DNA from: Candidatus Poribacteria bacterium
GTDB lineage: Bacteria; Poribacteria; WGA-4E; PCPOR2b
Direction of reading: 5' to 3'
DNA length: 59,846 nucleotides
Assembly (NCBI GenBank): GCA_022822785.1
Contig: JAJEAL010000122.1
Coordinates: 1-59,846 of the forward strand
In this document: in pieces, positions 1-59,846 of the stretch
How positions within the stretch are numbered: position 1 is the first letter of the stretch
How the letters are laid out: each line of letters begins with the position of its first letter
The notes under the pieces: model-generated
The model's input: the letters and a program-made list of their open reading frames with translations, nothing else
What the model was told of the DNA's origin: nothing
The model's database searches: none
Made by a program: the position numbers and the translations under genes

Positions 1-486
1 CGCATCGCCGGTGATGACGCCGCGGTGAAGGGAATCTTCCACGCGGCGTGGCTCATATTCGACGACCGCTGGCTCAACATCCCGTCTCGCACCCTGACTC
101 CGCCAGCAGCAGAAGGTGGGCTCAATGCTGTCAACGAGGCAGAGGGTATCCAACAGATTATCAATACCATTGAAACCCTTGACGTACAGTCGGTCGGTGG
201 ACAAGTGCTCGCATACCTTAACGCTGGCTACTCCGGTGATACCTTGCTCCATGCGCTCGGTAAAGCCATCCTATGGAACGACACCGCCACTGAAATCCTC
301 CCGACGCTTCGTAGCGTGTTCGATGAGTGGAACCACTGCGCCGGGCACCCCGCCCGCAGTCAACTGCTCGTTGCACTTGCCCGCTACGCCACTGACATCC
401 GCACAAATAAGGATAGCGAATCCGCTACAACCACGGCGATGCGTTTTGCGGAAGGGCGAACAACGGTAGAGGTGTTTGAGGATTAA
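1..486 (+). CDS. C-terminal part of a Rieske-associated helical protein, cut by the window edge
   Basis: The frame is open from base 1, so the true start lies outside the window. The visible 160 or so residues align with the last part of the complete protein encoded at 590-2338: both share a RWLNI motif, an INTIET motif, FDEW, GHPAR and a closing T-A-x-RFA-x-G segment. This makes the two genes tandem paralogues on the same strand, 100 bp apart. The shared part is mostly helical with no motif that I can assign to an enzyme. Whether this copy also carries an N-terminal Rieske domain cannot be seen. The frame and homology are secure; the function is not. Confidence 0.75.
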   Translation, partial: RIAGDDAAVKGIFHAAWLIFDDRWLNIPSRTLTPPAAEGGLNAVNEAEGIQQIINTIETLDVQSVGGQVLAYLNAGYSGDTLLHALGKAILWNDTATEILPTLRSVFDEWNHCAGHPARSQLLVALARYATDIRTNKDSESATTTAMRFAEGRTTVEVFED

Positions 487-589
487 GCCACTTGCGATAT
501 AAATGCTGAATTACATTATGTCAAGTACTCACAAGCGCATGAGATTTTTTGAAAAACGGTGCAAATAGAACAACAATGGAGAATTAATC

Positions 590-2338
590 ATGTCGAACAC
601 ACCATCCAACTTTGTCAAAGTCGCTGATCTGGATGAATTGGCTGAAGGAAAGCCTAGAGCGGTTAGGGTCGAAGGGCAGAGCGTTGCCCTATTCAAGCAC
701 AACGGTAACATCTATGCTACCGATAATCAGTGTCCACACATGGGGTATCCGCTAACACGCGGGCGTGTCCGTGGTGGTGTACTTACCTGTGATTGGCACG
801 GCTGGAGTTACGATATGGGGGGCGGTGGCTGTTTCACCGGCGGTTGTGACGATCTATCGACCTTCCCCATCGAAGTCCGTGAAGACGAAATATACATTGA
901 TATTGCTGGGGGTGGAAACAAACGGGACGATGCCCACTTTCTCCTCCTTCAAGAAGGGCTATTGAGTGGCGATAATTGGACGCTCTCAAAGGCGGTTGCA
1001 ATTATGCTCGCGAGAGGGGTTTCCGAAGAAGAGGTCCTGAACCGATTGGTACGGCATGGGGGACGACACTTTGTCACCGAACTTGAGGCAGGAAATGGCG
1101 GATGGCAACTTGCCTATCTGATCAACGGTGTTAAAGTCGCCAGCCAGTACGACCCGGAAGACCGGCTCATTCCACTGATGATGGCAGCGTCAGGGGCGTC
1201 GGGACGGGCAGGTGACCGCCCGGCTGTTACTCCACTGCCTGGAGAGATTACGTGGGAGAAGTTGGAGCGATGGATTCGCGTCTTCTCTGCCGATCGCGAG
1301 TGGGAAGGCATCGAAAAGTGCCTCATCACCGCGCGGCGGCTCGGCGGACACGACGACAAAATTATTCCGTTGGCGTATGAATGCGTTGTTGAACCGTTCT
1401 TCCTAGGACATAACGAGAGCTTACTCTATATCGGTTATCTCGCTGAACTGCTTGAACAGTTCGGTTGGGAGGTCGCCGAAGAATTAGTTTGTAATCTCGC
1501 CGCCAAAATACTCGGTCGGGGGCGTGGTGCCCCGGACGAAATTCGGCGGGAGGCAATCAGCAAACTGGAATCGCTAGAGGATTTTATCGCCGATTTAGCT
1601 GCCAATCCACCGGCTCAGACGACCGATTTTGACGAGGATGCATTCGCTGCAGGTCTTGTCAGTGGGGATCTCGACGACACATTCGATACTATCACTAAGG
1701 CACTGAAAAGCGGTGTCGAGATAAACCGTATCGCTTCGACAATGGTGCTTATAGGCGCAGATCGGATGGCACGCACCCCGGCAAGTATGAGTCCGGGCTG
1801 GTGGGAATTGGGACGGGAGATTTCCCTCGCCTCGTCCCTCCGTACAACCCTGCGATTCGCCGGTTTTCAAGTCGCTGCCAAAGCGCTCTACCACGTAGCA
1901 TGGGAATTCTTCAGCAACCGCTGGCTTAACATCAGGCAGATGCCACTCAGCACATCCAGAGGCGCAACCACATCAAATGCCTCAAACGAGCAAGCAGCAA
2001 TCGATGAGGTCATCAACACCATTGAAACAGTTCAAATTCAAGAAGTTGGGCGGATGACGCGACAATATCTCAACAGTGGCTTCTCTGCTGACCGATTATT
2101 GTCCGAGCTAGGACAGTGCATCCTCAAGGACGATAACGGCTGGGATATTCTCAATACTTTACGGACTGCTTTTGATGAGTGGAAACTGTGTCAAGGACAT
2201 CCCGCGCGAACGCAGCTACTCGTTGGGCTAGCACGTTGGACGACCGATGTGCGCCAAAACACTAACAGCGATTCCGCTGCTAGAACTGCACAGCGATTCG
2301 CACGGGGTGAAACAGCGGTTGACCTATATGAACAGTAG
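590..2338 (+). CDS. Rieske [2Fe-2S] protein with a long helical C-terminal region
   Basis: A 582-residue protein. Residues 8-105 form a Rieske ferredoxin-like domain with the complete cluster ligand set: C48-x-H50 in CPHMGYPLTRG and C67-x2-H70 in CDWHGW. The spacing fits a soluble Rieske ferredoxin or the electron-transfer domain of an oxygenase. No mononuclear-iron oxygenase motif follows. Instead about 470 residues of mainly helical sequence with no recognised catalytic motif make up the rest, and its end matches the partial gene upstream. There is a GGAG ribosome binding site 9-10 nt before the ATG. A redox or iron-sensing role is an inference. The gene overlaps the next one slightly. Confidence 0.85.
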   Translation: MSNTPSNFVKVADLDELAEGKPRAVRVEGQSVALFKHNGNIYATDNQCPHMGYPLTRGRVRGGVLTCDWHGWSYDMGGGGCFTGGCDDLSTFPIEVREDEIYIDIAGGGNKRDDAHFLLLQEGLLSGDNWTLSKAVAIMLARGVSEEEVLNRLVRHGGRHFVTELEAGNGGWQLAYLINGVKVASQYDPEDRLIPLMMAASGASGRAGDRPAVTPLPGEITWEKLERWIRVFSADREWEGIEKCLITARRLGGHDDKIIPLAYECVVEPFFLGHNESLLYIGYLAELLEQFGWEVAEELVCNLAAKILGRGRGAPDEIRREAISKLESLEDFIADLAANPPAQTTDFDEDAFAAGLVSGDLDDTFDTITKALKSGVEINRIASTMVLIGADRMARTPASMSPGWWELGREISLASSLRTTLRFAGFQVAAKALYHVAWEFFSNRWLNIRQMPLSTSRGATTSNASNEQAAIDEVINTIETVQIQEVGRMTRQYLNSGFSADRLLSELGQCILKDDNGWDILNTLRTAFDEWKLCQGHPARTQLLVGLARWTTDVRQNTNSDSAARTAQRFARGETAVDLYEQ

Positions 2339-2726
2339 AGATGCTGGATTGGGATGTGCTAGCCTCTCCCGAATTTCACATTTCAGTCTGATAAAAAAAC
2401 TTACCTGTTGCCTAGTGGTGGTTGTCTTATTGCTAAGTCCTATCTCAACCGCTCACAGCATTAGTGTGAAAACTCAGGGGAAGCTAGCACTCGCGGCAAT
2501 TTTAGGCGGTGTTGCAATCCTAACGAAATATCTCGTTGGTCGTGATCAGAGGACTGTTGAGGCGTTCCATGCCAAACTTGGTCCACCGGAGCGCATCATC
2601 AGGTTTGAGCGTGGCTTTGATCGGTGGAGAATCGAATGGTATGGAACCCAAAGATATATATTCCGAAATAATGTATTGCAGAACGAACCCCTTACCACAC
2701 CGGGTGCAATCCCAAAATCGTTTTAA
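2328..2726 (+). CDS. Small exported protein of unknown function
   Basis: This 132-residue reading frame starts with an ATG that overlaps the end of the Rieske gene, which suggests translational coupling. A longer in-frame start further upstream would lie wholly inside the Rieske gene and is less likely. Residues about 18-45 form a signal-peptide-like stretch (KKLTCCLVVVVLLLSPIS followed by a small-residue cleavage region). The mature part is short, has a second moderately hydrophobic stretch, then a basic, aromatic tail with a KLGPPERIIRFERG segment that resembles small outer-membrane assembly or SmpA-like modules only loosely. No family is assigned. Confidence 0.55.
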   Translation: MNSRDAGLGCASLSRISHFSLIKKLTCCLVVVVLLLSPISTAHSISVKTQGKLALAAILGGVAILTKYLVGRDQRTVEAFHAKLGPPERIIRFERGFDRWRIEWYGTQRYIFRNNVLQNEPLTTPGAIPKSF

Positions 2727-3471
2727 GCCGTTCAAAGGTTGGATCTGGCTCTTCCCAATCTGTGTTTTTACCCTAATGCTGATTGGCTGCGGCGGCGATG
2801 AAATTTTAACTGCTCCAATACGACATACTGTCGAGATTAGCGAACTAGTCCCAACAAGTCAGACGTTAGATCCGGGGGCGACCACAACAGTTGCCGTAAC
2901 GTTTAATTATTCAGGAGATGAGGCAGATCTAATTTTTAGATGGGAGGCGAGCAGCGGACAGATTATTGGCAGCACATCAAGCGTAACCTACGTTGCATCG
3001 GACGTGCCCGGTGCACATACCATTACGCTAGAGTTGACCGACGGGTTCGCAGTGGCTGAAGAGTCTGTTACGGTTGAGGTCATTGCTCTACAGCCCCTCT
3101 TAATAGATTCTGATACCTATTGGGTGGGTCAAGGTGAAAGGCTTGTATTGAAATATCAGGTGAGTGTCGTGCGGATTTTGCATCAACCGGTGTTACTGCG
3201 ATATAGTATCCTGCAAGATGAAGCTGAGGTTGGCGCCTTTCTGAGCCTTGAGGTCAATGGAAATTTGCTTGTTAGAGAAGCGGCGATTGGGGAAGTGCAA
3301 CCTATTGAGAGCGGGCCCATCGTTGGAGAGGTCGATGTTTCAGGGATTATCACGGGACCGGCAACGTATGAGATAACAGTGACTCTATTTGTTCTGAACC
3401 CTGTTGAGCGTGGGTGGCTATTACAAAAGGCGGAGGTAATCGGTGTAGAGGGGTCATCCGTTCGGTTGTAG
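2704..3471 (+). CDS. Putative lipoprotein with an Ig/PKD-like domain
   Basis: The sequence carries a lipoprotein signal: a short basic n-region, a hydrophobic core and the lipobox LIGC followed by GG. I chose the GTG at 2704 because it gives a normal-length signal peptide (13-residue n-region). ATG codons at 2641 and 2671 are also in frame but would add an unusually long n-region. The mature part has a beta-rich domain with the pattern of PKD/Ig-like folds (V-T-F-x-Y, T-L-E-L-T-D-G) and a second beta-rich half. It overlaps the previous small gene by about 23 bp. Likely anchored on the outside of the cell; function unknown. Confidence 0.6.
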   Translation: MQSQNRFKPFKGWIWLFPICVFTLMLIGCGGDEILTAPIRHTVEISELVPTSQTLDPGATTTVAVTFNYSGDEADLIFRWEASSGQIIGSTSSVTYVASDVPGAHTITLELTDGFAVAEESVTVEVIALQPLLIDSDTYWVGQGERLVLKYQVSVVRILHQPVLLRYSILQDEAEVGAFLSLEVNGNLLVREAAIGEVQPIESGPIVGEVDVSGIITGPATYEITVTLFVLNPVERGWLLQKAEVIGVEGSSVRL

Positions 3472-3604
3472 TAATAAGTAATATCACCACACTGTTTTGG
3501 GCGGGTACAAAACTGGGCCCTACACTAGATTGCTTCACGGCAGCCCCAGCACTTTCACTGAACCGTATGCCTCCCGGCCGTCGGCGACAGCGAAAGCCTG
3601 TCTA

Positions 3605-3774
3605 GGGCGTGTTGACATTTTGTTTTTGCTGTCGCCAGAAACCCTCAAATCACTGGAAAAGATGCCAGAAACCGAGTTTTTTCTTCAAAACTCGGTTTCT
3701 TGTCTGGGGTGTTACGTCAGTGAACCGATTTATGTCTCTCTATTATCTGGTTGCAATGAAATGTCAACAGAACC
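3605..3774. mobile_element. 170-bp MITE, copy A
   Basis: This 170-bp segment recurs almost identically at 17196-17365 (two mismatches seen by eye). Both copies are flanked by TA on each side, as expected of a TA target duplication. The ends are imperfect inverted repeats: GGGCGTGTTGACATTT at the left and, read inward from the right, GGTTCTGTTGACATTT. In the middle lies a perfect 14-bp hairpin stem AGAAACCGAGTTTT with a 6-nt loop. There is no coding sequence, so it must be moved in trans by an IS of the TA-targeting kind (IS630/Tc1 or IS5-IS427 type ends are the closest that I know). It sits in the 412-bp gap between the lipoprotein and lactonase genes; I see nothing else in that gap. Confidence 0.8.
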
Positions 3775-3883
3775 TAATTTCGTCGAGAGAAAAACGATGG
3801 GTGATTAGCGGAGTGGGGTCAAGTTTACCGGTGGCCATCAGGTTCAACTTATCAACATAGTGCCAGGACCAACGAGGAACACC

Positions 3884-4915
3884 ATGGATTCAACGCAATC
3901 GAATCTTTATGTATACGTTTCCATCGCAGGTGAGAACAAAATTTCCATCTTCAAGATGTCGGCTGATACAGCAGTACTCACTCCCCACGGGGAGGTTGCG
4001 GTCTACAGTCCGCCTAGCATACTCACTGTCCATCCGACGCGAGATGTCCTGTACGCTGCAATTCGAGCCACGGGAGACATTATAAGTTTCCGGGTTGACC
4101 GAAGCACGGGTCAACTTGAATTGATGGATACGCGGGGAACAGGGTGGGAGGATCCAGCGTACCTTGAGATAGATAAGACAGGCAACTTTTTGATAATTCC
4201 CTACTACGTTCCAGGTAAAGTAACGGTCTATCCCCTTTTTCACAATGGGACGCTTCAAAGCGAACCGAGTGATACACACTCTACTGGTGAACACGCACAT
4301 GGAGTCGCTATCGATCTGTCAAACAGTGCTGTATTTGTGTCCCACACCTGTCCTACCAATTCGATCTTTCAATTCCAGTTTGACGCCAGTGCTGGAACCC
4401 TCTCCTCCAACGCCACCCCTCAAGTTTTACCTGAAGGTGAAGATGGTCCACGCCACATCTGCTTCCATCCGAGCCAACCCTTCGTCTACGCAGATAACGA
4501 ACAGGGAAGCAGCGTAACGGCCTATAAATTCAACGCCTCAGATGGTACTCTCAGTGCCTTCCAAACGCTCTCCACGCTACCCGAACGTTACGATGGCAGC
4601 AACTCCTGCGCTCGTTTGGAGATGCACCCGTCCGGAAAATTTTTGTACGCTGCGAATCGTGGGCACGATAGCATTGCCGGCTACGCTGTCAATCCCGACG
4701 GCTCATTAAACTCCATCGGCTACTTCCCGACAGAAAAGACCCCACGCTCCTTCAGGATTGATCCGAATGGCACATTTATGATTAGTGCGGGTCAGTCTTC
4801 CGACCGGCTGATATCATACCGCATCGACAAAGATGGGGGGTATCTCTACCCGTTGGATACTTACGATGTGGGCAAGGAGCCGTGGTGGGTGCTTATCGTG
4901 AAAGGAACGGGTTAG
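3884..4915 (+). CDS. Lactonase, seven-bladed beta-propeller family
   Basis: A 343-residue protein with repeated propeller-blade signatures: LYVYVSIAGENKIS at the N-terminus, then several copies of a HPT/HPS-x3-LYA pattern (VHPTRDVLYAAI, FHPSQPFVYADNE, MHPSGKFLYAANRG) and paired G-T-L or G-S-L turns. This is the pattern of the YbhE/6-phosphogluconolactonase family (PF10282). Members hydrolyse 6-phosphogluconolactone or other cyclic esters; which substrate applies here is not shown. The ATG at 3884 has GAGGA upstream at good spacing and is preferred over the GTG at 3860. No signal peptide is visible, so it is probably cytoplasmic. The gene is convergent with the PfkB gene. Confidence 0.85.
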   Translation: MDSTQSNLYVYVSIAGENKISIFKMSADTAVLTPHGEVAVYSPPSILTVHPTRDVLYAAIRATGDIISFRVDRSTGQLELMDTRGTGWEDPAYLEIDKTGNFLIIPYYVPGKVTVYPLFHNGTLQSEPSDTHSTGEHAHGVAIDLSNSAVFVSHTCPTNSIFQFQFDASAGTLSSNATPQVLPEGEDGPRHICFHPSQPFVYADNEQGSSVTAYKFNASDGTLSAFQTLSTLPERYDGSNSCARLEMHPSGKFLYAANRGHDSIAGYAVNPDGSLNSIGYFPTEKTPRSFRIDPNGTFMISAGQSSDRLISYRIDKDGGYLYPLDTYDVGKEPWWVLIVKGTG

Positions 4916-4965
4916 CCGGCAAATCGTTTGTTACTATAGCGAGGGATAATGTAGGGGGCGCAGGG

Positions 4966-5871
4966 TCAAAAGAGGGCTGCCTCGCATAACTGGTGATAGC
5001 GGGCCTCGATTTCAGATCGCGTCAGGCGACGTTGTCGGTTCAAACTGAAATCCTCAACGTTGAAGGACGCGACCACTGTTCCATAGATAATCGCTTTGCG
5101 GATTGCTGACTCTGAAGTTTCTCCGCCAGCCGCGAGGTGCCCCAAAAACCCGCCGGCGAAGCTATCCCCCGCGCCTGTTGGGTCAGATACTGATTCCAAC
5201 GGATAGGCAGGCGCAGCAAAGAACGTGGAATCGGTCAAAGTAATTGCCCCGTGCTCCCCTTTTTTAATCACGACCCGATTTGGACCGTAGGTCAGAATCT
5301 GTCTTCCAGCGCGGATTAGATTGCTCTCGCCTGTCAAAAGGCGCGCTTCCCCATCATTCAAGATCAAGATGTCTACTCCATCCAGCGTTTGCATCAGTGC
5401 GTCAAGGCTGTTATTAATCCATAGATTCATCGTATCGCATACGATTAATCTCGGAGCAGTCGCCTGCCGAAGCACACTCAGTTGTAGGTCGGGGTTAATA
5501 TTGGCCAAGAAAAGGTAGGGGGTATCTCTGTATGTCTCTGGCAATTTGGGATCGAAATCGCCGTACACATTCAGGTCTGTAAAGAGTGTGGTTGCAGCGT
5601 TTAGGTCGCTAGTGTAGTCGCCCCCCCAACGGAAGGTCTTCCCACCTTGAATCTGTTCTAAACCTTGAAGTTCAATCCCTCGTGCTTCTAGGAAGTCGAG
5701 ATGTTCTTGGGGAAAATCATCGCCGACAACAGCGACTAGCCGGATAGAATCATAGAAGAAGCTCGCCGCGGTGGAGAAATAGATGGCGGACCCGCCCAGC
5801 GCATTTTCGACTTGGCCGGCGTGGGTCTTAACATCGTCCAATCCAACGGACCCGACGACTAAAATACTCAT
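4966..5871 (-). CDS. PfkB-family carbohydrate/nucleoside kinase
   Basis: A 301-residue ribokinase-fold kinase. The N-terminal GSVGLDDVKT and a GGSAIYFS glycine-rich segment match PfkB signature 1. The C-terminal DPTGAGDSFAGGFLGHLA is the classic signature 2 with the catalytic Asp of GAGD. The gene is the last member of a minus-strand train with metK, ahcY and a small membrane protein. AhcY makes adenosine, so an adenosine kinase role that recycles it to AMP is attractive. This comes from context only; a sugar kinase is equally allowed by the motifs. GAGG lies before the ATG. Confidence 0.85.
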   Translation of the reverse strand: MSILVVGSVGLDDVKTHAGQVENALGGSAIYFSTAASFFYDSIRLVAVVGDDFPQEHLDFLEARGIELQGLEQIQGGKTFRWGGDYTSDLNAATTLFTDLNVYGDFDPKLPETYRDTPYLFLANINPDLQLSVLRQATAPRLIVCDTMNLWINNSLDALMQTLDGVDILILNDGEARLLTGESNLIRAGRQILTYGPNRVVIKKGEHGAITLTDSTFFAAPAYPLESVSDPTGAGDSFAGGFLGHLAAGGETSESAIRKAIIYGTVVASFNVEDFSLNRQRRLTRSEIEARYHQLCEAALF

Positions 5872-5926
5872 GGATTAGCCTCGCAACTATATCTGATGAA
5901 AGCTAGGATCATATGCGAAAGTGGAT

Positions 5927-6163
5927 TTAGAAAGGAAAGGGCCCCTGACGGTTTTTGTTTTCACGTAGGGCGGCGATGACGCGCCGCACACGACGAACGA
6001 GGATAGCAACTAACACAACTACTAACACAAATTGTAGTATCTGATACAGGCGGAGCATCCCGTCAGACAATTGCGATGGATCGGATTTGAACATCCAGAT
6101 TGGTACAAGTAAAATCGCTGACACAAGCAAAATGATACTTTCCCAGAGGTCTGAATTTTTCAT
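5927..6163 (-). CDS. Small membrane protein, two hydrophobic segments
   Basis: A 78-residue protein with a hydrophobic segment near the N-terminus (IILLVSAILLVPIWMF), a short polar linker (SDPSQLSDG), a second one (ILQFVLVVVLVAILV) and a basic, positively charged tail (RRVRRVIAALRENKNRQ). The charge pattern suggests two transmembrane helices with both ends inside. I start at the ATG 6163, which follows an AAAGGGTGG ribosome binding site, rather than a longer form reaching into ahcY. It lies 17 bp after ahcY and 55 bp before the kinase. No family is recognised. Confidence 0.65.
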   Translation of the reverse strand: MKNSDLWESIILLVSAILLVPIWMFKSDPSQLSDGMLRLYQILQFVLVVVLVAILVRRVRRVIAALRENKNRQGPFPF

Positions 6164-6180
6164 AAGCCACCCTTTTTCTG

Positions 6181-7443
6181 TTAAGTTCCCATCGTCCAAG
6201 AATTGAGATAGGTCTGCTGCTCTTCTGTTAACTTATCAATTGCAACGCCGAGGGCATGTAGCTTCAATTTTGCGATAGACGCATCCAATTCCTCCGGCAC
6301 GTCATATACGCGGTTTTCCATCTCCTCATGGTTTTTAACAACATATTCTGCAGATAGTGCCTGATTTGCAAAGCTCATATCCATAACGCTAGCGGGGTGG
6401 CCCTCCGCCGAAGCAAGATTTATAAGCCTTCCCTCGCCCAGAAGGTAGAGCTTGCGTCCATCTTTTAGCGAATATTCCTCGACCAATGACCGTGTTGTTA
6501 TCACTTCAGTGCTTAAATCTTTGAGATCCGGGATGTTGATCTCGACATTGAAATGCCCAGAATTACAAATAATCGCGCCATCCTTCATCGCTTCAAAGTG
6601 TTCACGCCGCAACACATGAATATTGCCCGTCAGTGTAACAACGAGATCGGCTTCGGCGACGGCTTCGATCATGGGCAAAACGCGGAAGCCGTCCATCACT
6701 GCTTCCAATGCATTCAAGGGGTCAACCTCTGTGACGATGACATTTGCGCCTAAGCCGCGCGCCCGATCCGCAAAACCGCGGCCACACCAGCCGTAACCCG
6801 CGACAGCGACTGTAGTGCCAGCGATAAGCAAGTTGGTTGCGCGAATGATGCCGTCTAGTGTGCTTTGTCCTGTCCCGTAGCGATTATCAAAGAAATGTTT
6901 GGTCTTGGCATCGTTTACGGCGACAATTGGATACCTGAGAACTCCTTCGGCAGCCATACTCTTGAGACGGATTACCCCGGTGGTCGTCTCCTCCGTTCCC
7001 GCGATGACGCTCTCTACGTACGCAGGATTTGCATCTTCTGCATGTAGACGAGAAACCAAATCTGCTCCATCGTCCATAGTGATTGCGGGCTTAAAGTTGA
7101 CCGCTTCATCGATGTGCTGGTAGTAGGTTTCGGTGTCCTCTCCCTTGATTGCAAAAACGGGGATACCTTCATGGCTTACAAGCGACGCAGCAACGTCGTC
7201 TTGAGTACTCAACGGGTTAGAAGCACATAGGAGTACGTCGGCACCACCAGCTTTCAGTGCTCGGGCTAAGTTTGCTGTTTCTGTGGTAACATGCAAACAT
7301 GCGGAAATCCGGGCTCCTTCTAGGGGACGTTCCTTTTCAAATCGTTGGCGAATCAAACGCAGGACAGGCATGAAACGGTCCGCCCAGTCAATTCGCCGCT
7401 TTCCATCATCTGCGAGTTCTTGATCTTTTATATCGTGATTCAT
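6181..7443 (-). CDS. ahcY: Adenosylhomocysteinase
   Basis: S-adenosyl-L-homocysteine hydrolase, 420 residues, which splits AdoHcy into adenosine and homocysteine and so relieves product inhibition of methyltransferases. Visible marks include [11 protein letters not shown] near the N-terminus, the NAD-binding [19 protein letters not shown] loop and the C-terminal [10 protein letters not shown]. The length fits the shorter bacterial/archaeal form without the roughly 40-residue insert. Starting at 7443 gives an AAGGAG ribosome binding site 6 nt upstream; a longer frame to 7506 would overlap metK and lacks support. It follows metK by 11 bp, so both are surely cotranscribed. Confidence 0.97.
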
Positions 7444-7454
7444 AATTTCTCCTT

Positions 7455-8615
7455 CTACACACCTGCCTCTGATTTCAACACATCTACGTGGTCTGTCAAT
7501 TCCCATGTGAAGCCAGGCTCTTCGCGTCCGAAATGCCCATAGGCTGCCGTTGCCGAATAAATCGGGTTGCGGAGCTCAAGACGGTCAATAATCCCGGCTG
7601 GTGTCAAATCGAAATGTTTTTTCACAAGCTGCGTTAGTTTCTCGTCAGGGATTGTACCTGTACCGAAAGTTTCGAGCATGATTGAAATCGGTTCAACGAC
7701 GCCGATGGCGTAGGAGATTTGCACTTCGCACTGGTCCGCTAAACCGGCGGCAACGATATTTTTTGCAGCGTGTCTAGCTGCATACGCCGCGCTTCGATCT
7801 ACTTTCGTTGGATCTTTACCAGAAAACGCGCCCCCACCGTGTCGGCCCATACCTCCATAAGTATCGGCAATAATCTTTCGCCCCGTTAATCCACAATCAC
7901 CTTGAGGGCCCCCAACAACAAAACGTCCCGTTGGATTGACATGGTAGGTAATGTCAGATAGATTTGCATCTCGGCCGAGCGCTTTAGAAATGATCGGTTT
8001 GATAACTTCTTCGATGACAGCTTCTCTTAGCTCCTCGTTTGTGACTTCTGGGGCATGTTGAGTGGAAATCACCACAGTATTAACGCCTACCGGTTGTCCA
8101 TCAACGTATTCAACAGTTACCTGCGATTTTCCGTCGGGCCGAAGAAAGTCTAATATACCCTCTTTCCGTACCTGTGCAAGCCGGCGTGTCAATCTATGTG
8201 CCAATATAATCGGCATTGGCATTAGCTCCGGTGTCTCGCGGCAAGCATAACCGAACATCATTCCTTGATCTCCCGCCCCGAGTCGATCTACTCCCATCGC
8301 AATATCAGGTGATTGCTCATCAATTGCAGTTAGCAGTGCACTGTGCTCATAGTCAAAGCCATAGGTTGCCTTCGTGTAACCGACCCGCTGGATAGTCTTA
8401 CGCACTAAGGCGGGTATATCAATGAAATTGGCACTAGTTGTCATTTCACCGGTGATAAGCGCGAGCCCTGTGGTTACCAATGTTTCGCAGGCAACCCGCC
8501 CCATCGGATCTTCTTGCATCACCGCATCAAGCACAGCATCAGAAATTTGATCTGCAAGTTTGTCGGGGTGTCCTTCAGTTACGGATTCAGATGTAAATAC
8601 ATAGTTTTGAGCCAA
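7455..8615 (-). CDS. metK: S-adenosylmethionine synthetase
   Basis: Methionine adenosyltransferase, 386 residues, normal length. It makes S-adenosylmethionine from methionine and ATP. The N-terminal [20 protein letters not shown] carries the ATP-binding His-Pro-Asp-Lys. [12 protein letters not shown] is family signature 1 and [19 protein letters not shown] contains the P-loop-like signature 2. The start codon is TTG, preceded by AGGAG at 8 nt; no better ATG is near. It is the first gene of the metK-ahcY operon. No SAM riboswitch pattern was found in the 815 bp upstream, although that region is rich in hairpins. Confidence 0.97.
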
Positions 8616-9228
8616 TTGAGTACTCCTGGTTAAATTCTGTTATGGACTGAAAAAGGGATATATTAGAACTACGATTCAATCTACTAGTGTGCACAGAAAG
8701 CTTATCCTAAATCCGCTGAACGGGAGCTTATCGCTGCATGAGAAAACCTCCACGAGACCTGTTTTTGAGCAGCGTCAAGGTTTTAGGAACCGATTCGCTT
8801 TGATGTTGGAGATATGCGTTCCTTTTCCAGATCCGAGGTCATATACCACTCCCATTAGTTAGAATGGGTTTCCCGCGTTTCCATCAATAGTCGTGCGAGC
8901 GGCAGCCCGCCAAGTCAGTGCTGATAACCTTACTCCTTCTAACCTAGACCACAAGCACCCCTGCGCGCGGTCTGATAAGTGGTAGGTATCGATATACCAC
9001 ACTATAGTGAAGCGATGAAAATCTCGTATCGCTAGAGCCAGAAGTTATTTCCAAACACAAGGGCATAGCCAACCACGCATTAACCATCTTGGTCTGTTGG
9101 ACAGAAAACGCATGAAGTTTCTCGAAAGGCTTTAAGCAACAGGGAAAGGATGGCGGCAGGGAATTGGATGCCTTTACAGGAAATATTGTGCTATCACGTA
9201 ACCCATAAACAGCGCGATGTCAGCTGAA

Positions 9229-9287
9229 GCCGGGCGTGAGAAGTGAGGTGTAACAGTAGCCTATCACACCTTATTTCTCATGCCGGC
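9229..9287. repeat. Long hairpin in the rpsA-metK gap
   Basis: Bases 9229-9251 pair with 9266-9287. The core is 14 consecutive pairs (two of them G-T), and after one bulged G eight further pairs close the base of the stem, beginning with GCCGG against CCGGC. The loop is 14 nt. Such a stem is far longer than most intrinsic terminators and has no T-run next to it, so it may be part of a folded RNA or the end of a decayed element. Confidence 0.6.
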
Positions 9288-9309
9288 AGTAGATGGAAGC
9301 CATCAAAGA

Positions 9310-9326
9310 AACCTTCTCTGAAGGTT
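9310..9326 (-). terminator. Probable rho-independent terminator of rpsA
   Basis: On the minus strand a perfect 7-bp stem AACCTTC/GAAGGTT with an AGA loop is followed at once by TCTTTG, a modest T-rich tail. It lies about 105 bp beyond the rpsA stop codon. The stem is short and the T-run is interrupted, so strength is uncertain. Confidence 0.45.
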
Positions 9327-9430
9327 AAGTGGCAGCAAATTTGGTTTGCAACGAGATTAAACTGTGCGATACCAGATGTGTGAATCGGTCAAGAACGGAG
9401 AGAGAGTTTACCTATATCAACACTTACCTA

Positions 9431-11449
9431 TTAATCATCTTCAGAACCCGATTTATTTAGTTCTTCCTTTAGCAATCCTCCAAACGCTGTTAATTCTTCC
9501 CGGCCCTTTTGTTGCTCTTGGGGCCGTTCTTGTTGCTCTTGTTGATACTGAGTGATGGTCGCGCGTTCCTGCTCAGCCTGCGCGGCTTTCAATGACAGCC
9601 CAATTCGACGTTCAGTTGTATCTAAGTGAATGACCTTCAGGTTAAGTTCTTCACCAACTGAAACGATATCTTCAGGCTTTTCAATTCGCTGTTCAGCAAG
9701 CTCAGAGATGTGGATTAACCCTTCGATGTCATCTTCAAGCTGTGCGAACACGCCAAAACTGGTTATGTTCACAACCTTACCCCGCACCACGGATCCGATT
9801 TTATATCTGGTCGGAACTTCTATCCATGGATCGGGTTCAATCTGTTTGAGGCCTAAAGAAATTTTCTGCTGCATTGAATCAATGCTTAAAACCATGACCT
9901 CAACTTCATCACCTTCTTTGAGTACCTCGCGCGGGTCGACAATTCGTTTCAACCACGAGAGATCGGAAATATGGATTAAACCATCAATTCCCTCTTCAAT
10001 TTCAACGAAGGCACCAAAGTTGGTCAGGTTACGCACACGTCCCGTGATTTTTGTCCCGATAGGATATTTAGTTTCCAAAAGCTCCCACGGATTGGGCGTG
10101 AGCTGCTTCAATCCAAGAGATAGCTTCTGATTATCCTTATCAATATCTAGGACAACTGCGTCGATAACATCATCCTTTGCAACCACCTTTGAGGGGGCAA
10201 TGTTTCGTCGAGTCCAAGACATCTCCGATATATGGATAAGTCCTTCAACACCCTCCTCAAGCTCAAGAAACGCGCCGTAGTTGACAATGCCGACCACTTT
10301 ACCGTTAACGGTGGAGCCGATAGGATATTTCTCTTCAACGGATTCCCACGGGTCCGTCGTTTTCTGTTTTAATCCGAGAGAAACCTTTTCAGCATCTTGG
10401 TCAACAGAGATAACCATTACCTCGATTTCATCCCCTACCGAAACAACCTCAGACGGGTGATTGACTCGACGCCACGACATATCTGTTTTGTGGAGTAGTC
10501 CATCAATACCACCAAGGTCAACAAACGCACCAAAGGTCGTGAGGCTTTTGACCACACCGGGGCGAATCTGATTCGTTTCAAGCGTCTCAAGTAGTGCGGC
10601 TTTTTGCGTTGCTAGCGCTTCCTCAAGAATCACACGACGCGACAGCACAATATTGCGGCGACGCTTACTAAGTTTGACAACCTTTGCTTCAAGTGTCTGA
10701 CCGATATATTGGTCGAAATCTTGTGGAGGCCGTAGTTCAATCTGAGATGCCGGCAGGAAAGCCCGCAATTTGCCGAGATCTACTTGCAGCCCGCCCTTAA
10801 TCCGCTGCACAACGGTTCCTTCCACAACGCGACCCGCTTCGTAAGCCTCTGTAATCTCGTCCCAAACCATTTTCTGGTCGGCAATCTCCTTGGATAGAAC
10901 GAGCTGTCCTTCGGCATCTTCCCTGCGGACGATGTACACATCGATTTGGTCACCAACATCTACGGTAGGTGTACTATCGTCCCTAATTGGGAATTCCGAA
11001 ACTGGGATATATCCCTCTGACTTGAACCCAATATCAATCATAACTTCGTCATGATCGACATTGATTACTGTACCCTTAACAATTTCTCCTTCCGAAAAGG
11101 CTTTAAGGGAATTGTCATAGGCTTCTTCAAGGGATTCAATTTCAGCGATCTCTGGTGTTGCTTCCGGCGCATCAGCAGAAGGGGTTTCGTCGGTCGCTTG
11201 GGCTTCGTCCGATTCACCCGCAGACAGAGAGACACCCTCACCATTTTCCTCCACCTCTGCTGCCGGCTGCCCGTCTTGTTGCTCATCTTGTGGTTGATCC
11301 GCTGCAGCAGGCTGCTCCTCTGGCTGAATGTCCTCATCACTCACCGGGGCAGCGTCCACATTTTCTTCAGTTTCAACTGCATCGGTGGTTTGCACTTCGA
11401 CTGTGGGCTGATCTGTTGTTTCCTGTTCCTTTTTTGAATCGTCGTTCAT
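9431..11449 (-). CDS. rpsA: 30S ribosomal protein S1
   Basis: A 672-residue S1 protein. After a very acidic, Gln/Glu/Ala-rich N-terminal extension of about 110 residues, six S1/OB-fold repeats can be counted. Each has the form G-x-V-x2-I-x4-(V/A)-hhh and many end in GLIHIS or GLLHKT. The C-terminus is a Gln/Glu-rich tail. S1 binds mRNA near the start site on the 30S subunit. The extension is longer than usual. I start at ATG 11449; the GTG just before it is in frame. There is no clear Shine-Dalgarno sequence, which is also typical of rpsA genes in other bacteria. Confidence 0.95.
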   Translation of the reverse strand: MNDDSKKEQETTDQPTVEVQTTDAVETEENVDAAPVSDEDIQPEEQPAAADQPQDEQQDGQPAAEVEENGEGVSLSAGESDEAQATDETPSADAPEATPEIAEIESLEEAYDNSLKAFSEGEIVKGTVINVDHDEVMIDIGFKSEGYIPVSEFPIRDDSTPTVDVGDQIDVYIVRREDAEGQLVLSKEIADQKMVWDEITEAYEAGRVVEGTVVQRIKGGLQVDLGKLRAFLPASQIELRPPQDFDQYIGQTLEAKVVKLSKRRRNIVLSRRVILEEALATQKAALLETLETNQIRPGVVKSLTTFGAFVDLGGIDGLLHKTDMSWRRVNHPSEVVSVGDEIEVMVISVDQDAEKVSLGLKQKTTDPWESVEEKYPIGSTVNGKVVGIVNYGAFLELEEGVEGLIHISEMSWTRRNIAPSKVVAKDDVIDAVVLDIDKDNQKLSLGLKQLTPNPWELLETKYPIGTKITGRVRNLTNFGAFVEIEEGIDGLIHISDLSWLKRIVDPREVLKEGDEVEVMVLSIDSMQQKISLGLKQIEPDPWIEVPTRYKIGSVVRGKVVNITSFGVFAQLEDDIEGLIHISELAEQRIEKPEDIVSVGEELNLKVIHLDTTERRIGLSLKAAQAEQERATITQYQQEQQERPQEQQKGREELTAFGGLLKEELNKSGSEDD

Positions 11450-11581
11450 CACGTAACTGGCTTGATATCAAAAACCGATGACGGCATTAAATTTGATAGA
11501 TTTGATTCACCAGCTCCTCCTTTTTTCAAGGTCACTATTGACCTAGATAGGCAAAAATCCTGACACAGGTTAATCATATAT

Positions 11582-11611
11582 AGTATATCATAAACAGATA
11601 GAAAGACGCAA
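11582..11611 (-). promoter_or_regulatory. rpsA: Possible promoter of rpsA
   Basis: On the minus strand TTGCGT and an extended -10 TGATATACT are separated by 18 nt, about 130-160 bp upstream of rpsA. The -10 is good, the -35 weak. The 306-bp gap between rpsA and the divergent thiO gene is AT-rich; apart from this I see only a small AAGGGT/ACCCTT hairpin near 11704-11718. A TPP riboswitch core (CTGAGA plus ACCTGA) is not present. Confidence 0.35.
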
Positions 11612-11755
11612 TGGAATTTCAGATGGATATTTTTTTCATTGCAGCGGGGGTAAAAGTGCGCTAAAATTAGGAAGGCGGTTATCTGCAAATAACTCCCACT
11701 TCTAAGGGTGCTACCCTTGATTGGGAAATGGTTTGGAAGTCGGTCCATTATAACT

Positions 11756-12907
11756 ATGTCCATCTACAAGGCACATTTAAATAAACGGATAATTATCGTC
11801 GGCGGCGGAGTAATCGGACTCGGTATTGGGTGGCAACTTGCAAAGGCGGGTTGTATCGTCTCAATATACGAACGAAACCTAGCCGGGCGTGCGGCATCGT
11901 GGGCAGCTGCTGGGATGTTAGCCCCGCACGCGGAAGTCCATTTTGAGGAACGCGCCCTTCTTAAGCTGGGTGTCCAGAGCTGTCGGATGTATCCGGAATG
12001 GGTTGCTGAGCTCGAAACCGATAGTCAGATGAATGTCGGTTACCGGGCGGAAGGCACACTCATTGTCGGGGTAGATCGAGATGATGCGCGAGAGTTGGAA
12101 CACCTCTATGAATCTCAACAACTCTTAGAATTGAAAGTAGAGTGGCTGACCGGCATAGAAGCGCGTGAGATGGAGCCCCTACTTTCTCCCAAAATCACGG
12201 CAGCTATCTGGAGCAAGGATGACCATCAGGTTGACAACCGGGCAATGGTTGGTGCACTGACCCACGCATATCGGAATGCAGGCGGAACCCTACACGAAAA
12301 TATAACCGTTGAGAAAATTGAAATCGTCCATGGCAAGGCAAAGGGGATTTGGGTTAAAGATAAGCTGGAAGAAGCCGATACCATCGTGCTCGCAGCAGGC
12401 TGCTGGTCGAGCGATATTGACGGCTTACCGGAAACTGTGAAACCACCTGTCCGTCCGGTCAAAGGGCAGATGCTCGCATTGCAGATGGAAGAGGGTATTT
12501 TTCTGCAAAAAGTTATCCGGGCGCCACGTGCCAAGTATCCGACAGATGTCTATTTGGTCCCGAAGGCTGACGGTCGGTTGATAATCGGGGCGACGAGCGA
12601 GGAGATGGGGTTTGACACGCGACTAACAGCCGGTGGCTTGTTTGAACTTCTCAGAGGCACTTGGGAAGCTGTTCCGGGAATATACGACCTTCCCGTAATA
12701 GAGACGTGGGCAGGTCTGCGTCCCGCTAGTCGGGACAACGCACCGATTCTGGGCGAAACGGACGTTGAAAATCTCATCATGGCAACGGGACATTATCGCA
12801 ATGGCATCCTGCTTACACCCGTCACCGCCCGTGAAATCGCCTCGCTCGTTTTAACAGGGGAAACATCAGATACTATTAAGCCCTTTCAACTCTCTCGGTT
12901 TGTATAA
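11756..12907 (+). CDS. thiO: Glycine oxidase ThiO, thiamine biosynthesis
   Basis: A 383-residue FAD-dependent amine oxidase of the DAO family. The N-terminal RIIIVGGGVIGLGIGWQLA is the dinucleotide-binding Rossmann motif, with the acidic residue of the FAD ribose site at the end of the next strand (SIYER). The C-terminal ETWAGLRPASRDNAPILG is the family's second FAD/substrate motif. ThiO turns glycine into the imine used by ThiG to build the thiazole ring. It is followed after 15 bp by thiS, and thiG lies further downstream. ATG 11756 is preferred over an in-frame non-ATG start at 11708. Confidence 0.92.
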   Translation: MSIYKAHLNKRIIIVGGGVIGLGIGWQLAKAGCIVSIYERNLAGRAASWAAAGMLAPHAEVHFEERALLKLGVQSCRMYPEWVAELETDSQMNVGYRAEGTLIVGVDRDDARELEHLYESQQLLELKVEWLTGIEAREMEPLLSPKITAAIWSKDDHQVDNRAMVGALTHAYRNAGGTLHENITVEKIEIVHGKAKGIWVKDKLEEADTIVLAAGCWSSDIDGLPETVKPPVRPVKGQMLALQMEEGIFLQKVIRAPRAKYPTDVYLVPKADGRLIIGATSEEMGFDTRLTAGGLFELLRGTWEAVPGIYDLPVIETWAGLRPASRDNAPILGETDVENLIMATGHYRNGILLTPVTAREIASLVLTGETSDTIKPFQLSRFV

Positions 12908-12922
12908 TCACGGAGGGAACAC

Positions 12923-13129
12923 ATGAAAATAAAAGTAAACGGCGAAGCCAAAGAAGTTTCACCGGGATTAACCCTCCATCAGCTGCTTCTCGATCTGGAA
13001 ATAGACCCTTCTCGACCGGGGATTGCTGCCGCAATCGATCAAGAAGTGATTCCTAGAACACAGTGGGCGGAAACGGCAATTCAACCGGAAAGTGAGATCG
13101 AGATTATTCGTGCAGCGCAAGGGGGATAG
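12923..13129 (+). CDS. thiS: Sulfur carrier protein ThiS
   Basis: A 68-residue ubiquitin-like protein beginning KIKVNGEAKEV and ending in the diagnostic Gly-Gly (AAQGG). The C-terminal glycine is adenylated and converted to a thiocarboxylate that gives sulfur to the ThiG reaction. A GGAGGG ribosome binding site stands before the ATG. The gene belongs with thiO upstream and thiG downstream, but two restriction-modification genes now separate it from thiG. Confidence 0.93.
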   Translation: MKIKVNGEAKEVSPGLTLHQLLLDLEIDPSRPGIAAAIDQEVIPRTQWAETAIQPESEIEIIRAAQGG

Positions 13130-13154
13130 GCGCTCAATCCGAAATGAGAAAGTT

Positions 13155-14018
13155 ATGGAAGCGTTGGAAAAAGGAAATCATCTGATAATTTGGGGAGATA
13201 CACTTGAAGCCTTGTCCAGCAAAATCCCTGATGGTTCAGTAGACTTAATTTTTGCAGACCCTCCCTACAACATCGGTAAAAACTTCAATGGCAGAAAGGA
13301 TAAGTGGATTTCTGAAAAGGCGTACCTCGAATGGTGCTATAGATGGATTGATCTTTGTCTCCGTAAGCTGAAAGATAAAGGTAGTTTCTATCTCATGGCT
13401 GCCACCCAAAATATGCCCTACTTTGACATCTACCTTCGGGATAAAATCTGCATCCTTTCCCGTATTGTTTGGTCTTATGATAGTTCAGGGGTCCAAGCCA
13501 AGAAGTATTACGGTTCTCTATATGAACCGATTCTTTTTTGTGTGAAAGATAAACAGCGATACACTTTCAACGCAGACGACATCCTTGTTGAGGCAAAGAC
13601 AGGCGCCAAACGCAAATTAATCGATTATCGAAAGCCGATTCCTACACAATACAATTCAAGAAAGGTTCCAGGTAATGTTTGGGAATTTCCGCGTGTACGC
13701 TACAGAATGGATGAGTACGAGAAACATCCAACCCAGAAGCCTGTTGCGCTGCTTGAACGAATTGTCCGCGCAAGTTCAAATCCTGGATCCCTCGTTCTAG
13801 ATCCTTTCGCGGGTACATTTACAACATCTTTTGTTGCAAAAAAATTGGGGCGTCAATCAATTGGGATAGAGATAGAAGAAGATTACGTCAAAATTGGGTT
13901 GAGGAGGCTTCAAATAATGACACATTATGGGGGAGAAGAATTGAAACGAGAGCCTCGCTCCTATGAGAAACAGGCGATCCCAACCCAACAGACCCTCAAG
14001 TTATTCGAGGGAAACTAA
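13155..14018 (+). CDS. DNA methyltransferase of a type II restriction-modification system
   Basis: A 287-residue site-specific methyltransferase (N6_N4_Mtase family). The catalytic motif IV DPPY is at residues 35-38 and the AdoMet-binding motif I, LVLDPFAGTFTTSFVAKKLG, lies near the C-terminus. This order (IV first, I last) defines the beta class, in which the target base is adenine N6 or cytosine N4. HPTQKPVALLERIVRAS before motif I is typical. It is immediately followed, with no gap, by its presumed endonuclease. The pair interrupts the thiamine operon between thiS and thiG, and the base composition looks more AT-rich than the thi genes. Confidence 0.92.
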   Translation: MEALEKGNHLIIWGDTLEALSSKIPDGSVDLIFADPPYNIGKNFNGRKDKWISEKAYLEWCYRWIDLCLRKLKDKGSFYLMAATQNMPYFDIYLRDKICILSRIVWSYDSSGVQAKKYYGSLYEPILFCVKDKQRYTFNADDILVEAKTGAKRKLIDYRKPIPTQYNSRKVPGNVWEFPRVRYRMDEYEKHPTQKPVALLERIVRASSNPGSLVLDPFAGTFTTSFVAKKLGRQSIGIEIEEDYVKIGLRRLQIMTHYGGEELKREPRSYEKQAIPTQQTLKLFEGN

Positions 14019-15137
14019 ATGGAACACGAATTTACGCAGCAAATTCAGACTGTTTTGCGGTCCGATTTTGGGAATGCAGCAGAGGACATTTTTGAGAAAA
14101 GCGAACTCTTGCAGTATCTAAACATCAAAACTATATCCGCAACACGTGGATCAAAAGCAAGAGGTAGTTTCGCAAACCTTTACGCACTCTATGTGCTGAT
14201 CGAAGACTATCTCCTCCACGGATTTGATGAAAAAGGCGACTACTCGAATTATCATGGGGCAATATTTACAGATTTATTCAGGCGTCAGAGAGAATTGCCT
14301 TTTGGTAATAAGCTGCAAAATCATGCGCTCAACCATCGCATGAACAGCGACTTTCGGAAGTATTTTCCACAAACCGAGTATATTCCAATTTTACGCGATG
14401 TTGAAGCAAAACGTTATTGGATCAATGAAAACCTCCTAAAAATTTCTGCTGTGGGTAATTGGCACAATATCGCTAGATCTGTCATCAGTATTGTGGATCG
14501 CTATATTGAGACGAAGCGAAGTGCATTTGAGGCGTTTATCCAAACCTGCGAACGCTTAAAAAGAATTAATGGAGAAAGTAACGAAAATGTAGAAGCATTT
14601 ATTGTAAGTCTTCTCGGACCAAATGCTGACGCGCGTATTTTTGAAATTGTTAGTTATGCCATCCTGAAGTATTACTATAGCAATCAAAGTATTTATTTCG
14701 GTTTTGATCTGGAAAGTGTAGAGGAAGAAAGTCTCAAACTCTATAAAACTGGTCGCACCAATGCAAACGATGGCGGTATAGACTTTGTTATGCGCCCTTT
14801 GGGTAGATTCTTTCAAGTGACAGAAACCCTAGACGTAAAAAAATACTTTCTGGATATCGATAAAATTGAACGCTATCCCATATCCTTCGTCATTAAGTCC
14901 GAGGAGCCTGTCGATATTCTTGGGCAAAAACTTCAGGCAGGAGCAAAAAAACAATACCTCATAACAACTATAGTCAGGAAATACATGAATTGCGTTGAAG
15001 AAATTATCAATATTCCTATTCTGAAAAATCGCTTTAATGAAACAGTGCAGGAAGGGCATTTGCAGAACATTCTTGATGAGGTTATTAAACAAAGTAAAGT
15101 TGAATTTAATTACGAGGAACCGGGCGATACCAACTGA
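14019..15137 (+). CDS. Probable type II restriction endonuclease
   Basis: A 372-residue protein whose ATG directly abuts the methyltransferase stop codon. It is assigned mainly by that context. Within the C-terminal half, the stretch DGGIDFVMRPLGRFFQVTE resembles the active-site core of PD-(D/E)XK/Mrr-like nucleases: a G-G-I-D strand, a short turn and a second strand with Q-x-T/E in place of the usual E-x-K. The N-terminal part contains a conserved-looking KSELLQYLNIKT and RGSKARGSFANLYALYVL segment that I associate with restriction enzymes but cannot tie to a named enzyme. The recognition site is unknown. Confidence 0.75.
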   Translation: MEHEFTQQIQTVLRSDFGNAAEDIFEKSELLQYLNIKTISATRGSKARGSFANLYALYVLIEDYLLHGFDEKGDYSNYHGAIFTDLFRRQRELPFGNKLQNHALNHRMNSDFRKYFPQTEYIPILRDVEAKRYWINENLLKISAVGNWHNIARSVISIVDRYIETKRSAFEAFIQTCERLKRINGESNENVEAFIVSLLGPNADARIFEIVSYAILKYYYSNQSIYFGFDLESVEEESLKLYKTGRTNANDGGIDFVMRPLGRFFQVTETLDVKKYFLDIDKIERYPISFVIKSEEPVDILGQKLQAGAKKQYLITTIVRKYMNCVEEIINIPILKNRFNETVQEGHLQNILDEVIKQSKVEFNYEEPGDTN

Positions 15138-15236
15138 ATTAGCCTTACGACTATAGAGCGTCTAATAACCCTGCAACGGATCGGACTGCCAACGAAATTC
15201 TCAAGAAATTGAAAAAAGAACGAGAAAGAGGAAAAA

Positions 15237-16013
15237 ATGGAAGGACTCAAAATTGGTGATACCGTTTATAAATCACGACTGCTAATCGGCACAGCCGGTT
15301 ATCCCAACTTCGACCTGATGATGCGGTCACTTGAAGCGAGTGGTGCGGAAATTGCCACTGTTGCCATGCGTCGAGTAAAACTTGGGGACGGTTCGGGGGA
15401 AAATCTATTCGACCTCCTCCGCGAGAAGGGATATACGATCTTACCAAACACCTCAGGTTGCTTCACAGCAAAGGACGCTGTGTTGACGGCACAACTGGCG
15501 CGTGAGGCACTCGACACGTCACTTGTCAAGTTAGAGGTCATCGGTGACGATCAGACCCTGTTTCCCGATGTGGAGCAGCTGTTACCTGCAGCGGCGACGT
15601 TGGTTAAAGATGGGTTCACGGTGATGCCGTACTGCAACGATGATCCGATCACCTGTAAAAAATTGGAGGACATCGGGTGCGCGACGGTGATGCCGCTGGG
15701 GGCACCGATTGGGTCGGGCATGGGTATCCGCAATCCGTACAATATTCAGATTATCCGCGACATCGTCAGTGTCCCCGTCATCGTTGATGCGGGGGTCGGG
15801 ACCGCTTCCGACGCAGCTATCGCGATGGAACTCGGCTGCGACGGTGTTCTACTCAGTACGGCGGTCGCCAAAGCGCGTCAGCCGGTACTAATGGCAACCG
15901 CCATGCGAAAAGCAGTCGAGGCGGGTAGGGCAGCATTTCTTGCGGGACGGATTCCGAGAAAACTCTACGCGACAGCTTCGAGTCCTTTGGAAGGTATGAT
16001 TGGTGAAGCATGA
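15237..16013 (+). CDS. thiG: Thiazole synthase ThiG
   Basis: A 258-residue TIM-barrel enzyme that joins deoxyxylulose phosphate, dehydroglycine and ThiS thiocarboxylate into thiazole phosphate. The Schiff-base lysine is K98 in [36 protein letters not shown] (phosphate binding) and [21 protein letters not shown] are all family hallmarks. Length is normal. AGAGG/AAA-rich sequence upstream serves as ribosome binding site. It was presumably contiguous with thiS before the restriction-modification genes entered; whether it is still cotranscribed with thiO is not shown. Confidence 0.96.
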
Positions 16014-16033
16014 TAGGGTAAAGGAAAATCTCC

Positions 16034-16531
16034 ATGCAAGATAATCGCACATCCCTCGAAAATCAACAGACCGAATCCGAAAAACAAACACCGGAGACAG
16101 AAACGTTAAAGCAATTGCGACAACTTGCCGAAAGGGGAGATCCTGCTGCTCAGAATGACCTCGGTTGGATGTATCAAAATGGGAGGGGTGTCCCGCAAGA
16201 CGATGCAGAGGCAATCAAGTGGTATCGAAAAGCTGCCGGACAAGGATATGCAATAGCCCAAGACAACCTCGGTTGGATGTACCAACACGGCAGAGGCGTA
16301 CCTCAAAGTGATGCGGAGGCGGTCAAATGGTATCAAAGGGCTGCTGAAAGTGGCAATCTCGCAAAAGCCCAAGATAATCTTGGCTGGATGTATCAGCATG
16401 GCAGAGGCGTACCTCAAAGTGATGCGGAGGCGGTCAAATGGTATCGAAGGGCTGCTGAAAGTGGCTATTCCGCAGCCCAAAATAATTTGGATTGGATGTA
16501 TCAAAACGGCAGGGGCAATGAAGGAAGGTAA
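16034..16531 (+). CDS. Sel1-repeat protein
   Basis: A 165-residue protein of which residues 28-165 are four Sel1-like (TPR-related) repeats of about 36 residues, each with LGWMYQNGRGVPQ and AEA-x-KWY-x-x-AA. The third repeat has one extra residue. The repeats are nearly identical at the DNA level (the GTACCTCAAAGTGATGCGGA unit occurs twice unchanged), which points to recent internal duplication. The last repeat is cut short. Sel1 proteins act as scaffolds for protein contacts; nothing more can be said. It follows thiG by 20 bp. No signal peptide is seen. Confidence 0.85.
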   Translation: MQDNRTSLENQQTESEKQTPETETLKQLRQLAERGDPAAQNDLGWMYQNGRGVPQDDAEAIKWYRKAAGQGYAIAQDNLGWMYQHGRGVPQSDAEAVKWYQRAAESGNLAKAQDNLGWMYQHGRGVPQSDAEAVKWYRRAAESGYSAAQNNLDWMYQNGRGNEGR

Positions 16532-16722
16532 CGGATTATGCAAATATTTTTAAATAGGATTTACACAGTTGAATGGTCAAAATCCTGATGTGGATATCCC
16601 CTCTAACTTCCCCGCAAGCGGCGAAGAACCATCAGACTAGCGCAACAATAAAGAGCGGGGAGGGAGGAAGGAGAAAACCAAAATTTGCGTAAGTCCTCTT
16701 CTTGTAAAAAAGGAAAATCCCA

Positions 16723-16884
16723 ATGCAAGACCGCACATCAACAGAATATCAACAATGGAGACAAAATGTCAGACAGCGCGATGGAAATACTTGTCGTCGA
16801 TGCGGATTTGATACCAATCTTGAAGTTCATCACATAAAGCCTGAAGTGCCATCGCTAATTTGGGCCACAAATCATGGACTTTAA
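16723..16884 (+). pseudogene. Truncated HNH endonuclease gene
   Basis: A 53-residue frame starting with the ATG at 16723 encodes the front of an HNH nuclease: VRQRDGNTCRRCGF with the C-x2-C zinc-binding pair, then LEVHHIKPEV with the HH of the HNH motif. The domain is then cut off and runs into the IS3 remnant, so the second half and the final H are missing. Its leader (AAAGGAAAATC before the ATG, and the first codons ATGCAAGA..CGCACATC) resembles the start of the Sel1 gene 690 bp upstream, which suggests a duplicated 5' region. Confidence 0.6.
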
Positions 16885-17030
16885 GCCAAGTATTGTTGTT
16901 CAAATTCAACGGGTGTCAAATATCCTAACGCCGAATGGGGTCTTTTGTGGTTATAGACCTGTTCAATAAAATGTCCGAAAGGACGCTGCGAGATTCACTG
17001 AAGAATTTCTGGCTTATCAATTCTCATCCC
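16881..17030 (-). pseudogene. Remnant of an IS3-family transposase, C-terminus
   Basis: On the minus strand the frame ending at 16881 reads GHFIEQVYNHKRPHSALGYL followed by TPVEFEQQYLA and a stop. This is the conserved end of the IS3-family DDE transposase (OrfB, rve domain). An in-frame stop and a frame change lie about 40 codons before the end, and nothing upstream is recognisable. So only a decayed fragment of the insertion sequence remains, and its end abuts the truncated HNH gene. Confidence 0.8.
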
Positions 17031-17101
17031 CTTTTACCGCAAATCGCTCGGTGGACCCGCCTGCTGATGCGTAGAGGTAATTGATTGGGGGTATGATAGT
17101 T

Positions 17102-17167
17102 ATGGAAAAACAAGCAGGCATCTACGCACGCTACAGCCCCGGCAGAGACCGAAGGAACATAGTGTAG
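17102..17167 (+). pseudogene. Serine-recombinase 5' fragment, remnant 1
   Basis: The first 17 or so codons read MEKQAGIYARYSPGRDR and match the start of the complete recombinase at 19935, including the catalytic Ser of YARYS. The match then ends and a stop follows at codon 22. A G-rich ribosome binding site is still present upstream. The MITE copy B begins 29 bp after the fragment. This is one of three starts of the same gene within 3 kb. Confidence 0.75.
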
Positions 17168-17195
17168 GACTGGCAGCCGCAAGGGTTGATGACTA

Positions 17196-17365
17196 GGGCG
17201 TGTTGACATTTTGTTTTTGCTGTCGCGAGAAACCCTCAAATCACTGGAAAAGATGCCAGAAACCGAGTTTTTTCTTCAAAACTCGGTTTCTTGTCTGGGG
17301 TGTTACGTCAGTGAACCGATTTAGGTCTCTCTATTATCTGGTTGCAATGAAATGTCAACAGAACC
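17196..17365. mobile_element. 170-bp MITE, copy B
   Basis: Nearly identical to 3605-3774, with differences at two positions only. It is flanked by TA on both sides, has the same imperfect terminal repeats and the same central 14-bp hairpin. It lies between a truncated recombinase start and a toxin-antitoxin remnant, which fits insertion into already mobile DNA. The high identity of the two copies, 13.4 kb apart, suggests recent movement. Confidence 0.8.
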
Positions 17366-17447
17366 TAGGACAATCTAACAGGAAGGGGTAACTGAACTTT
17401 TTCGTCAGAAGGGAAGTCGTTACCAACTTTGAAGGGGGACAATCAAT

Positions 17448-17678
17448 ATGAGCGACCATGTTACCGAAACACAAGAAACGACGATCACCTTGACTGTTGA
17501 GCAGTTAGAGGGCATCATTCGCAAAGTGGTGCGTGAAGAAATCATGGAGTTCGCCACGGAGGGCTTCTTCGACCTCGATAAAGACTCTCCACTTTACGAG
17601 GATATGAAAGATATTCTTGAACGAGAAAAAACCAATCAGTTGAAATTTCATACCCACGCGGAAGTTTGGAATGAATGA
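17448..17678 (+). CDS. Small acidic antitoxin-like protein
   Basis: A 76-residue, acidic, helical protein: an N-terminal TETQETTITLTVEQLEGIIR segment and a C-terminal LKFHTHAEVWNE. It overlaps the start of a RelE/ParE-type toxin frame (ATGAATGA junction), which is the typical antitoxin-first arrangement. It has no DNA-binding motif that I can see. GGGGG stands upstream of the ATG. The assignment comes mostly from the neighbour; the toxin frame is broken, so the pair may be inactive. Confidence 0.6.
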   Translation: MSDHVTETQETTITLTVEQLEGIIRKVVREEIMEFATEGFFDLDKDSPLYEDMKDILEREKTNQLKFHTHAEVWNE

Positions 17679-17987
17679 ACACCAAGCCTTTTATGAAGGC
17701 CGATTTGTCCGAAATCTTGCTCGCTACTCCAGTTTACGCCAACGTATCCAGCGGAGAGTTGAACAGATCCTCAACGCACAGAACGTCTTAGGCGGATTCC
17801 TGGAGGATTAGATTTACGGGGCTATCGCAGTGCGCGAGTGGATAGAAACTTTCGGATGATTTTCCTTATTTGTCAAGAATATCGGCATTTCCAAGAACGT
17901 CAATATCCTAGGTGCGAAGGTCAAGCAGATGAAACGGTGGTTTTCTTGACTGTTGGGCCACACGATCGGGCTTATGCGTTGAGATGA
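17671..17987 (+). pseudogene. RelE/ParE-like toxin gene with a frameshift
   Basis: The frame from 17671 encodes EGRFVRNLARYSSLRQRIQR and stops at 17811 after 46 codons. In the next frame the text continues as GLDLRGYRSARVDRNFRMIF and ends VVFLTVGPHDRAYALR with a stop at 17985-17987. These are the beta-strands of the RelE/ParE superfamily (R-x-F-R-(M/V)-I/F and the V-G-x-H-D-x-x-Y end). A small indel near 17790-17800 therefore broke the gene. It overlaps the antitoxin-like gene upstream. Confidence 0.8.
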
Positions 17988-18038
17988 AATGTCTATCGAG
18001 GTAAGAAACTGAATTTTCACGTTAGGAGTATACCTAAT

Positions 18039-18143
18039 ATGGAAAAACAGGCGGATATCTACGCACGCTATAGTCCCAGCAGAGACCGAGACCAGACACT
18101 GGAGGCAGCAAACCTCGACGAGCCAACCAACGTTGACTTATAA
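18039..18143 (+). pseudogene. Serine-recombinase 5' fragment, remnant 2
   Basis: A second truncated start of the recombinase family: MEKQADIYARYSPSRDRDQT matches the complete gene at 19935 for 20 codons, then the sequence diverges and a stop comes at codon 35. It lies 51 bp after the broken toxin gene, just as the complete recombinase lies directly after the ImmA/PIN pair. A TTAGGAG ribosome binding site is retained. Confidence 0.75.
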
Positions 18144-18252
18144 TCGTAGGAACAAAAGGGATTTAGTGGTGAATTAACAACCCAAATTCGTAAAGCCAAC
18201 GAGCGATAACTGATAAGAGATTGCCAACAATTGACTTGTAAGAATAAATATC

Positions 18253-19422
18253 ATGGCTAAAACTGTAGAAGCTCTCATTACGCCGGAAGTTCTCAAGTGG
18301 GGGCGCGAAAGACGCATCAGGCTGTCTATTGAGTATGCAGCGGAAAAATTAAATGTGAAACCTGCACGGCTAAGGGCGTGGGAGACTGGAACAGAGAAGC
18401 CCACCTTCGCGCAATTAAAAAAGATTGCGAAGCTATATAAAACCCACATCTCTGTTTTCTATTTGCCAGAGCCGCCTACTAATTTTACACTCGTTGCAGA
18501 TTATCGGAAATTACCAGAATCTCTCACGACTGATGAAGAACAAGCATATAAATTAAATGCCAATATCATCGAAGCCTACGAAAGGCGAGAGGCACTACTT
18601 GAATTTTACGAATTGTTGGAAGAACCTCCGTTTGAAGTGACATTGGAACTGAGTGAAGATGACACACCGGAGCATGCTGCCCAAGAAATAAGTAACTTTC
18701 TCCAGTTGGACAGAGAATTACTGCATCAAACCGATGACCAATATGCCGCGTTGAAATTTTGGAAACGAACCGTCGAAGCGAGAGGCATTCTTGTCTGCCA
18801 AACTTCTGCCAACTCGCATCTCTCCATTGACCTAGAAACTGTGCGTGGGTTTTGCATTGTCCAGAAACCGTTTCCAGTGATTATAATAAACCCCAAAGAC
18901 AGTCCTTACGGCCGCATTTTTACGATTATTCACGAGTTAGTTCACATTGCGCTTGGGAAAAGTATCGTTCAGCCCATGGGAGATAAAGAAGACAGCCCCC
19001 AGGATTGGAGTCAGACCGAAGTTTTTTGCAATGACGTAGCTGGTGCAGTTTTAGTCCCTGCAGATGAATTATCAGAGATAGTGAATCTGCACACGCTTGC
19101 AACCGATCTTCCTCAAATCTCGAAACACTTTCGTGCAAGCTCTGAAGTCATTATGAGGCGATTAGCAACACTCGCTTATATTTCTCGGGAAGATTACCAA
19201 GAGTACAGAAATAGTCTACTGGACAAATACCTAGATAGTTCGCCCACCGGCGGGTTTGTACCGTATCATAATAAGCTTCTTAACACTTCCGGGGAGCACT
19301 TCGCGCGAACCGCTTTTACGGCTTATCATGAGCAGAAAATTACACTCGCTGATCTATCCGCTGTCTTTTCTAGGTGCGACACAAAACACCTACCTAAAAT
19401 TGAGAGCGTTATCTTCGCATGA
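18253..19422 (+). CDS. XRE-type HTH regulator fused to an ImmA/IrrE metallopeptidase
   Basis: A 389-residue protein. Residues about 10-70 form a helix-turn-helix of the Xre/Cro type (RIRLSIEYAAEKLNVKPARL, then RAWETGTEKPTFAQLKKIAK). The central part contains H227-E-L-V-H231, the zinc-binding HExxH of the ImmA/IrrE family, which cleaves cognate repressors or antitoxins. Its stop overlaps the ATG of the PIN-like gene (ATGA), so both are coupled. Such pairs occur as toxin-antitoxin-like or stress modules on mobile elements. Length is normal for COG2856 proteins. Confidence 0.88.
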   Translation: MAKTVEALITPEVLKWGRERRIRLSIEYAAEKLNVKPARLRAWETGTEKPTFAQLKKIAKLYKTHISVFYLPEPPTNFTLVADYRKLPESLTTDEEQAYKLNANIIEAYERREALLEFYELLEEPPFEVTLELSEDDTPEHAAQEISNFLQLDRELLHQTDDQYAALKFWKRTVEARGILVCQTSANSHLSIDLETVRGFCIVQKPFPVIIINPKDSPYGRIFTIIHELVHIALGKSIVQPMGDKEDSPQDWSQTEVFCNDVAGAVLVPADELSEIVNLHTLATDLPQISKHFRASSEVIMRRLATLAYISREDYQEYRNSLLDKYLDSSPTGGFVPYHNKLLNTSGEHFARTAFTAYHEQKITLADLSAVFSRCDTKHLPKIESVIFA

Positions 19423-19931
19423 ATTCATTGTTTAATCAAAATCAGGTCGTTTATAGCCTTGATTCTAGCACACTGTTTGACGCGTTTAAGTGGTATCCAA
19501 TCGACAACTTCCCCGCTTTTTGGTACAAGATTGAGGAATTGATCGCAAGCGATAGACTAAAGATGGCAGAAGTTGCTTTTGATGAAGTCATGAAAGACGA
19601 AAGAGTACGAGAATGGTGTAATCAGCACCAATTAATACCTAGTTTGAAATGGGAAACTGATGCTGCCATACAGAACAAGGCTAGCGAGGTGTTATTAGAA
19701 TTTCCAAGACTAGTAGACGCTCGAACTGGAAAATCTGCCGCGGATCCGTGGGTTGTTGCTTTAGCAATGATGTCCGAAAATTGTATAGTGCTAACGGAAG
19801 AAGATCCGACAAATGCACCCCACAGACCCAAAATCCCTGAGGCTTATAATCATTTTGACGTTGAATACATTAAGTTAGTCGAGTTGATAAGAACAGAAAA
19901 CTGGGTTTTTAACGCCGAAGTGGGTAGGTGA
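19419..19931 (+). CDS. DUF4411-type PIN-like protein, probable toxin
   Basis: A 170-residue protein with the acidic pattern of PIN-fold nucleases: VVYSLDSSTLFDAFKWY at the start, DEV in the first third, KSAADPWVVALAM with an AADP acidic position, and VLTEEDP before the C-terminal region. I recognise this as the DUF4411 family, which is usually encoded with an ImmA/IrrE-HTH protein as here. PIN proteins cleave RNA and often act as toxins. Four bases overlap the gene before and only 3 bp separate it from the recombinase, so all three form one transcription unit. Confidence 0.82.
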   Translation: MNSLFNQNQVVYSLDSSTLFDAFKWYPIDNFPAFWYKIEELIASDRLKMAEVAFDEVMKDERVREWCNQHQLIPSLKWETDAAIQNKASEVLLEFPRLVDARTGKSAADPWVVALAMMSENCIVLTEEDPTNAPHRPKIPEAYNHFDVEYIKLVELIRTENWVFNAEVGR

Positions 19932-19934
19932 GAT

Positions 19935-21470
19935 ATGGAAAAACAAGGAAGTATCTACGCACGCTATTCGCCCGGCAGGGACCGTGACCAGACCTCAACG
20001 ATAGAGGCCCAGGTCGCCATGTGCCGTGAGAAAGCCAAGGCTGACGCGATAACCGTTGCCCCCGATCACATCTACGTCGACCGAGGCGTAAGTGGCGGCA
20101 CCGTCCAGCGTGACGGGTTTCAGGCGATGCTCGCCGCCATCAAAGCCGGCGACCTCCCAGGGATCCTATACGCCAAAGACGACAAGCGTCTGTTCCGGAA
20201 CGAGCGCGAGGCAGGCAGACTCATTGAATGGATATGGGAGCAAGATGTCGAAATCCGATACTGCCTCATGGACTTTGGCGATCCACGCGAGAACGATGAG
20301 CAGTGGTTCATGCAGCGTCAGTTCCACATTATCGCCGAACTGGAACGCCGGCGGAAACGCGCAGAGGTGTTCGAGCATCAACGGCAGAACGCACTCGCGG
20401 GCTACAGCAATGGCGGTATCCCGCCCTACGGCTACCGGCGCAAGGAGATTGTGACCGAGGAGAAGCAACAGAAGGTGATATGGGAGGTTGATCCGAAGGA
20501 GTTTGAAGCGGTCCGACTCGCGTTTGAGTGGCATTTGCAGGGGGTGGGTATCAAAGCCGTTGCGGATGCACTGACCGACAAGGGCTTTCGCTCCCGCCGC
20601 GGTGCCCCCATGAACAAACAAACTATCGGTGAATGGTTTCGGAATCCCTACCCCTTTGCTGGCTGCATCGTCTGGAACACACGCAACAAACAGCTGCGCC
20701 CCAAGCCACAGAAGGAGTGGGTCATCGTCGAGGATGCGTATCCCGGCATCATTTCGATGGAGGTTGCTGATCAGGTATTTCAGAAAGCCGAAGCCCGGCG
20801 GCTTGGACGCACACCGAAAAAGAAAGGGGTCTACCTGCTCTCTGGCATGATGCGGTGCAGTGAATGTGGCGCGAACTTCATTATCCACAGCAATCGCAAA
20901 CAGAATCAGGCGTTCTATGTATGCGGCACCCGCCAGCGTCAAAAAGACGGATGCACCAACAAGCTCATGCTCCACCAGCGCGAAGCAGAACGTCAGATCA
21001 TCGACTGGATTAAGCAGACCTTCCTTGACTCCGATTTTCTCAAGGACTATTTCGAGCAGGTTGTGGATACCTCGCGGGCCCTGTTGAAAGAGAGCCAATC
21101 GAATATCGCCGGGCTCACCGCGAATATCGCCTCCCTCGACCGTCAGATCGACCGGCTCACCGATGCCTTTGCCGAGGGTGCCATCCCCGCGGACATCGTA
21201 AAGCCAAAGATTGATCAGGCACTATCGGACAAGCGCGAAGTCGAAGCCGAGATCCGACGACAGGCACAGCCCCTTCCCAAACTCCCGGATATTGATACCT
21301 TCCAAGCGGAACTCCTCGACGCCCTCGCCTCACCAGAAATGCAAAAAGCCGCTATCAGTGGACTAATCGACGAAATCACAGTCCATCTGACGGCGGCTTT
21401 AGAGGTGCATTGCAGCTTTTCAAACTTGTTTTCTAACGATAGCGCTACGGGGAATCGAACCCCGGTTTGA
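19935..21470 (+). CDS. Large serine recombinase (resolvase/invertase family)
   Basis: A 511-residue site-specific recombinase. Residues 5-145 are the resolvase catalytic domain with the nucleophile Ser12 in IYARYSPGRD. Residues about 165-270 are the Recombinase domain, followed by a zinc ribbon (C308-x2-C311 and C330-x9-C340) and a coiled-coil region near 370-430. The gene stops inside the antisense strand of tRNA-Glu: its last 10 codons are read from the tRNA T-arm, giving the tail SATGNRTPV. This suggests that the gene end was joined to the tRNA by insertion or deletion. The cargo in front is the ImmA/PIN pair. Two truncated starts of the same gene lie upstream. Confidence 0.92.
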   Translation: MEKQGSIYARYSPGRDRDQTSTIEAQVAMCREKAKADAITVAPDHIYVDRGVSGGTVQRDGFQAMLAAIKAGDLPGILYAKDDKRLFRNEREAGRLIEWIWEQDVEIRYCLMDFGDPRENDEQWFMQRQFHIIAELERRRKRAEVFEHQRQNALAGYSNGGIPPYGYRRKEIVTEEKQQKVIWEVDPKEFEAVRLAFEWHLQGVGIKAVADALTDKGFRSRRGAPMNKQTIGEWFRNPYPFAGCIVWNTRNKQLRPKPQKEWVIVEDAYPGIISMEVADQVFQKAEARRLGRTPKKKGVYLLSGMMRCSECGANFIIHSNRKQNQAFYVCGTRQRQKDGCTNKLMLHQREAERQIIDWIKQTFLDSDFLKDYFEQVVDTSRALLKESQSNIAGLTANIASLDRQIDRLTDAFAEGAIPADIVKPKIDQALSDKREVEAEIRRQAQPLPKLPDIDTFQAELLDALASPEMQKAAISGLIDEITVHLTAALEVHCSFSNLFSNDSATGNRTPV

Positions 21471-21511
21471 TGGCTGAGAACCACCCGTCCTAACCCCTAG
21501 ACGATAGCGCC
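21440..21511 (-). tRNA. tRNA-Glu (anticodon CTC)
   Basis: A complete cloverleaf can be drawn: acceptor GGCGCTA with TAGCGCT (one G-T pair), D-arm GTCT/GGAC, anticodon stem GGTGG/CCATC with loop TTCTCAG (anticodon CTC), a 4-nt variable loop and T-arm CGGGG/CCCCG with loop TTCGATT. The discriminator is A. CCA is not encoded. The recombinase gene ends within it on the other strand. tRNA-Gln lies 6 bp upstream in the same orientation. Confidence 0.95.
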
Positions 21512-21517
21512 ATTAGG

Positions 21518-21591
21518 TGGCTGCCGGGGAAGGACTCGAACCCTCGTAACATGGGCCAGAACCATGTGTCCTACCATTAGACGACCCGGCA
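21518..21591 (-). tRNA. tRNA-Gln (anticodon CTG), CCA encoded
   Basis: The cloverleaf has acceptor TGCCGGG/CCCGGCA, D-arm GTCT/GGAC, anticodon stem CATGG/CCATG with loop TTCTGGC (anticodon CTG), a 4-nt variable loop, T-arm GAGGG/CCTTC with one G-T pair, discriminator G, then CCA. It precedes tRNA-Glu by 6 bp and shares its promoter. Confidence 0.95.
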
Positions 21592-21606
21592 AAATTAGAT
21601 AGCGAA

Positions 21607-21635
21607 ATTATAACAGGATATTATGTGTCTGTCAA
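21607..21635 (-). promoter_or_regulatory. Consensus sigma-70-type promoter of the tRNA pair
   Basis: On the minus strand TTGACA and TATAAT, both perfect, are separated by exactly 17 nt. The -10 ends 15 bp before tRNA-Gln. Decayed copies of the same promoter follow the duplicated tRNA fragments: in the copy at about 21782-21812 the -10 is still TATAAT but the -35 has become TCTACA. Confidence 0.9.
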
Positions 21636-21722
21636 GGATTTTGTGGGGACTTTTTTGTTTGACGGATAGGGCTAGCTATGCTATCATGCTTTTTCAGTCC
21701 CCTTTTCATCGGGGAAACAGTT

Positions 21723-21768
21723 GTAACATGGGCCAGAACCAGGCGTCCTACTATTAGACGGCCCGGCA
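21723..21768 (-). pseudogene. tRNA-Gln fragment, decayed copy
   Basis: The 5' two-thirds of tRNA-Gln is present with changes (acceptor, D-arm, anticodon arm with CTG still readable). The T-arm has lost about 9 nt and the 3' acceptor strand is damaged. Upstream of it a copy of the tRNA promoter region with an intact TATAAT is also preserved, so the duplicated unit included flanking DNA. Confidence 0.8.
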
Positions 21769-21837
21769 ACGCCAAGTGATAAAATTATAACAGCATATTA
21801 GTTGGTTGTAGAAGATTTTATCGGGAGGGAACGCAAC

Positions 21838-22665
21838 ATGGCTGACAAAAGAAAGGTTCTTGTCACAGGGGCATCAGGATATATCGCGGGAAGAATGTTA
21901 CCCACCTTTCGTGAACGGTATGAGCTTGTGTTACTCGATGTCAAGACGACCAATCGAGCGGGAGAGACAGTCGATGGGATTCAGATTGCGGACTTAACCG
22001 ACCCGGACCGAGACAAATACCGTGCTTATTTCAGGGGTATTGACGCTGTTGTTCATTGTGCTTTTAAGGGTGGCAGCTTTGAGAACGAATTGGCGAACGT
22101 TCAGATGGCGTATAATCTCTACCAGACCTGTTTGGAGGAAGAGGTGGGCCGAGCGGTTATCTGTAGTTCTAATCATGCGGCGGACTACTATGAAAATCTA
22201 ATTTGGAGTGATAAATGGGATGTGGTGACACCCGATATGCGTCCGTTATCTGACAACTTCTACGGCTGGGCGAAGGAGACCTACGAACATCTCGGCTTTG
22301 TGTTTGCGACCGGACACGTTGATGATAAGAAACTCGAAAACGTGCAGGTCCGGATCGGTGCGCCCCGTGAAACGATTCTTGATGCCGCGGATCCGAATGA
22401 CCTGAAATACATTCATCGTGAGCTGGGTGCCTATTTGAGTGCGAAGGATCAGACCCAACTCTTCGTCAAAAGTATTGAGACACCAAACATCGAAGATGAA
22501 AATGGGGTGCCGTTCCAGATCTTCTATGGAATCAGTGACAATTCGCACAGCTTCTGGAGTATCGTGAACGCTCGAAAAGTGATTGACTATCAACCCGAAG
22601 ATAATAGTGCACTCAGGTTTGCCAAACGGCTTGGTGACTTAATGAAGGCTGCAAGGGATGGTTGA
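21838..22665 (+). CDS. NAD(P)-dependent sugar epimerase/dehydrogenase, SDR family
   Basis: A 275-residue extended short-chain dehydrogenase. VLVTGASGYIAGRML at the N-terminus is the GxxGxxG nucleotide-binding loop, ADLTD and DAVVHCA follow, and FYGWAKETYE carries the catalytic Tyr-x3-Lys. Length and layout resemble uronate dehydrogenases and similar sugar oxidoreductases; the substrate is unknown. I start at ATG 21838 after GGGAGGGAACG, not at the upstream alternative. The gene is bracketed by tRNA-derived fragments (21723-21768 and 22778-22924). Confidence 0.85.
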   Translation: MADKRKVLVTGASGYIAGRMLPTFRERYELVLLDVKTTNRAGETVDGIQIADLTDPDRDKYRAYFRGIDAVVHCAFKGGSFENELANVQMAYNLYQTCLEEEVGRAVICSSNHAADYYENLIWSDKWDVVTPDMRPLSDNFYGWAKETYEHLGFVFATGHVDDKKLENVQVRIGAPRETILDAADPNDLKYIHRELGAYLSAKDQTQLFVKSIETPNIEDENGVPFQIFYGISDNSHSFWSIVNARKVIDYQPEDNSALRFAKRLGDLMKAARDG

Positions 22666-22777
22666 TAAAGACGATCACAATGCAGAAAGCCGGAGGGCAG
22701 GTTGATTCCGGAAATCATGGTTAAACTGAGGACGGCCTTGGAGTTTCAGCGTAGCTTTCGATTCTTTCTGAACCGAT

Positions 22778-22849
22778 TAGCGCTACGAGGAATTCAACCC
22801 CGGTTTGATGGCTGAGAACCACCCGTCCTAACCCCTAGACGATGACACC
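22778..22849 (-). pseudogene. Decayed tRNA-Glu copy
   Basis: This 72-bp segment aligns with tRNA-Glu at 21440-21511. The anticodon arm and D-arm are identical, but the acceptor 5' strand has changed so that it no longer pairs with the 3' strand, and the T-arm has two changes. The order Glu then Gln and the spacing match the intact pair, so the pair was duplicated as a unit. Confidence 0.85.
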
Positions 22850-22858
22850 ACTAGATGG

Positions 22859-22924
22859 CTGCCGGGGAGGAACTTCTCATAACATGGGTCAGCACCGTGT
22901 ATCCTACTATTAGGCGTTCCGGCT
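22859..22924 (-). pseudogene. Decayed tRNA-Gln copy
   Basis: The segment aligns with tRNA-Gln at 21521-21591 but has a shortened T-arm, a changed anticodon stem and loop, and a broken acceptor. Its upstream flank (TAGATG-CTGAAA...ATATCATTA) still resembles the flank of the intact gene, while the promoter has lost both hexamers. Confidence 0.8.
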
Positions 22925-22992
22925 TAGATGCTGAAACCGTAAAAAATATCATTAATTTATTCAGATTGATTCCAATCATCAGGAGGATAGGA

Positions 22993-23529
22993 ATGAGATT
23001 GACAGAGGGCACAATCCACCTTTTGTGCTTGGTACTTATTGTGATGGGGGTTGTGGCACCGCTGGATAGTGATGCGAATCCAATGTCTCCACAAGTGGTC
23101 ACACCAACACTCACTCGTGTTGAACCGGACAATGACACGATCACAGGTGGGGCAACTGTTCAGATAATCGGAGAAAACTTTCAGGATGGGGCAACCGTTA
23201 CAATTGGCGGGAATGCCGTGTCAAATGTGATTTTCGTTTCACCGACCGAGTTGATGGTCGAGGTGCCAGCGGGATCGGCGGGAAGTACCGATGTCGTTGT
23301 GACCAATCCTGACGGTAACTCGGATACGCTTGTGGACGGTTTCACATATACCCCGGAGTCTTCGCCCTACGATGTCACCCAAGATGGGGCGATCAACATC
23401 CTCGACCTTGTTCGCACAGCCAGCCAGTTGGGAGAAACTGGCGAAGGACTGTCGGGCGATGTCAATGAAGATGGCGTCGTGAACATCCTGGATCTGGTTG
23501 CTGTTGCCAACCAGTTTAGCCAGGGCTGA
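22993..23529 (+). CDS. Exported IPT/TIG-domain protein with a dockerin
   Basis: A 178-residue protein with a signal-peptide-like N-terminus (LLCLVLIVMGVVAPL). Residues about 38-118 are an IPT/TIG immunoglobulin-like domain (VEPDNDTITGG, VQIIGENF, GNAVSNVIF, VVTNPDGNSD). The C-terminus carries two type I dockerin-like calcium loops, DVTQDGAINILDLV and DVNEDGVVNILDLV. Dockerins bind cohesins on scaffold or surface proteins. I start at ATG 22993 with GGAGGATAGG before it; the upstream in-frame extension runs into the tRNA-Gln copy. Likely secreted or surface-attached. Confidence 0.85.
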   Translation: MRLTEGTIHLLCLVLIVMGVVAPLDSDANPMSPQVVTPTLTRVEPDNDTITGGATVQIIGENFQDGATVTIGGNAVSNVIFVSPTELMVEVPAGSAGSTDVVVTNPDGNSDTLVDGFTYTPESSPYDVTQDGAINILDLVRTASQLGETGEGLSGDVNEDGVVNILDLVAVANQFSQG

Positions 23530-23611
23530 ACGAGTGAACTTAACGGACGGGTCCATTGGTGCATTGAACTGATGTACTAGCGCCGTGGCACATTAACTGA
23601 AGGAAAGAGAA

Positions 23612-24121
23612 ATGTTAGACCCTACAAGGGAGATAAGGCAGCTGAAGGCGGGAATGTTCAAGGTCTGGACTGTTTGGATCGCGATGTTCTTGACGTTAGT
23701 GCTGGCGCTGATATTCACATTGCTACTTGGTAACAGGGTTGAGCAGATGCACCATCCACGAACTATTAGACAGATAACACAAATCCTATACGGGGTGTCA
23801 ATCGTTGGGCTAATCTTCGCTTATTTCATACGGAAGTATATGTTACACCGAGCTGCTTCCAAACCGCTTCCTGAGCAGACGGAAAATACACCGAGCTATA
23901 TTTCTCCATACATTGCCAGATATAAGCCTGCTGTGGTTGTTTCGCTTGCGATCGCAGAGAGCATTGCGGCTTTCGGATTAACAATTTTTTTTATGAATGG
24001 CAATATGAGCACATTTCTGATATTCCTGGCGATCGCACTCATTGGGCTCTTTCTGTATCGTCCCAGATTTGATGAGATAGAGCAATTAGCCATCTCTATT
24101 AAGCAGCATTCTGATCCGTAA
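23612..24121 (+). CDS. Predicted membrane protein, four hydrophobic segments
   Basis: A 169-residue protein. Hydrophobic segments lie near residues 17-42 (VWIAMFLTLVLALIFTLLLG), 58-78 (ILYGVSIVGLIFAYFI), 107-128 and 132-150, joined by charged loops. AAGGAAAG precedes the ATG. No signature of a known family is visible. It is convergent with the dehydratase gene at 24153. Confidence 0.7.
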   Translation: MLDPTREIRQLKAGMFKVWTVWIAMFLTLVLALIFTLLLGNRVEQMHHPRTIRQITQILYGVSIVGLIFAYFIRKYMLHRAASKPLPEQTENTPSYISPYIARYKPAVVVSLAIAESIAAFGLTIFFMNGNMSTFLIFLAIALIGLFLYRPRFDEIEQLAISIKQHSDP

Positions 24122-24152
24122 GAAAACAGAGTTGGAATACTTAGTTCGCACA

Positions 24153-25115
24153 CTACTCCTCACCGAGTACCCACCGGAGAGTTGCGATATCTACGTTCGC
24201 GCCGCTCATAATCATCACAACGTCTTGGTTTGAGAGGTCCCTCCTCAGTTTACGAGCGGCGGCAATCGGTGCCGCGGCAGCGCCTTCTATCAGATTGTGT
24301 GTATACCGCAACGCCATCCGAATCGCCTCTCGAATTTCCGCTTCACTCACCAATACAATCTGGCTAATCCCATCTTTGAGGATTGAAAACGGCAAATCGA
24401 ATGTTACACGGGTGGCTAGCCCGTCAGCGACTGTATCTGCTGAATCCGTCTCAATCTTTTCCCCCGCCTTCCATGAACGATAAACCGATGGCGCGTTTGC
24501 TGCTTGCACGCCGATGACCTTTACATCTGGGTTAATCGCTTTCGCCACGGTAATCGCTCCACACGCACCGCTCCCCGCTCCGATAGGCACAATGATCGTA
24601 TCCACTGCCGGCAGATCCTCAAAAACCTCAAGAGAGTAGGTCCCGACCCCGTGAACAAGTGGGGGCTCGTTGGCAGGATGAACATAACGGAACCCACGTT
24701 CGGTTTGCAGCTTTTCGCACAACTCACGTGATTCATCAAAATCAACGCCGTGCTCGATCAGTTCCGCGCCGAAGGCACGCATTGCGCTGTTCTTTTCTGG
24801 ATTATTGCGGTGTGGAACAACAATCGTAGCGTGAACGCCGAACTGCTTTGCCGCATACGCGATAGATCCACCATGATTCCCCCGCGTTGCCGTTATCACA
24901 CCGCGCTTCCGCTGATCTGCCGGCAGTTGGCTCATAAAATTCAAGCCACCCCGTACCTTAAAGCTCCCCGTCGGTTGATGGTTCTCGTGCTTGATGTAAG
25001 CCTGAAAGCCGAATATCTCTGATAGCTCTGGATAGCGAATTAACGGCGTCGGTTTCAGAAACTGATAGACGATACGGCGCGCAGCCAAAACGCCTTGGAA
25101 CGTAACAGGATTCAA
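24153..25115 (-). CDS. Threonine/serine dehydratase-like PLP enzyme
   Basis: A 320-residue fold-type II PLP enzyme. The PLP lysine is in HQPTGSFKVRGGLN, and VPIGAGSGACGA is the phosphate-binding loop. TRGNHGGSIAYAAK corresponds to the substrate loop of threonine dehydratase and serine racemase, with Gly in place of the usual Ser of SxGNHxQ-type loops. There is no C-terminal ACT regulatory domain, so this is the short catabolic type. The start codon is TTG after AAGGAGAAAACT. It is the last gene of the long minus-strand train and may or may not belong to the same pathway. Confidence 0.85.
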   Translation of the reverse strand: MNPVTFQGVLAARRIVYQFLKPTPLIRYPELSEIFGFQAYIKHENHQPTGSFKVRGGLNFMSQLPADQRKRGVITATRGNHGGSIAYAAKQFGVHATIVVPHRNNPEKNSAMRAFGAELIEHGVDFDESRELCEKLQTERGFRYVHPANEPPLVHGVGTYSLEVFEDLPAVDTIIVPIGAGSGACGAITVAKAINPDVKVIGVQAANAPSVYRSWKAGEKIETDSADTVADGLATRVTFDLPFSILKDGISQIVLVSEAEIREAIRMALRYTHNLIEGAAAAPIAAARKLRRDLSNQDVVMIMSGANVDIATLRWVLGEE

Positions 25116-25198
25116 AAGTTTTCTCCTTTGAAGTCAAGGGCGGCATCCAATTCTTTGATCGTAGTGCTAAGCGATGATTCTTTTTAGGAGTACGGACA

Positions 25199-26242
25199 TC
25201 ACGAGAGGTTTTGGAGATCGATTCGCGCCAAACTGCCAACGTTAAATTGGTGAAAACCGCCATGCACCCGCGCATCGGGACCAATGAGCGATCGCCTGAT
25301 TAGAATACCTTGTATCTCTGCATTCGGGTGAATAATGGCATCCTTGATAATTGCATTGATGACCCGGGTCCCGCTGCCAATCGAAACATAGGGACCGATA
25401 ATAGCGCTCTCAATAACTGTGCCCCCGCCAATAGAAACCGGCGGGATAATCACACTGTTGGGAAAGCGATAGATTTGTGATGCCCGTTGTTCCAGAATAG
25501 ACCGATTGGCGTCCAACAGTTGGTCAGGTGTGCCGCAATGCAGCGAATCAACGAACTCAACCTTCATCTGCTCACCATATTCTAACATCAACTGCAATCC
25601 ATCTGTCAACTGATATTCGTTGTGGGTACGGACGTCCTTTTCAATAATTTCGTCTAAACAGTGGAACAGAAGTTCGCTATTTTGGATGTAGTATACACCT
25701 TCAATAACAAGGTTTGTGGGTGGGGTTTCAGGCTTCTCAATAAGGCGCGTAATGAATTCGCCATCGGTCTCAACGATGCCAACCGCCTGCGGGTTCTCGA
25801 CCATTTTAACACCGATAACCGTGTAAGGATTCTGGAGGAGCTTTTGGTAGCCGCCCCGATAAGATCGGTTCCGTTCCGAGAATCCCGATGTGTCGGGAGA
25901 TTCAAAGCAACATTCAAAGATTTTATCACCTAGCAGAATAAGAAGCGGTTCTCCATTGTCGCGTTCCTTTGCTAGCGAGATAGCGTGTCCAAGTCCCTTC
26001 CGTTCATTTTGCCAGAGATACGTTGTCCGCAGATCGTAGCGCCTTTCGACATATGCGTGAATCTGTTCTCCCTTATCGCCAACGACAAAAATCAGCTCGG
26101 AAAGATTGGGAAGTTCTACAAGCGGTTCGAGGATATAATCGAGGACGGGGCGTCCTGCGACGTGCAGAAGGGGCTTAGGAAAAGCGTAAGTGTGAGGTCG
26201 GAGTCGTGTGCCACTGCCGGCGATAGGGATAATGACTTTCAT
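25199..26242 (-). CDS. Sugar-phosphate nucleotidyltransferase
   Basis: A 347-residue NTP_transferase enzyme. The N-terminal KVIIPIAGSGTRLRPHTYAF and PKPLLHVAGRPVLDY form the nucleotide-binding signature (GxGTRL...PKP), and LLILLGDKIFE carries the metal-binding Asp. The C-terminal third has left-handed beta-helix hexapeptides (IIGPYVSIGSGTRVINAIIK), as in RmlA/GlmU-like enzymes that sense product or are bifunctional. It activates a sugar 1-phosphate as NDP-sugar. The start at 26242 has AAGGAAG upstream. It overlaps the 3' end of the GHMP kinase gene by 68 bp. Confidence 0.88.
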   Translation of the reverse strand: MKVIIPIAGSGTRLRPHTYAFPKPLLHVAGRPVLDYILEPLVELPNLSELIFVVGDKGEQIHAYVERRYDLRTTYLWQNERKGLGHAISLAKERDNGEPLLILLGDKIFECCFESPDTSGFSERNRSYRGGYQKLLQNPYTVIGVKMVENPQAVGIVETDGEFITRLIEKPETPPTNLVIEGVYYIQNSELLFHCLDEIIEKDVRTHNEYQLTDGLQLMLEYGEQMKVEFVDSLHCGTPDQLLDANRSILEQRASQIYRFPNSVIIPPVSIGGGTVIESAIIGPYVSIGSGTRVINAIIKDAIIHPNAEIQGILIRRSLIGPDARVHGGFHQFNVGSLARIDLQNLS

Positions 26243-27228
26243 TGAGATTGCTTCCTTCGATAATCTGACTGCCTTGCCCTTCAAAATGGAATTCCAATTG
26301 CGAGAGCCCTAAATCCGCAAGTGCCCCGGTTACAGTCCCCTGTCTCTCTGTGAGAACATAAAACAGAAAGTAGCCGCCACCACCTGCCCCCAGAATTTTG
26401 CCTCCTAGCGCACCCGCATCGACTGCACGCTCATAGATAGTATCCAACATTGGGCTCAAAATACTGCCGCAGAGGGACCGCTTCAACTCCCAAGCACGGT
26501 GTAACAGATGTCCAACCTTGGAGAAACAATCTGGGGGGGTGCGCTTTACAAGAACATTGTAAAATGCGGGGACAAGCTCCTTGATTTGCAGCAACGTCTG
26601 AGGACTCGCAGAACGTTTCTGTTTATGCAAGATGGTTTCGGCGCGGCGTTGAATCCCGGTATAGAATAGCGTGAAGTTCTCTTTCAAACGCGATATCGTT
26701 CCGGGGGTTGCTGGAATTTCTTGTGTGTGGACACTTTCATCGCTGTTGAACTGAATCCGTCTCAACCCACCGTATGCGGCGATATACTGATCCTGCTTTC
26801 CGATAGGCTGGTTCAGGCGTTCTATCTCAATCTCGCACGCTTGCTGTGCAAGGATCTCCGCGGACATTTCGATCCCCCGATAGGTGTACAACGCATTGAG
26901 CAATCCAACAGTTAATGCACTTGACGACCCCAACCCACAGCCGCGCGAGGGGATATCGGAGGTAACTGTGATAGACACACCCCCGGTCACCCCCGTTTTT
27001 CGCATCGCCTCTCGAATCAGAGGGTGCTGAATGTACTCAAGGTGAGAAACCGTTTCACAGCGGTTTGGGGTGTTGATAGCAATTTGAGAGTTCGATCGTT
27101 TTGTGATACGGACGAAGATGAATTTATCGATAGCGGTGCTGATGACTTCGCCCCTGCTGGTAGAAGCTGGGAATGTCGGTTCCGCCCCCGACAAAACTGA
27201 TGCGTATCGGTGTCTGTGAAATAATCAT
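26175..27228 (-). pseudogene. GHMP sugar kinase (HddA-like) with a frameshift near the start
   Basis: The gene begins [19 protein letters not shown], the usual start of heptose 7-phosphate kinase-like GHMP proteins, and reaches FYQQ at codon 25. It then shifts frame: compared with the intact paralogue at 54633 five bases are missing, and the next frame continues [11 protein letters not shown] to the end. The ATP loop PSRGCGLGSSSA and the C-terminal GGKILGAGGGGYFLF are intact. The ATG overlaps the stop of the epimerase gene (ATGA). As written the protein would not be made, unless there is a sequencing error or programmed shift. The intact copy could supply the function. Confidence 0.8.
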
Positions 27229-28202
27229 GCGCCCTCTCTGACAGATGTGGGAAAGACCGTCGACAGCGAACGGCAATATGGAACGGTTTGTTCTAAACCC
27301 TCTTGGAGCGGAATCTGAGGCAGCCACCCCAAATCCCTCTGAATTTTCTCAGGACTGAGTGCGATTCGATGAATTTCGCCAAGCCGTGGCTCGGCATATA
27401 CCGGAGACATTTCAAAAATCCCCTCGCGTCCCGTAATTGAACCGATAATCCCCTTCAGTCTGCAAAACAGTTCCTCAAGATTAATCTGTTCTCCATTGCT
27501 GACATGATAAATCTCTCGGTCACCACCCGATAGCGCGAGCAGATTCGCCTCAACCGCATCCGAAATAAAGAGGTAATCGCGTGTCGAGCTGCCATCCCCA
27601 AAGATAGTTGGCGGCTCTCCCTTCAGCATTGAATCTGCGAAAATGGCGATGACTCCCGAACCCCCGCGTGAATGTTGACGCGGGCCGTAGATATTGGCGT
27701 AACGTAGGACGGTGTAGTTGAGATCCGCGTTGGCGGATGCGAGAAACAGGTAATGCTCTACCGTGTGTTTGCTAATTCCGTAAGGGGAGATAGGGGCAAT
27801 AGGGTGTGCTTCATCTACCGGAAGGTAGGTTGGTTCCCCGTAGACGGTGCCGCCGCTGGAAGCGTAAATCACCTTTTTCACGCCGTATTTGATACAGTGC
27901 TGAATGAGACGGATTGAGCCGATGATATTATGTTGTGCATCAAAAATCGGATCTGTGTTGGACCTGCGGACATCGTTTTGCGCTGCATGGTGGCTGACAA
28001 TATCCGGTTTCTCTCGCTGAAAAATCTCACCGAGCCCCGGATCCAAGAGGGGCGCTTCGTAAAATTTAGCACACGGGTTAAGATTATGTCTGTATCCGGT
28101 CGTCAAGTTGTCAACAACGACTACCTCGTGTCCGATTTCGAGCAATCTATCCACCAGATGCGAACCGATGAATCCGGCACCCCCGGTCACTAAAATTTTC
28201 AT
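27225..28202 (-). CDS. NAD-dependent sugar-nucleotide epimerase/dehydratase
   Basis: A 325-residue extended SDR enzyme of the GalE/RmlB group. [20 protein letters not shown] is the NAD-binding loop, VVDNLTTG the GalE-like turn, [12 protein letters not shown] the catalytic Ser/Thr region, and [13 protein letters not shown] holds the catalytic Tyr-x3-Lys. [17 protein letters not shown] is also typical. It probably epimerises or dehydrates a UDP- or GDP-sugar. AAGGAGGGG lies 4-5 nt before the ATG. It is coupled to the GHMP kinase gene. Confidence 0.9.
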
Positions 28203-28264
28203 GCACCCCTCCTTATCACCTGTCCAGTTTGATGATACATCGCCCTGTGAGTTCCCCAGCCATT

Positions 28265-28295
28265 GAAACCGAGTTTTTTTTGAAAACTCGGTTTC
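28265..28295. repeat. Solo copy of the GAAACCGAGTTTT hairpin
   Basis: A perfect 13-bp stem GAAACCGAGTTTT/AAAACTCGGTTTC with a 5-nt loop. The stem is the same as the central hairpin of the two MITE copies (3605-3774 and 17196-17365), but none of the surrounding MITE sequence is present. It lies in the 145-bp gap between the alcohol dehydrogenase and epimerase genes. Confidence 0.8.
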
Positions 28296-28347
28296 TTTCT
28301 TCCACGCTCCTGTAGTGTTACCTCTATACAACTATCTAAACAGATTC

Positions 28348-29394
28348 TTAGCTTGCGTCTAGTTGTATAATACACCTTCCTATCAGTCTCCCATCCCGCA
28401 TCTTTTCCACCACCGAATTAATGTCGTCGAGCGAAGCGGACTCGGTTATCAGTTCTCGGAGTTTCAGCTTCCCTGCGTTTGCCAGCTTGATGTAGCGTGG
28501 GATTTGATGGTGGGGACGGCTTTCAGTAATGACCTGAAATCCCATGACAGTTCGTCCAAAGTGCAGCGGCTCTGGATTCAACGATACGTTGTACCCCGCT
28601 TTTGGACCGGAAATCAACATTGTCACACCGTCGGTGCGTGTCAGCTGATATGCCATTTCAAATAGTTCAACATTCCCCGTGCTGTCGATGACGACATCAG
28701 CTAAGGTGTCTCCAACGATCCGAGGAATCTCACGAGTTAGATCACACCCTTTGGCATTGATGCAATGGGTGGCACCGAGTTGACGGGCGAGATGAAGTTT
28801 CTGATCGGACAGATCGACTGCGACGATGGGATGGGCAGAAACTAGCGCAGCACCTTGAATCAGATTCAGCCCAACACCCCCGGCGCCAAGAATCACCACG
28901 GAACTCCCCGGCTCAATTCCCGCTTTACTGATAGCACCGAGTCCGGTGAGGGTCGCACACCCGAACAATGGTGCGAGTCTCAAATCGAAATCTGCGGGGA
29001 TAGTCGTCAACCGATTCTCCGAAACAACGGCGTATTCGTTAAAGGTAGTTACCCAACCAGCGTTGAGGTGTTTTCCGTTCCACCGATAGTTGGGTGTGTC
29101 GGATTCGATCCCGTCCCCGATTCCACAATGCAAGACGACACAATCACCTTGCGCCACCGTTCTCACACCGGGTCCCACCGCCTCAACCGTTCCTGAGCCC
29201 TCATGTCCGAGCAGGTGCGGCAGATATGGGTCTTTTCCCCGTTTTCCGTCAATCATAGCGACCTGTGAGCCGCAGACACTGGTATAGTGAGTTTTGACAA
29301 GGACTTGACCGGGGGAGAGATCCCCCGGCAGTTGAACCGAGTCTATGACCAACGGCTCTCCCTGTGCAGCCAGAATTGCGGCTTTCATCTCCAT
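28348..29394 (-). CDS. Zinc-dependent alcohol dehydrogenase (MDR family)
   Basis: A 348-residue medium-chain dehydrogenase. Catalytic zinc ligands are visible in THYTSVCGSQ (Cys) and GHEGSGTVEAVGPGV (His-Glu), and VVILGAGGVGLNLIQGAAL is the NAD loop. The four-cysteine structural zinc lobe of classical enzymes is absent, replaced by a loop with NYRWNGKHLNAGW. The C-terminal EPLHFGRTVMGF segment recalls class III-type enzymes. I start at the ATG 29394 after GAGGAGAG; another Met lies two codons later. It sits among the sugar-nucleotide and peptide-modification genes and could oxidise a sugar or a tailored side chain. Confidence 0.88.
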   Translation of the reverse strand: MEMKAAILAAQGEPLVIDSVQLPGDLSPGQVLVKTHYTSVCGSQVAMIDGKRGKDPYLPHLLGHEGSGTVEAVGPGVRTVAQGDCVVLHCGIGDGIESDTPNYRWNGKHLNAGWVTTFNEYAVVSENRLTTIPADFDLRLAPLFGCATLTGLGAISKAGIEPGSSVVILGAGGVGLNLIQGAALVSAHPIVAVDLSDQKLHLARQLGATHCINAKGCDLTREIPRIVGDTLADVVIDSTGNVELFEMAYQLTRTDGVTMLISGPKAGYNVSLNPEPLHFGRTVMGFQVITESRPHHQIPRYIKLANAGKLKLRELITESASLDDINSVVEKMRDGRLIGRCIIQLDAS

Positions 29395-29398
29395 TGTT

Positions 29399-30433
29399 TT
29401 ATCTCTCCTCATCTCTACATGCTGCTAAACAGTGAGTATCCGTTACTTCAATTGAGCGAGCAGATTCCGCCAGAAATGCCTGATCGGAGTGTCGATGAAA
29501 CGAGAGTTCAGAGCGGATAACCGAAAATCCCATACGGGTATAGAGTCCAACCGCCCGAAGGTTCTTGGCTTGTGTTCCGACTTGGATCTCGGAGGTCTGC
29601 CCTTGGTAGTGCCTAATAGCCTCCGTGACCAACGCCTTACCAATTCCCCTGCCGTGAAACGCTGGCTCAACTGCAATCAGTTCAATTTCCCCCACCTTCT
29701 CCGCCTCCCTTTTTGATCGGAGCAGCACAAACCCAACCAATTCCTGTTCGACTTCCGCGACATAGATAGCCTCGGCGCGTCCTTTGAATCCGTTACGGAC
29801 CCATTCGCGACGCGAATGACGAGCGCGCAATTCAGTGATTTGTGGATCGACCCGTAAACGGAACGATTCAAAGGCACGATAAGCAATGGCTGCGACCGTT
29901 TCCATTTCGCCCGGCTGTGCAAGGCGGATATAAAAATCAGATTTGCTGACAAACGGAATCTCATCGGCAGTCTGGCGACCAAAGGTCAGGAACGATTCGA
30001 TAATCCTGAATCCCACCGCCTCGACTGCATGGAGTGCTGCTAACGCACCTTCAGGGAGGCGCGTCGACAGAAAGCGAACACCGTGCCCCTCTGCATCCGC
30101 AATGCACGCCCTCAGGACCATCTTCAGCCGACTGCACTGTTCTGCATAGTCACCCTCCGCCCACAATCCCCCAACTGAACCCGACGGACATCCAAGCACT
30201 TGGCTATCCCATGGCAAGGATCGCCAACCTGCCAACCCCTGTAACCAATCCAATCGTAGCATTGACCACACACGGGTGTTTGGGACGTTTGCATAATCGA
30301 GCGCCGAGTTCAATAGAGGATAACGATCATTATTCCTTGAGCTAAAAGCCTTCAAACACTCCCGACTGGTGAGTTGGACCATTTCCCTTGGTTGTGCCTT
30401 ATTGTTGGGTTGTGCCTTCAAGGGATTCTTCAA
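29399..30433 (-). CDS. GNAT-family N-acetyltransferase
   Basis: A 344-residue protein. The C-terminal half is a GNAT domain: AVEPAFHGRGIGKALVTEAI is the acetyl-CoA binding motif A (R-G-x-G-x-A/K) and LYTRMGFSVIRSELSFH is motif B. The N-terminal half (LPWDSQVLGCPSGSVGGL) resembles the leading part of sugar amine acetyltransferases such as WecD/RffC. That would fit the nearby sugar-nucleotide genes. The start is a TTG preceded by AAGGAGAGA. The gene ends 5 bp before the alcohol dehydrogenase start. Confidence 0.82.
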   Translation of the reverse strand: MKNPLKAQPNNKAQPREMVQLTSRECLKAFSSRNNDRYPLLNSALDYANVPNTRVWSMLRLDWLQGLAGWRSLPWDSQVLGCPSGSVGGLWAEGDYAEQCSRLKMVLRACIADAEGHGVRFLSTRLPEGALAALHAVEAVGFRIIESFLTFGRQTADEIPFVSKSDFYIRLAQPGEMETVAAIAYRAFESFRLRVDPQITELRARHSRREWVRNGFKGRAEAIYVAEVEQELVGFVLLRSKREAEKVGEIELIAVEPAFHGRGIGKALVTEAIRHYQGQTSEIQVGTQAKNLRAVGLYTRMGFSVIRSELSFHRHSDQAFLAESARSIEVTDTHCLAACRDEER

Positions 30434-30453
30434 TCTCTCTCCTTCATAGTGCC

Positions 30454-32061
30454 TCAGTTCCCTTCAATGACGAGATGTTTCATGTTTTCGATGAGATCTG
30501 TGTGATTCGTAAGGGTGGCGTCAAACTGGATTTCTAAGGGCGAGAGGAGGTATTGGAAATGGGGACTGAGTAGGATTATTGCGTAGTCCTCCTGTAGAAT
30601 TGACATAATCCTCTGTCCAATCATGCCTCTTTGCGCTACGTCCACCGTTCCAGCCAATTGAGAGAGCAGCGCATCCACCTCGGGGTTGTTGTAAGCAAAG
30701 GAGTTGTTCCTCCCTTGAGAGTGAAAGTATCGGGACAATCGACTGTAATGAGATCCAAAAGAAATTCGGCTTAAGAGAACATCCCCCACTTCCCACATGT
30801 TATGCGGCACACCTTCCTCAAGAAAAACAGGGTTAATAGTCAATGCCCCGACCGATTTACCGACGAGGGTTGCCAAATAGGGAGCCGTTGGCGATTCTCG
30901 GGGATAAATTATCCTCAGGTTAAGCGAAGAATGAGTCGGAGCCTTCATTGTTTTTTTATCAATATGCTGTCCGCCGTGGAGATAACGGTTAATCGCCCGG
31001 TAATCAATGGCCTCCTTCAGCCAGCAGCAGTTATTTTCATCTGATAGTAATCCGTCACGACGGTTGAGGAACATCAGATGGTAGGCTTCATTAAAAAAAG
31101 GTGCCTGCTGCAACGGAAGTTCATTTGAGATCTGGTACAGTGGCTGCAGCGTATCGATGGGTATAAAATCGATTTTCTGGCGGAGAAGGGCTGTAATTGC
31201 ACGAGCAGGATACTGGAAACGTTTAATGGTAATCCAATCAATTCCGCCTTTCTGTTCTTGATAGTAATCTGGGTTACGAACAAGTCGAAAGTTGACTGCT
31301 TGCCGTCGGAAGTTCTTCAAGCGATAGGCCCCCGAAGTAACTCGATATGGTTGGAGCGAATGGGACGGGCGGATGGGCAGACTCGCGAGGCGTTGCGGAA
31401 ATATCGGTTCTGCCCTTGCCAACCGGATATGGATCTGATCTGCGCCCTCGGTTTTTATCTCCTCAATCAGCGATGCAAGGTGGTTTTCCGAAATTGTCTG
31501 GATAACATCCTCTCGGATAATAGGCTTTCCGTCGCTCCAGCGGAGATCTGTCCTCAAGGTGATTGACCAAGTTAAAAAGTCCTCCGACGGTTCGACCGCG
31601 GTCGCGAGCCGTGGTTCAATTTCTCCGCTCCGATGGACCCTAAAAAGGAAATCATAACAGAGTCGATCCAGCGAAAACTGAAGTGCCGGAGGGAAGTAGT
31701 CTAAGGACCCTTTGGTAGAGGGAATTAACTCTCCGATGGAGAGTCCCCCAACCGGTGGCTTCTCGTTCGGACGTACCATGCGGAGGGCACCGGTGTAAGG
31801 GGAAAGGTTCAAGTATTTTTGGAGTTCTCGGTGGACCTCCCCTTGATAGGGGGCACCTTGGTCAAGTTTCGACAGCAAAAAATAGATCTGATCCGCCTCC
31901 AGAGACGGGGCTAGATGTTGTTTGAGGAGGTTGAGCTCTCCCAAGCATTGATTCAGATATTGCGGCGTGATTCCGACGCCTTGGGCGGTCTGCTTCTTGT
32001 TCGATTCCGGGTGTTGTTTTTGATAGTTAATGAGACTGATAAGGGTATCAACTTTGGACAT
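30454..32061 (-). CDS. SgrR-like regulator with a peptide-type solute-binding domain
   Basis: A 535-residue protein without a signal peptide. The N-terminal 110 residues look like a helical DNA-binding region (KKQTAQGVGITPQYLNQCLG has helix-turn-helix character). Residues about 110-530 are a family 5 extracellular solute-binding domain, as in DppA/OppA: WSITLRTDLRWSDGKPI, VRNPDYYQ and the EAIDYRAINRYL stretch. This combination is that of SgrR, a cytoplasmic transcription factor that senses a small ligand. Here a peptide or sugar ligand made by the surrounding cluster would make sense, but this is inferred. It lies 60 bp after the radical SAM gene and 20 bp before the acetyltransferase. Confidence 0.78.
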   Translation of the reverse strand: MSKVDTLISLINYQKQHPESNKKQTAQGVGITPQYLNQCLGELNLLKQHLAPSLEADQIYFLLSKLDQGAPYQGEVHRELQKYLNLSPYTGALRMVRPNEKPPVGGLSIGELIPSTKGSLDYFPPALQFSLDRLCYDFLFRVHRSGEIEPRLATAVEPSEDFLTWSITLRTDLRWSDGKPIIREDVIQTISENHLASLIEEIKTEGADQIHIRLARAEPIFPQRLASLPIRPSHSLQPYRVTSGAYRLKNFRRQAVNFRLVRNPDYYQEQKGGIDWITIKRFQYPARAITALLRQKIDFIPIDTLQPLYQISNELPLQQAPFFNEAYHLMFLNRRDGLLSDENNCCWLKEAIDYRAINRYLHGGQHIDKKTMKAPTHSSLNLRIIYPRESPTAPYLATLVGKSVGALTINPVFLEEGVPHNMWEVGDVLLSRISFGSHYSRLSRYFHSQGRNNSFAYNNPEVDALLSQLAGTVDVAQRGMIGQRIMSILQEDYAIILLSPHFQYLLSPLEIQFDATLTNHTDLIENMKHLVIEGN

Positions 32062-32121
32062 TTTTGTGTGGAAATTTCCCTTCCCTTTGAGTGTTAGGTC
32101 TTTAAGGGAAGGTCCACTGTC

Positions 32122-33471
32122 TTAACCCTTCCCTTGGACAATTGATTTGTGGTGTGCCTTAATCAGTTCCGGCACAATCAGATCATATTCCGCCTCTTTC
32201 GGGTTTGCTTCGTTGATCTTCCCCGTCTGGTGGAGAGCATCGGCGCGGCAGTCCGCACAGATCGGAAGATATCGACAGGAGAGACACTTTTCCGAGCGTT
32301 GATAACTCTCCTTTAGGACGGTATCAATCCCACCAAATCCGGTGGCGATATGCCCTGCCTCATATTTTGCGTCCCGACCGATGAAATTTGGGCAAGTATA
32401 TAGTTTGCCGGAAGGTTCTAAGATAAAGTTCCGTCCGTCGTGCCGCTGCATCGCGCACCATGTGTGCCTTGGAAGGAGATTCTCAAGAAGGCCTCGCTCT
32501 GCGGCATAGATTGAGAGTTTCGCAATTTCGACGAGGATTTCTCTCTCCGCAGCCATCTTTTGACCTTGGTCAACATACAGTTGAGAGGCGGAGATGGTTG
32601 CGTTGTCGTTGGTCTCCATCACCGGCGAAAATGTCACGCGAACCCTTCTTTCCCCATAGCCTTCATCCACCAAGGTGTCAATCAGTTCATAAGCGGCAGC
32701 TACACGCGACTCGTCGAGAACACAGAGGACATCGGTACGAATCAGTCCCGCGTACTCGGCGAGGTTTTTCATGATTGTCCTGTAGGTGCCTTTGCCGCTC
32801 TGAAAGGGGCGGGAGGCGTCGTGCGTCTCCTGATTTCCGTCAATCGTTATCTGCGCTTGGGTGAAGCCGAGAGGGTGCAAGGTTTCGACCACCTTCCGCG
32901 TCAACAGTACGCCGCTGGTCACCATCCCGAAACGGAAACGGATCCCTCTCTGTTCGCAGAACTGTTTCAACTCCGTCGCAGTTGAGACAATGGCCTGCAA
33001 ATTGGAGAGCGGTTCACTGCCGTAATAACTGATAAAGAGACGTTCCGCCTCCACCTTTTCGCACTGAGCCTTGATAAACGCAAGGCATTCGTCCGAAAGA
33101 TCTCCCTCCAAACGTCCGCCGTCGTGCGTTCCCTGCTGGTAGCAGTAGCCGCATGCCAAGGGACATCGCTGCAGATTCGTCAGTAACGTGACGCTGACCT
33201 CTCCGCCTTTTTGGTCAGGAGATTGGTTGAGGTATTCGAGAAACCGTTCTCCCTCTTTAATCTCTTTTGGGACCAGAAACCCCTGATCTCGAAGCGGTTC
33301 GATGATTGTGTGCCACTGATGCTCAGTCGGAACGTCTTTCGATAGGTTTTGTAGCACATCCCATTCCGCTTTGTCAATCTGAATCAACGCACGGGACAGC
33401 GTGTTGTACAGTAGATGTTGATCTGGTTTCGGGTAATCATTCACAACGACGGTAAACTGAGATAACTTCAT
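32122..33471 (-). CDS. Radical SAM/SPASM protein, probable peptide maturase
   Basis: A 449-residue enzyme. An N-terminal region of about 90 residues (YNTLSRALIQIDKAEWDVLQ, then GFLVPKEIKEGE) is the substrate-interacting domain seen in peptide-modifying radical SAM enzymes. The 4Fe-4S cysteines are C103-x3-C107-x2-C110 in RCPLACGYCYQ. The C-terminal part contains the SPASM cysteines (WCAM..., LYTCPN, KCLSCRYLPICADCRADAL) that bind auxiliary clusters. Such enzymes install cross-links or thioethers on ribosomal peptides. A small peptide gene lies upstream on the same strand (34950-35123). GGAGGTTCT precedes the ATG. Confidence 0.92.
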   Translation of the reverse strand: MKLSQFTVVVNDYPKPDQHLLYNTLSRALIQIDKAEWDVLQNLSKDVPTEHQWHTIIEPLRDQGFLVPKEIKEGERFLEYLNQSPDQKGGEVSVTLLTNLQRCPLACGYCYQQGTHDGGRLEGDLSDECLAFIKAQCEKVEAERLFISYYGSEPLSNLQAIVSTATELKQFCEQRGIRFRFGMVTSGVLLTRKVVETLHPLGFTQAQITIDGNQETHDASRPFQSGKGTYRTIMKNLAEYAGLIRTDVLCVLDESRVAAAYELIDTLVDEGYGERRVRVTFSPVMETNDNATISASQLYVDQGQKMAAEREILVEIAKLSIYAAERGLLENLLPRHTWCAMQRHDGRNFILEPSGKLYTCPNFIGRDAKYEAGHIATGFGGIDTVLKESYQRSEKCLSCRYLPICADCRADALHQTGKINEANPKEAEYDLIVPELIKAHHKSIVQGKG

Positions 33472-33502
33472 AGAACCTCCAATTGATGGTTAATACACGA
33501 CG

Positions 33503-33536
33503 AGAAACCGAGTTTTTTCGGAAAAACTCGGTTTCT
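33503..33536. repeat. Solo copy of the AGAAACCGAGTTTT hairpin
   Basis: A perfect 15-bp stem (AGAAACCGAGTTTTT against AAAAACTCGGTTTCT) with a TCGG tetraloop. It is the fourth occurrence of this palindrome in the window and lies 32 bp upstream of the radical SAM start, in a 229-bp gap after the glycosyltransferase. It could act as an RNA stem in the transcript; a terminator T-run is missing. Confidence 0.8.
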
Positions 33537-33700
33537 GATCTGTTAATTTGTAGGGAACAACGATCGTTGTTCCTTACTATACTGTTCCGCCTGTCCCGAT
33601 CTTATCAGGGAGCAGCCCGAGAATCAGGGCTTTCTCACTTTCAGTTGAGGTCGTTGGGTTTCACGGTTCCCGTTCAACCCAATCTACGTTGAACCACTCC

Positions 33701-34834
33701 TTATTGTTTGCCGATCGCGGCTTTGAATGTCTGTTGAGTTAAGTTAGAGTAGAACTTACCGAATTGCCGCCGGAGATCTGTCGCTCCCGGGGAGGACGAA
33801 AGAACCCCTCCCGCCGAAAGCCGTTTATGTTGCTCACCGAGTCGGGCGAGGAGTTCCGTCTGCTCTCGGTACGGTGCGGGGAGATCTTCATGCTGGGGAC
33901 AAGGTCCTTCCTCATTGACAGCCAATACCCCCTCCCAAAGTTGCAGCAATGGATCGTTCGGCGCGAGACGCAGCCCCTTTTCCAACTCCCTTTTGGCAAG
34001 CGGGGTGCCTCCACCGAATTCCCCACTTTTCTGTAGATAGATCGCCGCGCGGAGTGCATAGGCGTGTGGTTCGGATTGAAGGTTGGGGATCAGTACGTCC
34101 AGAGGGGTGGATTCTATCTGTTCACGGGTAAAATTGAGGATATCCCGTTCCATTTTCGCTCGATTGGCTTTGATGTTGATAGAACTACCCGAATGCTGTC
34201 GATACTCCGTCAACGGGAGGTTGATAGTCTCAACCTTAAACTTCTTTGCGATTCGAATCCACATCTCGTAATCTTGCGCTTTGATATCTCGATAGGCCCC
34301 CACCTTTTGGTGGACGAGAGAGCGCACCATCACCCCCGCGCAGGTGGAGATGCACCCCATCAGCATATTGAATAACCGTCTGGAATCCGGGCACCGACGG
34401 GGTGGAAAGGTATGGATCCGTTTTCCCGCCGTGTTGATGTGGTAGTAACCTGTAGCGACCAATCCGACCTTCGGCTGGGCTTCAAACACTTCGACGGAGC
34501 GGGTAATCTTCTCCGGTAAGAGGCGATCGTCGTCATCCAGCCTCTGAATATATTCCCCTTGCGCCAACGCCAACCCTCGGTTCACGGCAGAGGTCAATCC
34601 GCTGTTTTTCTGGTACAGATAGGTGACTTTGTGCTTCTGAGGGGAGGAGGAACTTAGCGAAAGGTAGGGCTTGAGGGCAAATTTTGTGGCGGCACCCTCG
34701 TCCGAAGATCCATCATCGATAATCAAGATTTCGATGAGCGGATAGGTCTGGGCGAAGACGCTATCGACTGCCTCCCGTAGATAGTCTGGACGGTTGTGAG
34801 TTGGAATAATCGCAGACACGAGTCCCGGAATCAT
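33701..34834 (-). CDS. GT2-family glycosyltransferase with a TPR-like C-terminal region
   Basis: A 377-residue protein. The N-terminal 250 residues are a GT-A fold family 2 transferase: VSAIIPTHNRPDYLREAVDS, ILIIDDGSSD (nucleotide binding) and YIQRLDDDDRLLPEK with the metal-binding acidic cluster at residues 100-103. QDYEMWIRIAKKF is the catalytic ED-like region. Residues about 270-330 (AIYLQKSGEFGGG, ELEKGLRLAPNDPLLQLWEG) look like TPR-type helix pairs. GT2 plus TPR is the layout of the peptide S-glycosyltransferase SunS, which fits the small Cys-containing peptide encoded just upstream. An ordinary polysaccharide transferase cannot be excluded. Confidence 0.85.
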   Translation of the reverse strand: MIPGLVSAIIPTHNRPDYLREAVDSVFAQTYPLIEILIIDDGSSDEGAATKFALKPYLSLSSSSPQKHKVTYLYQKNSGLTSAVNRGLALAQGEYIQRLDDDDRLLPEKITRSVEVFEAQPKVGLVATGYYHINTAGKRIHTFPPRRCPDSRRLFNMLMGCISTCAGVMVRSLVHQKVGAYRDIKAQDYEMWIRIAKKFKVETINLPLTEYRQHSGSSINIKANRAKMERDILNFTREQIESTPLDVLIPNLQSEPHAYALRAAIYLQKSGEFGGGTPLAKRELEKGLRLAPNDPLLQLWEGVLAVNEEGPCPQHEDLPAPYREQTELLARLGEQHKRLSAGGVLSSSPGATDLRRQFGKFYSNLTQQTFKAAIGKQ

Positions 34835-34949
34835 CGCCTTTCTCCCTGAAGGTCTAGGGTACGAGGGAGAAGGTAAAGGTGAAGCGGACTAACGTCGTTC
34901 TTCACCTTTCCTAATTCTCCCAACCCACACTGGCTGGGGGTTATCTTCT

Positions 34950-35123
34950 TCACACGTTGCTATCTTCTTCCCAATCAGCCTCAATAGCATTAACGTAGTT
35001 ATGATACGAACAACAGAGGAGGGATATCCACGCAAATTCGTCTTCGGTTTCCGCCTCTGTCTCAACTGTCAAGGGACTCATCGGGAACTCGGTATCTACC
35101 GGGTTGATGATTTGAACTGCCAT
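34950..35123 (-). CDS. Candidate RiPP precursor peptide, 57 residues
   Basis: A short gene with an excellent ribosome binding site (AAGGAGG, 5 nt before the ATG). The product begins MAVQIINPVDTEFPM, continues with a very acidic stretch (ETEAETEDEF) and ends with AWISLLCCSYHNYVNAIEAD followed by WEEDSNV. It has two adjacent cysteines and two aromatic-x-Asn triplets (YHN, YVN). On the same strand follow a glycosyltransferase, a radical SAM/SPASM maturase and sugar-nucleotide genes. I therefore read it as a leader-core precursor of a modified peptide. No homologue is known to me; the translation and start are direct observations, the role is inferred. Confidence 0.6.
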   Translation of the reverse strand: MAVQIINPVDTEFPMSPLTVETEAETEDEFAWISLLCCSYHNYVNAIEADWEEDSNV

Positions 35124-35412
35124 GCTAACCTCCTTCGGCGATGGACGCCGGGTCGTTGTTACATAAGGGTTTATCGGTTAAAACCGATCTATTTATAAAC
35201 AATGTTTTCAATGTTTACAAATCTAAAGCATACCCAATCGTTTTTTAATATGCAAATCTATTTTCTTTAATTTGAAACTAATAGTTTCAAACTGCAAAAA
35301 ATAAATTTGCGCCCTATTTCTCTCGTCTTGTATTCTTTAGTATTATAGATCGGAAATCGGTTCAATCTGCCGATTTCAAACCTAACAACCTTTAACCCTA
35401 TAGGAGTCTAAA
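35124..35412. promoter_or_regulatory. Divergent regulatory region with three perfect inverted repeats
   Basis: This AT-rich 289-bp gap separates the peptide gene (leftward) from an RHH-type gene (rightward). It contains ATCGGTT-AA-AACCGAT at 35173-35188, TTTGAAACT-AAT-AGTTTCAAA at 35271-35291 and GAAATCGG-N9-CCGATTTC at 35353-35377. The first and third share the half-site ATCGG. They are good operator candidates for a dimeric repressor such as the adjacent RHH protein. No long coding frame is present. Confidence 0.6.
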
Positions 35413-35691
35413 GTGAATTCCTCCCCTCCCTTGAAGAAAAACAATCGTTCTGCTAATGGAAACGGGAATCAGTCTGATGCAGAACGGCGTTATACACGCT
35501 CGCTTATAAAAGGTGAGGTGACACGGCACACCTATTATGCCCGTGTGGACCTGCTTGAAAAACTTCGGGGATACGCCTACTGGGAGCGATACGGTATTTC
35601 GGAGTTGATAAACCAGATATTGGAGGAATTCTTTGAGGATAAGGAGGTCAAGCCCAAGCCGCCTCGGAAGCGATCGAGCTATCGCCGGTAG
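35413..35691 (+). CDS. Ribbon-helix-helix-type DNA-binding protein
   Basis: A 92-residue basic protein with a disordered polar N-terminus. The stretch HTYYARVDLLEKLRGYAY then GISELINQILEEFFEDKEV has the beta-strand, helix, turn, helix pattern of RHH/CopG-Arc proteins. The C-terminus is very basic (KPKPPRKRSSYRR). The start is GTG with AGGAG 7-8 nt upstream. It is divergent from the peptide gene and could bind the inverted repeats between them. An antitoxin without its toxin is the main alternative. Confidence 0.65.
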   Translation: MNSSPPLKKNNRSANGNGNQSDAERRYTRSLIKGEVTRHTYYARVDLLEKLRGYAYWERYGISELINQILEEFFEDKEVKPKPPRKRSSYRR

Positions 35692-35736
35692 GCGTGGGGT
35701 CGATTTTCAAACATTTATTCACGCAGGAGGATGCAT

Positions 35737-35964
35737 ATGGATACCTATAAAAATCTTGGTGGAAATTCCGGAGTCGACGCTTATGAAATTGGACCGGATT
35801 TCATCAAAGTCCAGTTTTCTGATGGCTCAGTTTACATGTACACCTATGCAAGTGCAGGTCCTGGAAACATTGAACAGATGAAGCAATTAGCTATAAATGG
35901 TCAAGGGTTAAATTCATTCATCAGTACGACCGTTCGCAATGACTATGCTTGGAAAGAGCGTTAG
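35737..35964 (+). CDS. KTSC-like small protein
   Basis: A 75-residue protein. DAYEIGPDFIKVQFSDGSVY and YTYASAG, followed by an L-x3-G-x-G-L-N-x-FI pattern and a terminal VRNDYAWKE, resemble the KTSC domain (about 60 residues, often next to DNA- or RNA-processing proteins). GGAGG ends directly at an ATG at 35731, which is too close to be used, so the next ATG at 35737 is the better start. It follows the RHH gene by 45 bp on the same strand. Confidence 0.6.
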   Translation: MDTYKNLGGNSGVDAYEIGPDFIKVQFSDGSVYMYTYASAGPGNIEQMKQLAINGQGLNSFISTTVRNDYAWKER

Positions 35965-36517
35965 TGTGCGGCGGCAGCAATTGAACTCCTATGAGAACTA
36001 TGAAACTTTCGATCACTGCTCAACACTGTTTTTCGGATGGCAACTTAGGTTAATTTACCTGAGGGGTGCTCATAAATCGCTTTCAACGCGTTCGCTTATC
36101 GGGAAACGGATCTTCCACCCCTGTAGGAGAGGCTTTCTAGCCTTGATGCCTACTATTGCGATTCAGACAATATTCACATGTCGCCCCGCTGGGGCTTTGG
36201 TGTTTGGTGGCTGCGGTGTTCTATAAACATATCGCCCCGCTGGGGCTAAAAGATTGGATCGTCTTGTTTTTCATCCGCGTAATCGTTTAATCTGTGTTAA
36301 TCCGTGATTCAGACAAATGGCACATGCCGCCCCGCCCCGATAAATTCCCAATGAATCGGGACAGGCGGGATTCAAAGCAACTGGGGCTAAGTGAACCAAC
36401 GAACCTTTTCCCGTTTTCACGCATCACGTATTTTATCCTGAAAATCCTTAAATCCTGAAAATCCTGATTCAGACAATAATTATGAGCACCCCTGATTTAC
36501 CTAAAAAGGAGGGTTTT
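35965..36517. repeat. Repeat-rich intergenic region
   Basis: No supported gene lies here. GATTCAGACAA occurs three times (near 36160, 36306 and 36468). CGCCCCGCTGGGGCT occurs twice (near 36184 and 36231), and a degenerate third copy near 36329-36388 has been split by other sequence, including CCCGATAAATTC/GAATCGGGAC. The stretch ATCCTTAAATCCTGAAAATC near 36445 is an internally repetitive motif. These look like short dispersed repeats that accumulate in an accessory region. Confidence 0.6.
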
Positions 36518-37024
36518 ATGCGAGAACCTACACCAAAGGTGTTTCTGTCTTGCAGCATAGGAGCGGTCATAGTTACCTTGATACTCCTATTTGATGGAGG
36601 TGGGGTATTCTCCCACAGTGGTCGCACGGACAGCAGCGGCGGACACTATAATCGTAAGACCGGAACATACCACTACCACGGAACCCCCAAGTCTTCCACG
36701 TCAACCTATTCTAGAACAACCCCAAGCAGTGGAACGCAGAGTAGCACAGTGCAGAGTAGCACAGTCCAAAGTAGTGAAATCGCAGAATTAGCGAGTGAGA
36801 TGAAGAGATTGCGCGCTGCAGTAGAAGCGTTGGATGCTTCCGTGCAAAAGCTAATCGCAAAGGCAGAAGTGACATCCACTGATACTGATTCCACGGTTTA
36901 CATTACCCGAACCGGAAAGAAGTACCATCGTGGCAGTTGTAGCTATTTGAGGTATAGCAAGATTTCCATCTCATTGACAGATGCCAAGAAACAGTATTCT
37001 CCTTGCTCGGTCTGCGAGCCATGA
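36518..37024 (+). CDS. Exported or anchored protein with a GHYNRKTGTYHYH motif
   Basis: A 168-residue protein. An N-terminal hydrophobic segment (SIGAVIVTLILLF) is followed by SGRTDSSGGHYNRKTGTYHY and an H-G, a motif common in small secreted proteins of unknown function. A Ser/Thr-rich linker and a short coiled coil (SEIAELASEMKRLRAAVEAL) come next. The C-terminus, VYITRTGKKYHRGSCSYLRY and ending SPCSVCEP, looks like a small Cys/His metal-binding module related to Ada-type zinc sites. ATG 36518 with AAGGAGGG is chosen over ATG 36482. Confidence 0.6.
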   Translation: MREPTPKVFLSCSIGAVIVTLILLFDGGGVFSHSGRTDSSGGHYNRKTGTYHYHGTPKSSTSTYSRTTPSSGTQSSTVQSSTVQSSEIAELASEMKRLRAAVEALDASVQKLIAKAEVTSTDTDSTVYITRTGKKYHRGSCSYLRYSKISISLTDAKKQYSPCSVCEP

Positions 37025-37087
37025 GTTGTAGCCTGAATATCTTTTTTCCGTAGAGAGTAGCCCTAACAAAGTGAAAAGAGGAAGTTA

Positions 37088-37702
37088 ATGAGTCGAGATG
37101 AGCTGTTAGCACAATGTGGATCGCCAATAGAAGAAATGCTGTTGGAGGCACTGTATCCTCGCTTGAGGATAAAGGAACGAGATCTGTTATGTGCACAATA
37201 CGAATTTTCTATGGATCGAGTACGGAAGCCAGATTTTGCATTTCCTCAGTTACAAATTGCGATCTATTGTGATGGCTGGGAGTATCATCAGGACAAGCCT
37301 GCATTCCATCAGGATCGTTCTGAATCGAGGCTATTGCAGTCGATGGGGTGGAGGGTGTTAAGGTTCACAGGCGGTGAGATTTATAATGATGTCAATGGAG
37401 TTGTCAATGAGATCTTGGCGTTTCTTTATAAGATGCCCGAATCTTTTGATTCTAATTCTGTTGAGGCTCATAGTGGGGGATCTGAGACGAATAAGGTCAT
37501 TGTTTATCACGAGGCGGCTAACGCTTACTATGAAAAAGGCGATTATGACAACGCCCTTGATGCTTACAACCATGTTATAGAACTTGATTCTAACTTTATC
37601 CCTGCGTATTGGGGACGTGGAGCGACTTACGCGAAGATGAACAATCGTGGCAGTGCTGATGAAGACTATGAAATGGCAAAATTACTTGAGGAAAATACAT
37701 AA
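37088..37702 (+). CDS. DUF559/Vsr-like nuclease domain fused to TPR repeats
   Basis: A 204-residue protein. Residues 1-120 match the DUF559 endonuclease-like pattern: SPIEEMLLEAL, YEFSMDRVRKPDFAFPQL with the acidic active-site strand, IAIYCDGWEYHQ with a second acidic strand, and LLQSMGWRVLRFTGGEI. That is a PD-(D/E)XK/Vsr-related fold. The C-terminal 70 residues carry two TPR units (AANAYYEKGDYDNALDAYNH, then YWGRGATYAKM). Function unknown; the location next to other nuclease genes suggests a defence role. Confidence 0.75.
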   Translation: MSRDELLAQCGSPIEEMLLEALYPRLRIKERDLLCAQYEFSMDRVRKPDFAFPQLQIAIYCDGWEYHQDKPAFHQDRSESRLLQSMGWRVLRFTGGEIYNDVNGVVNEILAFLYKMPESFDSNSVEAHSGGSETNKVIVYHEAANAYYEKGDYDNALDAYNHVIELDSNFIPAYWGRGATYAKMNNRGSADEDYEMAKLLEENT

Positions 37703-37816
37703 AGTTATAGTTATTTGTTGATCTAATTGAATGGTATTAAAGGAAAAAACGATGAAGCCCAACAGGGTTGTTGTTTGCTTAATCCGAGATACGGAAGTGA
37801 CACTAGGAAGGAAAAT

Positions 37817-38245
37817 ATGAACTACTATTACATCAATACCGATACCGATGCCCTCGGTTACAGCCCCCATGCGAAGTGGATTAAACATGATCGCGCATTC
37901 ACTTCAGGAGACTATCAAGAATTTGGTGAGGGGGTACTTGGAAAGCTTGAGCCGGGTGATATTCTTTTCATGTATGCTAATCAGCGCGGCGTTGTGGCTG
38001 CCGGTCGCGTTTCTGAGCCTTGGACTGGCTCGTCTTACAAGGGCGCGGATCGATTGGTATATCAGTATACGGAATATACAGAATATCGAATCCGTGTCGA
38101 CTGGTATCTCCCGGTTGTTCACAATCCGATTCATCCGGAGGATTTGAGAGAGATTATCGGTTGGACACCCCCAAGAACGTTACAGTCCATTACAGATACT
38201 AACAAAGCCAAGCGACTTCTTAGGGAAATACGGAGCCGGGCATGA
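37817..38245 (+). CDS. EVE/PUA-like domain protein, copy 1
   Basis: A 142-residue single-domain protein starting MNYYYINTDTDALGYSPHAK. KLEPGDILFMYANQRGVVAA followed by GRVSEPW is the central beta core of PUA-fold proteins (EVE/ASCH group), and LREIIGWTPPRTLQSI is a characteristic end. These domains are known to read modified bases or RNA and are often linked to restriction enzymes. AGGAAGG precedes the ATG. The stop codon overlaps the start of the membrane nuclease (ATGA). A paralogue sits at 41515-41955. The family call is from the pattern and is moderately sure. Confidence 0.7.
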   Translation: MNYYYINTDTDALGYSPHAKWIKHDRAFTSGDYQEFGEGVLGKLEPGDILFMYANQRGVVAAGRVSEPWTGSSYKGADRLVYQYTEYTEYRIRVDWYLPVVHNPIHPEDLREIIGWTPPRTLQSITDTNKAKRLLREIRSRA

Positions 38246-40533
38246 CGGGACTTCCGCCCTTAAAAAAGGAGTCACAGAAACCGAATATGGGACCCGAAGA
38301 TGTAGTAGTACAGGAAGTTGTCCGTTACTTCTCTACACCTCGATTTAAGCGATTTTCTACAGAAGAAGAACACGCAATCCAGATAGGTAGTTACAGGGGG
38401 CGAGCGGACGTTGCGCTGATTGATAAGGATGAATCACTCGCTGCTATTGTAGAGTGCAAAAGAAGCGGATACGAAGGCAGTGGACGCGACCAACTGAAAT
38501 CCTACCTCTCGGCAACGGATACACCACTCGGTGTGTTTGCTAATGAGATTGATCCCGCCAGTTGGCAATTTTACGAAAACTTAGGACAGAACCAGTTTAA
38601 GCCAATCGGGCGTTCCCGATTTGAGGCGCGGCTGCTTAAAAGAAGCGTCATTAGGACGTTGCGCGAGTCTGTGCGATTACTTTTCCGGCGACAGCGCGAG
38701 GAATCATCCCCTATCAAACCGCCTTCCCCCGAATCGTTTAATCCACCAACAAATACCCCTGATCGTCTTAACATTACCCATATAGCAGGAGACCGATCTT
38801 TGCAAAACGATAATAACACAGATCTTGATCCAAGTTTGAATGGCAACCCCTATTATAGTGAAGCCAGCGGCTTCTATTGGGCGGCAAACCACCATGGAAT
38901 CCCTGAGTGTGTACCGCAGCACGTTAAGCGCATCATCTCTGACGAGGAGCTGCGGGCACAGTTCAATCGAGAACAGCTCCAAGCAGAAATTGACGAGTTA
39001 GTTCAAGAGAAAAACGGATTGGAAGCACAGCAGCGCGAGTACGAACAGGAAATCAGACAGAGATCCCAAGAACTTCGACAAAAGAAGGAAGAGTTGGCGG
39101 GACTTGAAGTTCAGTTGGGTGCACCAACGGAAACTGAATTAAACCCATCACCTGTTGAAACTCTTGATCAAGATGACGCCAAACAGCAGCTTAACGCAGA
39201 AATAAGCCAGTTACGTGAAGAAAAAGGCAATGTGGAACAAGAGATCGAGCAGAAATCCCAGAATCTTGCACGAAAGAGGGAGGAGTTGGTAGGGCTTGAA
39301 GTTCAATTGGGTGCACCCACGGAAACCGAGTTAACCCCGGCACCCGAATCAGTCCCTCAAGTACACGCCAAAAAGTGGTACGCATGGCTGTCTCGTGTTC
39401 CTACTACAATCGTTGCGTCTGTCGCTACTGTGGTACTTATCGCTCTGGCTGTTTACCTCTTCATTTTTTATGCTTCAGCTGTCGATAAAGCCTTCTTTTT
39501 GAACGAAGATAAAATACAACAGCAGGTGGAGGAAGGCACCTATGCTGGCGTACAGGACATTGTTAATCCTAAGGCGTTGTTTATAGCATGGCAAAAAGGA
39601 GATCAAGGTAGGAATTACTTTGTCCTTTTCTTCCCTTGGGTATTCTTAGCTTTTGCACTTGCACTCGATCACTTTTGGGAATCTAGGGAAAAAGGGTGGG
39701 TAATCGGGTTGGTGGTTTTCACACTTATGTTTGATCTGTTACTTGCAATCCACATTTCGCATAAGATATATCTAGCCGAGCGTTACATCGGTATTCGGAT
39801 AGGGGAAGAAATTGGAGCATGGACACCCCTAGGCTTTGACAATCTCCTCACTATCGCGACCGTTCTTTTTTGCGGTTTTGTCGCCTCCTTATTAGTCAGC
39901 GTTCTCTATAACGTGACCCGTGACCGATGGAAGCAGGTAAAACAACTCCAACCCCGATCTAAAGAGCAGGAGATACGTGAGATTCAAATAAGAGATGAAA
40001 AGGTACAACGCGACGCCCAAATCGCTGTCTTAAGAACCGAGATGGAAAATGTAGAAGGTGAGATTGGGCCACTCCAAGGCGAGATCGGTAGACTCAACGA
40101 AAAAGTTAGAACCACTCAACAGAAAATTGATGAATGGTCGAGGGCGCAACTAGAGGATCGAATAAGAGCGGAGAGGAATCCAATTGAGGCTCGAATTGCC
40201 TGCCTAAATGTTGAGATGGAAACCCTGCAAAGTGAGATTAATCAACTCAACGACAAGGTTAGAAGCACTCAACAGCGCATTGACCGCGGTCAGACAAAAA
40301 TTGAGGAGTTGTCGGCTCTCCGAAATAAACGGGTCATCAACGGTCATCAAATGGAATTGCGGGTCAACCGATTCTTGAACGGTTGGTGCAGGTTTGTCGC
40401 AAACAGCGAAGACGGGGAAACCGATATGTCCCCCCAAATCAACCAAATTAAGCAGATCGCATACGAGACAATAAACCAATACTACGAAGGCTCACGGGAT
40501 GATTCCCCTAATCTTGACGCCACTCCGTTGTAG
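38242..40533 (+). CDS. Membrane-anchored coiled-coil protein with PD-(D/E)XK nuclease domain
   Basis: A 763-residue protein. Residues about 15-150 form an HsdR-N-like nuclease domain: IGSYRGRADVALI with D56, and AIVECKRSG with E71-x-K73. Residues 230-380 hold a coiled coil built from two similar units that each end in LEVQLGAPTETEL. Four hydrophobic segments follow (near 387-412, 453-475, 484-508 and 530-553). Then comes a second long coiled coil, again with two similar halves, and a short C-terminal domain. It is translationally coupled to the EVE-like gene upstream. I know no named system with this layout; a membrane-linked DNA-cleaving defence protein is the best guess. Confidence 0.8.
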   Translation: MTGLPPLKKESQKPNMGPEDVVVQEVVRYFSTPRFKRFSTEEEHAIQIGSYRGRADVALIDKDESLAAIVECKRSGYEGSGRDQLKSYLSATDTPLGVFANEIDPASWQFYENLGQNQFKPIGRSRFEARLLKRSVIRTLRESVRLLFRRQREESSPIKPPSPESFNPPTNTPDRLNITHIAGDRSLQNDNNTDLDPSLNGNPYYSEASGFYWAANHHGIPECVPQHVKRIISDEELRAQFNREQLQAEIDELVQEKNGLEAQQREYEQEIRQRSQELRQKKEELAGLEVQLGAPTETELNPSPVETLDQDDAKQQLNAEISQLREEKGNVEQEIEQKSQNLARKREELVGLEVQLGAPTETELTPAPESVPQVHAKKWYAWLSRVPTTIVASVATVVLIALAVYLFIFYASAVDKAFFLNEDKIQQQVEEGTYAGVQDIVNPKALFIAWQKGDQGRNYFVLFFPWVFLAFALALDHFWESREKGWVIGLVVFTLMFDLLLAIHISHKIYLAERYIGIRIGEEIGAWTPLGFDNLLTIATVLFCGFVASLLVSVLYNVTRDRWKQVKQLQPRSKEQEIREIQIRDEKVQRDAQIAVLRTEMENVEGEIGPLQGEIGRLNEKVRTTQQKIDEWSRAQLEDRIRAERNPIEARIACLNVEMETLQSEINQLNDKVRSTQQRIDRGQTKIEELSALRNKRVINGHQMELRVNRFLNGWCRFVANSEDGETDMSPQINQIKQIAYETINQYYEGSRDDSPNLDATPL

Positions 40534-40575
40534 GGAGCGTCAACAAAGGAGACAATTCAATTGAAGGGATGTTAT

Positions 40576-41463
40576 ATGGAAAAGACGAAGATTCTCGGAA
40601 TTATCATCGTTGTTTTTTTTATTTTAATAGTGGGAAGGGAATCGGACGGACAGGAATCAAAATCGTCCCCTTCCCAATCCATAAATATCGTTGTTATCCT
40701 CGATACTTCCGATCGGGTGTCTAAAGAGAGAAATCCTAATCAGGCTGCCAAAGATATCGAAATTGCTAAGGATCTCGTTAATTTTTATTACGAGGGAGCC
40801 CGTCGAAAGATGTTCAGTACCCAAAACTGTCTCGCTTTCGTTGTTCCGAATCAACCCGAGGTGCCTCCAATTTCACCAGAAATTATAAGGAATCTGAAAA
40901 TTTGGCCCACGAGGAAGGATCAGCGGATTGGGGAAAAGGCGTTTACACAAATGAAGGAGGACTTGCTCACGGCAATTGATGAGTTATACCAACTGCTTGA
41001 AAAGCAGAAAGAATTTACAGGCTCGGATATTTGGAAGTGGTTTCGGGCAAGCGGAGAAGCATATTTAAAGAAAGATATGCAGAACTACGTTATCTGTATC
41101 TCAGATGGCTACCTCGATTTTAACAAGAAGATTCAAGATAAACGTCCCAAGATAGGCAAAAAAACGAGCTATATTCCCTATATTCAGGTCGTTCAATTTC
41201 GCAAGGATCCCAACTGGGAGTCGAGATTTGACGGCGAAGGACACGGCTTATTGGAAATTGGGAAAGATTTTAGTTCTTACAATGTGAGGTTCTTAATGGT
41301 TGAGATCAAACTCCGGCACATGCTTGATCTGCTTATTCTTGAAAAATACTGGCGAACATGGCTTGAATCAATGGGGATCAATGATTCGGAGTTTATGGAG
41401 GCGCAGCCCGACCCGCAAATCGTGAAAGAGAAAATTGCGGCGTTTGTCTCGCAGAACCGGTAA
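40576..41463 (+). CDS. Exported VWA-like protein
   Basis: A 295-residue protein with an N-terminal signal anchor (ILGIIIVVFFILIVG). SINIVVILDTSDRVSKERNP resembles the first strand and MIDAS motif (D-x-S-x-S/R) of von Willebrand A domains. Later NYVICISDGYLDFNKKI looks like the VWA strand with the ISDG metal-site aspartate. The remainder is helical and charged. I start at ATG 40576 behind GAAGGGATG; a TTG at 40561 is also in frame. It is the gene following the membrane nuclease by 42 bp, so the two may work together at the envelope. Confidence 0.65.
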   Translation: MEKTKILGIIIVVFFILIVGRESDGQESKSSPSQSINIVVILDTSDRVSKERNPNQAAKDIEIAKDLVNFYYEGARRKMFSTQNCLAFVVPNQPEVPPISPEIIRNLKIWPTRKDQRIGEKAFTQMKEDLLTAIDELYQLLEKQKEFTGSDIWKWFRASGEAYLKKDMQNYVICISDGYLDFNKKIQDKRPKIGKKTSYIPYIQVVQFRKDPNWESRFDGEGHGLLEIGKDFSSYNVRFLMVEIKLRHMLDLLILEKYWRTWLESMGINDSEFMEAQPDPQIVKEKIAAFVSQNR

Positions 41464-41514
41464 TCCCTTGATCTAATAGGACTAAATAAGAATATGCAAT
41501 TCGCAGAGGAACAC

Positions 41515-41955
41515 ATGAACTACTACTACATCAACACCGATACCGATGCCCTCCGTTACAGTCCCCATGCGAAGTGGATTAAACACAACCGTGCGTTTAC
41601 TTCGGGATATATACCAGACGACTATAAGACCTACGGCGAGCAAGTCCTTGGAAAACTCAGCCCCGGCGATATGCTTTTCATGTATGTCAACGGGTGCGGC
41701 GTTGTGGCTGCGGGGTGGGTCTGCGAGTTTTGGGATCGCTGCGCTTACAGGGGCAGCGACCGGTTGATATATCAGGATACCCCCTATACAGAATATCGGA
41801 TCGGCGTTGACTGGTGCCGCAACATTACGGACAATCCGATGCCCCCAACGGATTTGAGAGAGATTATTGGCTGGACACCCCTACGAACCCTGCAGCGGAT
41901 TAGAGATGCTGACAAAGCCGAGCGACTCTTTGAGGAAATACGGGACCGGACGTAA
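41515..41955 (+). CDS. EVE/PUA-like domain protein, copy 2
   Basis: A 146-residue paralogue of 37817-38245 with the same start (MNYYYINTDTDALRYSPHAK) and end (LREIIGWTPLRTLQRI). A few residues are inserted (YIPDDYKTYGEQ) and there are more cysteines. Its GAGGAACAC ribosome binding site precedes the ATG. The two copies flank the nuclease and VWA-like genes, so the group of four reads like one module. Confidence 0.7.
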   Translation: MNYYYINTDTDALRYSPHAKWIKHNRAFTSGYIPDDYKTYGEQVLGKLSPGDMLFMYVNGCGVVAAGWVCEFWDRCAYRGSDRLIYQDTPYTEYRIGVDWCRNITDNPMPPTDLREIIGWTPLRTLQRIRDADKAERLFEEIRDRT

Positions 41956-42048
41956 AATCAATCATCCGGGATTGGGGAACGACTCAATCCATATTCGCAG
42001 CCCCCACTTTGATACGAGTATGCTTCAATCGGAAAGGCAGAAGTAAAT

Positions 42049-43059
42049 ATGCTCCTTGGCAAAAGTCCTGCCATGCAAACCATTCACACAACTATCCACC
42101 AACTCAGCAACAACAGCAAGGGGACAGTTTTGATTATGGGTGAAACCGGTGTCGGTAAAGAATTGGTCGCCCAAGCCATTCATTTTGGAGGACACCAAGC
42201 GTCAAAACCGTTTATCCCTGTCAATTGCGGTGCGACTCCCTCCGCACTCTGGGAGTCCACTTTTTTTGGCCATGTGCAAGGTGCCTTCACCGGAGCGACA
42301 GGGGATCATAAAGGCTATTTTGAAACAGCCGATGGCGGAACGCTGTTTCTCGACGAAATTGGCGATATGCCAATCGAAACCCAAGCTAAACTCCTCCGCG
42401 TGCTCGAGGGTGAGGCCATCACGCCGCTCGGTGCAACGGTAGGCAAAAAGGTGGATATCCGAGTGCTATCAGCCACCAATGCGGACATCCCAGCGAAGAG
42501 GGCAGCCGGACTGTTTCGATCAGATCTATACTATCGCTTGGCTGGCACGGTGATTTGGATACCACCGCTACGCGAGCGAACAGAGGATATTCCCCTCATT
42601 GCTGAATACTACTTGAGTCAGTTTGCGACTCAAATGCAGGTGCCAACTCCACCATTGACGCCTGAAGCCTCGGCGGCTTTGGAAACATACCCCTTCCCGG
42701 GCAATGTACGCGAACTGATAAACATCATCGAAGGTGCCGTGATTGTAAGTGAAGGCGCAGCGATCGAACCCAAACATCTCCATTTTGAACCCCCTTCCGT
42801 TGACCTACCTTCCTCTCCAGTAACACAAATTGATGAACCCCGCCCGTCAAATGCCCCTGATTCTGTTCCCCACCCGGACGCTGAGACAGATATGAGTGAA
42901 GCCCCCTTCCTACCATTGAACGAGGCTTTGACCCGTTATGAACGGCAGTATCTCTGTCAGGTGTTGGAATGGACAGGTGGGAATAAGGCAGCAGCGGCGC
43001 GTCTGTTGAATATCCCCCGGCGCACCCTTTATCGCAAATTAACCAAGTACCATTTGTGA
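42049..43059 (+). CDS. Sigma-54-dependent transcription activator
   Basis: A 336-residue bacterial enhancer-binding protein that lacks an N-terminal sensor domain. GETGVGKE (residues 31-38) is Walker A, GAFTGA (78-83) the sigma-54-contacting loop, GGTLFLDEIGD (96-106) Walker B, and FRSDLYYRLAG the arginine-finger region. The C-terminus is a Fis-type helix-turn-helix (GGNKAAAARLLNIPRRTLYR). Without a sensor domain it is probably controlled by its level or by a partner. A strong sigma-54 promoter lies 218 bp downstream of its stop, before the cytochrome gene. Confidence 0.93.
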   Translation: MLLGKSPAMQTIHTTIHQLSNNSKGTVLIMGETGVGKELVAQAIHFGGHQASKPFIPVNCGATPSALWESTFFGHVQGAFTGATGDHKGYFETADGGTLFLDEIGDMPIETQAKLLRVLEGEAITPLGATVGKKVDIRVLSATNADIPAKRAAGLFRSDLYYRLAGTVIWIPPLRERTEDIPLIAEYYLSQFATQMQVPTPPLTPEASAALETYPFPGNVRELINIIEGAVIVSEGAAIEPKHLHFEPPSVDLPSSPVTQIDEPRPSNAPDSVPHPDAETDMSEAPFLPLNEALTRYERQYLCQVLEWTGGNKAAAARLLNIPRRTLYRKLTKYHL

Positions 43060-43066
43060 GCAAGGC

Positions 43067-43129
43067 GTGTGCCAAAAAAGGGCAGGTGGTGTGACAAAAT
43101 CAGACATATAGTGCCCTTTCTTGGCACAC
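43067..43129. promoter_or_regulatory. Long inverted repeat, terminator or activator-binding site
   Basis: GTGTGCCAAAAAAGGGCA at 43067-43084 pairs with TGCCCTTTCTTGGCACAC at 43112-43129 with one mismatch, leaving a 27-nt loop. It starts 8 bp after the stop of the sigma-54 activator gene and ends about 148 bp before the -24 element at 43277. It could end the activator transcript, but the large loop and missing T-run favour a binding site for the Fis-type activator. Confidence 0.55.
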
Positions 43130-43276
43130 TATCCCCTCCTGAATGCGGTGCCTATTTATCCCCTTAACAAAAAAAATAAAGGTGGTGCGGTAGTCGCTTT
43201 GATTCAGTCACTGCAAGGATCTCAAGCGTCAGGTCGCGGCATGGTGATGACAGAAACCGGGGCCAAAAAGGAGAGG

Positions 43277-43291
43277 TGGCACAGGAATTGC
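43277..43291 (+). promoter_or_regulatory. Sigma-54 (-24/-12) promoter
   Basis: TGGCAC-AGGAA-TTGC matches the sigma-54 consensus TGGCAC-N5-TTGC at all ten defined positions. Transcription would start about 12 bp further on, near 43303, giving a leader of roughly 45 nt before the cytochrome gene start at 43349. The neighbouring upstream gene is a sigma-54 activator, which supports the call. Confidence 0.85.
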
Positions 43292-43348
43292 CCATTACGA
43301 GTTCAGTTGCTATTTGAATTACGCGCCATAGAGGAGGTATTCTCATTG

Positions 43349-44716
43349 ATGAAGCTAATCTTTCCTTTTCTGATTTTAGCCCTAATCGGTTTGGTACTAC
43401 GGTTGGCATCAAGTTCCCAATCCATGCGCCCAACCGAAGTTGAATCTGGTCCCAACCTGACGCTGCTAATCAGTGGAGCGGAGTTGGGGTATCTTGAGCC
43501 TTGTGGTTGTGCAGAAGGTCAACTCGGTGGATTTCCCAGACGAGACAGCGTGATTCAACAGCTTGCGCTCAAAGGCAAAACGCTCCTGCCGGTTGCCAAC
43601 GGCAATTTGATTGACGATGCGAGTCGCCAATCGGAGTTAAAGGCAGAGATTGGATTTGCTGCTCTAAAAGAGATGGGCTACGTCGCCTATAACGTTGGCG
43701 AGCGAGATTTGCTGCTGGGGATAGAGCGATTGAAGTATTTACAAAGGGCGTCAGGGATTCCATTTCTGTCCGCGAATCTGTTTCACGGAGAAAACCGGGT
43801 CTTTCAGCCCTTTGTGCTTCACACAGTCAATCTCCAAGGCAATCAGATACAAGTAGCAATTATAGGGATTCTCTCCCAATCGTTTGAAGTTCACGTTGAA
43901 AATGCAGGCGTGGGTTTGAGATTGGAAGATCCAATTATTGTGCTGAGGGGTTTAGTGGAGAAGTTGGATCAAGCCACGGATCTTATCGTTTTGTTGGCTC
44001 ATGCAGATTTCACTGAATCGGAAGGGTTGGCGTCCACCTTCCCTCAAATTGATGTCGTTGTCTCTGGACATGAGGGGGAGGAGTTGCACGAAACTCCGGT
44101 TTTCATTGAGAATACCGTACTATTGAATACTGGAACGAAGGGCAAAGCCTTCGGACAACTTGATATCCGATGGAGTGACGATAAAGCGATTCCAGATTAT
44201 GAATTTCAAGCCCTGTCCCTTTCGGAACGCCTTCCTGATTCACCACGGATGGTTGAGTTGCTGACGTTGTATCAACAGATGTTGTCCGCTGAAAACCTAT
44301 CAGTCGATTTGGAGCGCGAATCCCCCGCGACGGGCGGGATGTATGTGGGAAGCGCGAGTTGCAAGGGGTGCCACGCTGAAGCTTATGCAATCTGGAAGAG
44401 AAGTAAACACGCCCACGCTTATGAAACGCTAGTTTCGCACGGACACGCCGCGGACCCGGAGTGTTTGACATGCCACACAGTGGGGTTCGGATTTCAGACC
44501 GGGTTTGTCAACATGGAGACAACACCTAATCTGCCGGATGTGGGGTGTGAAAACTGTCACGGTGTCGGCGGCAATCACGCGAAGAATCCGCAAAAAGGGT
44601 ATGGACAAGCTACCAAAGCGGATTGCTTGACGTGCCATACGGCGCAAAATAGTCCGAAATTCGATTACAAGTTCTATCTTCCGAAGATTCGGCATTGGAA
44701 AGGAGACAAAACATGA
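43349..44716 (+). CDS. Phosphoesterase-like domain fused to a tetraheme cytochrome c
   Basis: A 455-residue exported protein with a signal sequence (KLIFPFLILALIGLVLRLAS). Residues about 30-310 resemble UshA-type metallophosphoesterases (NLTLLISGAELGYLEPCGCA, YNVGERDL, VVVSGHEGEELHETP). The C-terminal region has four CxxCH heme sites at C338 (CKGCH), C372 (CLTCH), C400 (CENCH) and C426 (CLTCH), as in cytochrome c554-type proteins. The ATG 43349 follows GGAGG at 11 nt; the TTG before it is possible. Upstream in-frame codons contain the sigma-54 promoter and are not coding. Its stop overlaps the next gene (ATGA). Confidence 0.88.
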   Translation: MKLIFPFLILALIGLVLRLASSSQSMRPTEVESGPNLTLLISGAELGYLEPCGCAEGQLGGFPRRDSVIQQLALKGKTLLPVANGNLIDDASRQSELKAEIGFAALKEMGYVAYNVGERDLLLGIERLKYLQRASGIPFLSANLFHGENRVFQPFVLHTVNLQGNQIQVAIIGILSQSFEVHVENAGVGLRLEDPIIVLRGLVEKLDQATDLIVLLAHADFTESEGLASTFPQIDVVVSGHEGEELHETPVFIENTVLLNTGTKGKAFGQLDIRWSDDKAIPDYEFQALSLSERLPDSPRMVELLTLYQQMLSAENLSVDLERESPATGGMYVGSASCKGCHAEAYAIWKRSKHAHAYETLVSHGHAADPECLTCHTVGFGFQTGFVNMETTPNLPDVGCENCHGVGGNHAKNPQKGYGQATKADCLTCHTAQNSPKFDYKFYLPKIRHWKGDKT

Positions 44717-45732
44717 AAAAGAAACACTTTCTCTGGTTAGCGGTTATCTCCCTTGTGTTTGGAGTACTGATTACTTTTGTTTTTGGGTTTCGGCCCTTGG
44801 ATTCAACCAAGACCCCTAAAATTGCTTTTGATGAGCGGGTCTATGATTTTGGCGTGGTAGAGCCTGAAGATAGGCCTCATCACTATTTCACCTTCAAGAA
44901 TATCGGTCAAGCAGATTTGGTTATTTCCAAAGTGAAGTCCTCCTGTGGTTGTACCGCTGCCCTACTATCTGAAGAGCGAATTCCACCCGGTGAACTAGGA
45001 AAAATCGAGGTAAAATTTGATCCGCGAGGTCGGCGAGGCAAACAACAGAAAACTGTTTCCATACATTCCAACGCTGAGAACGAATCTGTTATCCAATTGA
45101 CAATTCAAGGGGTGGTCAAAGCCTCCGTGGAGGTTGCGCCCGAGCAGATTTTTTTCGGTAGCGTTAACAACCAAGAGGTATATGAAAAGCGCATCCGTGT
45201 CTTAGGAGCAGGAGATGGAAAGTTGAAGATTACGCATGTCGAGACCTCTTCGGCGTTCCTTACCGGTGAAATTTCGTCTCCGCAACCGGGTGAGGTAATT
45301 ACCTATGAAGTGAAAATCGTCCTGCACTCAGGGGCACCGGTGGGAAAATTTGAAGAAACCTTGACGATTCACACAAACAACGAGACTCGTCCTCGTCTCA
45401 ACGTTTCGATTGAAGGCAATGTGTTGGGCCCCATCTCTGTTCACCCAGAGCAACTATTCCTTGGATTCATCAATGCCGGAGAAGTCATCCAGCGCGATAT
45501 CCTACTCACCAAAATGGGTCCGGCCGATATGAAGATTTTGGAAGTAAAGCATCAGTCTCCGTTTATTTCAACAGAGGTAGCTCCTGTCGAAAGCGGAGGG
45601 AAGGTTCGGATTCGTGTGAGGCTAGACGAAAACACGCCTATAGGTGCTTTCCGCGACATCTTAGAGATTCACACGAACAATAGGGAACAATCAGCGGTTC
45701 GGGTGCCGTTACATGCCTTGGTGAGAGAATGA
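44713..45732 (+). CDS. DUF1573-repeat exported protein
   Basis: A 339-residue protein with an N-terminal signal anchor (FLWLAVISLVFGVLITFVFG). The mature part is three Ig-like domains of the DUF1573/ASH type, the first with the characteristic YDFGVVEPEDRPHHYFTFKN and a SSCGCTAA motif. Such proteins are often linked to cytochromes and thiol chemistry in the periplasm. GGAGAC precedes the ATG. It is translationally coupled to the cytochrome gene and therefore under the same sigma-54 promoter. Confidence 0.85.
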   Translation: MKKKHFLWLAVISLVFGVLITFVFGFRPLDSTKTPKIAFDERVYDFGVVEPEDRPHHYFTFKNIGQADLVISKVKSSCGCTAALLSEERIPPGELGKIEVKFDPRGRRGKQQKTVSIHSNAENESVIQLTIQGVVKASVEVAPEQIFFGSVNNQEVYEKRIRVLGAGDGKLKITHVETSSAFLTGEISSPQPGEVITYEVKIVLHSGAPVGKFEETLTIHTNNETRPRLNVSIEGNVLGPISVHPEQLFLGFINAGEVIQRDILLTKMGPADMKILEVKHQSPFISTEVAPVESGGKVRIRVRLDENTPIGAFRDILEIHTNNREQSAVRVPLHALVRE

Positions 45733-45955
45733 TGTGCTTTCATATCGGGGCACTCCTCTCTGCACATTCTTCGTTCGGAAGGGGGTGATAGAGGAAGTAC
45801 AAAAATCGGGGATTGGATATTTTCAAATCCTATATCCCGGAATGACTCGTGAATCCATATCTACACTCAGTTCTGAGTTGTGAATAATCAATTCTAACTC
45901 AGTATAGAGTGCCGTAACTTTTAACTTTATTACGACTTAGATAAGGAGAAAAATC

Positions 45956-46600
45956 ATGTTTGCGAAATTAGGTCAACGCTCCATCTCCTGGTGGATCTGT
46001 GTAACGATTACCGGTGTCTTTGCAGCTAGCCTCTTAACGGTTGTGGCATATCCCGTTTACGCGATATGTGCATCTGTATGTGTTAACAAAGACTGTGGCG
46101 GAAAGGGCCCACCGAATTTTTGTAGTACTTGTAATACTGGGCTCAATGGAGGGGAATTTAGACACGAAGCAGCACTTAACACTTTCGCCATGTGGCTAGA
46201 TGCAGGGACTAGTAGCTGTTTCGCTAGACTAAGTACATATCACTCGGTCGAGGTCGATAATCAGTCGAGTAACGACCGAACACTCACAATTCGCCATAAA
46301 TCGCTTATGAAGTTGGGGGATAATTTTGATCCTGGTAATTGTCCTGCTCATAGCGAAAACATACCTAACGGTACATGGGAAAGAGACATAACAGTTGATG
46401 CCGGTGACAGCCTCAACCACAGACGCACACAAACGGTCACCTACCGACTTGCTGACCCCTCCTGGCTGTGTGAATATGGGGGACAGGCTGTGACACAAGT
46501 TTGGTATGGAGGTGACGCCTTCAATGCAGACGTACATTGTGCTGGGCCGAAGAATACCGTTGTTTGTAGCGATGATTTGGAATATACTGAAATTTGGTGA
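45956..46600 (+). CDS. Cysteine-rich secreted protein of unknown function
   Basis: A 214-residue protein with a long signal peptide (WWICVTITGVFAASLLTVVA, cleavage near AYA). The mature part has about eleven cysteines, clustered early (CASVCVNKDCGGKG, then FCSTCNTG) and scattered later, which suggests disulfides or a small metal site near the N-terminus. The rest is beta-rich, reading YHSVEVDNQSSNDRTLTIRH. AAGGAGAAAAA precedes the ATG. It stands alone, with a 223-bp gap before it in which I see nothing definite and a strong terminator after it. Confidence 0.65.
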   Translation: MFAKLGQRSISWWICVTITGVFAASLLTVVAYPVYAICASVCVNKDCGGKGPPNFCSTCNTGLNGGEFRHEAALNTFAMWLDAGTSSCFARLSTYHSVEVDNQSSNDRTLTIRHKSLMKLGDNFDPGNCPAHSENIPNGTWERDITVDAGDSLNHRRTQTVTYRLADPSWLCEYGGQAVTQVWYGGDAFNADVHCAGPKNTVVCSDDLEYTEIW

Positions 46601-46626
46601 ATAAGTTCTGGCGAATTAAATATATG

Positions 46627-46672
46627 AAGTGGCAGAGGAGGGTTATTTTAGCTGAACCATCCTCTGCCACTT
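46627..46672 (+). terminator. Rho-independent terminator, probably bidirectional
   Basis: A perfect 13-bp stem AAGTGGCAGAGGA/TCCTCTGCCACTT encloses a 20-nt loop, starting 26 bp after the stop codon of the cysteine-rich gene. The right arm continues into TTTAAATT, a short T-rich tail. Confidence 0.75.
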
Positions 46673-46763
46673 TAAATTCATCTCTGTCGGACTGAATACG
46701 AGACCACTGAACTCTGTAGCATCTAGAATGGTAATCTAACAGGAAAGGAAAGGAGCAATAACG

Positions 46764-47720
46764 ATGAAGAAGATGGCATTCGCCGCGATTCTGGGAATCC
46801 TATTTCATTTAGGTGGCGTGTTATGCCAGACATTCGCCTCCCGAATTGCGTTTCTCTGTGAGGAGGCGATGGAGGTGTGTACAGTAAACCCCGATGGCGG
46901 TGATCGCAGAAAGATTACCCGATCGCCAGAAAGACGAGAGTGGTGGCCCGCTTGGTCACCGGATGGAAAAAAGGTTGCCTTTTCCACCTTTGATCCTAGC
47001 CATCTTGTGATGACAGATCCCACGGGACGTAATGAAACGCTGCTGAAAGAGCATTACTGGAGCAGTTCTCGTCCTGCTTGGTCGCCAGGAGGCACAAAAA
47101 TAGCTTGGGTAGAGTGGGAATCGGTTCATATTCTTAATATCGTTACTGGAGAAGAAGAACAATTCTTCCCCCTTCATGGTAAAGGGTTTGGGGCTCTTGA
47201 CGGCTTCCGTGACCCGGCTTGGTCGCCAGACGGACGTGAAATTGTATTTACCAACCGGCACGCCGGGCAGCGGGATATCTATGTCATGAATATCGATGGA
47301 GACCAAGTGCGCCGGTTGACTAACAATCCTGCTGAAGATCACGCCCCGGCTTGGTCTCCCGATGGACGAAAAATCGCCTTTTATTCAAATCGGAATGAGT
47401 TCCACGGCATCTTCGTGATGGATGCGGATGGTGCCAATCTCAGACGGCTGACCACCGGCCTGCACGATTACCCCACTTGGTCGCCGGATGGCACTCGGAT
47501 TGCTTTCCATATAGTTGGTAATCCAGCGATTGGTGAACCCGCACGAATTGCGGTTATGAAGGCTAATGGACAGGGATTAAAGGCTGTAGCAGATGGTGCT
47601 TATCCATCTTGGCAGCCAGCCGGTGTCGCAGCAGCGGTAGAACCGATGGGGAAATTACCATCGATTTGGGGCTTGTTGAAGTCGAGATTGTCTCTCCCAC
47701 AATTTTACTTGAGTCAATAA
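46764..47720 (+). CDS. Exported TolB-like (PD40) beta-propeller protein
   Basis: A 318-residue protein with a signal peptide (AFAAILGILFHLGGVLC). Six WD40-like PD40 units follow, each with PAWSPDGxKIAF or a close form (PAWSPDGKKVAF, PAWSPGGTKIAW, PAWSPDGREIVF, PTWSPDGTRIAF) and an I-Y/F-V-M-N/D-x-D-G strand. This is the TolB C-terminal propeller without the TolB N-terminal domain. Likely an envelope binding protein. A GGAAAGGAAAGGAGC ribosome binding site precedes the ATG. Confidence 0.85.
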   Translation: MKKMAFAAILGILFHLGGVLCQTFASRIAFLCEEAMEVCTVNPDGGDRRKITRSPERREWWPAWSPDGKKVAFSTFDPSHLVMTDPTGRNETLLKEHYWSSSRPAWSPGGTKIAWVEWESVHILNIVTGEEEQFFPLHGKGFGALDGFRDPAWSPDGREIVFTNRHAGQRDIYVMNIDGDQVRRLTNNPAEDHAPAWSPDGRKIAFYSNRNEFHGIFVMDADGANLRRLTTGLHDYPTWSPDGTRIAFHIVGNPAIGEPARIAVMKANGQGLKAVADGAYPSWQPAGVAAAVEPMGKLPSIWGLLKSRLSLPQFYLSQ

Positions 47721-47864
47721 ATGGCAACTGACGATTTCTATTTTATGCTTCAAGTGGCTGCATCCCAACTGTCATTTGGACGAAGGTAGGAATTATAGTA
47801 GATGTTAGAATTAATGAGATACTCCAAATCCCGATTCATCGAGGATGCTCGACGAGTCGGCACC

Positions 47865-47953
47865 GGTGCGGTTAGGGAACCGCCCCTACCGTTCTCCCGT
47901 TTGGTAGGCACTGTTTCCAACTGTGCCAATGCGGTGCGGTTAGAAACCGCACC
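47865..47953. repeat. Cluster of three short palindromes
   Basis: Three related hairpins stand in a row in the gap before the gene at 48009. They are GGTGCGGTT-AGGG-AACCGCCCC (47865-47886), GGCACTGTT-TCC-AACTGTGCC (47907-47927) and GGTGCGGTT-AGA-AACCGCACC (47933-47953). The first and third end in CTACCG, and the whole looks like a REP-type repeat cluster. It makes coding in this gap unlikely. Confidence 0.7.
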
Positions 47954-48008
47954 TACCGGGGGGCGAAAGTGTTTATTTATTTTTAGAATTCACTATAAAA
48001 GGGAAAAA

Positions 48009-48497
48009 ATGCAGACAACAAACGGGTGGAGAGTGGGAATAACACTATTTCTTGTTATCAGTCTTGCAATCTCAAGCGGTGTCGTAACGGTTGTCATCCT
48101 CAGAGAGAATATAAAAAAAGGGCAATCGATCGCGAAAGGCTTATTTGTGGCTGATCCTTTGGCGCGTCAAGGGGAGGCACTTCCGCAAGATTTGGTGACT
48201 GCTCACATTCAGCAGGACGATTTTCCTGAACACGATTTTATTGTGTCAGCGCTCGTGACTCAATACGTATCGCCCGGGCAATCAACTCAGAAGATTCAAA
48301 CAGACACACTATTGAAGATCAGTCATGCCAAACGGCCCAGAACATCTATTGATGAAGAGATAGTTCAAGCACTCCAAGCCGAACTCACAGCCAATCCACC
48401 ACAACAACGGCGGCGGGCTATCCAAGACCAGCTCGAACGTATTTCTGCTGAAACAATCACCAGTGCCGAGACTCATAGAATTAGCCGATATCAATAA
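48009..48497 (+). CDS. Single-pass membrane or exported protein of unknown function
   Basis: A 162-residue protein with an N-terminal hydrophobic segment (ITLFLVISLAISSGVVTVVI) and a polar, Gln-rich remainder ending in a helical, charged tail (QQRRRAIQDQLERISAETIT). A longer frame upstream runs through the palindrome cluster and is not credible. An AAAGGGAAAAA ribosome binding site precedes the ATG. It ends 6 bp before the STT3-like gene, so it may be cotranscribed with the glycosylation genes. Confidence 0.6.
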   Translation: MQTTNGWRVGITLFLVISLAISSGVVTVVILRENIKKGQSIAKGLFVADPLARQGEALPQDLVTAHIQQDDFPEHDFIVSALVTQYVSPGQSTQKIQTDTLLKISHAKRPRTSIDEEIVQALQAELTANPPQQRRRAIQDQLERISAETITSAETHRISRYQ

Positions 48498-48503
48498 TCT
48501 GCT

Positions 48504-51257
48504 ATGAAACGATCAAATCATCTTTATTTGGTTTTTACAATATTGTTGTTAAGTTCAACGTTAGGCGTGGCTATCCGTCTGGTAAACATCCCGTTGCTTC
48601 AGGGTGATGTGTTTGGTCCCGACTCCGCCCGGTATCTCCGCCAAGCCAAACTTATCGTTGAAGATGGAGAATTGCCAGAGGTTGATCACATGCGCTGGGC
48701 TCCCATCGGTGTTCAAACCAACCAACGCCTGATCCTCTTTCCTGCTATTCTAGCTGGCTTGTTTAACTTACTCTCTTGGTTCATACCCTCTCTGACCCTT
48801 GAATATTTTGCTGTTCTATTTCCCGTCATCTTCTCTGTTTTCGGCGGTTGGCTGCTTTATCCTCTCATCCGTAGGCTAAACGATGAATATACTGCACTAC
48901 TTACAGTCAATATCTCCCTGATTTCTTGGCCATGGGTAGCCAGAACCCTCTCAGGATATGCGGATCGGGACGCCTTTGTACTCTGTTTGGCAATTGCTTC
49001 TTACTATTTTTATGTCTGTTCTTGCCAAACCCTCAACCTGAAAAAACAGTGGCTACTTCGTTTTACCTCCGGCTTCTTGATGGCTCTAATCGGTTTGACG
49101 TGGGAAGGTGTCGGGCTTCTGATTGCCGTAATTGTTGGGGTTGAACTCATCCAGTTTGCCACCAGACGTACCACCAAACAAGAATTCTACAATTATCTAC
49201 TTTGGATTTTACCCATTTGGGTTGGCTTCATCTTCTTCACGCAGACCTATTGGTCCCGACTATTTCAGCCATTCTCACTGCTTGCCTTTGGGGCACCGAC
49301 CTCCCTGTTTTTTTTAATACTTGCCAGTCTGATCACCCGGCGTTTTCCTTCTTTGAAGAGGAAGTTGACCTTTAAGGATCGTTATCCATTGGGGCTGTCG
49401 CTCATATTTTGGGGGGTAATCGGTGCAACTCTTGTCTTCACAGTTCTTAGCATACATACCAAGTCTGTTTTATCTGTTCTTGGTAGCCTATGGAACAACT
49501 TTCTTTCCCCATTTGAACGGACTCGCCTGACTGCTGCCATTGTCGAACTACAGTTACAGGGAACTGTCGACTGGATTGCTTGGCCCGGAATCTTTTTTGC
49601 TTTTACTGTAGTGGGGGTGTTTTTATTGGCTCGCCGATTGGCTGAGAGCCTTCAGTTAAACGTCTGGTTGAGTGTTGCCCTGTTTGAACTGCTCTTAGCA
49701 GGGACTGTTCTAACCCGTCTTCTTTCCGGACATTTTTTAGGCAAAGATACTACTCTTACAAACACGATTTATGTCCTTTCAATTCTCGTTTTCTTAATAG
49801 GCATGGGAGCAATTTACCTTGTTGCCTATCAGAAACGTGAGAGGCCTGAAAAAGAGAAGAATCAGAAATTCGATTTCAATTCTCTCTTTCTATTGGTATG
49901 GCTTTTCCTGATGTTGTTTTGTGCGAGGGGGGCCACCCGGTTTGAATTTTTCCTTGTACCAGTAGCAATCGGTGTTGGCAGTTACGCGCTAATCGTATTT
50001 TTTCAATGGTTGGCAACAGGCAGAACCTTTCATCGTTGGATGTGGATTCTCTTTTTAATTATGCTTGTTTGGGAATTCTTCGCTGTAAGTGGTTCTCTTG
50101 GAGTCTTCACTGAGTCCTTTGTTGGTAACGCCAATCTCAGTTTAACCATCGTTATCGGGCTTACAATTCTTCTACTTGGAGTGGGAGTTTTTGAGGTTCT
50201 CAAAAACATCTCCGAGAAACGTTTGAGACGACTCATACTATTGCCAATCCTGACGCTATGTCTGGCATTTATCGTTGGTTCCCCATTTACCGTGTTACGT
50301 GGCTATGCGGCGACGAGTGCGGACCGCGCACAACAACCTTCATTTCTTGATAGTTCAATGCGTCGAGCATTTAACTGGATGGAGGAAAACCTGCCTCAAA
50401 AGGCTGTCATTGCGGCTTCATGGGAATATGGCAGTTTTCTGAATCTCCATGCGAACCGGGCGACGATTATTGATGAAGAACAGATCTCCCATTGGGTACA
50501 CCTGATGAATCGGCATGTGATGCTTGGCCAGACCGAGGAGGAAGCTCTCGAATTCCTCAAAACGCACCACGCAACCCATTTGCTGATAACTCAGAGGGCT
50601 ATCAAACTGCTGCCAACGCTTTCCAAATTGGGATCGGATGAGAACTTTGATCGTCGTTGTGCCCTCTTTCAGTTTGGGGGGCATGTCGAAAACATTCTGA
50701 TTGAACCTTCCGGTGAGAGTTGTTATCGCTATCTTATCCCTGGCTCCAAAGCGACGATGGATGAGCCACTACAATGGGAAGAAGAAATATATCCACAGGG
50801 AGACTGGCAAGTGAGCAGCGTGTATCTTCAAGTAGATCGCGAAAATCAGAGTCTCTCAAGACTCAAGGCAGCACTGGTCGAAGTGGAGGCTGGCAAGCAG
50901 ACATTCCGCCTGCGCCCGGAAGCAATTTTTATTAACGGACAATGGATTCGCCAAGAGGGAAGTACACTTCCATGTACGTTGCTCATCCATACTTCAAGCA
51001 GTAACCCGTCAGATTGGCATGTGCTCTATTTATCACACCGGGCACGTCAGAGCCTCATGATTCGACTGTATTTGTTCAACGAGTCTTCCGAGTTCTTCAC
51101 ACCAATCTATCCCCCAACAAACGGTCCATCAACCAATTATGAAGCTCGGCTATGGGAGATTAACTATCCCCCCGATGTGAAACCGAATCCGAAATATCTC
51201 TTGACCCAATTTCCAGACTCCAAGCTTTACCGTTCATGGATGAAGGGAGGAGATTGA
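48504..51257 (+). CDS. STT3/AglB/PglB-like oligosaccharyltransferase
   Basis: A 917-residue multi-pass membrane protein with about 13 hydrophobic segments up to residue 610, then a soluble C-terminal part. Acidic motif 1 is near D40 (VFGPDSARYLRQAK), motif 2 is GYADRDAF near residue 152, TWEGVG follows near 198, and SWEYGSF near residue 640 stands at the position of the WWDYG catalytic motif. This layout is that of the STT3 family that moves a lipid-linked glycan to Asn of N-x-S/T sequons. The sequence is divergent, so a related GT-C transferase with another acceptor is possible. The following genes encode membrane and glycosyltransferase functions that fit. Confidence 0.75.
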   Translation: MKRSNHLYLVFTILLLSSTLGVAIRLVNIPLLQGDVFGPDSARYLRQAKLIVEDGELPEVDHMRWAPIGVQTNQRLILFPAILAGLFNLLSWFIPSLTLEYFAVLFPVIFSVFGGWLLYPLIRRLNDEYTALLTVNISLISWPWVARTLSGYADRDAFVLCLAIASYYFYVCSCQTLNLKKQWLLRFTSGFLMALIGLTWEGVGLLIAVIVGVELIQFATRRTTKQEFYNYLLWILPIWVGFIFFTQTYWSRLFQPFSLLAFGAPTSLFFLILASLITRRFPSLKRKLTFKDRYPLGLSLIFWGVIGATLVFTVLSIHTKSVLSVLGSLWNNFLSPFERTRLTAAIVELQLQGTVDWIAWPGIFFAFTVVGVFLLARRLAESLQLNVWLSVALFELLLAGTVLTRLLSGHFLGKDTTLTNTIYVLSILVFLIGMGAIYLVAYQKRERPEKEKNQKFDFNSLFLLVWLFLMLFCARGATRFEFFLVPVAIGVGSYALIVFFQWLATGRTFHRWMWILFLIMLVWEFFAVSGSLGVFTESFVGNANLSLTIVIGLTILLLGVGVFEVLKNISEKRLRRLILLPILTLCLAFIVGSPFTVLRGYAATSADRAQQPSFLDSSMRRAFNWMEENLPQKAVIAASWEYGSFLNLHANRATIIDEEQISHWVHLMNRHVMLGQTEEEALEFLKTHHATHLLITQRAIKLLPTLSKLGSDENFDRRCALFQFGGHVENILIEPSGESCYRYLIPGSKATMDEPLQWEEEIYPQGDWQVSSVYLQVDRENQSLSRLKAALVEVEAGKQTFRLRPEAIFINGQWIRQEGSTLPCTLLIHTSSSNPSDWHVLYLSHRARQSLMIRLYLFNESSEFFTPIYPPTNGPSTNYEARLWEINYPPDVKPNPKYLLTQFPDSKLYRSWMKGGD

Positions 51258-52222
51258 TGCGAGTGTGGTATATCAGGGCAAGATGGCTGCTACCGATTAT
51301 AGGCACTATCGCGTTAGTTTGCCTTTTGTGCCACCGCATTGATCTACATCGAATCGCCAATCTCCGACAAGATGCAGATTGGAGTGTCTTGCTGATAGCA
51401 GCGTTGTTGACACTGCCGTTTGTGCTCCTCAAAGCATTCAAATGGCATCAGCTGCTAAAGACCAGTCAACCACAAACCACCTATACGCTCGCGCTTCGTT
51501 CTTTTCTCATCGGTATGGGAGCAAGCCTTTTCACCCCTGCGCGGTTGGGTGAACTTGCTCGGATAGTCTGTTTCCCAAAACGACGCCTAGAAGTCTTTAC
51601 GTTGGTGATTGCCGATAAGTTTATTGATATGAGCGCGTTGTTGGGGGTATTTTTACTCAGTCTTATGCTGTTATCACCGTGGATAGGACTGGTTGGTTTC
51701 TTCGGTGTGGGGTGTTCGTGGATATTGATATACACCGGGTTTAAGTTTACAAAAAGCGCGAAATGGATTTCACAAAAATCGTGGCTTGCCGAGCGTATCC
51801 GTCTATTGCGCCAACTACCTCGACACCTCATCGTTCTCAACGCTTGCTTTGCCTGCATCTGTTTTGGGTTGATGTCCCTTCAATTCTATCTCTTACTTTC
51901 TAGCCTGCAGCCTGTTGGTTGGCAGGTGGGGTTGACGCTTCCCATCATCTTAGTTGTGAGCAGCCTCCCCATTTCTATCATGGGGTTGGGGTTGCGAGAG
52001 GGAACGGCAGCACTGCTCCTGGGCAGTTACGGTGTACCGATGGAGGCTGCGGTTGCCGCAGCGTTTTCGATTTTTGTGATTAACACACTGCTCCCCGGTC
52101 TTGTTGGGCTTGCACTGTCACCTACACTCATGAAGGGGCACAAAGGACAGAAAAAGGTGAAGAAAAATAGAAGGCGGGAAGAGATGGGAAGAGTGGAAGC
52201 AAGGATGACTGGACAGAGTTGA
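51257..52222 (+). CDS. LPG-synthase-type/UPF0104 membrane protein
   Basis: A 321-residue integral membrane protein of the lysylphosphatidylglycerol synthase TM family (AglD/UPF0104). Signs are FKWHQLLKTSQP, a FLIGMGASLFTPARLGELAR motif and MGLGLREGTAALLLGSYGV. Such proteins are found beside glycan assembly genes and are thought to act in lipid-linked sugar handling. The ATG at 51257 uses GGGAGGAG at the end of the STT3 gene and overlaps its stop by one base. The C-terminus is basic. Confidence 0.82.
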   Translation: MRVWYIRARWLLPIIGTIALVCLLCHRIDLHRIANLRQDADWSVLLIAALLTLPFVLLKAFKWHQLLKTSQPQTTYTLALRSFLIGMGASLFTPARLGELARIVCFPKRRLEVFTLVIADKFIDMSALLGVFLLSLMLLSPWIGLVGFFGVGCSWILIYTGFKFTKSAKWISQKSWLAERIRLLRQLPRHLIVLNACFACICFGLMSLQFYLLLSSLQPVGWQVGLTLPIILVVSSLPISIMGLGLREGTAALLLGSYGVPMEAAVAAAFSIFVINTLLPGLVGLALSPTLMKGHKGQKKVKKNRRREEMGRVEARMTGQS

Positions 52223-52285
52223 AAGGTTTATTTTACGCATCACGTTTCACGTTTCAGAAAAGATTCATTTCACGTATCACCTATC

Positions 52286-52331
52286 GGGGCAGGTCCCGTT
52301 TCGAGGACTCCGATGAATCGGAGGATGCCCC
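52286..52331. repeat. Composite palindrome upstream of the glycosyltransferase
   Basis: GGGGCA at 52286-52291 pairs with TGCCCC at 52326-52331, and inside it CTCCGAT-GA-ATCGGAG forms a second stem. The bases before it (ACGCATCACG, CACGTTTCAC) also occur near 36418-36428. These belong to a dispersed repeat rather than to a gene. Confidence 0.55.
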
Positions 52332-52357
52332 TCCCACTCAGACTGGAGATGTTAATA

Positions 52358-53571
52358 ATGGCTGATTCAGAAACGCTGACACCGCTTCACGATAATAATC
52401 AAGAAATCGAAGTTTCAGTTGTTATCCCCTGCCTCAACGAAGCCCAGAGCGTTGGGATCTGTGTGAAAAAAGCGCGAAACGCTCTCAAGCGGCTTGGGAT
52501 TCATGGAGAGGTGGTTGTTGCTGATAACGGGTCAACAGATGGGTCGGCGGCTATTGCCGAGCGTGAAGGTGCCCGCGTCGTTCATCAACCGATTCGTGGA
52601 TATGGGAGCGCGTATCTGGCGGGAATTGGGGCAGCGCAGGGAAAATATATCATCATGGGAGACGCCGATGATACCTACGATTTTTCAAGTCTTGAACCGT
52701 TCATCACACCGCTACGGGACGGCTTCGATTTCGTTATTGGCTCCCGGTTTCAAGGGAATATCCACCCCGGCGCGATGAGTTGGTCGCATCGGTATGTGGG
52801 CAATCCAATCCTGTCGGGGATACTGAATCTGTTTTTGGGGCGGGCATCTCCGACTCCCACTGCGGGATGCGGAGTTTCACACGAGAAGCCTTTGGGCGGA
52901 TGAAACTTCAGACCCTCGGCATGGAATTCGCCTCTGAGATGGTGATGCGTGCTATCAAAGGAGGGCTAAAAGTGTTAGAAATTCCGATTGACTACTACCC
53001 CAGAAAAGGGGAGTCGAAGCTCAATTCATTTCGGGATGCGTGGCGACATCTACGCTTCATGTTGCTCTATAGTCCCACCTATCTGTTTCTGATGCCCGGT
53101 GCGCTGCTGTTCCTGTTGGGTCTGTTGTGCACTTTTCTGCTACTGCCGGGTCCGGTCAAAATCGGCGGGCACGCCTACGATGTGCATGTCATGACCGTGA
53201 CCAGTCTCCTCACGCTGTTAGGCTATCAAATTCTTCACGTTGGGATTTATGCAAAGACCTACGCACTGCGGTGTGGGTTTGAAGAGGACGATAGATTTAT
53301 CTCAGGACTTTATCAGATTTTTAATCTGGAAAGAGGGTTGGTTGTCGGGGGTCTCCTCTTTTTGTTCGGGTTCGCGATGGATGCGCGAATTGCTTATCAG
53401 TGGGTGCAGAGCGGGTTTGGTCCCCTCGACCAGATTCGTCCTGCAATTTTGGCTTCAGTCTTTATGGTTCTGGGGGTGCAAACCCTCTTTTCCGCTTTCT
53501 TTCTCAGCATGTTGGGAATTCAGACCCGACACCGTCCGCACAAGGACCCTAATTCATCAGATGAGCGATAA
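52358..53571 (+). pseudogene. GT2 polyprenyl-phosphate glycosyltransferase, frameshifted
   Basis: Two overlapping frames together give a normal family 2 enzyme of about 404 residues. The first, starting at ATG 52358, encodes VSVVIPCLNEAQSVGICVKK, the ADNGSTDGSA loop and GDADDTYDF, and runs to NLFLG near base 52843. The second continues from GISDSHCGMRSFTREAFGRM, then two hydrophobic C-terminal segments to 53571. A one-base deletion in a G-rich run near 52840-52845 explains this. It resembles dolichol-phosphate sugar synthases. It may be a true pseudogene or a sequencing error. Confidence 0.8.
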
Positions 53572-54550
53572 GATGCAAACTCCTTTCATTTCTATAGTTA
53601 TTCCCGCTCGAAACGCCCAGCGGACCCTGAAAGACTGTCTTGACAGCCTCAGGAGCCTCAACTATCCCAAAGAGCGGATGGAGATTCTGCTCGTTGATGG
53701 ACTTTCAACGGATGGCACGCGAGAAATTGCAGCATCTTACGATCTCACTATTGTGGATAATCCCCAAAGGTCGCATCGAACGGGTGTCAACTGTGGGTTC
53801 GCACATGCAAAAGGAGAACTGGTCGCTTATGCAGATGCGGATTGTATTGTTGACGAGAATTGGCTCCAAAACTGTGTCAAGTATTTTGAGGCGAATCCAC
53901 AAGTCGCCGGTCTCACTGGACCGATTCATCTTCCTCCCCAACAGAGCGCATTTGCCAAAGCGGTTGGTTTCCTGTTCTGGCTCGCTGTGACTTTGGGAAA
54001 ATCAAGCCACAAAGAGGCGCAGCAGACGGTGGAAGTCGTTAAAGACTTCCCAACCTGCAACGCCATTTATCGGAAAGCAGCGTTAAACGCTGTCATGCCG
54101 TTGGCGGAGCATCTGTTAGGCGGGGCAGATGTTGAACTGAATTACCTGCTTAGGGGACGGGGATTTTTACTCCTCTCCACACCGGATGTCCAAGTTTGGC
54201 ATTACAAACGGGAAACGCCGCGAAGATTTTTTCGACAGATGTATCGGTATGCTATTATGCGTTTACAATTGGGGAAGAAGTGGCGTCCACTCCTTAACGT
54301 GACCCACATTGTGGTCGGTCTGAGTGTTCCGCTTTTCCTCCTTTGGTTGAGTCTCTGCTTCTGGATTAATCTAAACTTTATTCTCTTTTTTCTCGGATTG
54401 ATTACAACAGCGTTACTGCTAATCTGCCCTTTCGCTTTTTTGAAAACGAAATCATTTTCAGCTACCCTATGTGTTCCACTGGCTATCACCCTTGCTGTTA
54501 CGGGGTGGTCTGTCGGATTTTGTCGGGAACTGATTTTCCCGGTGTCATGA
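53561..54550 (+). CDS. GT2-family glycosyltransferase with membrane helices
   Basis: A 329-residue protein. ISIVIPARNAQRTLKDCLDS, LLVDGLSTDGT and VAYADADCIVDENWL (DxD metal site) define the GT-A fold. Three to four hydrophobic segments near the C-terminus (VGLSVPLFLLWLSLCFW, FILFFLGLITTALLLI) anchor it. ATG 53561 overlaps the end of the previous gene; ATG 53573 is the alternative. It likely adds a sugar to a lipid-linked or surface glycan. Confidence 0.85.
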   Translation: MSDKMQTPFISIVIPARNAQRTLKDCLDSLRSLNYPKERMEILLVDGLSTDGTREIAASYDLTIVDNPQRSHRTGVNCGFAHAKGELVAYADADCIVDENWLQNCVKYFEANPQVAGLTGPIHLPPQQSAFAKAVGFLFWLAVTLGKSSHKEAQQTVEVVKDFPTCNAIYRKAALNAVMPLAEHLLGGADVELNYLLRGRGFLLLSTPDVQVWHYKRETPRRFFRQMYRYAIMRLQLGKKWRPLLNVTHIVVGLSVPLFLLWLSLCFWINLNFILFFLGLITTALLLICPFAFLKTKSFSATLCVPLAITLAVTGWSVGFCRELIFPVS

Positions 54551-54632
54551 TAAGTATAGTTAAACTTCAATTACCTGATTTTTCCACAGGCAAACCATTT
54601 CAGTCTTTCCTAGACCAGTATAGGAGGAACTC

Positions 54633-55697
54633 ATGATTATCTCACGCACACCGATACGAATCAGTTTAGTGGGAGGCAGCACCGACATCGCCAACTTTTA
54701 TCGACAATACGGAGGCGAGGTCATCAGCACTGCTATCGATAAATACATCTCCGTCCGTGTAGCAAAACGAACCAACTCCCAAATTGCAATCAACACCCTA
54801 GACCACCGTGAAACGGTTTCTCACCTTGAGCACATTCAGCATTCTCTGATTCGAGAGGCGATGCGAAAAACCGGCGTGACTAGCGGCGTATCCATCACAG
54901 TGATCTCCGATATCCCTTCACGCGGTTGTGGGTTGGGATCGTCGAGCGCGTTAACCGTCGGGCTGCTCAATGCCCTCTACGCCTATCAGGGAATCGAAAT
55001 GCCCGCAGAAGCCCTTGCACAGCAAGCGTGCGAGATTGAGATTGAACGCCTGAACCAGCCCATCGGGAAACAAGATCAGTATATCGCCGCCTACGGTGGA
55101 TTGAGACGGATTCAGTTCAACAGCGATGAGAGTGTCCACACACAAGAAATCGCAGTAACCCCCGAAACAATAGCGCGTTTGGAACAGAATTTCACCCTAT
55201 TCTACACAGGGATTCAACGCCGCGCCGAGACCATCTTACACGAACAGAAACGTTCTGCGAGTCCCCAAACGCTTCTGCAAATCAAGGAGCTTGTGCCAGC
55301 GTTTTACGATGTCCTCGTAAACGGCAACCGCGAAGATCACCTCTGCGAGGTCGGCTATTTATTAGATCGCGCTTGGCAGCTAAAACGTTCCCTCTGTGAT
55401 AGCATTTCAAACCCGATGTTAGATACCACCTATGAGCGTGCCATCGCTGCGGGTGCGTTGGGCGGTAAGATTCTGGGAGCAGGCGGCGGCGGGTACTTTC
55501 TGTTCTATGTTCCCAAGGCGAAACAAGGGGCTGTAACAACCGCCCTTTCTGACTTGGGACTCTCACGATTGGAATTCCGTTTTGAACCGAGAGGCAGCCA
55601 AGTCCTCGAAGGTAAGTCAATCGAACCGGTGATCGAGAGACAACCCCCGCAGGTCCTAGACAGAATCTCTACCGTAGACATTAACTCCCTCCGCTAG
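54633..55697 (+). CDS. GHMP sugar kinase, HddA-like (heptose 7-phosphate kinase type)
   Basis: A 354-residue kinase. MIISRTPIRISLVGGSTDI is the typical start of D-glycero-alpha-D-manno-heptose 7-phosphate 1-kinase-like proteins, and [18 protein letters not shown] follows. The ATP loop PSRGCGLGSSSAL is at residues 95-107 and GGKILGAGGGGYFLF is the third GHMP motif. TAGGAGG precedes the ATG. It is a close paralogue of the frameshifted gene at 26175-27228 (most of the central part identical) and probably covers its function. It ends the glycosylation locus. Confidence 0.9.
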   Translation: MIISRTPIRISLVGGSTDIANFYRQYGGEVISTAIDKYISVRVAKRTNSQIAINTLDHRETVSHLEHIQHSLIREAMRKTGVTSGVSITVISDIPSRGCGLGSSSALTVGLLNALYAYQGIEMPAEALAQQACEIEIERLNQPIGKQDQYIAAYGGLRRIQFNSDESVHTQEIAVTPETIARLEQNFTLFYTGIQRRAETILHEQKRSASPQTLLQIKELVPAFYDVLVNGNREDHLCEVGYLLDRAWQLKRSLCDSISNPMLDTTYERAIAAGALGGKILGAGGGGYFLFYVPKAKQGAVTTALSDLGLSRLEFRFEPRGSQVLEGKSIEPVIERQPPQVLDRISTVDINSLR

Positions 55698-55759
55698 CCT
55701 AAGGCCTTTTGAGGAACCGTGTGTGAATCTGTGAACGCACAAGTCACCCGGTTCTCCAC

Positions 55760-57712
55760 TCATTTTCCCACCACAATAACCCCGTTACGGACTTCGACCT
55801 GATCGCCCGATTGCAGCCGAATCTGGTAGATGTAGGGACCGATACGCACGATTTCCCCCGCCTCATCTCTGCCGTCCCATTCGACGCTCATCGCATTAGA
55901 ACTCACTACGGTCCGATTGACCAACGTGCGTATAAGTTTATTGTGAAGATCAAAGATTTCAACCACCGGCTCTGTCCCCCCGATATGCGATACATTGGTA
56001 TTGACGATTGTGAGCCGGGTCCGATCGGCGATACCGTTTCCATCCGGTGAGAAGGGGTTAAAACTCCACGCTGCCTGAATCTGTGATGCTGCTGCTTGAA
56101 ACAGGGCAACTTGAGAGATGAAGTTGAGCTCCAACCGCACGACCTGCCGATTCAGGTCAATTTCGCCGCCCACCAACTGCCATTCTTGTGCGGGCGCATC
56201 CCAAGCAAAGATTCGCAGGTCCGCCTCTCGCCTAATGTTTGCAACCGTTAAATCTGACGTGTGATAGCCCAATTCAAGTAGGGCAGGACGTTCAAGGATT
56301 AGGTAGTCCAAGGCGTCAAATGCCACAATTTTTACGCCTGAGACATCGAAAAACTCGACCTCATTGAGCTGGAGATTGTTCACCTGTTTGCTCTCGGTAA
56401 TTTCGAGACGAAAGTAGCGGGCGGACGGTCGTGTCGGTAGATCGATGGAAGTGACGCGGTCGTCGAACGCTGTGATTTCAAGCACAGTTGTGAAATTTTC
56501 GTTGTCGTTCGATGTGAGGAGGGTCGCACGTTGAGGAGCGAAAGATGTGTCCCCTTCCACGTTAGCGTGTACCATCATGCGGCTAACCGTGTGTCGGCCC
56601 TCAAGGTCAATCGTCAGACTGATGGGCAACGGGACCAATCCGGCGACCCATGTGGACGGTGGTTCCAAGATGCCGTCCGCAACGAAGGTCGGGGGTTGAT
56701 CGGGCAACGCGCTTGTCGCTTCGGCAGCAAAGGTGCCTTGGCGAAGTGCTTCAAAACGGTACACCACCACCGGCCCCGTTCCCCTGACAATGCGGTTGTT
56801 TCCTCGATAGGATAGTGGGGCGACGTTTTCAGGGGGCACCCGAAAAAACTGTAATTTCTTAATCTGTCCATCAAAGGCATCCGCCGGAATGACAATGGTC
56901 GCTCGGTCGCCGTCGCTCAAGGTGAATACCCCGTCCGCTGCCGTTTCGGGTTGTAATGCTGCAAGATAAAAGAGGATAAGTGTTTCTCTATCCACGATAT
57001 TCGGTGCATCCGGGTTTGGTGGTACTAGCTCCCTAGCTGCTAGCGAAAGCCGGTTCTCTCCCGCCTTGAGGGTGACTTCTATCGAAAAAGGGGCACAGTA
57101 GGGGCCAGCCAGATTTGGCGGGCAAGCATCTGTTACCGGAACCCGAACTGCGACGGATTGAGCCTGTCCTTGTATCGCCTGATCGTTCGTATCTATAAAC
57201 TGAATTGACTCAATCGCAATCGGTCCAATCTGCCACCCTTCGATCATCTCAATTTGAATGAACCGCGCGGAGGTAACTGCGGGAAAATCTACGACAGCGC
57301 TGCGGAAATTGGGATTTATACCCGACGGAACGTTCAAGGGTTCTCCCTCTGAGAAGTCAGATCCGTTTCCAGCAAAAGCGATGCGTATCAATCGCGGACC
57401 GCGCGGGAACCCACCATCTGCCACCGGACGAATCAGTAGCCTATTGAGGCTCTGCACGCTTCCGAGATCTACCACTACCCCATAGATTGAATGTCTCAGT
57501 TCTGTAAGATTTGGAATGCCGCCGGGCGTATTGATCGAAACGATAACTTCCCCTTGGACAGAGGACTGCACGATTCCCTCGATCTGCACGGTTTGGTTGT
57601 TTGTTGTGAAGTCCGTGGTTGGCTTGATGATAGAAAGGTCTATCCGAGCGACTAGTTCGTCTGCCCTTAGAAGGAGAAGGAGGATTGAGAGAAAGGAAAG
57701 GTAAAATCGCAT
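55760..57712 (-). CDS. Exported surface protein with discoidin-like and FlgD-type domains
   Basis: A 650-residue protein with a signal peptide (FYLSFLSILLLLLRADELVA). Two regions have the pattern of F5/8-type C (discoidin) domains. One lies at about 60-180 (VVVDLGSVQSLNRLLIRPVA, RFIQIEMIEG), the other at about 355-455 (ISLTIDLEGRHTVSRMMVHA, ARYFRLEITES). The last 90 residues, SFNPFSPDGNGIADRTRLTI and WDGRDEAGEIVRIGPYIYQI, match the FlgD-like Ig domain used at the C-terminus of many secreted proteins. Probably binds glycans at the cell surface. It is convergent with the kinase gene. Confidence 0.78.
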   Translation of the reverse strand: MRFYLSFLSILLLLLRADELVARIDLSIIKPTTDFTTNNQTVQIEGIVQSSVQGEVIVSINTPGGIPNLTELRHSIYGVVVDLGSVQSLNRLLIRPVADGGFPRGPRLIRIAFAGNGSDFSEGEPLNVPSGINPNFRSAVVDFPAVTSARFIQIEMIEGWQIGPIAIESIQFIDTNDQAIQGQAQSVAVRVPVTDACPPNLAGPYCAPFSIEVTLKAGENRLSLAARELVPPNPDAPNIVDRETLILFYLAALQPETAADGVFTLSDGDRATIVIPADAFDGQIKKLQFFRVPPENVAPLSYRGNNRIVRGTGPVVVYRFEALRQGTFAAEATSALPDQPPTFVADGILEPPSTWVAGLVPLPISLTIDLEGRHTVSRMMVHANVEGDTSFAPQRATLLTSNDNENFTTVLEITAFDDRVTSIDLPTRPSARYFRLEITESKQVNNLQLNEVEFFDVSGVKIVAFDALDYLILERPALLELGYHTSDLTVANIRREADLRIFAWDAPAQEWQLVGGEIDLNRQVVRLELNFISQVALFQAAASQIQAAWSFNPFSPDGNGIADRTRLTIVNTNVSHIGGTEPVVEIFDLHNKLIRTLVNRTVVSSNAMSVEWDGRDEAGEIVRIGPYIYQIRLQSGDQVEVRNGVIVVGK

Positions 57713-57735
57713 ATTTCTTTTGAAACGTGATACAG

Positions 57736-58896
57736 TCAGAGTGCTTGTTGGTAGAGGTGAATCATATCCGTCTCACTACACGGACGGGGATTGGTCAGGT
57801 GACACCCATCCGCCATCGCCTGTCGCGCGAGGCGAGGAATCATCTCTGCCGCCACATTCACCTCCCGCAAGCGGGACGGAATACCGATATCTCTGCACAG
57901 CTGCGCCACCTGATCGATTCCAGCTTGTGCCCCATCCTCCGGTGACAACCCGTGAATATTCACGCCGAATGCCGCAGCGATATCCTTCAGCTGATCTGCT
58001 GCTGCCTCACGGTTAAACGCCATTGTATACGGTAGCAGAATCGCGTTTGCTAGCCCGTGATGTAGGTCCGCAACGGTCGAAAGCGGATGCGCTAACGAAT
58101 GGGTGACACCCAGCTCCTTCTGAAACGCGATAGCACCCATCATCGCTGCCATCATCATCGCGCCACGCGCTTCGAGGTCTCCCCCATTTTCAACGGCACG
58201 CCTCAGATTTTGAGCAACTAGCTTTACACCGGCAAGCGCAATCGCATCGCAAATTGGGTGATAAACGGTTGAAAGATAGGATTCGAGGTTGTGAGTAAGC
58301 GCGTCCATCCCCGTTGCGGCGGTCAAGGTTTTGGGCAATCCCACGGTCAATTCCGGATCGACGATTGCGACTTTGGGCAGTAGATAGGGACTAAACACCA
58401 ACGCCTTGCGGTCTAGCGATTTGATGGTCACAACCGCGCCACGTCCAACTTCACTCCCTGTCCCCGCGGCGGTAGGAATAGCAAGCATTGATGGAAGGTC
58501 AGACGAAATTCTGTCCAATCCGCCGTTAAGCACTTCGTATTCCTCTAGTGCTAGTGGATGGGTTGCCTTTAGGCAGATTAGTTTGGCGACATCGAGCGGG
58601 CTTCCACCCCCCATGCCGACTACAAAATCGCAACCCTCCCGCTGGAAAACCTCAGCGCCCTCGAACACATCCGCTTCGACGGGGTTGCCGTGAACACCAT
58701 CGAAGATGGCATAGTCAATTCGAGCTGCTTCGAGCCGCTGCGTGACTTTATCTGCTAGTCCTACTTCGCGAATCCCCTTGTCCGTTACCAACAGAACTCT
58801 ATCGGGCGAGAACGCCGAGAGTTGTTCGGCGAGCGTGTTAATCGTTCCGACACCGAAGATGATTTTGTTAGGAAAACTAAAGATGGAGGGAGACAT
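57736..58896 (-). CDS. Iron-containing alcohol dehydrogenase
   Basis: A 386-residue enzyme of the Fe-ADH family. FSFPNKIIFGVGTINTLAEQ is the usual N-terminus, VGMGGGSPLDVAKLICLKAT the NAD-binding loop, IPTAAGTGSEV the family motif, and GVTHSLAHPLSTVADLHHGL with the metal-binding histidines. Members oxidise or reduce alcohols such as butanol, propanediol or sugar alcohols; the substrate cannot be read. I start at ATG 58896 with AAAGGA upstream. It follows the ankyrin gene closely on the same strand. Confidence 0.93.
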   Translation of the reverse strand: MSPSIFSFPNKIIFGVGTINTLAEQLSAFSPDRVLLVTDKGIREVGLADKVTQRLEAARIDYAIFDGVHGNPVEADVFEGAEVFQREGCDFVVGMGGGSPLDVAKLICLKATHPLALEEYEVLNGGLDRISSDLPSMLAIPTAAGTGSEVGRGAVVTIKSLDRKALVFSPYLLPKVAIVDPELTVGLPKTLTAATGMDALTHNLESYLSTVYHPICDAIALAGVKLVAQNLRRAVENGGDLEARGAMMMAAMMGAIAFQKELGVTHSLAHPLSTVADLHHGLANAILLPYTMAFNREAAADQLKDIAAAFGVNIHGLSPEDGAQAGIDQVAQLCRDIGIPSRLREVNVAAEMIPRLARQAMADGCHLTNPRPCSETDMIHLYQQAL

Positions 58897-58938
58897 ATAC
58901 GTTTCCTTTTGCTCGTGTATAGCGCCGAATATGTGCAT

Positions 58939-59508
58939 TCAATAGTCCGCTAATCGTAGCTCTGCGGTTGTTTTCCCACCATGTTCGACTAGCACCTCAA
59001 TAACGGCTTCATTTCCTTTCCGAATTGCATCGTCCAACGCGGTTTGGTCACGATCGCCCGTTGCTTGGCGATTAATATCTACGCTGTGTGTTATGAGCAA
59101 CAGAGCAGTTCTGCGATAGGCATCTGCGTTCTCCTGTCCGCTTGTTGAACCGCCTTGAGCTACGGCGTGGAGTGCTGTCGTCATGCCGAACGCATCCCCG
59201 TTGACATCTGCCCCATGTCTGAGCAGTAATTCAACCGTCTCAGCACACCCTGCATCCGCCGCCCAAGCAAGCGGCGTTCGCCACCACTGGGCGTTACCTG
59301 CGTTGGTGTCCGATCCTGATGCAATCAGCTTCTCACACAGATTGGTCATATTCCTGTGGGCTGCCCAATGCAGCGGTGTTGCACCTCGGAGAACACTCTC
59401 TCTGAGCGATTCGCCGATGGCGAGTGCGGGGTGTTGTTCGATCAGTTCTTGTGCGGTTCGTTCATCCCTGTTCTCAATTGCATCGATCAGTTCATCTACG
59501 GACGCCAT
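58939..59508 (-). CDS. Ankyrin-repeat protein
   Basis: A 189-residue protein with four to five ankyrin units, for example GATPLHWAAHRNMTNLCEKL, RTPLAWAADAGCAETVELLL followed by RHGADVNGD, and TALDDAIRKGNEAVIEVLVE. No signal peptide or other domain is seen. These repeats mediate protein binding; stand-alone forms like this are common in uncultured symbiont-type bacteria. It ends 42 bp before the Fe-ADH start chosen here. Confidence 0.88.
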   Translation of the reverse strand: MASVDELIDAIENRDERTAQELIEQHPALAIGESLRESVLRGATPLHWAAHRNMTNLCEKLIASGSDTNAGNAQWWRTPLAWAADAGCAETVELLLRHGADVNGDAFGMTTALHAVAQGGSTSGQENADAYRRTALLLITHSVDINRQATGDRDQTALDDAIRKGNEAVIEVLVEHGGKTTAELRLADY

Positions 59509-59563
59509 ACCTTACTCCGATAAAACTCTGGTTCTTATTCGCGTGATTTGCAGCCCCTAATTG

Positions 59564-59846
59564 TCATCTACGAATCTTCACCACTTGGTGCGAATGTTTA
59601 TTGTCAGTGTTTTGACATACTCCCCGCCCTGAAGGACGGGGCTTCTTTTGTCCTTTAGGAACGTGAATTGTGCTATCAACGAAGTTAGCCCCCGCAGGTG
59701 GTCTCACAACTTCTTCTGCAAGGGTTGATGCCCCAACCCTATGGATATTAACCGCGGCGTTGCGATCTCTATCCAACTGTGTGTGGCAGTTTGGACACTG
59801 CCATGTGCTATCACGTAGGTTTAGGTCTTGATTGACTGCACCGCAG
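59564..59846 (-). CDS. tnpB: TnpB (IS200/IS605-family OrfB), C-terminal part, cut by the window end
   Basis: The frame is open to the window end. It encodes the RuvC-like C-terminus of TnpB with a zinc ribbon: a CGA cysteine followed by WQCPNCHTQLDRDRNAAVNI. It contains CPNC and the DRD/N-A-A-N motif with the last catalytic Asp. The coding sequence runs through the right-end hairpin of the element and stops at 59564. TnpB is an RNA-guided nuclease of IS605-type elements. The upstream part and any tnpA lie outside the window. Confidence 0.9.
   Translation of the reverse strand, partial: CGAVNQDLNLRDSTWQCPNCHTQLDRDRNAAVNIHRVGASTLAEEVVRPPAGANFVDSTIHVPKGQKKPRPSGRGVCQNTDNKHSHQVVKIRR
59622..59641. 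promoter_or_regulatory. Right-end hairpin of the IS605-type element
   Basis: CCCCGCCCTGAAGGACGGGG forms the well-known imperfect stem found at the right end of IS200/IS605 (IS1341-type) elements, with GACATACTC next to it. It lies inside the last codons of tnpB and probably doubles as the scaffold end of the guide RNA. Confidence 0.75.

Follow-up and report, generated by a model that had tools for sequence, protein, structure and literature searches.

A putative envelope-anchored nuclease cassette with two alternative nuclease folds and an exported VWA-fold partner in Poribacteria

A nuclease domain, a core with four transmembrane (4-TM) helices and coiled coils, and an exported VWA-fold protein form a well-supported three-part unit in the Poribacteria. 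Judged by analogy with known systems, together with its conserved active sites and evolutionary pattern, this unit is best read as an envelope-anchored nuclease immune cassette, a variant of membrane-tethered nuclease defence, to which we assign a probability of roughly 60%. Neither the core nor the VWA partner matches a curated family in the libraries searched, such that the cassette points to two protein families that these libraries do not cover, and no description of the gene set was found in the literature.

Gene content of the window

The window (the whole 59,846-nucleotide stretch of DNA analysed here) is contig C17 of a Poribacteria genome. An earlier sequence-only reading had proposed a four-gene defence module in it, and all ORFs named there are present. 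The features discussed below are as follows.

37088..37702, + strand: DUF559/MTES_1575 (Vsr-like fold) and TPR protein; neighbour
37817..38245, + strand: PUA/EVE-like small protein, copy 1; neighbour, probably outside the conserved system
38242..38691, + strand: PD-(D/E)XK (HSDR_N_2) nuclease domain, residues 1-150 of a 763-aa protein; catalytic D56, E71 and K73
38692..40533, + strand: membrane chassis (core) of the 763-aa protein; linker, coiled coil 1, four TM helices, coiled coil 2 and a conserved C-terminal helix region with a GW-x-R motif
40561..41463, + strand: exported VWA-fold protein; probable start 40576, TTG at 40561 also possible; N-terminal hydrophobic export segment
41494..41955, + strand: PUA/EVE-like small protein, copy 2; probable start 41515; neighbour, probably outside the conserved system

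The D/E-x-K nuclease domain, duplicated coiled coils and four membrane segments that had been read into the 763-aa protein (ORF 38242-40533) were borne out by Pfam, AF2 modelling and hydropathy. Its N-terminus matches HSDR_N_2 (PF13588, E 2e-9) with 37.9 bits against a Pfam cut-off of 25, which places it among PD-(D/E)XK domains, and D56, E71 and K73 do not vary among the seven PD-(D/E)XK relatives aligned, so that the nuclease residues singled out earlier are indeed conserved in homologues. The AF2 model, of moderate confidence (mean pLDDT 67.7), contains two long helical coiled-coil stretches, and hydropathy places the TM segments at residues 390-408, 460-478, 487-505 and 536-554. With four TMs, the nuclease and the C-terminal coiled coil of the core are predicted to lie on the same side of the membrane. 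The charges beside the outer TMs of the window protein favour the cytoplasmic side, a signal that is weaker in some relatives; hydropathy and charge together thus predict inner-membrane anchoring with a cytoplasmic nuclease.

The core, defined as the region with homologues at other loci (residues about 180-755), is conserved at all core loci found. Profile searches with its TM region gave no Pfam or PDB relative, the PDB search returning nothing useful, and Foldseek with the core model returned coiled-coil look-alikes only. DUF4407 was rejected as a name for the core, its matches being weak (E about 0.01-0.02), and matches of the core to PADLOC LmuB, JetC and PbeC fall in the coiled coils and were taken as composition.

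The exported VWA-like protein that had been noted next to the nuclease also held up. ORF 40561-41463 starts with a hydrophobic export segment (hydropathy), its AF2 model has a VWA fold (mean pLDDT 87.8), and the top Foldseek matches are VWA-fold chains, namely TFIIH subunits and integrin I domains (best E 3.4e-4). It has no Pfam match, and a profile of its family found nothing useful in the PDB. Conserved motifs in the family alignment are DxSDR, GxDIWxWF, SDGYLxF and WxxWLxxxGI. The MIDAS is partly altered, and ligand binding is uncertain because the DxSxS metal site has changed to DxSDR.

Window positions 43121-44703, on the right flank of the locus, recur with 87% identity elsewhere in the same genome (C124). 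The DNA on this side is thus duplicated, for which reason a synteny test on it was uninformative. A sigma-54 activator AAA+HTH protein (window 42049-43059) also lies on this side; it has no sensor domain, begins directly at the AAA domain and aligns with the C-terminal portion of the PADLOC model RtcR_PspF2 (CARF-AAA-HTH; E 1e-97).

Conservation and distribution of the cassette

The order nuclease, core, VWA is kept at every usable Poribacteria locus. A VWA gene lies downstream of the core in all other Poribacteria neighbourhoods with downstream DNA present; at L023 and L040 the contig ends at or just after the core, so the downstream gene is not seen there. Full-length core and full-length VWA occur in an identical set of 19 genomes (59-genome set, counted by hand), and a VWA match was obtained in 25 of the 85 genomes of the phylum, some of them holding fragments only. 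A scan of genome contigs gave a single close relative. Phages, viral contigs and further plasmids yielded no relatives beyond the Runella protein described below, and the case for mobility of the cassette is weak, as close relatives were absent from the phages, the viral contigs and most of the plasmids searched. Defence-island context is likewise weak, since most neighbours of the cassette are ordinary, mostly metabolic genes.

Two nuclease folds on one core

The nuclease part of the cassette comes in three arrangements. A fused PD-(D/E)XK domain is found in the window and at L021, L022, L027 and L028 (the last with a broken frame), and a fused T5orf172 GIY-YIG domain at L023-L026, L036 and L037. 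Loci without a fused nuclease (L029-L035, L038-L040 and L077-L079) have a separate T5orf172 ORF that abuts or overlaps the core. Pfam matches to T5orf172 range from E 1e-15 to 1e-18 in the fused versions and reach 7e-17 and 1e-16 in two of the separate GIY-YIG ORFs; the HSDR_N_2 matches have E 2e-9 and 7e-10. The GIY-YIG positions (VYI, K[IV]G, a following R, E and H, and EFF) show conservation across 19 members, and SNIPE homologues share them. Given the conserved catalytic residues, both nuclease types look active.

In the core tree, which has mostly strong support, the PD-(D/E)XK rows do not form one group and a T5orf172 (GIY-YIG) clade is nested among them, requiring at least two changes of nuclease. 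Pairwise comparisons give the same picture: L022 and L025 are 66% identical in the core although their N-domains are unrelated (23%, chance level), and the reverse holds for L022 and L027, whose N-domains are 63% identical and cores only 42%. Sequence comparison thus indicates that two unrelated nuclease folds replace each other on one core.

Related domains were also seen outside the cassette arrangement. A further small, GIY-YIG-looking ORF (L031:1583-2044, G003; by eye) lies directly upstream of a separate T5orf172 gene. The HSDR_N-like PD-(D/E)XK domain is common in other ORFs (50 of 59 related genomes), for example in the coiled-coil proteins L017 and L020, and many further loci are broken by stops; to judge from these sequences, the domain resembles a mobile module within the phylum.

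Gain, loss and replacement at fixed chromosomal sites

At three chromosomal sites, both flanks match between loci that carry different cassette versions (flank comparison):

Site A: L022 PD-(D/E)XK, L025 GIY-YIG, L027 PD-(D/E)XK; decayed L076 and L083
Site B: L024 and L026 fused GIY-YIG; L033, L034 and L078 separate GIY-YIG
Site C: L028 PD-(D/E)XK, L029 separate GIY-YIG

Almost every genome of the genus has both flanking genes of site A, and most of these genomes lack the cassette there. The gap between them is 286-409 bp in 14 genomes, and occupied gaps measure 6.3 kb (G039), 4.2 kb (G048) and 5.6 kb (G082), all values being computed by hand; in G052 the site holds a PD-(D/E)XK remnant (L125). 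A fixed site at which genes are gained, lost and replaced is in keeping with conflict-type selection, without proving immunity. At site B the cassette is adjoined by a TmtA-like defence gene (PADLOC). The large TmtA-like proteins beside the site B cassette (L033:4031-7735 and L026:4771-8526, PADLOC E about 1e-63) have a type IV restriction-like C-terminal match.

A core-VWA fusion in Runella

The single relative found outside the Poribacteria is encoded on plasmid pSP2_2 of Runella sp. SP2 (L048:8591-10705), where core and VWA are fused in one 704-aa protein (VWA part 24% identity, E 6e-9; core part 22% identity, E 1e-4). A fifth TM lies between the two parts, and the protein has no nuclease domain of its own. 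The fusion supports both a physical link between core and VWA and the position of the VWA domain outside the membrane. Its gene lies within a type III-B CRISPR-Cas locus, with a WYL regulator on one side and a PrimPol gene on the other, and cas2 and cas1 following. This CRISPR context is one observation; it makes the fusion a candidate for a membrane-bound accessory protein of CRISPR. Earlier work has noted vWA and transmembrane genes linked to CRISPR (PMC10910872).

The flanking small proteins are probably not part of the cassette

The sequence-only reading had combined the membrane nuclease and VWA-like genes with the two flanking small ORFs, taken for EVE proteins that read modified bases and guide the nuclease to modified phage DNA. 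In favour of this reading, the two small proteins, 70% identical to each other, flank the nuclease/VWA pair, and copy 1 is coupled to the nuclease gene as described earlier, with the ATG of the 763-aa ORF overlapping its stop in an ATGA, the position that a separate GIY-YIG gene occupies at other loci. The EVE identity nevertheless amounts to a resemblance. Pfam gave no match for the small proteins at E<=1, a profile of their family found no credible PDB relative, and the EVE model PF01878 matches nothing in this genome at E<=10, the same model giving matches in 7 of 14 control genomes. Relatives of the EVE-like protein occur in 3 of 59 related genomes; at L047 the gene is close to a pair that by eye looks RelE/XRE-like, and at L043 it adjoins the gene of an uncharacterised 216-aa protein. 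An EVE-like gene adjoins the nuclease/core in this window only, and even L030 (contig C116), where this genome has its second core/VWA copy, lacks one. The full set of four genes was found at no other core locus. As a conserved unit the four-gene module is refuted by this absence, which was the test that the sequence-only reading had set itself, and nothing supports the reading of modified bases; we regard a module of this kind as very improbable. The part of the membrane DNA-cutting module first proposed that survives, and gains support as a defence-like cutter, is the membrane nuclease and VWA-like pair, which is constant in Poribacteria and has conserved catalytic residues and a replaceable nuclease.

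The adjoining DUF559 nuclease/TPR gene is as had been described (Pfam DUF559 5e-8, MTES_1575 4e-10, TPR_11 4e-11), and tblastn found no match to it in the scanned neighbourhoods of other core loci.

Proposed function and alternative explanations

As an immune cassette, the system would work as follows. The cytoplasmic nuclease domain would be held at the inner membrane by the 4-TM protein with its two cytoplasmic coiled coils, and the exported VWA protein, lying outside the inner membrane, would be able to touch the two non-cytoplasmic loops of this chassis. The VWA protein might sense or bind an envelope event, be it a docking phage, the injection of DNA or damage to the cell wall, and the 4-TM/coiled-coil chassis would then relay this to the nuclease, which would cut DNA at the membrane, most likely incoming DNA. 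Of these steps, we infer VWA sensing, activation, DNA as the substrate and phage or mobile DNA as the target. A more specific proposal, to which we give somewhat less than even odds, is that an exported VWA receptor signals via an unrecognised 4-TM coiled-coil family to an interchangeable nuclease blade, that two unrelated folds have been swapped at fixed sites, and that type III CRISPR-Cas in Bacteroidota has recruited a fused form without a blade as an accessory.

The nuclease might instead be directed against the host. In a Zorya-like abortive response, the VWA protein would sense cell-wall or envelope damage and the tethered nuclease would cut the host chromosome, stopping the infected cell. 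The logic of the parts is the same (envelope sensor, long-helix membrane protein and exchangeable nucleases; PMC11890865) and the predicted topology is compatible, but the core has no MotA/ExbB match in Pfam or PADLOC, which speaks against an ion motor, and a nuclease fused to a membrane protein is better placed for cutting at the point of DNA entry; we consider this response unlikely. Still less likely is a barrier to conjugative plasmids or natural transformation rather than phage, in which the tethered nuclease would degrade DNA arriving from the conjugation or uptake machinery. To judge from the topology, a membrane position and nucleases would suit any entering DNA, yet no competence or conjugation genes are linked to the cassette in its neighbourhoods (by eye).

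Between these two in probability, and only just below the abortive response, we would place a non-immune role in envelope housekeeping or stress signalling, with the nuclease-fold domain serving as an adaptor or processing cellular RNA or DNA. The mostly metabolic genes near the sites would suit such a role, and coiled coils and VWA domains are common scaffolds. However, two unrelated nuclease folds have both kept their catalytic residues, and patchy presence (25 of 85 genomes, including fragments) with gain, loss and exchange at fixed sites is unlike housekeeping.

Comparison with known systems

The PD-(D/E)XK domain of the window version belongs with the type I restriction HsdR N-terminal domain/HSDR_N_2 family. 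The cassette differs from type I restriction in carrying the domain on a membrane protein, with no helicase, methyltransferase or specificity subunit.

A VWA domain in a conflict-type gene set recalls the vWA-MoxR-VMAP conflict systems (PMC7159879). No MoxR or VMAP gene was recognised by eye among the listed neighbours of the cassette. The VWA proteins of vWA-MoxR-VMAP systems and of CRISPR-linked vWA sets are cytoplasmic, whereas that of the cassette is predicted to be exported.

In Zorya, sensing at the envelope is coupled to nucleases that can be exchanged (PMC11890865), and the cassette resembles ZorAB with ZorCD or ZorE in its proposed envelope sensing, in a membrane protein with long cytoplasmic helices and in exchangeable nucleases. 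It differs in having a VWA protein in place of the peptidoglycan-binding MotB-like component. Core proteins match neither ZorA (PADLOC) nor MotA_ExbB (Pfam), and a ZorB-type MotB/OmpA-like partner was not found, the exported partner having a VWA fold and no Pfam match; membership of Zorya is ruled out by the missing MotA/MotB match. ZorG of Zorya III is a DUF2894 protein, not a VWA protein (PMC8565338).

Among the closest known systems is SNIPE (PD-Lambda-1), a membrane nuclease which cleaves phage DNA while it is being injected; one protein carries its only TM, DUF4041 and the C-terminal nuclease (PMC13190303). SNIPE has its nuclease anchored in the membrane on the cytoplasmic side, an arrangement that hydropathy and charge predict for the cassette, and the SNIPE-type GIY-YIG nuclease, of the same T5orf172 family, is present in the GIY-YIG versions elsewhere and not in the PD-(D/E)XK version of the window. 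Unlike SNIPE, the cassette has an N-terminal or separate nuclease, four TMs, a VWA partner and an alternative PD-(D/E)XK nuclease. Pfam found no DUF4041 in cassette proteins, and the PADLOC PD-Lambda-1 model matched the separate GIY-YIG parts only at its positions about 349-449, which are the nuclease. These separate proteins also match PDC-S57, a candidate PADLOC family (to E 1.8e-33). The absence of DUF4041 and the different layout rule out SNIPE membership, and full-length SNIPE homologues occur in the same phylum separately from the cassette (L091, E 4.5e-169; L096, E 7.3e-158; PADLOC). Proteins of SNIPE layout in Poribacteria (L091, L092, L094, L096 and L097) have an N-terminal TM or coiled coil, a middle domain and a C-terminal T5orf172.

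If the immune reading is true, the cassette would be a second, independent solution for keeping a nuclease at the membrane to meet entering DNA, one that includes an outside sensor of its own. It would also offer a natural experiment in which one chassis has received different cutting domains. The switching-on of a membrane nuclease by injection would then become testable through a separate sensor gene, which SNIPE lacks.
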